Translations under genes and position numbers: made by a program
DNA from: Caldifarciminota bacterium
GTDB taxonomy: Bacteria; Hydrothermota; Tepidihabitantia; Tepidihabitantales; Tepidihabitantaceae
NCBI GenBank assembly: GCA_026397595.1
Contig: JAPLUO010000240.1
Coordinates: 1 to 32,960, forward strand
DNA length: 32,960 bases
Direction of reading: 5' to 3'
Shown: positions 1 to 32,960 of the stretch, one piece after another
How positions within the stretch are numbered: position 1 is the first letter of the stretch
Layout: every line of letters starts with the position of its first letter
The notes under the pieces: model-generated
Seen by the model: the letters and a program-made list of their open reading frames with translations, nothing else
What the model was told of the DNA's origin: nothing
Databases searched by the model: none

Positions 1-402
1 CTTGCCCTGGGAAACCAGGTCGGCAATGAGCAGGGCGTCTTTGCCGTCACTCGTCCCGCGGCTGTTGTCGGCCAGTTCCTTGGCGCGGTGGACGTACAGG
101 CCACTGACTTGGACCACCCGGCAGCCGTGCTCGGCAAGCCAATGGGCGAGGTTGATCCAGTAGACACCAGTCGATTCCAGACCAACGATGACGGCCGAGG
201 CGGGTGTTGGCTTCCGAGCCTCGATCTCGGCCGACAGGGCCTGAAAGCCTTCCCGGCTGTTGGAGAACTCGAGCGGCCGGCCTATTGCGCCACCGGGCAC
301 CAAGGTGCGGGCGACGTGGTGGAACTTAGCGACATCGACCCCGACGATGAGGGTGTCGGGCTTGATTGCAGAGCGCCTCTGCATTAGGCTGTTTGCGGTC
401 AT
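1..402 (-). CDS. IS110-family transposase, N-terminal part (runs off window)
   Basis: The minus-strand reading frame from ATG at 402 stays open to base 1 (134 codons). It shows the DEDD (RuvC-like) transposase start of IS110 elements: GVDVAK near residue 18 with the first catalytic Asp, GLESTGVYW with the conserved Glu, then VSGLYVHRAKELADNSRGTS and DGKDALLIADL with further acidic residues. IS110 transposases cut and rejoin DNA guided by a structured bridge RNA made from a non-coding end of the element. A good SD (AAAGGAG) lies 6-7 bases before the ATG. The C-terminal Tnp_IS116 part with the catalytic Ser is outside the window, so intactness cannot be judged. The family call is firm; activity is unknown. 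Confidence 0.9.
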   Translation of the reverse strand, partial: MTANSLMQRRSAIKPDTLIVGVDVAKFHHVARTLVPGGAIGRPLEFSNSREGFQALSAEIEARKPTPASAVIVGLESTGVYWINLAHWLAEHGCRVVQVSGLYVHRAKELADNSRGTSDGKDALLIADLVSQGK

Positions 403-469
403 GGCTGTCTCCTTTCGATGGTAGACCACTTCGGACATATACTCACTACCATTTGAAGGCGAGACAGCC
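403..469 (-). other. Long hairpin over the transposase start, possible part of an IS110 bridge RNA
   Basis: The arms 403-411 and 461-469 are perfectly complementary (9 bp). The pairing continues through 412-416 with 455-459 (one U-G or A-C position) and then 418-424 with 446-452 (7 bp), leaving a 21-nt terminal loop at 425-445. The left arm contains the complement of the transposase SD, so the ribosome site is inside the stem on the transposase mRNA. IS110-group elements encode their bridge RNA in the end upstream of the transposase. This hairpin could be a stem-loop of that RNA, a translational brake, or both. The outer end of the element lies somewhere in about 480-520 and is not marked by an obvious inverted repeat. 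Confidence 0.5.
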
Positions 470-515
470 TTCTCGTCAATCTGCACTTTCAGCACAGGCT
501 TAATCCTATAGCACT

Positions 516-595
516 CACAAAGACACAAAGAGGATCCGGAAGGCAATGTCTCTGTATGCTTGGTGATCTTGGTGTCTTGGTGGTTGAATGTCGGA
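516..595. repeat. Word-like repeats (CACAAAGACACAAAG, CTTGGTGTCTTGGTGG)
   Basis: This stretch is built from two near-repetitive phrases, ACAAAGACACAAAG and TTGGTGATCTTGGTGTCTTGGT. The complement of the second reappears at 28765-28792 as CCAAGACGCCAAGAACGCC. It is non-coding filler between the IS110 end and msrB and belongs to the family of intergenic near-repeats seen across the window. Confidence 0.6.
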
Positions 596-675
596 TTCGG
601 GGCCGCGTGAGCCGCAACCCCGCACCGCGCGTATGATAATGAGCGGCGCTGGACTGAAGCTACGGGCGGCCCGAG

Positions 676-1296
676 CTACTTGAGTTCGGTGTTTGGTGTG
701 AAGTACAGGGCGACGGAGTTGAGGCAGTAACGGAGCCCGGTCGGCGGCGGGCCGTCCGGAAACACGTGCCCCAGGTGCGCGTCGCAGCGCACGCAGAGAA
801 TCTCGGTTCGCTCCATGCCGAGCGTGCGGTCTTCGTGCTCTACGATGTTCTCCGCTGCGAACGGTGCGTAGAAACTCGGCCAGCCGGTGCCGGACTCGAA
901 CTTCGACTTGGACGAAAACAGGGGCAGGCTGCAGCAGACGCAGAAGTAGACTCCCTGTTCCTTGTTCGCCAGCAATCCGCCGCAGAATGCCGGTTCGGTT
1001 CCTCGGCCGCGCGCGATCCGGTACTGCTCGGGCGTCAGCAGCCGCTTCCACTCCGCGTCGGACTTAACGACTTTGGCAACGGCCTCGGGCGGCTTCGGTG
1101 CTCCGCCCGGGCCGGCAAGACGCACGACGACTGTCCCGGCTGAACTGGAATCGCTCATCGGCGGGTTGCTTCGTAGAGATGTCTCTGCGTCATGCCGCGT
1201 GGCGCTGCCGCAGGCGACCGTCAGCAGGGCCACTGCCGCGACAATCGATACTCGGGCCAAACGGGAAACGTTCTTTCCAAGGCATCTCAGGATCAC
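676..1296 (-). CDS. msrB: Peptide methionine-R-sulfoxide reductase, lipoprotein form
   Basis: MsrB reduces methionine-R-sulfoxide in oxidised proteins. The 206-residue product starts with a signal peptide ending in the lipobox LTVAC (Cys29), so it should be an envelope lipoprotein rather than the usual cytosolic enzyme. The MsrB domain spans about 80-203. It has FCGGLL (Cys105, likely resolving), the zinc pairs Cys119/Cys122 and Cys168/Cys171, SGTGWPSF, HLGHVFPDG, and RYCLNSVAL with catalytic Cys191. All expected residues are present. The gene appears monocistronic: the defence operon ends about 400 bases upstream on the same strand, and the SD is only weak (GAGCTAAGTG before ATG). An envelope location would suit repair of oxidised surface proteins. 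Confidence 0.93.
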   Translation of the reverse strand: MILRCLGKNVSRLARVSIVAAVALLTVACGSATRHDAETSLRSNPPMSDSSSAGTVVVRLAGPGGAPKPPEAVAKVVKSDAEWKRLLTPEQYRIARGRGTEPAFCGGLLANKEQGVYFCVCCSLPLFSSKSKFESGTGWPSFYAPFAAENIVEHEDRTLGMERTEILCVRCDAHLGHVFPDGPPPTGLRYCLNSVALYFTPNTELK

Positions 1297-1702
1297 ATCA
1301 CTTAGCTCTTTTCACGTCACAGAAAGCCTAGGCCGACAGGCACGGGTGTCAAACCGGCGCGGGAGGAACCCGGTCAGCGTCCCCGGATTGACCCACATCC
1401 CCCGCACAGTTGCACTTGGACAGCAAGTCGCCGGAAACGATACAAGTGGCGCGCAGGGCGCGCAAGTCGGAAGGCAAAAGGCAAAGGTCAAAAAGTGCCC
1501 CGAGGCGAAATCGGCCACGAACGAAACAGTACCGGGCGCTGGGCAGGCAGGGCTTTGTATTGTGTCACCGTTTCCCTGGACTCTAATAGGTGACTGTCCA
1601 TCATTTCCCCCTAATAGGTAACTGTCCCTCATTTCCCCGAGCGTCGCCTCGCCCAATCCGTTTACAGTCCCGGGATTTCGGGGCGCACACGATGCTGACG
1701 CT
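1297..1702. other. Intergenic region with word-like repeats, no gene seen
   Basis: There is no convincing gene here on either strand. Bases 1460-1500 carry a GGCAAAAGGCAAAGGTCAAAA type repeat that recurs at 27496-27533 and 29330-29372. Bases 1583-1638 carry two copies of a 28-bp direct repeat. The open frames across this interval lack coding character and overlap msrB in antisense. Confidence 0.6.
1583..1638. repeat. 28-bp direct tandem repeat, two copies
   Basis: The copies at 1583-1610 and 1611-1638 begin CTAATAGGTGACTGTCC and CTAATAGGTAACTGTCC and both end CATTTCCCC. They differ at two positions. The GGGGAAATG...GGACAGT phrase read on the minus strand resembles the GGGGACAGTCCCC palindromes at 13261-13290, suggesting one dispersed repeat family. 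Confidence 0.8.
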
Positions 1703-4700
1703 TCAACGCGGGCTCAGGTCCATCATCATCTTACAGGCCTCGGACCGGGCGAACTCGGGCGCAAAACGCAGTAGATACGCCATGATATCATCCTGGCGCG
1801 TCTGCCCGAATATCATCCGGTAACATGCCAGCGAGCGCAGGAGCTCCGCATACCTCTCGTAGTCCCGACTCAATGGCAGCACGGGAATGTGGCGCTCTAT
1901 GCACGCCCCGTTGTCGGTCTTGAAAACCCAGTAGGGCACCAAATCGCTGGCGTCTGCCGGACGTTGCGCGCGCGCAGCGTCGAAAAGCATCTGCCAGGGA
2001 TCGCCCTGCCCGACAGCGGCAAGCTCCTTGGCGAACCGCGCGGCAACATTCTTGCGAACGGCATGTCCTTTGTAACGATGGATGCGGCCCTCGCGCTGCT
2101 CAAGGTCGACCGGGTTTGATGGAAGGTTCCAGTGGACTATCGCGTGGCAGTAGCAGTGGAAATCCAATCCCTCCTGACCTACTGACGTCGAGGTGACAAT
2201 GAAGGGCCAGAACGGAGAGTTGAAGGCCGCCCTTACTTGGTCGGCACGAACTGCAGCTCCCTCGTCAGAGGTTGGAGAGTCACCGAATCGCGTTGCGAAC
2301 CTGCAGCGCACCTGCATTGCGCCCGAGTCCACGGCAACGCGCCCGGAAGTCACCCTGATTTCGTCTATGTGGGCCGGCGCCGCCCGCAGCCCGGATGCGT
2401 CGACAACGACATCCGCGATATTGTCGACGACTTCCACTGCTGCCTTTCCGGCTGAGCCCGTGTGTTCCAGCAAGACGTGGCAGTACTCGTCCATCACGGC
2501 CTGCAGCCCGCCGGCAACGCAGTACTCGACTACCCTTCGCCAGTACGGCTCATCTCGGTTGATGCTCCTGATCATCGCGGCCGCTTCAGGCCGGTTGAAC
2601 ATCGCAAGTATGCCGTACGCCGTGCGAGCCGCGGCTGTTCGCGTCACTTCGTCATCACTCGAACCAACCAGCCGTCGCAGCGCGCGCAACATCACGACGC
2701 CGGGCGCGCCGATGCTCAGCTCCGCCAACACACGATCGATGTCCGGTGGCATCGGCCCCAACTCGATCTCCCGCTTGGGGAAGCCGGCGACCGTTTCTTT
2801 TAACTGGCGCACATGCCGTTCCCACGCAGTGTCGGCCTCGTCCTCGCCCTCGCCGGACTCGGTGTCGCCGCGCCACTCTGCAGCCAACTCGCGTCGGTCC
2901 AACCAACGCTCTGCTGACCGCCTGCGGTGGTAGATGTCCAGTAAGGCTGGCGCCGCCCAGTACCAACGTTCATCGACCACCGAACCGCCACCGGCGTACG
3001 CACGCAAGGGACGGAGCAGCGTCGAGATGCGCTGCCGCGCGGATTCGATCGCCTCCTCCTTCGTGGGCGGCGCACCTCGGGCAACCGAAGCCTGGTACAG
3101 GACTAGCGGGTCGCACTTCGAGGCCAAGACATCGGCCGGGTAGATGAGGCTCAACAACGGCATCCCGGTCAGCCGACCTTCGCTGATCGAGAAACGCAGT
3201 AGCCTCTGCTGCCGCTTCCGTGACTCGGCGGTGTTGGTAGCTTCGGCGTCGAAGGCCTTCATCATTAGTCGCTCGGCTTCGTAGCTGACTAGGGCGGCAA
3301 CGGCCTTGGGCACGACCTTCCACGACGAGAAAACCAGCCGCTTCGTCAGATTGGCTACCTCGGGGGCTCCGAACGGACCGTCTAGACGATAGTAAGGCAT
3401 CGACGGCGGCATCCACAGCAGTCGCCAGGCACCGTGGCCCACGGTGTCGCTCATTATCTTCCGCAGCCTCGCGTTCGCCGGGTCCAGGGCCCGGTACTTG
3501 CGGACGTCGGCTGAAGAAAGCAGCAACGGCAGTTCTGCGCTGACCAATCGCGCCAACTCTCCGTCATCATCCTCCTCCGCGGCAGCGATGAAGTCCTCCT
3601 TCATCGAGTAGTCGTCCATGAAATTGAGCAGGTACGGCGCCGACTTCCAGTACTCCAGCGGGGCCCGGCAGTCCAGATGCGTGGCGATTCGGTTCAGCGC
3701 GACGTACTGCTGAACATCGGTCGATTCCAGTCTCACGTCGTCGCCCAGATGCTCCCGCAACATCCCGTCACGGTCAACGGAGGCAGCCAACCGTTCGGTC
3801 CGCACCATCACACGACGTAGGCGCTCCTCCATTTCGGCTTTGACCTCATGCAGGCGCGAGGCCTTCCCAATACCAAGCAGATAGATCTCCCGCCTGTACT
3901 CGGCCAGGAGCCGACGGAAGTCCTCGGTGCTGTCCGTATTGTCCTGTAGAAACCGAAGCGTGGCGATGAAATCCTCGTAGTGATCTCCTTCCTCGCCTTC
4001 GCCGGAGATCGTGTACATTCGATAGGGCGTGGCCGACAGCAGCAACACTCGTGCCTCGGTCTGGCTGTCAGAGTAGTTGAACAGCGTCTGCGCCAAGCGG
4101 CTGGCGTCGTCCTCTCCGGTAAGCAGGTGCTTGAAGCGCTGAAACTCGTCCATAATGATCAGATCCGGTTGCAGCGCGTCCATACACGCGGCGGCGAGGA
4201 TAGAACGCAGCTCACCTACGATCTCGCGCCGCTCGCTCCACTCTTCATTTGTCGCTGGCTTGGTGCGGCAACGAAACAGCCGGCAGAGTTCTTCGAACCG
4301 GGATTTTATGCCTGGCTCGCCGACGGTCGCGTGTTCTTGGTCATGCTTTGTCAGAGCCGCTTCTAACTTCCTCACCAACTCCTTGTCATAGCCCTCTTGG
4401 CGCGTTTCCCATATCTTACCCCGGAAAGACTCCCTGTCCTCTACATTGCCCTGCAGGACGTTACACTTCCCCGTGCCGGGCAGGTGCCAGATGTCGTCCA
4501 GCATGCAGCAGAGCAGCGCGCGCTCGTCATAGCGACCCAAACCACCTTTGAGGTCGAATGACGTCCCAGGAGTGAAGGACACGAAATTAAGGGCCCGTCC
4601 TTCCAGGTCGCTCAGTGTCTTAGGCAGCAGAGTTATGCGGTCGGCCAGCTCGAACCCGACGTTCTCCGCGACGTTCAGCCGCCTGATGTTCTGGCGGGCG

Positions 4701-4954
4701 ATGTCGGCGTTTGAGCAGATGTATACTATGTCGATGCGCCCGACTCCCCTCTGCTCCAGATGCTCGATCGCCCGCGCAATTACGCCCTTGGCGACCAGCG
4801 TCTTGCCCAACCCGACTTCGTCGGCGATCAAGAACCTGCGTGTGCGGTCACCATCCAGGTACATGCGGCGGAAGACGTAGTCGACCGTCTTCCGCTGAAA
4901 ATCCTTCAGCCCGGACAGCACGTCATCGACGTCGACGAGAGGTGGCTTGCTCAC
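1703..4954 (-). CDS. SNF2/DEAD-like superfamily 2 helicase of a predicted defence operon
   Basis: This is a large SF2 ATPase of 1083 residues from the proposed GTG start. Walker A is DEVGLGKT (about 45-52), Walker B is MDEFQRF (about 268-274, DExQ-type), and motif III is LLLSATPYR (about 304-312). Near the C-terminal half, SVGQEGLDF (about 920) and LEQREGRIHRYKG (about 945) are motifs V and VI with the arginine finger. The roughly 600 residues between the two RecA-like halves have no motif I recognise. The GTG at 4954 forms a GTGA overlap with the stop of the PLD gene and has AGGGGAT eight bases upstream. A TTG start at 4981 would add nine residues. It is the last gene of the four-gene operon and would supply ATP-driven DNA translocation to the upstream nuclease. 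Confidence 0.85.
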   Translation of the reverse strand: MSKPPLVDVDDVLSGLKDFQRKTVDYVFRRMYLDGDRTRRFLIADEVGLGKTLVAKGVIARAIEHLEQRGVGRIDIVYICSNADIARQNIRRLNVAENVGFELADRITLLPKTLSDLEGRALNFVSFTPGTSFDLKGGLGRYDERALLCCMLDDIWHLPGTGKCNVLQGNVEDRESFRGKIWETRQEGYDKELVRKLEAALTKHDQEHATVGEPGIKSRFEELCRLFRCRTKPATNEEWSERREIVGELRSILAAACMDALQPDLIIMDEFQRFKHLLTGEDDASRLAQTLFNYSDSQTEARVLLLSATPYRMYTISGEGEEGDHYEDFIATLRFLQDNTDSTEDFRRLLAEYRREIYLLGIGKASRLHEVKAEMEERLRRVMVRTERLAASVDRDGMLREHLGDDVRLESTDVQQYVALNRIATHLDCRAPLEYWKSAPYLLNFMDDYSMKEDFIAAAEEDDDGELARLVSAELPLLLSSADVRKYRALDPANARLRKIMSDTVGHGAWRLLWMPPSMPYYRLDGPFGAPEVANLTKRLVFSSWKVVPKAVAALVSYEAERLMMKAFDAEATNTAESRKRQQRLLRFSISEGRLTGMPLLSLIYPADVLASKCDPLVLYQASVARGAPPTKEEAIESARQRISTLLRPLRAYAGGGSVVDERWYWAAPALLDIYHRRRSAERWLDRRELAAEWRGDTESGEGEDEADTAWERHVRQLKETVAGFPKREIELGPMPPDIDRVLAELSIGAPGVVMLRALRRLVGSSDDEVTRTAAARTAYGILAMFNRPEAAAMIRSINRDEPYWRRVVEYCVAGGLQAVMDEYCHVLLEHTGSAGKAAVEVVDNIADVVVDASGLRAAPAHIDEIRVTSGRVAVDSGAMQVRCRFATRFGDSPTSDEGAAVRADQVRAAFNSPFWPFIVTSTSVGQEGLDFHCYCHAIVHWNLPSNPVDLEQREGRIHRYKGHAVRKNVAARFAKELAAVGQGDPWQMLFDAARAQRPADASDLVPYWVFKTDNGACIERHIPVLPLSRDYERYAELLRSLACYRMIFGQTRQDDIMAYLLRFAPEFARSEACKMMMDLSPR

Positions 4955-6771
4955 TTCTTCATCCCCTGTCGTGCGGCCCAAATCGGGTTCCAGATGCGGT
5001 CGAACCCCTCGGGCAGAAGGTCGGCCTTGCCCGCCGAGCGCCGGAGGTCCGCTACGACGCGCTCGACCGCGTCGATCCTCGACGGGTCACTTGCCAGGGC
5101 TTGGAGTAGCGCCTCCAGGAGACCACTTGTGATCGAGAAACCCGGAACGCAGCCGCTTTGGCCGACCGTACCCAGCACGCTAAGGTTTGCGTCCGCTTCG
5201 GAATCGGTGTCGGCCAGCAAGAACATCAGGAAGCGCATCAACTGTTCCGGGTCATTGAGCATCGACCGGAGCACGTGTTCGCGCCGGCCCTCTGGTGCTC
5301 CCAGCAGGGGTAGGTTCAGGACGAACCGCCGTTCGAACCGACGACGCGCCTTGGTTACGGTTACCCGAAACGCAAAGAACGCGCTGAGCGCCTCGAACGA
5401 TATGCTGCCGAACGTCGCGCCAAGTCTGCGGTCCAACGGAAGCGCCACCTCCTCGGAGAGGGTGATTGGCCAACAGCGGACGTCCATGTCCTTGGGATAT
5501 GCCACCTTCGCTCGTGCGCGCAGTGTGACACGATACCCTCCGCCGTCTGCCACGGCGACATCTGCGGCCAGGTCGGCCTTGGTCAGCGCCGCCCGGACTT
5601 CTTCGGCCTGATCCTCAAGCGCCCGCTGCACTTCGTCGACCTCCGCCGGACCAGACTTCCGGGTGTACGGTTGCAGCAGCTCTCTGAACCCGGCCTGAAC
5701 CTTGCTTGGTTCCATGAGGCAGTCGATGCCCTGCCGGCTGCGTCGTCCGGACAACTCGGTCAGGAATTCGACGTTGGCGCGGAATGCAGCATCAGTCGCG
5801 TTGGCCGACCCGGTCCAGAGGCTCACATCGTAGCCCCGTTCGCCCAGGTAGAACTTAGCGTGGAGCCCGGCGAGCTCGTTATCAACGCCCCCGTCCTGCG
5901 GCTCGATCGGAACCCCGTTGTCGTCGAGGAAATAGGCTTCCTCCATCGCCTCCAGGGAGTCCGTCGGCAGCGCGTCCAAACTATCCAGCCGGGACACCAC
6001 AAGCAGCTCGTCCAACTCGTCGGCCAGCCGGCCTATGCATCCCGGCGACATGAATGGCGCGACTACCAGCATCCGGTTGCTCCCAGACCGGAAAGGCCAT
6101 GTCTTCGCGCCGTTGTGTCCCAGCGGCCAGAAGGTGAAGTCGTCGAACCCGTCCGGTGGCTCGAACCGGACCAACCTAATCTCCCTGGCAATCTCGGCAA
6201 TCCGGGATTCGATTGCGTCGGAAACGCCGTAAGTCGCGAGCCGCGGCAGACTCTCGACGAACTCTGCCAGCGGCCGGTTGACACCGTAGGGCTTGGTGCG
6301 GTCCTGCACCTCTCCTTCCAGCGACAGCGCCGTGTCCCAGGAACGGTCGAACGTCAGGTTGCGCGTCAGGCACAGGAACCGGTAGCGAACCCTGCCGTCC
6401 TGCGCCACGAACCGAAGAAGCCAAATCTTGGGGTGGAAGACTCCGCCCTCGCGCGCCGCCCCGGCCGCGACAACGGCATCCTCAAGGTAGGTCAACAGCT
6501 GGCTGCCGTGTTTGGGCAACCCAATCCGCCCTCCTTGGCAGAACACCACCATGTGCTCGGCGTAGCGGCGCACTGCCTCGAGCAGGGCGAGCGGGTCGCT
6601 GGTTACAGCGTCCTCCGCCGCATCGAACTCGAACCGGGCGAAGGCCAGCGGCACGGTAAGCAAGGTCATCAAGTCGAGCGAATAGGTCGTAGCCAGGGCA
6701 AACTCCAGGCGGAAGCCGTCCGACGGCCGCAGGATTTCCATCAAGTGGCTGCGTTCTTGCGGTTCAAGCAT
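4951..6771 (-). CDS. Phospholipase D-like (HKD) nuclease protein of the defence operon
   Basis: The 606-residue protein carries two halves of a PLD-type active site. The first is HPK (His113, Lys115) followed by LCLTRNLTFDRSWD (about 134-146). The second is LHAKFYLG (His304, Lys306) followed by TGSANATDAAF (about 320-330). The first site has Asn instead of the standard Gly/Ser-Asn phrase, so it may be a variant; the second is canonical. PLD-fold enzymes of this type cut DNA in helicase-linked systems. The ATG lies inside the end of the DUF6361-like gene (8-base overlap) and its stop overlaps the helicase start, so the three proteins are probably made in fixed proportion. The C-terminal 200 residues are unassigned. 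A non-catalytic structural role remains possible. Confidence 0.85.
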   Translation of the reverse strand: MLEPQERSHLMEILRPSDGFRLEFALATTYSLDLMTLLTVPLAFARFEFDAAEDAVTSDPLALLEAVRRYAEHMVVFCQGGRIGLPKHGSQLLTYLEDAVVAAGAAREGGVFHPKIWLLRFVAQDGRVRYRFLCLTRNLTFDRSWDTALSLEGEVQDRTKPYGVNRPLAEFVESLPRLATYGVSDAIESRIAEIAREIRLVRFEPPDGFDDFTFWPLGHNGAKTWPFRSGSNRMLVVAPFMSPGCIGRLADELDELLVVSRLDSLDALPTDSLEAMEEAYFLDDNGVPIEPQDGGVDNELAGLHAKFYLGERGYDVSLWTGSANATDAAFRANVEFLTELSGRRSRQGIDCLMEPSKVQAGFRELLQPYTRKSGPAEVDEVQRALEDQAEEVRAALTKADLAADVAVADGGGYRVTLRARAKVAYPKDMDVRCWPITLSEEVALPLDRRLGATFGSISFEALSAFFAFRVTVTKARRRFERRFVLNLPLLGAPEGRREHVLRSMLNDPEQLMRFLMFLLADTDSEADANLSVLGTVGQSGCVPGFSITSGLLEALLQALASDPSRIDAVERVVADLRRSAGKADLLPEGFDRIWNPIWAARQGMKK

Positions 6772-7996
6772 GTGGCTGCCTCTTTCGGCCTTTCAGGATA
6801 TCGCTGGTGATGGTCTGCGTCTGGTCCCAGCGGAATGCCATCTGGTCGGTCCCGGCTTCGCCGCCGCCGCTCAGCCAGTCCTCAAGCGCCCGCTGGTTAT
6901 CGAGTCTCGCCAGCCCCCTTTTCAGGAACCGCTCGCGGTTGGCGATGAGATCGCGCGCCGCGCCGTCGGCGGATACCCGTGCGGCCACTTTCGGGTTGAG
7001 TGCGAAGTTCAGCCAGGCCTCGACGAATCGCCTGGTCAGAAGCGGCACCCGCGGATTCGCCTTGGCCACCGTATTCCAAAAACCCGCCATATTCCACCCG
7101 GCGAAGCTTGCCGCCCGAGCGGACATGACGCCCGCCCATTCCTTCAGCCGACCACGGAGGTCTGCTCGCAGACCGTCTGCCTTGGCCTTCTCTGCCAGCA
7201 TCAGATTGTAGAGCAACACGGCTCCGTGCATGGATTCCGAGAAGCGCCGGGCGTGCGCGAGCTGCCCGACGATGTGGTCCGGGAATTCGCCGAACTGAGG
7301 ATGCTGCCACGGGAAGTCCCCCCTGTCGGTTGGCTTGCCTTCCCTCGCGAGGAACGCGAGCAGCGTTTCGGGGACCCGTTCGATAATCCGCTCGGACAGA
7401 TAAGTCGCCTCTTCCGCGCTTAGCTTGAAGCTGGCACCATCGGGAAAATCGTCGGGCCGACGCGGCAGGGCAGCGTGCCAGTTGCGCGACCGGGTGCCAG
7501 TCTCAGGCTCCTCGGCGTCTCCCTGCTCGTCCGCGTCGAGGCGACGATAGAAGTGATCTATCCACCGGTAGTACTGGTCCTGGCCGCCCTGGAAAAGCCG
7601 GATGCCCCACATGCCCAGCCCGAGCCAGTAGATGTTGCTCGGGAGCCGCTTCAACGACCTCTTCGCGATTCGGCCCAGAACGCCCTCGCTCTCGCCGGAC
7701 TCCAGCAGCGCCTCCACAAGGTCGGCCTCGCAGTCGCGAGCCTTGCGAGCGAAGTCGGCTGAGCGAACCCGCTTGCGCTCGAGCCGCTGGTATATCCAAG
7801 GTATGAACAGGAAATAGCGAGCGCGGGTCTGGATGGTGTTGATGCCTGGAACCAGGAGGTCGGATATCGCGTCCCTTATCGTACCAACACCCAGCTCGTC
7901 GCGCGTATCACGCTCGCCCAGCAGGTTGATAGCATCAAGCATCTGACGCCGGTGCTTCTCCGAGTAGTCAAGCCATGTGAACGCAGAGCTCAACAT
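6764..7996 (-). CDS. DUF6361-like protein of the defence operon
   Basis: This is a 410-residue soluble protein with no catalytic motif I can name. Its N-terminus, TWLDYSEKHRRQMLDAINLL then DELGVGTIRDAISDLL and TIQTRARYFLFIPWIYQRL (about 8-72), matches my memory of the DUF6361 family, found beside PLD nucleases and helicases in defence islands. The rest is rich in Arg, Trp and charged residues. The start codon sits in a TAATG overlap with the stop of the GIY-YIG-like gene. A strong SD (AGGAGG) lies in the last codons of that gene, so translation is coupled. It may be a sensor or nucleic-acid-binding subunit, but this is inferred only from position. The family name needs a profile search. Confidence 0.75.
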   Translation of the reverse strand: MLSSAFTWLDYSEKHRRQMLDAINLLGERDTRDELGVGTIRDAISDLLVPGINTIQTRARYFLFIPWIYQRLERKRVRSADFARKARDCEADLVEALLESGESEGVLGRIAKRSLKRLPSNIYWLGLGMWGIRLFQGGQDQYYRWIDHFYRRLDADEQGDAEEPETGTRSRNWHAALPRRPDDFPDGASFKLSAEEATYLSERIIERVPETLLAFLAREGKPTDRGDFPWQHPQFGEFPDHIVGQLAHARRFSESMHGAVLLYNLMLAEKAKADGLRADLRGRLKEWAGVMSARAASFAGWNMAGFWNTVAKANPRVPLLTRRFVEAWLNFALNPKVAARVSADGAARDLIANRERFLKRGLARLDNQRALEDWLSGGGEAGTDQMAFRWDQTQTITSDILKGRKRQPHA

Positions 7997-8526
7997 TACC
8001 TCCTACGGGCACGCATCACGCGGAGCTTCGGGAACTCGGCGGCGAAGGCGCGTCTGACCTGCGCGAATAGCCTTGCGTCAAGCGCCTTCCGGCTCTTCAC
8101 CACGTTCATGACGTCGTAGCCGGCTGCCTGCATCGAGTCGGCCAGAGCTTTCTCCATCGCGGCGATGACGTTGCGCCTCTGATTGTGTAGCTCCTTCGTC
8201 GTCGCTTCCTTCAGTATCGGCCCGTGTGCGACTAGACGGAACTCACAAGTCTCGGGGTCAATGCGGTGTTTATCTCTCAAGTGCCGTCGCAGCATGTTGC
8301 TGTTCTCTTGGAACCCAAGATGCTGCCCCATACGGTTGAAAGGCGACTGCGCGTTGCATGGCGGGTTGTCGCCGGTGCGCCCAACATAGTAGCGCTTCTT
8401 GCCCTTCGACGGCGCGACTTCCCACACGTAGAGCCAGAACCCGCGCTGCAGAAACTTGCCGTGGAACTCCACTTCGTGGGTCTTCGCAATCGACAGCATT
8501 CTAGTCTGCATCTCGGTCTTTGTCAT
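7996..8526 (-). CDS. GIY-YIG-like nuclease protein, first gene of the defence operon
   Basis: The 176-residue product shows a GIY-YIG-like layout. WLYVWEV (31-37) stands for the first strand, and RYYVGRTGD (45-53) supplies the YVG motif and the catalytic-type Arg50. RMGQHLG (65-71) follows, then a Glu in the AAMEKAL helix (Glu125) and the terminal GYDVMNV segment with Asn141. This fits the fold of small single-domain endonucleases, but the first motif is LYV rather than GIY, so the call is moderate. The ATG has a clear SD (GGAGG, 6 bases upstream). It also overlaps the TAA of a short upstream reading frame (8527-8603) that may be the tail of a lost gene. Co-transcription with the next three genes is almost certain from the 1-8 base overlaps. 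Confidence 0.65.
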   Translation of the reverse strand: MTKTEMQTRMLSIAKTHEVEFHGKFLQRGFWLYVWEVAPSKGKKRYYVGRTGDNPPCNAQSPFNRMGQHLGFQENSNMLRRHLRDKHRIDPETCEFRLVAHGPILKEATTKELHNQRRNVIAAMEKALADSMQAAGYDVMNVVKSRKALDARLFAQVRRAFAAEFPKLRVMRARRR

Positions 8527-8603
8527 TAATCCTCCAAGTCCTTCGCTATTCCTCTGAACTGCTCCAGCGCCGCTTCAAGAAGTCGGGGCACTTCTCCTGC
8601 GTA
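8524..8603 (-). pseudogene. Possible C-terminal remnant of a gene upstream of the defence operon
   Basis: On the minus strand, after a TGA at about 8602-8604, the frame reads a charged, coding-like tail (EVPRLLEAALEQFRGIAKD, then LED). It ends at a TAA that overlaps the GIY-YIG-like ATG as TAATG, the same coupling used by the next gene pair. Only about 25 codons remain and there is no credible start. Beyond it the sequence turns into purine-rich repeats. It may be the surviving end of a fifth operon gene or chance. Confidence 0.3.
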
Positions 8604-8869
8604 TCAGGCGATAATTCGGAGCCTGTAGCCGAAGTGGGTGCGGCGGAGGTAAGAGAAGGAAAGAAGACTGAGGAATGAGGAAGGAGGAATCCGGGAAGAG
8701 GATGGAGTTCAGAGCAGCGCCGGAGGCGTCGGGTTTGGCCTGCCCGCGCAGCAGCAGGCGGGCCGGATTTGGCCTTGCATCAACGGTGGAGGGAGGACGG
8801 AGGATGGAAGATGGAGGAGTGAAGATCGAGGGCGGAGGGCGTCGGGCGCGGGCGTTGACATACGTCTAG

Positions 8870-8897
8870 AGAATAGGCGTAGGTCGCGCGAAGTCAA
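8870..8897 (-). promoter_or_regulatory. Sigma-70-type promoter facing the defence operon
   Basis: Read on the minus strand, TTGACT (8897-8892), a 16-base spacer and TATTCT (8875-8870) match the layout of the 16S rRNA promoter in this window (TTGACA-16-TATTCT). An ATG lies 36 bases from the -35 start, at 8861. It opens a 50-codon frame ending at 8709 whose body is made of the purine/pyrimidine repeats. The promoter either belonged to a gene now lost or supplies a long leader to the defence operon starting at 8526. Confidence 0.45.
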
Positions 8898-9251
8898 GAA
8901 CACGAAGGGCAGGTGGGTCCCCACCCCAAGTCCTCCAGTGCTGAAGTACACGAGCACAGGGAGCAAGGGACAAAGGGATGAAGGGATCGAGTAAGCGGAC
9001 AGGGGTTCTGGAGGTCTGGGGTTGGCCGCTGCGGCCCCCGTCTGACGGAGCAAGGGTTCTGGCTGGAGGAGTCCGCGTCAGTCTGTGGGTGCTCAGGTCC
9101 GGTCCGTCGGGTTCGGTTCCGGTCACGCGCTTGTATACTAAGTAGGTTACAAGCCGCCGAACCGGTTTTCAGGGTTATCCGTCTGTCTGTCAAAGGGTTA
9201 GGCGCAGGAGTCGCAACTCAACACCGCCCCTGGGGAGCAGCTTAGGAAAGT

Positions 9252-9515
9252 GCTATCGAGTTGGCTTTCAAAGGAGCCCTGGAAGAAGCCTTGAAATGAG
9301 CTTTGAGTCGTGCTTTCAGAGGAGCTTTGCCGCGAGCTTTCGAGCGAGCTTTGCCGCGAGCTTTGAAATGAGCTTTGCGAGAAGCTTTGAAGTGAGCTTT
9401 TGAACGAGCTTTGAAAAGTGCTTTGAAATGAGCTTTCAAAGAAGCTCTTGAACAAGCTCTCGAAGGAACTTTGCGACGCGCTTTCTAGTGAGCTTTCTGA
9501 TGAGCTTCGATTGCG
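9252..9515. repeat. 12-bp-period tandem array, 22 degenerate units
   Basis: Twenty-two consecutive 12-base units run without a phase break. Each starts with GCTTT(G/C) and is followed by about six variable bases (examples GCTTTGAAATGA, GCTTTGCCGCGA, GCTTTCAGAGGA). Conservation is in the first half of the unit. On the minus strand no stop interrupts at least two frames, giving tetrapeptide-period translations (SSFQ/SSRQ-like or KAHF/KARG-like). A frame from ATG at 9617 to 9198 spans it, but I see no evidence that it is expressed. It is upstream of the sirtuin promoter. A second array with the same period but another core is at 27817-28068. Confidence 0.9.
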
Positions 9516-9576
9516 GTCAATTCTCTCCGGCCCTTGGCGAGCGGTTCCATTCCGGTTGCCGATGCGCTTCTGTCGT

Positions 9577-9604
9577 TTGACTAGGCTGGACGAGCCGCTA
9601 GAAT
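9577..9604 (+). promoter_or_regulatory. Promoter of the sirtuin gene
   Basis: TTGACT (9577-9582), a 16-base spacer and TAGAAT (9599-9604) form a good sigma-70-type promoter. Transcription would start near 9611, about 10 bases before the ATG at 9621, which has no SD. This supports the upstream ATG as the real start, with the repeat segment inside the protein. Confidence 0.6.
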
Positions 9605-9620
9605 CACGCGGCGACACATC

Positions 9621-10490
9621 ATGAGCGAAGAGCGACGTCCTGAGTCACCCTCACCCCCACCCTCTCCCTTCAAGGGAGAGGGAGCAGAGGAAGGGAACGC
9701 TTCCTTTGTGGGAGAGGGGGCAAGGAAAGGACACGTTTCCTTCAAGGGAGATGGGGCAGCGAAGGAGCAGGAGCACATCGCGCTGGTGCGCGAGCGGCTG
9801 GCTGCGGCAAAGAATGTGATGGCCATCACCGGCGCGGGTATCTCGGCCGAGTCCGGCGTCCCGACCTTCCGCGACGACAAGGGCCTCTGGCAGAAGTTCA
9901 ACCCACTGGACTACGCGACTCGCGAGGCGTTCCGGCGCGACCCGGTTAAGGTCTGGAAGTGGTACGATGAGCGCCGCGTCAATATGGCGCAGGCAAAACC
10001 CAACGCGGCCCATCAGGCTTTAGCCGCGATGGCGCAGCCGGGCAGGCGGGTGTTCATCGTGACTCAGAACGTGGACGACCTGCACGAGCAGGCTGGTTCG
10101 AAAGAGGTGGTGCATATTCACGGCTCGCTCTGGCGCATCCGCTGCGAGCGCGACGGCACCGTGCTTGAGAACCGCGAAGTACCGCTCTCGGAACTGCCAC
10201 CGTTGTGCATGTGCGGCGAAACCATGCGGCCGGACATAGTCTGGTTCGGCGAGGACCTGCCGTGGCAGCCGGTCGAGCAGATTCGCCATTACTTCCTTGA
10301 AGGCCCGATTGACCTTTGCCTTGTAGTCGGCACCGAGGCGTCGTTCGGGTACATTCTGCAATGGGCGCTGCAGGCGCGCGAGTCCGGTGCTATGGTCGTG
10401 GACGTGAACCCGCGCGATACCGGGCTGGGCTCGATTGTCGACGTGCACTTGCGCGGCAAGGCGGGAGAGGTGCTGCCAGAGTTGCTTTGA
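9621..10490 (+). CDS. cobB: NAD-dependent protein deacylase, SIR2 family (class III-like)
   Basis: Sirtuins remove acyl groups from lysine using NAD. The 289-residue protein has GAGISAESGVPTFRD (71-85), TQNVDDLHEQAG (148-159, Gln149, Asn150, Asp152), catalytic His167 in HIHGSL, and VVGTEASF (235-242). Tyr115 and Arg118 in WYDERR reproduce the Y-x-x-R pair that makes SIRT5/CobB-type enzymes prefer succinyl or malonyl lysine. The zinc site looks reduced: only Cys175, Cys196 and Cys198 are near the usual four positions. Residues 16-52 are an extra N-terminal segment encoded by three 36-bp repeats. A shorter GTG start near residue 56 would remove it but lacks a good SD. A nitroreductase follows on the same strand 66 bases downstream. 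Confidence 0.9.
   Translation: MSEERRPESPSPPPSPFKGEGAEEGNASFVGEGARKGHVSFKGDGAAKEQEHIALVRERLAAAKNVMAITGAGISAESGVPTFRDDKGLWQKFNPLDYATREAFRRDPVKVWKWYDERRVNMAQAKPNAAHQALAAMAQPGRRVFIVTQNVDDLHEQAGSKEVVHIHGSLWRIRCERDGTVLENREVPLSELPPLCMCGETMRPDIVWFGEDLPWQPVEQIRHYFLEGPIDLCLVVGTEASFGYILQWALQARESGAMVVDVNPRDTGLGSIVDVHLRGKAGEVLPELL
9667..9774 (+). repeat. Three 36-bp in-frame tandem repeats within the sirtuin N-terminus
   Basis: Units at 9667-9702, 9703-9738 and 9739-9774 begin CCTTCAAGGGAGAGGG, CCTTTGTGGGAGAGGG and CCTTCAAGGGAGATGGG. Each encodes 12 residues (FKGEGAEEGNAS, FVGEGARKGHVS, FKGDGAAKEQEH). The first unit is preceded by CTCTCC, making a CCCTCTCCCTTCAAGGGAGAGGG palindrome like those of dispersed intergenic palindromic elements. 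The length keeps the frame open. Confidence 0.85.
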
Positions 10491-10497
10491 CGAACGA

Positions 10498-10548
10498 AGT
10501 CAGATGTCAGAAGCTAGAGGCTAGAAGTCAGAAGTACGGAGCGCGGAG
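10498..10548. repeat. Word-like repeat AGTCAGAAGTC/AGCTAGAGGCTAG
   Basis: The short gap between the sirtuin and nitroreductase genes is mostly AGTCAGATGTCAGAAGCTAG-like near-repeats. The SD of the next gene (GGAGG) lies at its right edge. Confidence 0.6.
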
Positions 10549-10556
10549 GTCTGCCA

Positions 10557-11123
10557 ATGGATGATTCACCGTTCCTGAAACTATGCCGCGCCCGGCGGTC
10601 GGTGCGGCGGTTCGCCGACCGGCCGGTCGAGCGCGAGAAGATTGAGCTATGCCTTGAGGCGGCGCGGCGTGCGCCTTCGGCCGACAACATGCAGCCGTGG
10701 CGATTCATCGTGTTCGACGATCCGGAGAAGAAAGCGAAGCTGGCCAAAGCCGTATTCACCGGGATCTACGCTTCCTCGAAGCTGTTCGCGAAGGCGCCGG
10801 TCATCGTCTGCCTGGTCATCAAGGAACACCTGTTGGTCAACAAGCTCGCCGGCGCAGTCCAGGGTACGCAATGGCAACTCGTTGACGCGGGCATCGGCGG
10901 TGAGCATTTCGTGCTGGCCGCGGCCGAGCAGGGCCTGGGAACGTGCTGGATTGGCTGGTATGACGGCCGGGCGCTGCTCAAGCATCTGGGCCTGCGCGGC
11001 AAAGGGTACAAGGCGGTCGCGCTTATCGCGGTTGGGTACCCGGCCGCCGACGTCTCGACCAACGAGCGCCCGCGCAAGAACCTGGACGAAATCAGGTTCT
11101 GGAACGACCCGCCGCACCGCTAG
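10557..11123 (+). CDS. Nitroreductase-family flavoprotein
   Basis: This is a 188-residue FMN-dependent oxidoreductase of the nitroreductase family, at the usual length. It shows RARRSVRRFADRPV (11-24) for FMN phosphate binding, AARRAPSADNMQPWRFIV (35-52), and GIGGEHFVLAAAEQGLGTCW (111-130), the hallmark helix-turn of the family. Enzymes of this group use NAD(P)H to reduce nitro compounds, quinones or flavins, so the physiological substrate cannot be told from sequence. The ATG has a good SD (GGAGG, 8 bases upstream). It follows the sirtuin by 66 bases on the same strand and may be co-transcribed. Both use nicotinamide cofactors, but no functional link is shown. Confidence 0.9.
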   Translation: MDDSPFLKLCRARRSVRRFADRPVEREKIELCLEAARRAPSADNMQPWRFIVFDDPEKKAKLAKAVFTGIYASSKLFAKAPVIVCLVIKEHLLVNKLAGAVQGTQWQLVDAGIGGEHFVLAAAEQGLGTCWIGWYDGRALLKHLGLRGKGYKAVALIAVGYPAADVSTNERPRKNLDEIRFWNDPPHR

Positions 11124-11128
11124 GAGCG

Positions 11129-11206
11129 AGTTTCCAGTTGCCAGTGTCCGGTTTCCAGTGTCCTGACTTCTGCATTCCAGCTTCCAGCTTCTGACTTCGT
11201 CCGCTT
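11129..11206. repeat. Word-like repeat TTCCAGTTGCCAGTGTCC
   Basis: Near-repeats of TTTCCAG, GTCCGGTTTCCAG and CTTCCAGCTTC fill the gap between the nitroreductase and TMTC-like genes. This is a different phrase family from the one one gene upstream. Confidence 0.6.
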
Positions 11207-11223
11207 CTCTCAACTCGGCCTGC

Positions 11224-11253
11224 TTGACATAGCGCCTGTTTCCGGCAAGACTT
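11224..11253 (+). promoter_or_regulatory. Possible promoter of the TMTC-like gene
   Basis: A perfect TTGACA (11224-11229) lies 36 bases before the ATG at 11260. The -10 region (AAGACT at 11247-11252 or AGACTT one base on) is weak. The spacing predicts transcription starting at or within a few bases of the start codon, and no SD is present. Confidence 0.45.
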
Positions 11254-11259
11254 TGGGCA

Positions 11260-13299
11260 ATGGAAGGCAAATCCCTTCCCGACCGGTTGCGCACGCCCGC
11301 AGGTCTGGCGTTCGTATTGGCCGCGGTGGCGCTCTTCTCGGTCGGCCTGTACCTCCCAACGGCGCAGTACAGTTTCGTCTGGGACGACGAGACGCTCATC
11401 GTCGGCAACTCGCTGCTGGCCCATTCCCGTCCCGCTGACATCTTCGGTCGCGGATTCTGGGCAGGGAGCCCGGAGCCTGTTACCGGGCCGGGCGCTGCCT
11501 ACTACCGGCCGCTGGTCACGCTCAGCTTCTGGCTAGACCTGAAGCTCTCGCACACCAACCCGCACTGGTTCCACATCGTCAACCTGCTGCTCTATGCGCT
11601 GGCCGCAGTCGCGGTTACGCTGGTGCTGTGGGAGTTGCTCCATTCCGGCGTCTGGGCCCTGCTCGGCGGCCTGCTCTTTGCCGCCCATTCGTCGCACGTC
11701 GAATCGGCCGCGTTCATCTCCGGCCGCACCGACATCATGCTAACGCTGTTCACCGCCATTGCCGCCTTCGCCCTGCTCCGGTCCTTCCGCAAGCACAACC
11801 GCCTGTGGTGGCTGGTCGTTCCGCCCGCGTTCGGTCTCGCCCTGCTCAGTAAGGAGACCGCGGTCCTCTTCCCATTGCTCGTCGTCCTCGCCCCGCTGCT
11901 GGTCGGGGTCCGGTACGACCGCTACTATTGGGTACCGGTGCTGGCCACGGTCCTGGTCCTTGCCGGCTATCTGTTCCTCCGTGCGGGCGCGGTCCCGGTG
12001 CCGATTCCGTTCGAGGGTCGGGTCAGTCTCGGGGCCCGGCTCGTGGCCATCGCCAACACCTTCGGCCTGTACATCCGCATGTTCTTCTGGCCGTTCGAGC
12101 ACCACGCCAAGTACCCGGCCAGCGACGCGTTCTTCGTCCCGACCCCGAACTTGATTGCCGCCCTGCTCTTCATCGTCACAGTGCCGCTGCTCGCGCTCCG
12201 ACGCCGGTTCGTGGCAACACTGTGGGGTTATGCGTGGACGATCGGCTTCCTGCTGCCGGTAGTAAGCATCGCCTCGATTGGCCCGCTGGCCGCAGAGCGG
12301 CTGCTCTACCTGCCATCTGCCGGCCTCGTCATGGTCGTGGTGACGATACTCTCCCGCCTGCTCACGTTCCGGGTCAGGACGCGGCAGGTTGTCGGCGCCG
12401 GCCTGACCGTGGTCATCGTGCTGCTCGGCGCTGACTCGGTGATGCGCACCCGTATCTGGAAGAACGCCGAGACGCTGTTCACGGCCATGATCCGCGAGGC
12501 ACCGACCGCGCCAAGCGCCTACGCCAACCTCGCCGACGCGATTGCCGGCTCACGACCCGATTCCGCTCTCGCGCTCTACGACCACGCGCTCCGCCTCGAC
12601 CAGGGCTACATCCACGCGCACCTGCACGCCGCCATCCGGCTCAGCCAGAAGGGCGACCACCGCCGCGCGATTCACTACCTGCGCGTCGCCAACGAACTGC
12701 AGCCGAACTCGGTGCTGGTACTCAACAACCTCGGGCTCGCGTTCCTGGCCGCAGGCGAAACCGACAGCGCCCTTGCGACTTTCGCCCACGCCCTCACGGT
12801 GCAGCCCGGCTCAGCCCTGCTCCACCTCAACCGCGCCAATGTGCTCGTCACGGCCGGTCAGCCGGACGAGGCGGAAGCCGAACTCCACCGCGCCCTTGCC
12901 CTGGATAGCACGTTGCCCGCGGCCCGAACTATGCTGGTCGACCGGCTGAAGCAGCGGGGCCGGTACGACAGCGCGATTGTCCTGATGCAGGGCGTAGTCA
13001 GGGACCAGCCTTCAGCCGCGTACTTCAATCGTCTCGGCAGCCTGTTCATCAGCGCCGGTGACTCGGCCCGCGCCGGGGACTCCTACGAGCGGGCGCTCCG
13101 GCTCGACTCGGCCTTTGTGCCGGCGCTCTACAATCAGTCGGTGTTGCTTGCTGCTCGAGGGGAATCAGCCGCGGCCCGGGTTCTGGCCGGCAACGCCTAT
13201 CGCCTGCGGCCCGACCTTCAGGCAATCAGGGAACTCTACCTGCAGTTCAACCCGGTGCCTGGGGATAGTCCCCGTCCGGGGACAGTCCCCAATCAGTAG
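11260..13299 (+). CDS. TMTC-like membrane protein: GT-C-type glycosyltransferase fold plus TPR repeats
   Basis: The 679-residue protein has roughly ten hydrophobic segments in residues 15-405, then a soluble C-terminal half (about 413-665) of tandem TPRs. The membrane half has the GT-C features WDDETL (41-46, acidic pair at the first outer loop), YYRPLVTLSFWLD (81-93), FAAHSSHVESAAFISGRTD and LLSKETAVLFP. Eukaryotic TMTC O-mannosyltransferases and many uncharacterised bacterial proteins share this plan, so lipid-linked sugar transfer to exported proteins is likely, but acceptor and sugar are unknown. Its last residues (GDSPRPGTVPN) are encoded by two GGGGA(T/C)AGTCCCC palindromes, so the C-terminus may have been extended by a repeat. 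The 3' end overlaps nadE convergently by 7 bases. Confidence 0.85.
   Translation: MEGKSLPDRLRTPAGLAFVLAAVALFSVGLYLPTAQYSFVWDDETLIVGNSLLAHSRPADIFGRGFWAGSPEPVTGPGAAYYRPLVTLSFWLDLKLSHTNPHWFHIVNLLLYALAAVAVTLVLWELLHSGVWALLGGLLFAAHSSHVESAAFISGRTDIMLTLFTAIAAFALLRSFRKHNRLWWLVVPPAFGLALLSKETAVLFPLLVVLAPLLVGVRYDRYYWVPVLATVLVLAGYLFLRAGAVPVPIPFEGRVSLGARLVAIANTFGLYIRMFFWPFEHHAKYPASDAFFVPTPNLIAALLFIVTVPLLALRRRFVATLWGYAWTIGFLLPVVSIASIGPLAAERLLYLPSAGLVMVVVTILSRLLTFRVRTRQVVGAGLTVVIVLLGADSVMRTRIWKNAETLFTAMIREAPTAPSAYANLADAIAGSRPDSALALYDHALRLDQGYIHAHLHAAIRLSQKGDHRRAIHYLRVANELQPNSVLVLNNLGLAFLAAGETDSALATFAHALTVQPGSALLHLNRANVLVTAGQPDEAEAELHRALALDSTLPAARTMLVDRLKQRGRYDSAIVLMQGVVRDQPSAAYFNRLGSLFISAGDSARAGDSYERALRLDSAFVPALYNQSVLLAARGESAAARVLAGNAYRLRPDLQAIRELYLQFNPVPGDSPRPGTVPNQ
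13261..13290. repeat. Paired palindromes GGGGATAGTCCCC / GGGGACAGTCCCC
   Basis: Two 13-base palindromes (13261-13273 and 13278-13290) are separated by GTCC at the convergent 3' ends of the TMTC-like and nadE genes. They could act as a bidirectional RNA hairpin, but no T-run follows. They resemble the GGACAGT phrase in the 28-bp repeat at 1583-1638. Confidence 0.75.
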
Positions 13300-14933
13300 C
13301 GGGCGGCAATCGGCATCCGCCAGCCCATACCGAAAGCCCGGCTCGTCACCTTCAGTCCTGGCGCGGCCTGCCGGCGTTTGTACTCGTTCCGGTTCACGGC
13401 CCGGATAACCCATTCCACGGTCTTCCGGTCATACCCCGCCGCCACTATATCATCTGCCGAGCGGCCTTCATCAATATAGTCGCCGATGATGGCGTCGAGC
13501 ACGTCGTAGGGCGGCAGCGTATCCTGGTCGGTCTGGTTGGGCCGGAGCTCGGCTGAGGGTGGCTTCTCAATCGTGGCGCGCGGAATAACCTCGCCCCTGC
13601 GGTTGATGTACTTTGCCAGCGCATAGACCATGGTCTTGGGCACGTCGGCCAGCACGCACAGGCCCCCGCTCATGTCCCCGTACAGCGTGCAGTACCCGAC
13701 CGCGAGCTCACTCTTGTTGCCGGTCGCGAGGACGAGGTGCCCGAGTTTGTTGGAGACCGCCATCAGGATGTTGCCCCGGACCCGCGCCTGGACGTTCTCC
13801 TCGGTCGCGTCCGGCGGCCGGCCTGCGAACTCGCCGCGCAGTAGTTCCAAGTAGGCACGGTACACCTCGGCAATCCCGACCTGGTGGAACTCAATGCCGA
13901 GATTCTCTGCCAGCCGACGCGAGTCCTCGATGCTGCCCACAGACGAGTACTCGGAAGGCATCGTGATGCCCAGGACGTTTTCCGGCCCGAGCGCCGCAAC
14001 CGCCAGGCAGCACGTGAGCGCGGAATCCACGCCGCCGGAGAGCCCGAGCACTACCTTCTCGAACCCGCACTTATGTACGTAGTCGCGTATGCCGAGCACC
14101 AGCGCATCGCGTATCGATTCGACCGGCTCCTGCTCGTGGTAGTTGCCCTCGATGCCGGCGTCGCCGGTCTCCACAACCGCCAGCCCCTCCTGGAAGGACT
14201 CAATGACCAACTGGGGCCGGCCCTGGCGGTCAAAAGCCATGCTCCGGCCGTCAAACACCAACTCGTCGTTTCCGCCAACCTGGTTGACGAACACGAACGG
14301 TATCTTGTGCCGCAGCGCATGCCCGGCGACCAGCCGCTTCCGGATAGCCTCCTTGCCGACCACGAACGGCGAGGCCGATATGTTAATAAGCAGGGTCGCG
14401 CCGGCTGATGCAAGTTCGGCAACCGGGTCTCGGTCGTACCTGGTCCTCCCCCACATCTCCGGCGAATTCCAAGCATCCTCGCACACCGAAATCCCCAAGG
14501 CCTCGCCTCCGAACTTCGTCACCCGCACCGGCCCGGCCGGATCGAAGTACCGCGTCTCATCAAAGACATCGTAGGTCGGCAGCAGGGACTTCGCCTGCCG
14601 GAACTGCTCGCTGCCTCCGACAAAGAGAATCGCGGCGTTAAGCAGACCCTTGCCCGGGCCGCACGGCGACCGCACCGGCGCGCCGATGATGATTCCGACC
14701 TTGGGGAATTGCGCCGAAATCCGCGCGACCTCGGCCAGCCCGGCCTCGACGCGGTCAATGAACCAGCCTCGGGCAAGCAGGTCGCGCGGCGGATACCCGA
14801 CCAGAAACAACTCCGAAAAGACGACGAGGTCGGGCTTGAGCTCGCATGCCTGACCAAGCGCCTGCTGCACGCGCCGGACATTGCCCGGTACGTCGCCAAC
14901 CACCGGATTGAGCTGCGCGAGGACAATCCTCAT
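13293..14933 (-). CDS. nadE: Glutamine-dependent NAD+ synthetase
   Basis: The enzyme makes NAD from nicotinic acid adenine dinucleotide using ATP, with ammonia channelled from glutamine. The 546-residue chain has an N-terminal nitrilase-type amidase (1-270) with the catalytic triad Glu41 (FSELFLVGYPP), Lys115 (AKSLLP) and Cys151 (SVCEDAW). A C-terminal synthetase follows, with the P-loop LSGGVDSAL (298-306), later ATGNKSELAVGYCTLYGDMSGG, and KPPSAELRPNQTDQDTLPPYDVLD. Both domains look intact and the length is normal. No SD is seen. A TTGACA at 14997-14992 overlaps the -35 of the divergent deacetylase gene but has no matching -10. The intergene also holds an ATCGCTCATCGCTTATCG phrase. Confidence 0.95.
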   Translation of the reverse strand: MRIVLAQLNPVVGDVPGNVRRVQQALGQACELKPDLVVFSELFLVGYPPRDLLARGWFIDRVEAGLAEVARISAQFPKVGIIIGAPVRSPCGPGKGLLNAAILFVGGSEQFRQAKSLLPTYDVFDETRYFDPAGPVRVTKFGGEALGISVCEDAWNSPEMWGRTRYDRDPVAELASAGATLLINISASPFVVGKEAIRKRLVAGHALRHKIPFVFVNQVGGNDELVFDGRSMAFDRQGRPQLVIESFQEGLAVVETGDAGIEGNYHEQEPVESIRDALVLGIRDYVHKCGFEKVVLGLSGGVDSALTCCLAVAALGPENVLGITMPSEYSSVGSIEDSRRLAENLGIEFHQVGIAEVYRAYLELLRGEFAGRPPDATEENVQARVRGNILMAVSNKLGHLVLATGNKSELAVGYCTLYGDMSGGLCVLADVPKTMVYALAKYINRRGEVIPRATIEKPPSAELRPNQTDQDTLPPYDVLDAIIGDYIDEGRSADDIVAAGYDRKTVEWVIRAVNRNEYKRRQAAPGLKVTSRAFGMGWRMPIAARY

Positions 14934-14990
14934 CGTGTATCGCTCATCGCTTATCGTTCACCCAATAGCAGTCTGCCAAAGCCGCATTCC

Positions 14991-15019
14991 TTGTCAATAA
15001 AGGGCGCATCGTCTATCAT
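14991..15019 (+). promoter_or_regulatory. Promoter of the polysaccharide deacetylase gene
   Basis: TTGTCA (14991-14996), a 17-base spacer and TATCAT (15014-15019) sit directly before the ATG at 15028. The predicted start of transcription falls 0-2 bases before the ATG and no SD is present. The -35 overlaps a TTGACA on the opposite strand (14997-14992), facing nadE. Confidence 0.65.
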
Positions 15020-15027
15020 GATACCGA

Positions 15028-15888
15028 ATGCTTCCCGTGCTGATATTCCTGCTGCTGCCGGCCCAGTTGACGAGGCCGATGCTCCCGGACGCGCCGGCGC
15101 TCGACACCTTTGACCTGTCCGACCATACGGTCGTCCTGTCGGTGGATGATGGCTACCACTCGGTCTACGAAAACGTCTACCCGCTGCTCAAGCGCTACCA
15201 TATGACCATCACCCTCGCGCTCATCACCGGCTGCATCACTGAGGGCAAGCCATCTTACTGGCCGTCCGACCGATTCCTGAACGAGAATGAAATCCGGGAG
15301 ATGATGGACTCCTGCGGCATCGAAATTGCCAGCCACACGCTGACCCATGCCTGGCTCACCAAGATTGACAGCGCATCGGCCTGGCGGGAAATCGCCGATT
15401 CCAAACATCGGCTCGAATCGCTCTTCGGCGCCGAAGTCATCACGTTTGTCTATCCTTACGGCGACATGAACGGCCGGGTCCGCCAGATGGTGCGCCACGC
15501 CGGGTATAAACTCGGCCGGGCGGTTCGGGCCGGCACGCCGAATCTCTGGGTCGAACCGTACCGGATTCCAGAGGTCGAACTCCGGATTGAGGCTCGGCTG
15601 CCGGTAATAGTCCACCACATCCGCCGGCACGAGACGACGGTGATTCTCCTGCACCGCATCGTCCGGTCGCCTAGAGTCTTCACCGAGTGGCCGCTTGCCG
15701 ACTTCGAGGCTCTGCTTGACTGGATGCACCGGCGCCGCGTGCGCGTGGTTACTTTGTCGGAACTCTATCGGGAATGGTGGCGGGAAAAACTCAGCCGGGC
15801 ACTGCTTGAGGCGACCGCCGTCTCCGGCCGGACCCAACTATTCGAGGATGTAGACATCGACGCCACTCGTACCCCCCATTCCCGCTGA
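15028..15888 (+). CDS. Secreted polysaccharide deacetylase (NodB homology, CE4)
   Basis: The 286-residue protein begins with a hydrophobic signal-like segment (1-12). NodB motifs follow: SVDDGY (38-43, metal-binding Asp40/41), SHTLTH (102-107, the H-x3-H metal pair His103/His107), FVYPYGD (140-146) and LLHRIV near 205-215. CE4 enzymes remove acetyl groups from N-acetylglucosamine-type polymers such as peptidoglycan or exopolysaccharide; the substrate here is not evident. The start follows a leaderless-type promoter. Its last 51 bases overlap the convergent 3D-domain gene, and the extra tail after the conserved LSELYREWW helix looks like read-through into it. The neighbouring gene is also a predicted cell-wall enzyme. 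Confidence 0.9.
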   Translation: MLPVLIFLLLPAQLTRPMLPDAPALDTFDLSDHTVVLSVDDGYHSVYENVYPLLKRYHMTITLALITGCITEGKPSYWPSDRFLNENEIREMMDSCGIEIASHTLTHAWLTKIDSASAWREIADSKHRLESLFGAEVITFVYPYGDMNGRVRQMVRHAGYKLGRAVRAGTPNLWVEPYRIPEVELRIEARLPVIVHHIRRHETTVILLHRIVRSPRVFTEWPLADFEALLDWMHRRRVRVVTLSELYREWWREKLSRALLEATAVSGRTQLFEDVDIDATRTPHSR

Positions 15889-16485
15889 ACTGAAGGCGTC
15901 CATGTTCTGCTTGCGGCCGACAAAGATGTCTATGTGCTTGCCCTTGATTGCGCTGCCTATGTCGTGGGCGTAAAAGACCCCTCCCAAGGTCTGGCCGTCC
16001 ACCGTGACGTTCTCAGCCTGCGGTATGTAGACCACCGAACCTATTGGTATAACTCGCGGGTCAACCGCGATGGACTTGAGCTCGGCCAACGTGTAGCCGC
16101 CATAGCCGAGAAACCGGTCCACGACCTCGGCCCGGTTTGCGCGCTTCATGTAGCTGATGCGCCGTCCGTCCTTCAAGCAGGCGGCGGCCTCGACCCGGAA
16201 CGCTTTCACGAAGGCCGAGGAGAACCGGCCGAGAAGCTGGCCGTCGGCAAGGTAGAGGGGCGATGACCGGCTGGTCGGATACTCGGCCTCCTCGACCGCC
16301 CAATAGTAGGTCACCTTGAACCGGCCGAGATAGCGGCCCTGCGGCACGCCGGCGCTGTCTCGCATGCCGGCGAACATGAAATCCGGCGGCCTGACGCCCG
16401 TCCGGACAATGCTACTCATGGTCTGAGCCTTGGGCATGAAACAAGCCGACATGAGCAGAAACAGACCGACAGCCCATCTTTGCAT
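15838..16485 (-). CDS. 3D-domain lipoprotein (MltA-type catalytic core)
   Basis: The 215-residue product has a short signal with the lipobox LMSAC (Cys15). Its C-terminal part is a 3D domain: SIAVDPRVIPIGSVVYIP (138-155, Asp142), then GGVFYAHDIGSAIKGKHID (168-186, Asp175) and Asp186 in HIDIFVG, the three Asp residues that name the domain. 3D domains are the catalytic core of lytic transglycosylases such as MltA and of YabE/YuiC-type cell-wall enzymes, so glycan-strand cleavage in the envelope is likely. A TTGACA lies 34 bases before the ATG (16519-16514) with no SD, again suggesting a leaderless transcript. The 3' end overlaps the deacetylase gene by 51 bases. Confidence 0.88.
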   Translation of the reverse strand: MQRWAVGLFLLMSACFMPKAQTMSSIVRTGVRPPDFMFAGMRDSAGVPQGRYLGRFKVTYYWAVEEAEYPTSRSSPLYLADGQLLGRFSSAFVKAFRVEAAACLKDGRRISYMKRANRAEVVDRFLGYGGYTLAELKSIAVDPRVIPIGSVVYIPQAENVTVDGQTLGGVFYAHDIGSAIKGKHIDIFVGRKQNMDAFSSAGMGGTSGVDVYILE

Positions 16486-16740
16486 GGTAACATGCTGCGA
16501 ATTTTGGCTGCCCTGTCAAGAAAATCCTTGCGCCGCATATGGGCACCGATAGCGCTGTTGCGTTAACTCACTGGAATATCTGGACTTAAGAATAGCCAAC
16601 GCAAGACGCAGACCGCGCGGACGGAAACCTACTGGTCCGGTCGGCACCGAAACTGGTCGGTCAGACGCGAATTTGCAGCGGTTGCCGGCCAAGGCGACTT
16701 ATCGGCGACCGATGGCTCGGTTGGACTCGGAAGCCGACCT

Positions 16741-17772
16741 CTAGCCGAGGTTCAGGTCGCCCTGCTGCGGGGTGGACGCCTTGCGCTTGAAGTGGTCGTA
16801 GGCCCTTTTCTGGGCGGTCCGGCCACGTGAGGTTCTCTGGATCAGGCCCTGCTGCACCAGGAACGGTTCGTAGACCTCCTCCAGCGTCCCGACGTCTTCT
16901 CCGACCGCCACTGCCAGGGATGAAGCGCCCACCGGCCCGCCGTTGAACCGGTCGATGATGGTGAGGAGAATCTTCTTGTCCATCTCATCCAACCCTAGCG
17001 TATCGACGTCGAGTTGGCTGAGGGCGTAGAGCGTTATCTCTTTGTCCACCAAACTCTTAGATTTGACTTGGGCGAAATCCCGCACCCGGCGCAAAAGGCG
17101 GTTGGCGATGCGTGGAGTACCCCGGGACCGGCCGGCAATCTCCCAGGATGCATCGTCATCAACCTTCACTCCCAGGATGCGCGCCGCCCGACGGACAATC
17201 AGGACAAGGTCTTCAGCCGGGTAGTAGTCGAGATGGAAAGACATCCCGAACCGGGAGCGCAGCGGCGCGGTCAGCAGGCCGGACCGGGTCGTGGCGCCGA
17301 CCAACGTGAAATCGTGCAGTTGTATCTTCTCCGACCTCGCCCCTGGCCCCTTGTCAATCAGGATGTCGAGCTCGAAGTCCTCCATGGCCGGGTACAGGTA
17401 CTCCTCGACCGCCTTGCTCGTCCGATGAATCTCATCAATGAAGAACACGTCCTTTGGCGCGAGCCCGGTCAGGATTCCGGCCAGGTCCACCGGCCGCTCA
17501 AGTATCGGGCCGGAACTGGCGCGGATTGCCGCGCCCATCTCACCGGCGATGATGTGGGCGAGGGTGGTCTTGCCCAGACCCGGTGGGCCGAACAACAGGA
17601 CATGTTCCAGCGGTTCGCCGCGCAGCTTTGCCGCCTCGATGAAGACCCGGAGGTTCTCCTTCAGCCGGGCCTGGCCGATGAAATCACCGAGAGTCCGAGG
17701 CCGGATCTCGTCGTCCAGCGCCTCCTCGCCGCGCATCCGCTGGGGAGAGGAAAGGCGCTCGGCCTGTACCAC
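16741..17772 (-). CDS. ruvB: Holliday junction branch-migration ATPase RuvB
   Basis: This is the hexameric AAA+ motor that drives Holliday junction migration with RuvA. The 343-residue protein has GPPGLGKT (62-69), FIDEIH (111-116), the sensor [18 protein letters not shown], and the winged-helix C-terminal domain with [15 protein letters not shown]. Length and all motifs are normal. The start is GTG (GTGGTACAG), six bases after the ruvA stop, and its ribosome site lies within the last ruvA codons. It is the last gene of yebC-ruvC-ruvA-ruvB. The 255 bases downstream hold no gene and only CCGGTCGG-like phrases. Confidence 0.97.
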
Positions 17773-17778
17773 AGTCTG

Positions 17779-18339
17779 CTAGCCTCGCTGCGCCAGCGCC
17801 AGTTTCAGCAATTCCTGCAGGCTCATGTCCGGTTTGAGCTCCACACGGCTCAATCGTTCCTGCGCCTCTTTTCGGCTCAGACCCAGCGACATCAGCGCCG
17901 AAGCCGCGTCAGCCAGCATCGGCTGCACTTGGCCTGGCTGCGGCGCCTCGCCCTGCAACTTCTTTAGGATGCTGTCCGCCCTCTTAGGCCCGATGCCGGG
18001 AACTGAACGGATGACTTCAATGCGTCCGGAGGCAATCACGTTCAGAATCTCCTGCGGCGCAAACCGGGATAGGAGGTTCAGTCCGGCCCTGGGCCCGATG
18101 CCTTTAACCGACGTGAGCATGTTGAACACATCCCGCTCTTCCTTGTCCGCGAACCCGAACAGATCCACGCCCGACCGTGTTACCCGCATCACCACCAGGA
18201 GCCGCGCTTCCTGGCCTGCATCCGGCAGGCTTCGTGAAGTGGACAGCGGAACCCGCAGCTCAAACCCGATCCCCGAACAGTCGAGCTCGACTCTGGTCGG
18301 CTCCTTCTCGACAATCCTGCCCCGCAGTGCGCCAATCAC
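17779..18339 (-). CDS. ruvA: Holliday junction-binding protein RuvA
   Basis: RuvA forms the tetrameric platform that holds the four-way junction for RuvB. The 186-residue sequence has the N-terminal OB fold (MIGALRGRIVEKEPTRVELD, GIGFELRVP) and two helix-hairpin-helix motifs (LTSVKGIGPRAGLNLLSRF and IRSVPGIGPKRADSILKKL). A C-terminal UBA-like domain (ALMSLGLSRKEAQERLS) contacts RuvB. It overlaps the ruvC stop by 4 bases, typical of translational coupling. Length is slightly below the usual 195-205 residues, without loss of a domain. Confidence 0.96.
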   Translation of the reverse strand: MIGALRGRIVEKEPTRVELDCSGIGFELRVPLSTSRSLPDAGQEARLLVVMRVTRSGVDLFGFADKEERDVFNMLTSVKGIGPRAGLNLLSRFAPQEILNVIASGRIEVIRSVPGIGPKRADSILKKLQGEAPQPGQVQPMLADAASALMSLGLSRKEAQERLSRVELKPDMSLQELLKLALAQRG

Positions 18340-18917
18340 GACTTCCTCCCCTCCCCTTCGCCATTTCCCCTTTCCCTTTCGCGTCTTGGCGTCCCTGTTC
18401 GCACTTTGCCACTTCCCCTTTCCCCTTTCCCCTTGGCGTCCCCTTCACCACCACTCGCCCTCGGCAGCCTGCGACTGAGGCAATAGGCCGCAGCCAGCGC
18501 GTCAGCCGCGTGTTCGGAGACTCTCTCTCCGAGATGCAGCAGCCGCTTGACCATGTAGTTCATCTGGTGCTTCGATGCCCGGCCGCTTCCGGTCAGGGCC
18601 AGTTTGATTGTAGCAGGAGTCAACTCCGTCACCGGTATCCGATTCCGGCCCAGCACGTAGATTATCGTGCCCCGCGCTTCGGCCGAACGGATTACGCTCC
18701 GTGCGCCGACCGACTTGAAGAACAGAGTCTCGAGCGCGCACTGCGTCGGCCGATTGCGCCGCACTACCTCTTCCATACCCTCGCCGAGGGACCGCAGACG
18801 CTCCGGCGTGGGCTGGCGGGTATCGGTTGTAATGAGGCCGAACTCGGTTGCGAGTCCGTTCTCGATGATGCCGTATCCGGTCGCGCTCAGCCCGGGGTCA
18901 ATCCCCAGAATCCTCAA
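18336..18917 (-). CDS. ruvC: Holliday junction resolvase RuvC with a repeat-derived tail
   Basis: RuvC is the endonuclease that cuts the junction after RuvAB migration. The catalytic acidic residues are visible: Asp7 (GIDPGLSATGYG), Glu63 (ALETLFF), and His136/Asp139 in HAADALAAAYC. The normal protein ends near residue 152. The remaining 41 residues are Gly, Lys, Arg and Glu rich (GKGERGSGK, RRERERGNG) and are encoded by TTTCCCCTTTCCC-type repeats at 18346-18455. The tail therefore seems to have been added by expansion of an intergenic repeat while keeping the 4-base overlap with ruvA. It is the second gene of the operon, six bases after yebC. Confidence 0.95.
   Translation of the reverse strand: MRILGIDPGLSATGYGIIENGLATEFGLITTDTRQPTPERLRSLGEGMEEVVRRNRPTQCALETLFFKSVGARSVIRSAEARGTIIYVLGRNRIPVTELTPATIKLALTGSGRASKHQMNYMVKRLLHLGERVSEHAADALAAAYCLSRRLPRASGGEGDAKGKGERGSGKVRTGTPRRERERGNGEGEGRKS
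18346..18455. repeat. CCCTTTCCCCTTTCC-type repeats inside the ruvC 3' end
   Basis: The stretch repeats phrases such as CATTTCCCCTTTCCC, CACTTCCCCTTTCCCC and TTGGCGTCCC at least three times. It encodes the low-complexity tail of RuvC and looks like the intergenic word-like repeats elsewhere in the window. Confidence 0.75.
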
Positions 18918-18923
18918 GTCGGG

Positions 18924-19679
18924 CTATTCCGCGGACGCGATCTTCTCCAGTATTTCGTCCGAGATGTCGAAATTGGCGTAGACCTGCTGCACCTCTTCCA
19001 GCTCCTCGAGCATCTCAATCAGCTTGAGGACCTTGGGCGCGTCGTGCTCGCCGAGCTTCACGTTGTTGGCCGCAATCATGGTCAGTTCGGCGCTCTCGGA
19101 CTCGATGCCGGAGTCTTTGAGCTGCTTCTTTACCTTCTCGAACGCGCCAAGCGGCGTCAAAATCGAGTAGGCGCTGGCCTCGGTCTGCACGTCGTCGGCC
19201 CCGGCCTCGAGCGCAGCCGCCAGCACCGCGTCCTCCTCCGCCTTGTCCTTGGACACGACAATCAGGCCCTGCGACTTGAACTGCCAGGCCACCGAACCGG
19301 CCGAGCCCATGCTGCCGCCGTACTTGTCGAGCACGTGACGGACTTCCGAGGTGCTTCGGTTCTTGTTGTCGGTGAGCGCGCGAATCAGCAGTGCCACTCC
19401 GCTCGGGCCATAACCCTCGTAGACGGTCTCTTCGTAAGTAACCCCGGGCAACTCGCCGGTGCCTTTCTTGATTGCCCGGTCAACGTTGTCGGCCGGCATG
19501 TTGATTGCCTTGGCCGAATCGACCGCGGAGCGCAGTCGCGGATTGGCATCCATGTCGCCCCCGCCGATTCTCGCTGCCGTCGTGATTTCACGGATGAGCT
19601 TGGAAAAGGCCGCGCCCCGGGCCGCATCGGTCTTCCCCTTCTTGTGCTTGATTGTGGACCACTTAGAATGTCCGGACAT
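18924..19679 (-). CDS. yebC: YebC/PmpR/TACO1-family protein
   Basis: This is a conserved 251-residue protein of the TACO1/YebC family, which acts on ribosomes during translation of difficult (proline-rich) sequences and has also been described as a DNA-binding regulator. The start MSGHSKWSTIKHKKGKTDAA is the family hallmark, and the ATG at 19679 has a strong SD (AGGAGG, 8 bases upstream). A frame extending to 19748 would add 23 unrelated residues and is rejected. Internal family motifs include YGPSGVALLIRALTDNKNR and GSMGSAGSVAWQF. It heads the ruvCAB operon, a common arrangement. A promoter is visible at 19788-19815. Confidence 0.96.
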   Translation of the reverse strand: MSGHSKWSTIKHKKGKTDAARGAAFSKLIREITTAARIGGGDMDANPRLRSAVDSAKAINMPADNVDRAIKKGTGELPGVTYEETVYEGYGPSGVALLIRALTDNKNRSTSEVRHVLDKYGGSMGSAGSVAWQFKSQGLIVVSKDKAEEDAVLAAALEAGADDVQTEASAYSILTPLGAFEKVKKQLKDSGIESESAELTMIAANNVKLGEHDAPKVLKLIEMLEELEEVQQVYANFDISDEILEKIASAE

Positions 19680-19787
19680 AACGTTCCTCCTAGCAGCCGG
19701 CGCCACGGCTCCGGCTGTCGTCAGGTAATTGAATGCCAGTCTCGCCAAGACACCGGACTCGGGTCGGCGTCTCTTATTCTCGACACT

Positions 19788-19815
19788 ATTCTATGGCTGC
19801 GGACACTGATGTCAA
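19788..19815 (-). promoter_or_regulatory. Promoter of the yebC-ruvCAB operon
   Basis: On the minus strand TTGACA (19815-19810), a 16-base spacer and TAGAAT (19793-19788) give a near-consensus sigma-70 promoter. The 5' leader would be about 100 bases, unlike the leaderless divergent gene whose -35 starts only 25 bases away at 19840. Confidence 0.65.
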
Positions 19816-19839
19816 CATCGCGCCGCCGCGCGGATTCGC

Positions 19840-19868
19840 TTGACAACCGGAACAAACGGCCGTAACTT
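19840..19868 (+). promoter_or_regulatory. Promoter of the PorV-like gene
   Basis: TTGACA (19840-19845), a 17-base spacer and TAACTT (19863-19868) lie right before the ATG at 19878. Transcription should begin about 3 bases before the start codon, and there is no SD. Confidence 0.65.
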
Positions 19869-19877
19869 AGAAGCACC

Positions 19878-20789
19878 ATGCAAGCCTTAGCACTGGTCAT
19901 CAGCCTCATAGCAATTGACCCCAACGCCGGAACCACCGGCTTTGACTTCTTGAGAATCACGCCCACGGCCCGCGAGGCCGCGCTCGGAGGCGCGTCGATC
20001 GGCACGGCGCCGAGTCCGATGGGCTTCTGGTTCAGCCCGGCGCACGCCGCGTCGGCCGAGAGCCCCCGGGCTCACGTCGGCTATCTCAACTATGTCGCCG
20101 GCATCCACATCGGTTCAGCCGCTTACAGCCAGCCGGTCGGCACCGACAAAGGAATCGGGTTTGGCGTGGTATACCTCAACTCCGGCACGATGAAACGGAC
20201 GAACGCGAACGGTGAGGAACTCGGCACGTTTGGTGTCTCCTTTGCCGACCTTGACCTCAGCGGTGCGATGCGATTCGGCGAAGCACTGGCGGTCGGGGTC
20301 GGGGTGCAGGGACTCTACGGCTCAATCGACACTTTCTTCACGATGGGACTGGCCGGCAACGTCGGTGCGACCTACCGATTGCCGGTCGACGGCCTCACTG
20401 CGGGCCTTGCCGTGAAGAATCTCGGCCTCGAGCTCAAGGCGTTCCAGGCGAACCGCGACCCGCTGCCGATTGACTTCGGGCTCGGGCTCGGATACCAGCC
20501 CAACCCGTCGCTCAACCTTGCGCTCGACGTGCACAAACCGATTGACAACCGGGTCAGCGTCCGCGTCGGCATCGAGGGCTGGGTCGCCGACCTTCTGGCC
20601 CTCCGTGTCGGGTATAACAGCGATGGGATTGACCTCAAATCCGGCGGCGGCGAAGACATCCTGGCGGGCGTGACCACCGGCCTCGGCTTCCGCTGGCACG
20701 GAGCCCATGTTCCCCAGCTGGACTACTGCTTCATCCCGATGGTTTCACTGGGTATGGCCCATCGTATCTCGCTGGCTTTCTCCCTCTAG
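19878..20789 (+). CDS. PorV/PorQ-like (UPF0164) outer-membrane beta-barrel protein
   Basis: The 303-residue product starts with a short signal-like segment (ALALVISLIA). The characteristic opening GTTGFDFLRITPTAREAALGGASIGTA follows, with the aromatic-plus-ARE pattern seen in PorV/PorQ and UPF0164 proteins. The rest alternates glycine-rich strands (GIGFGVVYLNSGTMKR, GVGVQGLYG, TAGLAVKNLG, VSVRVGIEGW), as expected for a beta-barrel, and ends on a hydrophobic strand (RISLAFSL). PorV acts with the type IX secretion system in Bacteroidetes; related proteins in other phyla have unknown roles, and no other secretion gene is seen here. A leaderless promoter precedes it, and the YhaM-like gene follows 24 bases downstream. 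Confidence 0.8.
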   Translation: MQALALVISLIAIDPNAGTTGFDFLRITPTAREAALGGASIGTAPSPMGFWFSPAHAASAESPRAHVGYLNYVAGIHIGSAAYSQPVGTDKGIGFGVVYLNSGTMKRTNANGEELGTFGVSFADLDLSGAMRFGEALAVGVGVQGLYGSIDTFFTMGLAGNVGATYRLPVDGLTAGLAVKNLGLELKAFQANRDPLPIDFGLGLGYQPNPSLNLALDVHKPIDNRVSVRVGIEGWVADLLALRVGYNSDGIDLKSGGGEDILAGVTTGLGFRWHGAHVPQLDYCFIPMVSLGMAHRISLAFSL

Positions 20790-20813
20790 CCCGCTCGCGG
20801 CTACTGCCTACCA

Positions 20814-21764
20814 ATGAAAAGACAATTCATCAAGGACATCAAGACCGGTGCGCAGGTTGATGACGTCTTCTACTGCTCGCGCCGGGACGTGAGAGAACGC
20901 CGCGACGGCGGCGCATTCCTGACCCTGGAACTGCGCGACAAAACCGGTTTCGTTGCCGGCATCATGTGGGATCGGATTGAGGACGCCATGAAGTGCGTTG
21001 AGATCGGCAGCTTCTACCGCGTCCAGGGCCGGATGGGCGACTACCAGGGCAAACCCCAGCTCAACGTCAACCTTATCTACCCGGCCGACCCCACCGAGAT
21101 ATCGCGGGACGACTTCATTGCTGCGTCGCGCTATGACCGCGGGCAGCTTATGGCCGAGCTGCGCGGTTACGTCGCCGCGGTAAAGAACCCCCACCTCCGC
21201 GGCCTGCTCGACGCCTTCTTCGCCGACCCGGAATTCGCCGAGAAGTTCTCGCTCGCGCCGGGCGGCGCGCGGGTCCACCACGCGTACCTGGGCGGCTTGC
21301 TCGAACACACAACCCTGATGTGCCGGCTCGCCCGCTCCTTCCCCGAAGTCTACAAAGAGATTGACGGGGACCTGCTGATGACCGGCGTCATCCTGCACGA
21401 CGTCGGCAAGATCCGGGAGTACGTCTACGAAGTCGCGATTGACCACTCCTACGACGGCCGCCTCCTCGGCCACATCACGATGGGCTATGAGATGGTCCAG
21501 GACAAACTCGCCGCGATGAAGGACTTCCCGGTCGAACTGGGTCGGATGCTCCTCCATATCATACTGGCCCACCACGGCCAGATGGATTTCGGCTCGCCCA
21601 AGACCCCGAAGTTTGCCGAGGCCTTTATTGTCTACTTCATCGACAACCTCGACGCCCGGGCGGCAATGTTCCGCGAGACGGTAGAGAAGAACCCCAACGC
21701 CAAGTGGACCGACTTCCAGCAGTACCTGGAAACCAACGTCTACATCCCGGACAAACCCGCCTGA
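20814..21764 (+). CDS. YhaM-like 3'-5' exoribonuclease (OB fold plus HD domain)
   Basis: The 316-residue protein has an N-terminal OB fold (about 10-95, with TLELRDKTGFVAGIMWD and FYRVQGRMGDYQGKPQLNV) and an HD phosphohydrolase domain. In the HD domain are EHTTLM (His165), GVILHDVGKIREY (His195-Asp196), AHHG (His253/254) and a distal Asp in VYFIDNLDARAAM. This is the plan of Bacillus YhaM, a Mn-dependent exonuclease that trims RNA and DNA 3' ends. Length agrees with the family. It starts 24 bases after the PorV-like gene without an SD, so it may be co-transcribed. A specific role in this organism is not shown. Confidence 0.88.
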   Translation: MKRQFIKDIKTGAQVDDVFYCSRRDVRERRDGGAFLTLELRDKTGFVAGIMWDRIEDAMKCVEIGSFYRVQGRMGDYQGKPQLNVNLIYPADPTEISRDDFIAASRYDRGQLMAELRGYVAAVKNPHLRGLLDAFFADPEFAEKFSLAPGGARVHHAYLGGLLEHTTLMCRLARSFPEVYKEIDGDLLMTGVILHDVGKIREYVYEVAIDHSYDGRLLGHITMGYEMVQDKLAAMKDFPVELGRMLLHIILAHHGQMDFGSPKTPKFAEAFIVYFIDNLDARAAMFRETVEKNPNAKWTDFQQYLETNVYIPDKPA

Positions 21765-21771
21765 GCCGCTC

Positions 21772-21838
21772 TTCGCACATCGTACACCGTAGACCGCATA
21801 CCGTACACCGTTCCTCGTTCTTCGTTCTTCGTTCTTTC
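21772..21838. repeat. Word-like repeats TACACCGTAGACCGCA and TTCGTTCTTCGTTC
   Basis: The gap between the YhaM-like and rsmG genes holds CGTACACCGTAGACCGCATACCG and then TTCTTCGTTCTTCG phrases. No promoter is clear. Confidence 0.6.
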
Positions 21839-21879
21839 CCACTTGGCGGTTCTCTTTCGGTCTTCGGGTCGCGGGATAG

Positions 21880-22557
21880 GTGCGCGCCATGCTAGCTCCC
21901 ACTGCGGCGAGGCCAGGCGCGGACCCTGACTTCCCGGCATTCCAGGCTGCCTGTCGAAGCCTCGGCCTCGAACTGACCCAACCCCAGTACGACTCGCTGG
22001 TCCGCTACACGCAACTACTGCGGGACTGGAATACGCGCCTCAACCTCGTATCGCGCCGCGACACCGACCGTATTCTGACCTATCACGTGGTTGACTCGCT
22101 GGCCGTCCAGCGGCTGATTCCACAGAGTGCGCGGGTGTGCGACATCGGCACCGGCGCCGGCCTGCCCGGAATTCCGATTGCGTTGGTCCGCGCAGATGTG
22201 AAGATGTATCTCATTGAGTCGTCGCAGAAAAAGAGTCGGTTCCTACAGACCGCGACAGCCGAACTCGGGCTCGGCACCGTCGAGGTGCTCAACGAACGGG
22301 CTGAGTCGCTGCCCGGCCTGGACTGCGACGTCATCCTCAGCCGCCTCGCCGGCCCGCTGCGGGATGTAGTCCAATACGCCCGCCCGCACCGGAAGCCGAA
22401 AGGTACGATTGTCCTTTACAAGACTCGAGATCCCGCGGAGGAACTGAGGAAAGCCGGCAGGGTCCTCGCCCGCCACAAACTGCGTGTCACCGGTTCCTAC
22501 GACATTCTGCTCCCGCTCTCCCGAGTACCCCGCCGCTTCGTGGTGCTGGGTTCCTAA
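21880..22557 (+). CDS. rsmG: 16S rRNA (guanine527-N7)-methyltransferase
   Basis: RsmG (GidB) methylates G527 of 16S rRNA with S-adenosylmethionine. The 225-residue sequence has YTQLLRDWNTRLNLVSRRD (43-61), the SAM-binding loop CDIGTGAGLPGIPIAL (87-102), IESSQKKSRFLQ and SRLAGPLRDVVQYA, all typical of the family. The first codon may be GTG at 21880 or, three codons later, ATG at 21889; neither has a good SD. The gene faces the 16S rRNA gene tail to tail across about 180 bases, so enzyme and substrate genes are neighbours. RsmG is more often found beside mnmG or parA near the origin, which is not seen here. Confidence 0.93.
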   Translation: MRAMLAPTAARPGADPDFPAFQAACRSLGLELTQPQYDSLVRYTQLLRDWNTRLNLVSRRDTDRILTYHVVDSLAVQRLIPQSARVCDIGTGAGLPGIPIALVRADVKMYLIESSQKKSRFLQTATAELGLGTVEVLNERAESLPGLDCDVILSRLAGPLRDVVQYARPHRKPKGTIVLYKTRDPAEELRKAGRVLARHKLRVTGSYDILLPLSRVPRRFVVLGS

Positions 22558-22572
22558 CCCGGCATCCGGTCC

Positions 22573-22611
22573 ATCAATCTGCAATTTTCAATCTGCAATC
22601 TGAAATCTGAA
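22573..22611. repeat. Word-like repeat AATCTGCAATCTGAAATCTG
   Basis: Four to five imperfect copies of CAATCTG(A/C)AAT lie between rsmG and the 16S terminator. The phrase differs from those in the neighbouring intergenes. Confidence 0.6.
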
Positions 22612-22650
22612 ATGCCTCGGCCCCTGCTCGGCTCCCGACGAATTCACCAC

Positions 22651-22687
22651 AAAAAGAAAGAAGGCCATCTCCGGCCTTCATTCTTTC
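22651..22687 (-). terminator. Intrinsic terminator of the 16S rRNA unit
   Basis: On the minus strand GAAGGCC (22679-22673) and GGCCTTC (22666-22660) form a 7-bp stem with a six-base loop, extended by TTTC/GAAA pairs outside. Five Ts follow (22655-22651). It lies about 50 bases after the mature 16S 3' end and leaves no room for a 23S gene. Confidence 0.8.
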
Positions 22688-22694
22688 GAACTCT

Positions 22695-22728
22695 GGATGT
22701 AACTTCAAAAGCGTGCCCGGGTTCGTGC
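22695..22728 (-). other. 16S precursor trailer arm of the processing stem
   Basis: GGATGTAAC (22695-22703) pairs with 24349-24357, and the 21 bases 22708-22728 (AAAGCGTGCCCGGGTTCGTGC with the plus strand read) pair with 24326-24346 with only two mismatched or wobble positions. Together they make a helix of about 30 bp enclosing the 16S gene, as needed for RNase III-type release. Confidence 0.8.
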
Positions 22729-22739
22729 GAATCTCGTAG

Positions 22740-24279
<1,540 letters not shown>

Positions 24280-24325
24280 GCAAAATCTTAGGGGTCTGCT
24301 GCTCTGATCGAATTAACTAGTTATG

Positions 24326-24357
24326 GCACAAACCCGAGCACGCTTTGGGTTACATCC
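24326..24357 (-). other. 16S precursor leader arm of the processing stem
   Basis: GCACAAACCCGAGCACGC and the following TTT (24326-24346), plus GTTACATCC (24349-24357), are complementary to the trailer at 22695-22728. Just upstream, at about 24360-24373 on the minus strand, TTCTTTGATAATTC resembles a boxA-type antitermination leader. Confidence 0.8.
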
Positions 24358-24388
24358 GAATTATCAAAGAACGATATGTCTGTGAGTG

Positions 24389-24416
24389 AGAATACAGGGA
24401 AAAGGGCCATTGTCAA
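24389..24416 (-). promoter_or_regulatory. 16S rRNA promoter
   Basis: On the minus strand TTGACA (24416-24411), a 16-base spacer and TATTCT (24394-24389) form a strong sigma-70 promoter about 110 bases before the mature 16S 5' end. Transcription should begin near 24382. Confidence 0.75.
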
Positions 24417-24777
24417 CTGCTGATTTGCAGAACGGCCATCATCCGTATCTACCACACGCCCTGAGACTTGCGTGATCGACTCGTCGCCGGCATTCGGTTG
24501 AAGCGGACAGGGGTCGCAACCGCGGCCCGGCGGCCCCGATGTCCGGCTGACGCATACCATCTGTACTACCGCGATATGAGTATAACACCACCGGTGGCGG
24601 CACGACCGACCCGGGCCCGTTAACCGCGCAAACTACCTATCGGACGCGAAACCCGGCCCAGGCAACGAGAATCGGCCAATCTGGCTGGTGGGACGGGCCT
24701 GTGCTATTGACAGTATTTGCGTGAACAGTGACTGGACAGGGGCTCGACTACATCAAGGCTGCGGGGCAGCCTCAAGC
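24417..24777. other. Intergenic region, nothing identified
   Basis: This lies between the 16S promoter and the end of the FmdB gene. I see a CCACCGGTGG palindrome near 24589 and a TTGACA on the plus strand at 24707-24712 with no matching -10 or gene after it. No coding region is supported. Confidence 0.5.
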
Positions 24778-25014
24778 TCAGTCTTTCTTGGTGTCGGAAC
24801 TCTTCGAGCTACTCGGGCCGGACGACTTCCGTTTGTAGTCGGTCTCGTAGAAACCCGAACCCTTGAATATCAGGCCGCTGCCGCCGGAGATTATCTGCTC
24901 CACGCAGTCCTTGCGCTTGCACTTCGGACAGTCTTTGATTGGCGGGTCAACAATCCGCTGGAATTCGCTGAACCCGTGCCCGCACTTCTGGCACTGGTAC
25001 TCGTAGGTAGGCAT
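24778..25014 (-). CDS. FmdB-family zinc-ribbon protein
   Basis: This small protein of 78 residues starts MPTYEYQCQKCGHGFSEFQ, the signature of the FmdB/CxxC_CXXC_SSSS family. Cys8/Cys11 and Cys29/Cys32 form a single zinc ribbon. A conserved FKGSGFYETDYKR segment follows, with a Ser/Lys-rich disordered tail (SSGPSSSKSSDTKKD). The founding member was proposed to regulate formamidase expression, but most are of unknown function. It follows groEL on the same strand after 88 bases filled with GGGTTC-type repeats. No SD is visible. Co-transcription with groESL is possible. Confidence 0.9.
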   Translation of the reverse strand: MPTYEYQCQKCGHGFSEFQRIVDPPIKDCPKCKRKDCVEQIISGGSGLIFKGSGFYETDYKRKSSGPSSSKSSDTKKD

Positions 25015-25021
25015 TGCGGAA

Positions 25022-25099
25022 AGGGTTCAAGGATTCCAGTGGTCGAGTGGTCCAGTGACCGAACCCGAACCCCGGAACCCTTGAACCCTCGAACCCTAT
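25022..25099. repeat. Word-like repeats GAACCC/CCAGTGG
   Basis: Phrases such as CCGGAACCCTTGAACCCTCGAACCC and GGTCGAGTGGTCCAGTG fill the gap between groEL and the FmdB gene. The GAACCCTTGAACCCCCGAACCC form recurs at 27752-27775. Confidence 0.7.
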
Positions 25100-25102
25100 T
25101 CG

Positions 25103-26755
<1,653 letters not shown>

Positions 26756-26767
26756 GCTCGCTCCTCC

Positions 26768-27064
26768 TTACTTGCTTTCCTTCTCAATCACCGCGAGCAC
26801 ATCGTCCTCGCGCATGATGAGATGCTCTTCCTCGCCGATGCGAATCTCGTTCCCGGAGTACTTGCCGAACAGGATGGTGTCGCCCTTCTTGACTTCCATC
26901 GCAATCCGGCTGCCTTTTTCGTCAATCCGGCCCGGACCGGCGGCAATCACCTTGCCCTGCTGGGGCTTTTCCTTGGCGGAATCGGGGATGATGATCCCGC
27001 CCTTCTTTACTTCCTCTTCGATGCGCTCGACCAGGATTCTATCCTGTAGCGGTCTTATCTTCAT
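26768..27064 (-). CDS. groES: Co-chaperonin GroES (10 kDa)
   Basis: GroES is the heptameric lid of the GroEL cage. The 98-residue protein has [18 protein letters not shown], the mobile loop [26 protein letters not shown], and the roof and barrel segments [17 protein letters not shown] and [16 protein letters not shown]. The ATG at 27064 has a strong SD (AAGGAGGAG). An upstream in-frame ATG at 27196 would add 44 Cys-rich residues with no family support and is rejected. It may share a transcript with the tRNA-Val gene upstream: no terminator is seen between them. Confidence 0.97.
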
Positions 27065-27336
27065 AACTCCTCCTTGGACGTTGTAAGTTCTGGCTTGACA
27101 CCACAGCCCGCCCCGGGCCTCATTGACCCTCGGCGGACGGCCACACAACTGCAGCGGCGACGTCAGCACCGAACAGCTTTGGCACGTATGAAACACCGTC
27201 TAACTCCTGCAAATGAATAACCTTCCACTGTTTTAGACCCAAACGGACCGGCTTGGATTCGCCCAGCCGATACGGCAGCGGCGGACCAACCGTCACAAAC
27301 TGGTCTAATGGCCTGATTTGCCGAGACTTAAGTTAG

Positions 27337-27410
27337 TGGGCGATATCTGAATTGAACAGATGGCCTCCTCCGTGTAAGAGAGGCGCTCTAGCCGACTGAG
27401 CTAATCGCCC
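27337..27410 (-). tRNA. tRNA-Val (anticodon TAC)
   Basis: The 74-nt minus-strand sequence folds as a cloverleaf. The acceptor GGGCGAT/ATCGCCC is perfect. The D arm is GCTC-AGTCGGCTA-GAGC, the anticodon stem CCTCT/GGAGG has the loop CTTACAC giving anticodon TAC, and the T arm is ATCTG-TTCAATT-CAGAT. The discriminator base is A and the 3' CCA is not encoded (ACTA follows). A consensus promoter precedes it. Confidence 0.95.
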
Positions 27411-27420
27411 TAGGAGCAAT

Positions 27421-27448
27421 ATTATAGGCAGCAGGCAGCGGCTGTCAA
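27421..27448 (-). promoter_or_regulatory. Full-consensus sigma-70 promoter of tRNA-Val
   Basis: On the minus strand TTGACA (27448-27443), a 16-base spacer and TATAAT (27426-27421) match the consensus exactly. The -10 ends 10 bases before the tRNA 5' end, so the primary transcript has almost no leader. With no terminator seen after the tRNA, it may also drive groES-groEL. Confidence 0.85.
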
Positions 27449-27585
27449 ATCGGCAAGCGCCGTCGAATGGAACCACAGCGCGCGTAGGACGCGCAAGTCA
27501 GAAGTCGAAAGGCAAGTGTCAAAAGTCAAAGCGCCCGACCGACTGTCGTTCCGCTCGTTTCTACGGCGGCGGAGCCGCACGTAGC

Positions 27586-27674
27586 GAGGAATCTCGACCC
27601 TTCGGCAAGCTTGGGCAAGCTCTGCCCCGCCGACAGAAGAGATTCCTCGTCGCTCCGCTCCTCGGAATGACATC
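27586..27674. repeat. Inverted-repeat element GAGGAATCTC...GAGATTCCTC...GGAATGACATC
   Basis: Ten-base arms are perfectly inverted around a 43-base centre. The right side continues GTCGCTCCGCTCCTCGGAATG. The related ATGTCATTCCGACCGGAGCG...GAGGAATCTCTC at 28796-28838 is the same element in the other orientation. Such elements are dispersed in many environmental genomes. Confidence 0.7.
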
Positions 27675-27816
27675 TTCGCGAAGCCGACGATCCTGCACGC
27701 TTGTAGTACAGATGCACACGTATGAACACGGATTCGAGTCCTGCCAGAACCCCAGAACCCTTGAACCCCCGAACCCATCTTTCTTGGCCACTGGAACTGG
27801 ACCACTCGCCTTGACT

Positions 27817-28068
27817 CGCAAGTCGCGGTCGAAACCGCAGCGGAAGTCCCTCTGCAAATCGCGCCGCAAGTCAGCACGCAAGTCGAATTGCGAATCGGCT
27901 AGGAAATCGGATTGGCAGTCCCCGCGAGAATCTGACCGCAAGTCACCTTCCGACAGGGCCCGGCTGTCGCGGGGCAAACCGGCCGCAGAATCGCCGAGAA
28001 GACCCATCCGCCAACCCCAGTCAGAGTCTCCCCGGAAATCGCCCCGGGAACCGTTCCGGGCACGGTTC
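27817..28068. repeat. Second 12-bp-period tandem array, about 21 degenerate units
   Basis: Units such as CGCAAGTCGCGG, TGCAAATCGCGC, CGCAAGTCAGCA, CGCAAGTCGAAT and AGGAAATCGGAT run in one phase. The conserved core is (G)CAARTC at positions 2-8 of each unit and the other bases vary; the last units are decayed. Translation on the plus strand gives RKSx-type tetrapeptides and on the minus strand DLRxD-type ones. No start or SD supports expression. Period and unit count are close to those of the array at 9252-9515 although the core differs. Confidence 0.85.
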
Positions 28069-28169
28069 CCTATCCGGTTCGCGGGGCGTCGATTCCAGCC
28101 TGTTTCCTGCGGACCGTTTCGCTAACGTGCGAATCTACAAAGAGATACGCAAAGGCCCCGAAATGAGAT

Positions 28170-28337
28170 GAAGATTCTTTGGTAAATCGGCCGTTCTGGT
28201 GCGTATAACTACATGAAGGCCTGCGCCCGCGTGGCGCGGCTGGGCCGGAAGGCGAAGATTCTTGAGCAAATCGAGCCTCGGCGGACATATAACTATATGA
28301 AGGCCCATGCACGCATGGCGCGGCTGGGCCTGAAGGG
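28170..28337 (+). repeat. 84-bp tandem duplication
   Basis: Copy 1 is 28170-28253 and copy 2 is 28254-28337. Both begin GAAGATTCTT, then have TATAACTA(C/T)ATGAAGGCC and end TGGCGCGGCTGGGCC plus about eight bases. The TATAAC...GGGCC half is much better conserved than the first half. Copy 2 holds a CATGCACGCATG palindrome and GGCCCA/TGGGCC arms, so each unit may form an RNA hairpin. The unit length equals seven 12-bp periods. Confidence 0.85.
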
Positions 28338-28360
28338 CCGACAAACAGAAAGGAAGAGAC

Positions 28361-28732
28361 ATGACCGACCCGAATCAACGGTTGACTGCATGGCAGATAA
28401 AGACCGACACCGGCAGGATGAAGGCGACGCTCGACTCCCTGCGGCCGGAGATGCTCGAACACTACAAGGCGGCGGTGGCAAGCCTCTGCGAAATGGAAAC
28501 GAAGGCGCGACAGACGCTCAATGCTGCAGGTGTGCATACCATCTTGTACGTGCCCTACCTCAGCTATGCGCGGCAGCTCTACAAGCTCTCGCGCCAGCAG
28601 GGCATCTCGGGCGAGAGCTTCGTCCTTGTGGCCAAGGTCCTGCTCGACAAATGGGCCGCCCGCGGCCTAAACCCGGCCGTGCTCGCCGCAATCCGCACGC
28701 AAGTCTTCGATGTCGTCGCTCCCGCGCCATAG
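28361..28732 (+). CDS. Small protein of unknown function
   Basis: This 123-residue protein matches no family I recognise. It starts MTDPNQRLTAWQIKTDTGRM and has a helical middle (PEMLEHYKAAVASLCEMETKAR). It ends in NPAVLAAIRTQVFDVVAPAP. There is no signal peptide or membrane segment. An AAAGGAAGAG SD lies 3-7 bases before the ATG, and codon use is like its neighbours. The 84-bp tandem duplication lies immediately upstream. A decayed copy of its last 19 codons is present at 28888-28948, so this gene family has been duplicated locally. A DNA-binding or toxin/antitoxin-like role would be a guess. Confidence 0.65.
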   Translation: MTDPNQRLTAWQIKTDTGRMKATLDSLRPEMLEHYKAAVASLCEMETKARQTLNAAGVHTILYVPYLSYARQLYKLSRQQGISGESFVLVAKVLLDKWAARGLNPAVLAAIRTQVFDVVAPAP

Positions 28733-28887
28733 GGCGCGCCGGCGACACCGCGAAGCCGGAGTGAAACCGCCAAGACGCCAAGAACGCCAAGATGGATGTC
28801 ATTCCGACCGGAGCGAAGCGGAGTGGAGGAATCTCTCAGTCCTGCGTCGCGGGCTAGACTGCTAACTGCTAGCTCGGGCGTCCTGCG
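28733..28887. repeat. Word-like repeats and GGAATGACAT-type element
   Basis: Bases 28765-28792 read CCGCCAAGACGCCAAGAACG, matching in complement the phrase at 555-590. Bases 28796-28838 carry the CATTCCGACCGGAGCGAAGC...GGAATCTCTC element in inverse orientation to 27586-27674. Confidence 0.6.
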
Positions 28888-28948
28888 CCCGCCGTGCTTG
28901 CGGCAATCCGAACCCAAGTCTTCGACGCCTCCGCGCCGACGCCATAGT
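28888..28948 (+). pseudogene. Decayed C-terminal duplicate of the 28361-28732 gene
   Basis: CCGTGCTTGCGGCAATCCG then AACCCAAGTCTTCGACGC aligns with 28677-28732. It translates to AVLAAIRTQVFDASAPTP followed by TAG, against AVLAAIRTQVFDVVAPAP in the intact gene. Nothing upstream matches the rest of the protein. Confidence 0.7.
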
Positions 28949-29092
28949 ATTACTCTGTCATGTATTGGTGCTATGAGGGAGAAGGTATTGCACGCGATGC
29001 AACCGTGGCTGGTGCGGTTAGTAGGACGCTGCCCCTGCTGCAAGACACGATTTCCCCGACCACCCATTGACTCCACATAACACAGCCCCGAC

Positions 29093-29263
29093 GTGCTGCG
29101 CGGGAAACCACGAATCAAGGGAACGCGGATCCCCGTGAGCCTGATTCTTGGCTACCTCGCGGCAGGCAGGACTGTTGAGGATATCAGGCACGAGTTCCCG
29201 GACCTCACGCGTGAACGGATTGCCTCCTGCCTGAGCCACGCGCGTCCGACCCAGCCTGCTTGA
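29093..29263 (+). pseudogene. Truncated DUF433-family (VapB-like antitoxin) gene
   Basis: The frame reads VLRGKPRIKGTRIPVSLIL, then GYLAAGRTVEDIRHEFPDL and TRERIASCLSHAR, which is the core of DUF433, a winged-helix domain usually found as the antitoxin beside a DUF5615 PIN-like toxin. An in-frame TAA lies at 29078-29080, so the usual N-terminal strand is missing and only HSPD precedes the GTG at 29093. There is no SD and no toxin gene follows. It is probably a remnant of a toxin-antitoxin pair, although a 56-residue product from GTG is possible. Confidence 0.65.
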
Positions 29264-29492
29264 CCGGGCCCGTCCACTACAACCTGCGATCTGCCAACTG
29301 CAAACTCGCGCCCAACGGCCGCGCCCGCCATTTTGCACTTTGACGTTTGCATTTTGACCTTTGACTTGGCGGCTGCGCCGCCCTCGCCCTCGCTTCGGCA
29401 CCTGCACCAGCAAAACCTCCAGCCGCTTCTCCAGCCCATTCGCCAGCGCCCCAATATCCTACGTCTCACAGACCGACCCGCACGGCCGCTCC
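29264..29492. other. Intergenic stretch with word-like repeats
   Basis: No gene is seen. Bases 29283-29310 read CTGCGATCTGCCAACTGCAAACTCG. Bases 29330-29372 read TTTTGCACTTTGACGTTTGC and TTTTGACCTTTGAC, a relative of the repeats at 1470-1495 and 27500-27530 in the opposite orientation. Confidence 0.55.
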
Positions 29493-29520
29493 TTGACTCC
29501 GGCCCGCTGGCCGATAAGCT
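29493..29520 (+). promoter_or_regulatory. Promoter of the restriction-modification gene
   Basis: TTGACT (29493-29498), a 16-base spacer and TAAGCT (29515-29520) end 8 bases before the ATG at 29529. There is no SD. The 36-base distance from -35 to ATG matches the other leaderless-type starts in the window. Confidence 0.5.
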
Positions 29521-29528
29521 GACGGGCG

Positions 29529-32500
29529 ATGCTGAAGGTGCTGGCCGCGGTCGAAGCCTATCTGACCGCCCTGCGTGACATCCGCGCCACCGGTTCGGCT
29601 CAACCGGAGACATCGCTCTATCCTGCGCTGAGAGACCTGCTCAACGATGTGGCCAAGGCGTCCGGGCTGAAGCAGCTCTGCATCATGCAGATGGCGAACC
29701 AAGGCGCCGGCTTTCCAGACGGCGGCATCTTCAGTCCCAGCCAGTACCGCCGACGGGATGAGAGCGAGCCGCTCTTGGGCCAAGTGCCGGAACACGGCGT
29801 CATTGAGGCAAAGAAGGTTGCGGACGATGCCTGGCTGACGGCAGACACGCGGCAGGTATCGCGATACTGGGACCGCTACCGCATGGTGCTCGTCACTAAC
29901 TTTCGCGACTTCCTGCTTCTCGGCGAGGACGCCAACGGCCAGCCTGCCAAACTGGAGTCATTCCGTTTCGCCGAATCCGCGGCCACATTCTGGCAACAAG
30001 GACAGCACCCGCGCAAGCTGGCACAGGAAAAGGGCGAGCAGTTCACCGAGTTTCTGCTCTACGCCATGCTCAACCGCGCCAAGCTCGCTGACCCGGCCGA
30101 CGTAGCACAGGCCCTCGCACACTACGCCCGCGATGCCCGCTTCCGCGTCGAGCACAAAGACGCGCCCGGCTTGCTGCCGTTCAGGACCGCGCTGGAGGAA
30201 GCGCTCGGGCTTAAGTTCGAAGGCGAGAAGGGCGACCACTTCTTCCGCGCCACGCTGGTGCAGACGCTCTTCTACGGCATCTTCTCGGCCTGGGTCCTCT
30301 GGCACCGCGAGAAACCGGGCCGGACCGACGAGTTCGATTGGAAGAACGCGGCCTACTACCTACGCCTGCCGATGCTCGCGGCGCTGTTTGAGCAAGTCTC
30401 GACGGCCAGCAAGCTACGCGAACTCGAACTCATCGAAGTCCTCGACCGTGCGGGCGCGGTGCTCAACCGAGTCGTCCGGGCGGATTTCTTCTCCAAGTTT
30501 GATGAAGGTCTGGCGGTACTCTACTTCTACGAGCCGTTCCTCAAGGCCTATGACCCGGATCTGCGCAAGGCACTTGGAGTCTGGTTTACACCACCTGAAA
30601 TCGTGAAATACATGGTTGCTCGCGTTGACCACGCCCTGCGCACTGAACTCGGCATTGAGGACGGCTTGGCCGATGAGAGGGTCTACGTGCTTGACCCGGC
30701 CTGCGGCACCGGCGCGTACCTCGTGGAGGTCGTAGACCGCATCGCTCAGAACGTCCGGCAGAACAAAGGCGAAGGTCTGATTGCCTCCGAGGTCAAACGA
30801 GCGTTGAAGGAACGGGTCTTCGGGTTCGAGATACTGCCCGCGCCATTCGTCGTCAGCCATCTTCAACTCGGCCTCGCGCTCAAGCGCCACGGCGCGACCT
30901 TTGGCCCGAGAGAACGTGCGGGCGTCTACCTCACGAACGCCCTCACCGGATGGGAGCCGCCGGACGGCGCGGCCAAAGAGCGAATCCACCAGATGGATGC
31001 CTTCCCCGAGCTCAAGGCCGAGCGCGACGCTGCCTACGATGTCAAACGCGAAAAGCCCATCCTCGTCGTTCTCGGCAACCCGCCTTACAATGCTTTTGCC
31101 GGCGCTAGCCCCGAAGAAGAACACGGCATGGTCGATGCCTATAAAGAAGGTCTGGTCAAGGAATGGGGCATCAAGAAGTTCAACCTCGACGATCTCTATG
31201 TCCGCTTCTTCCGGCTCGCCGAGCACCGCATCGGTGACATGACCGGTCGCGGCGTAGTCTGCTACATATCGAACCACTCCTGGGTTAGCGACCCATCGTT
31301 TGTCATCCTTCGTAGGCGACTGCTCGCAGGGTTTGACAATTTCTGGATAGAGAACACGCACGGCAACCGCAAGATATCCGAGTACGCGCCTGACGGTCGG
31401 ACGAGCGAGACCGTCTTCGCTATTCCGGGATTCTCGGCCGGTATCCAGCAAGGCGTGGCCATTTCGCTTTGGGTCAAGAACGGCGACAATTCGAATCCCG
31501 ACGCCCATGTTCGGTTCCGCGATGATATAGACGACGCCAAAGCTACGGACCGCCGCGCCCACCTCGTGGCAACGCTCAGCGAGCCCGACTTCGACTCTCA
31601 CTACTCCCTCGCCAACCCGGGCCCGGCCAACCGGTACTCCTTCAGACCATCGCGAGTCAGCCGGGACTATGAGTCCTGGCCTCTTGTCGTATCACTTAGC
31701 GATGCCGCGCAGTATCAAGGTCTTTCTGAAGATCGCAGGAAGGCTCTCATTGGCTGCGACCGGCGTGCGCTTGAGGAGCGGATGAGGCTGTATCACAGCA
31801 GGGATACCAGATGGACGGAGCTCAAAGACGCTGGCGGCCCGCTTACTAGCTCATATGTAGACTTCCCCGCCGAGGAAGTCAGGGCCAACGTCCTTGCACT
31901 ATCCGACTACGATCCAGATAACCTCCTTCGGTATTGGCTCAGGCCATTTGACACCCAGTACTGCTATTACTCTGCGGTTCGTCCGCTGTGGCGGAGACAC
32001 AGACCTGGATTCCACGCTCAGTTGGCGGTCACAGACCAGTTCATTACCACACGGTTCAAACAGGCACAGTCGCCGGAAGGTGCGCCTCTGGGCTATGTTC
32101 GCGGGTTGTGCGACTACCACTACCTGACTCCGAATGTCACAGCTTTCCCGGTTGTCGCACTGGAGGTTGGCCAAGCAGATTACCGCAAAGCGCACCCTGG
32201 ACAGCTTACATCGCTGGAGTCCAGTTGCCCCCGAGCGAATCTGTCTGACGCGGCCCGTGTCTACCTGAAGTCTCTCGGTGTCCCTGTTCTCAACTGCGAG
32301 GCCGACGCATCCGGACTTGTATGGATGCACGTCCTGGCGATGGGCTACTCACGGGCGTACATTGAGGAGAACGCTGACGGCATGAGCCAAGACTGGCCGA
32401 GGATCCCGCTGCCGGACAAGCGAGTACTGCTGGAGGCGTCGGCGGCGCTTGGGCGAGAGGTTGCGTCCCTGCTCGACACCGAGAGCGAACTGCGCGGCGT

Positions 32501-32960
32501 GACGACCGGACGCATCAGGCCCGAGCTGGCCGCGATAGCGCGGCCATCGAAGGACGGCGGCGGGTCGCTTGACCCGGACGCGGACTTCGCGGTAACGGTA
32601 GGCTGGGGCCATGCGGGCAAGGAAGGCGTGACAATGCCGGGCAAGGGTGATGCCCGTGAGCGCGACTACCTGCCGGACGAGAAGAAGGCCATTGTTGAGG
32701 CTGCAGAGAGGGTGGGCCTGAGCCAGAAGGAAGCGTTCGCGCGGCTGGGCAAGACCACGTTCGACATCTACCTGAACGGCGCAGCTTTCTGGAAGAACGT
32801 CCCCAAAGGCGTGTGGGAGTACTACATCGGCGGGTATCAGGTCGTGAAGAAGTGGCTGTCGTACCGCGAGGAGAAGCTGCTTGGCCGACCGCTCAAGTCC
32901 GATGAGGTCGAGCACGTAATGAACACCTGCCGCCGCCTCGCGGCAATACTGTTGCTTCAG
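29529..32960 (+). CDS. Type ISP-like restriction-modification enzyme (nuclease-adenine methyltransferase), runs off window
   Basis: The frame is open for 1144 codons to the window end. Residues 1-130 form a PD-(D/E)xK-type nuclease: FPDGG (62-66) and VIEAKK (91-96, Glu93/Lys95), then SRYWDRYRMVLVTNFRDFLLLGED. The N6-adenine methyltransferase core follows: DPACGTGAYL (389-398, motif I, SAM binding) and NPPY (517-520, motif IV). The remaining part (YWLRPFDTQYCYY, ATDQFITTRF-like, and SGLVWMHVLAMGYSRAYIEEN) matches the C-terminal target-recognition region of type ISP enzymes. No SF2 helicase motifs lie between nuclease and methylase, unlike LlaBIII-type type ISP enzymes. An in-frame TGA sits six bases upstream, so ATG 29529 is the first start. 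It should both methylate and cut DNA at one recognition sequence. Confidence 0.9.
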   Translation, partial: MLKVLAAVEAYLTALRDIRATGSAQPETSLYPALRDLLNDVAKASGLKQLCIMQMANQGAGFPDGGIFSPSQYRRRDESEPLLGQVPEHGVIEAKKVADDAWLTADTRQVSRYWDRYRMVLVTNFRDFLLLGEDANGQPAKLESFRFAESAATFWQQGQHPRKLAQEKGEQFTEFLLYAMLNRAKLADPADVAQALAHYARDARFRVEHKDAPGLLPFRTALEEALGLKFEGEKGDHFFRATLVQTLFYGIFSAWVLWHREKPGRTDEFDWKNAAYYLRLPMLAALFEQVSTASKLRELELIEVLDRAGAVLNRVVRADFFSKFDEGLAVLYFYEPFLKAYDPDLRKALGVWFTPPEIVKYMVARVDHALRTELGIEDGLADERVYVLDPACGTGAYLVEVVDRIAQNVRQNKGEGLIASEVKRALKERVFGFEILPAPFVVSHLQLGLALKRHGATFGPRERAGVYLTNALTGWEPPDGAAKERIHQMDAFPELKAERDAAYDVKREKPILVVLGNPPYNAFAGASPEEEHGMVDAYKEGLVKEWGIKKFNLDDLYVRFFRLAEHRIGDMTGRGVVCYISNHSWVSDPSFVILRRRLLAGFDNFWIENTHGNRKISEYAPDGRTSETVFAIPGFSAGIQQGVAISLWVKNGDNSNPDAHVRFRDDIDDAKATDRRAHLVATLSEPDFDSHYSLANPGPANRYSFRPSRVSRDYESWPLVVSLSDAAQYQGLSEDRRKALIGCDRRALEERMRLYHSRDTRWTELKDAGGPLTSSYVDFPAEEVRANVLALSDYDPDNLLRYWLRPFDTQYCYYSAVRPLWRRHRPGFHAQLAVTDQFITTRFKQAQSPEGAPLGYVRGLCDYHYLTPNVTAFPVVALEVGQADYRKAHPGQLTSLESSCPRANLSDAARVYLKSLGVPVLNCEADASGLVWMHVLAMGYSRAYIEENADGMSQDWPRIPLPDKRVLLEASAALGREVASLLDTESELRGVTTGRIRPELAAIARPSKDGGGSLDPDADFAVTVGWGHAGKEGVTMPGKGDARERDYLPDEKKAIVEAAERVGLSQKEAFARLGKTTFDIYLNGAAFWKNVPKGVWEYYIGGYQVVKKWLSYREEKLLGRPLKSDEVEHVMNTCRRLAAILLLQ

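Follow-up and report, generated by a model that had tools for sequence, protein, structure and literature searches.

The window, a stretch of 32,960 nucleotides that makes up the entire contig C457 of a 4.7-Mb Caldifarciminota bacterium genome in 494 contigs, carries a complete and apparently intact Azaca operon in the canonical order zacA-zacB-zacC, preceded by a gene (hereafter gene 4) that is translationally coupled to zacA and whose product is, by structure prediction, a GIY-YIG superfamily protein. Judged by their sequences, three of the four genes are the already described Azaca system and not a new system. We consider it probable that gene 4 supplies this operon with an extra GIY-YIG nuclease, derived from a family of restriction loci and acting as an independent add-on.

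All four genes lie on the minus strand. Gene 4 (7996..8526, 176 aa, called as an open reading frame) is the first cistron and is followed by zacA (6764..7996, 410 aa), encoding a DUF6361 protein identified by its reading frame, PADLOC and Pfam; by zacB (4951..6771, 606 aa), encoding a PLD nuclease identified by its reading frame and PADLOC; and by zacC (1703..4954, 1083 aa), encoding an SF2 SNF2/RapA-like helicase identified by PADLOC, its motifs and the junction. The zacC start was placed at the GTG at 4954, which gives the 1083 aa product, the longest open reading frame beginning at a TTG at 4981. At the junction between gene 4 and zacA (7994..8004, read from the sequence) a ribosome-binding-like AGGAGG at 8004-7999 is followed by TAATG, in which the stop codon (7998-7996) and the start codon (7996-7994) overlap by one base at 7996. 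The overlap between zacA and zacB comprises 8 bases (6764-6771), and that between zacB and zacC is the GTGA at 4951-4954. The first-pass annotation had described four overlapping genes joined by exactly these TAATG, 8-base and GTGA junctions, all of which were found where it had placed them.

A 28-bp direct tandem duplication (1583-1638, 92% matches) is located just 3' of the zacC stop. The remaining window contains ordinary chromosomal genes such as 16S rRNA, groES/groEL, ruvB and nadE (the protein genes read by eye), and no further defense genes were identified in it besides the four. The 16S rRNA gene is complete (22740-24282, minus strand) and apparently unlinked; neither a tRNA inside it nor a 23S gene elsewhere in the window gave a match at the gathering threshold.

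Azaca, composed of ZacA, ZacB and ZacC, is a described anti-phage system credited to Millman et al. 2022 in both PMC10952713 and PMC12278908; the former lists its PLD domain and the latter lists ZacC among the SF1/SF2 defense helicases. The literature that we searched yielded no mechanism for Azaca, and searches on DUF6361 returned no paper. Using the PADLOC models for the system (PDLC03828-03830), ZacA was matched with an E-value of 1.7e-127 over residues 3-403, ZacB with 2.3e-176 over nearly its full length, and ZacC with E=0 and 1155 bits over 17-1091; moreover, ZacA matched Pfam DUF6361 (PF19888) with an E-value of 8.6e-64. A single-sequence fold prediction of ZacA gave no reliable model (pLDDT 42.5). 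The near full-length matches bear out the suggestion, made in the first-pass annotation, that the DUF6361, PLD and helicase genes might correspond to Azaca.

The catalytic motifs of both enzymes are intact. ZacB has two HxK half-sites, H113/K115 and H304/K306, which are invariant in the eight ZacB sequences compared and lie within the patterns HPK...[ST]RN[LM]T and HAK...GS[AG]NAT, also found in 8/8 sequences. ZacC keeps the motifs VGLGKT (Walker A), DEFQ, SATP, S[VI]GQEGLD and QREGR, as do all eight ZacC proteins. On these features of the sequence, the locus would be expected to be active in anti-phage defense.

Helicases of DISARM, Dpd and BREX were considered as alternative identities for ZacC and discarded, the matches being limited to C-terminal motifs. 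DISARM shares with this locus the combination of an SNF2-like helicase, in its C-terminal motifs, with a PLD nuclease; however, the scores for DrmD (57 bits; NCBIfam cut-off 610) and DrmC (12 bits; cut-off 133) are far under those of the ZacC and ZacB models, and neither DrmB nor a methyltransferase gene was identified at the locus.

The product of gene 4 showed nothing beyond weak noise against Pfam, PADLOC, NCBIfam and PHROGs, and its assignment comes from structure and from conserved residues. An AlphaFold model built from a ten-sequence alignment had a pLDDT of 89.2 and a pTM of 0.84; when compared with viral models by Foldseek, GIY-YIG-type homing endonucleases were found at ranks 1, 2 and 4 (probabilities 0.97, 0.96 and 0.91). 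Among solved structures in the PDB the match was weak, with Slx1 at rank 5. The candidate catalytic residues are Y33, Y47, R65, H69, E125 and N141; Y33, Y47-V-G49, R65, H69 and E125 are invariant in the 10 aligned sequences, N141 only in the closer 8, and the family invariants can be written as RGFW-Y, YVGRTGD, R(x3)H and E. Relatives of gene 4 matched a single Pfam family, PF01541; three of the ten did so, under the curated cut-off (best E 0.036), and the protein of the window itself did not. An hhalign comparison with PF01541 domains placed Y, YVG and R-x3-H in register (P=0.0048), at a low probability of 7%. Together, model, Foldseek matches and invariant residues support the GIY-YIG-like character that the first reading had given to this gene.

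With the superfamily defined by PF01541, which includes UvrC, Slx1, phage homing endonucleases and GIY-YIG restriction enzymes, gene 4 shares the predicted fold, the order of strands and helices, and the Y/YVG/R-x3-H/E/N residues. It differs in carrying, between YVG and the catalytic R, an insert specific to its family (GRTGD-SS--A-SP), and in having ~60 extra C-terminal residues beyond the core. AbiEii (PADLOC, E=0.005) and GrpE (NCBIfam, E=0.06) were rejected as identities, both matches being weak and in disagreement with the structure; the designed repeat proteins (SAKe) returned by the PDB search were a repeat artefact. Profile searches thus divide the operon, the trio being assigned to Azaca and the GIY-YIG gene to no described system.

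The order zacA-zacB-zacC recurs in plasmids of Halomarina, Cronobacter, Niveispirillum, Bradyrhizobium, Agrobacterium and Phaeobacter and in other genomes. A profile of gene 4 had no match in any of the 14 other Azaca loci with flanks (L012-L017, L034-L037 and L051-L054), even at E-values up to 10. Conversely, the two plasmids that carry gene 4 are absent among the 40 listed of 45 plasmids with ZacA, and the stretches of those two plasmids have no Zac genes; nor was ZacA found in viral contigs at the sensitivity used. None of the other GIY-YIG homologues examined lies with Azaca, and a conserved four-gene order in unrelated genomes, for which the first-pass annotation had proposed a survey, was not found in this sample. 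The trio therefore does not need gene 4. As for the proposal that the added gene makes the locus a new variant, the extra coupled gene is real, but a recurring four-gene unit was not observed; the four-gene order was seen once, and thus the variant rests on a single case.

Both components are rare. ZacA was found in 1/147 genomes of the host phylum, 4/398 of the phylum of L004 (Accumulibacter) and 7/294 of that of L005 (Planctomycetota). Gene 4 was found in 1/147 genomes of the host phylum, and in 2/398 and 1/289 of the phyla of L004 and L006 (Opitutaceae), respectively, the seed genome being included in these last two counts. Since each is present in just one of the 147 host-phylum genomes, the distribution is consistent with horizontal gain of ZacA and gene 4 in the host; given this rarity the sample is also compatible with a small clade carrying all four genes, which may exist beyond it.

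Some Azaca loci have other genes upstream of zacA: in the alphaproteobacterial L014, L015, L016 and L036 a UvrD/RecB-like helicase and a PD-(D/E)XK nuclease lie directly upstream, those of L015 and L016 being AddAB-like by annotation. These AddAB-like genes are either a conserved neighbor or the result of an insertion beside addAB.

Relatives of gene 4 came from eight loci on genome contigs, from two plasmids, from another genome and from four viral contigs. One of the eight, L009, proved a chance match within a longer, different protein and was discarded, and L007, whose homologue is broken by frameshifts and has no clear defense neighbor, was also set aside; the homologue of L008 is frameshifted as well. 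Among the 13 loci with an intact neighborhood that were read, nine are in or beside type I restriction-modification (R-M) operons, one adjoins an MmeI-like type IIG enzyme (L010), one adjoins a Schlafen-group helicase (L005) and two are on phage-like contigs (L041 and L042). For the type I loci the evidence differs: in L038 the order hsdM-hsdS-orfX-GIY-hsdR was verified by profiles, as was the neighboring hsdR of L002, L006 and L039; in L011 the order hsdS-GIY-hsdR comes from annotation; and L003, L004, L008 and L040 were assigned from the sequence and order of their reading frames only. The gene 4 family thus mostly belongs to restriction loci and not to Azaca. The small GIY-YIG proteins of type I R-M operons such as L038 and L011 belong to the same family as gene 4, with 44-67% identity, and differ in their partners, which are HsdR motors there and ZacC here. 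In the phylogenetic tree the nearest neighbors of the window's gene 4 are the R-M-linked L002 (66%) and L003/L004, with moderate support (85/87). The literature found by search did not address GIY-YIG genes located within type I R-M operons.

In three of the type I R-M loci the GIY-YIG gene is preceded by an unannotated reading frame that we term orfX (L003:8016-8846, L004:148-1047 and L038:7943-8887), located between hsdS and the GIY-YIG gene where hsdS is in view. Its products have 276-314 aa and 40-78% identity between loci, and matched no Pfam family above noise; orfX may encode a partner for the GIY-YIG protein in type I R-M loci.

From these data we propose that ZacC would act as an ATP-driven SF2 translocase that engages foreign or abnormal DNA, that it would recruit ZacB, and that ZacB, a two-HxK PLD nuclease coupled to ZacC, would degrade the engaged DNA, with ZacA as a presumably required partner. 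The GIY-YIG protein would provide a second, independent DNA-cleaving activity, aiding defense as an add-on and not as a core Azaca subunit. Its coupling to zacA indicates that it would be made together with the system, and the position of its relatives beside HsdR motors suggests that it would serve motor-driven systems as an auxiliary nuclease; with a single Azaca locus carrying gene 4, however, recurrence lends no support to a functional link.

A different and rather unlikely arrangement is an Azaca subtype in which the GIY-YIG protein serves as a dedicated fourth subunit, so that ZacC would deliver DNA to both the PLD and the GIY-YIG nuclease, one of them perhaps nicking and the other degrading. 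The tight coupling to zacA and the intact sites of both nucleases would fit such a subunit, as would the GC3 of gene 4 (0.78, against 0.76-0.79 for the zac genes), a match expected if gene 4 and the zac genes had travelled together; nevertheless, nearby host genes have an overlapping GC3 (0.77-0.86), the family occurs with unrelated systems, and both the 14 other Azaca loci and the plasmid comparison, as described above, separate gene 4 from the trio.

The 5' fragment of an IS110-like transposase gene, recognized by eye from its translation, occupies positions 1-546 on the minus strand and is cut by the contig start, so that the assembly probably broke at a repeat. On the other side of the operon, a degenerate 12-nt tandem tract (AGCTTTGAAACG) with periods of 12, 24 and 60 lies at 9230-9530, the tandem array itself being called at 9287-9497. 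This repeat family is dispersed, with 42 matches at 69-92% identity in the host genome. Within the genus it is present in five of six genomes, each with 6-42 matches, and 0/12 genomes from other genera of the host's family have it; the open frames differ between copies, and its RNA fold was no better than those of shuffled sequences. The dispersed upstream repeat, which has no special RNA fold, was rejected as part of the defense system. The IS110 element and repeat-rich DNA that had been likened to a defense island are both present, the former as a fragment only, but a dispersed, genus-specific repeat is not a defense-island mark.

Gene 4 might instead have hitchhiked to its place upstream of zacA, as a selfish or leftover gene of homing type or a restriction-island remnant, and have no defense role here. 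This would agree with the mobility of its family across systems and phage-like contigs, with the IS110-like fragment at the contig end and with its single occurrence beside Azaca, but we hold it to be improbable, as the reading frame is intact, full length and keeps the conserved residues, and the stop codon of gene 4 overlaps the start of zacA behind an AGGAGG, an arrangement that a recent chance insertion would rarely produce.

The locus is thus a described system to which an uncommon accessory gene is joined: the three proteins, their order, the overlapping genes and the intact PLD and helicase motifs are those of Azaca elsewhere, whereas the upstream GIY-YIG gene coupled to zacA was seen at none of the other Azaca loci examined. 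It looks like a rare natural addition to Azaca, in a single case, and a natural Azaca with an extra coupled nuclease offers a handle on whether the PLD nuclease is the sole effector. The small GIY-YIG family is itself recurrent inside type I R-M operons, yet has no match to a PADLOC model. A broader reading, of which we are doubtful, is that the family is a portable nuclease, auxiliary to type I R-M, Azaca and Schlafen-type helicase systems alike, and was captured here by Azaca; if true, it would extend motor-driven systems to DNA that their main nuclease cannot cut. Should the family prove to be an auxiliary effector common to motor-based systems, it would show how defense systems exchange nuclease modules.
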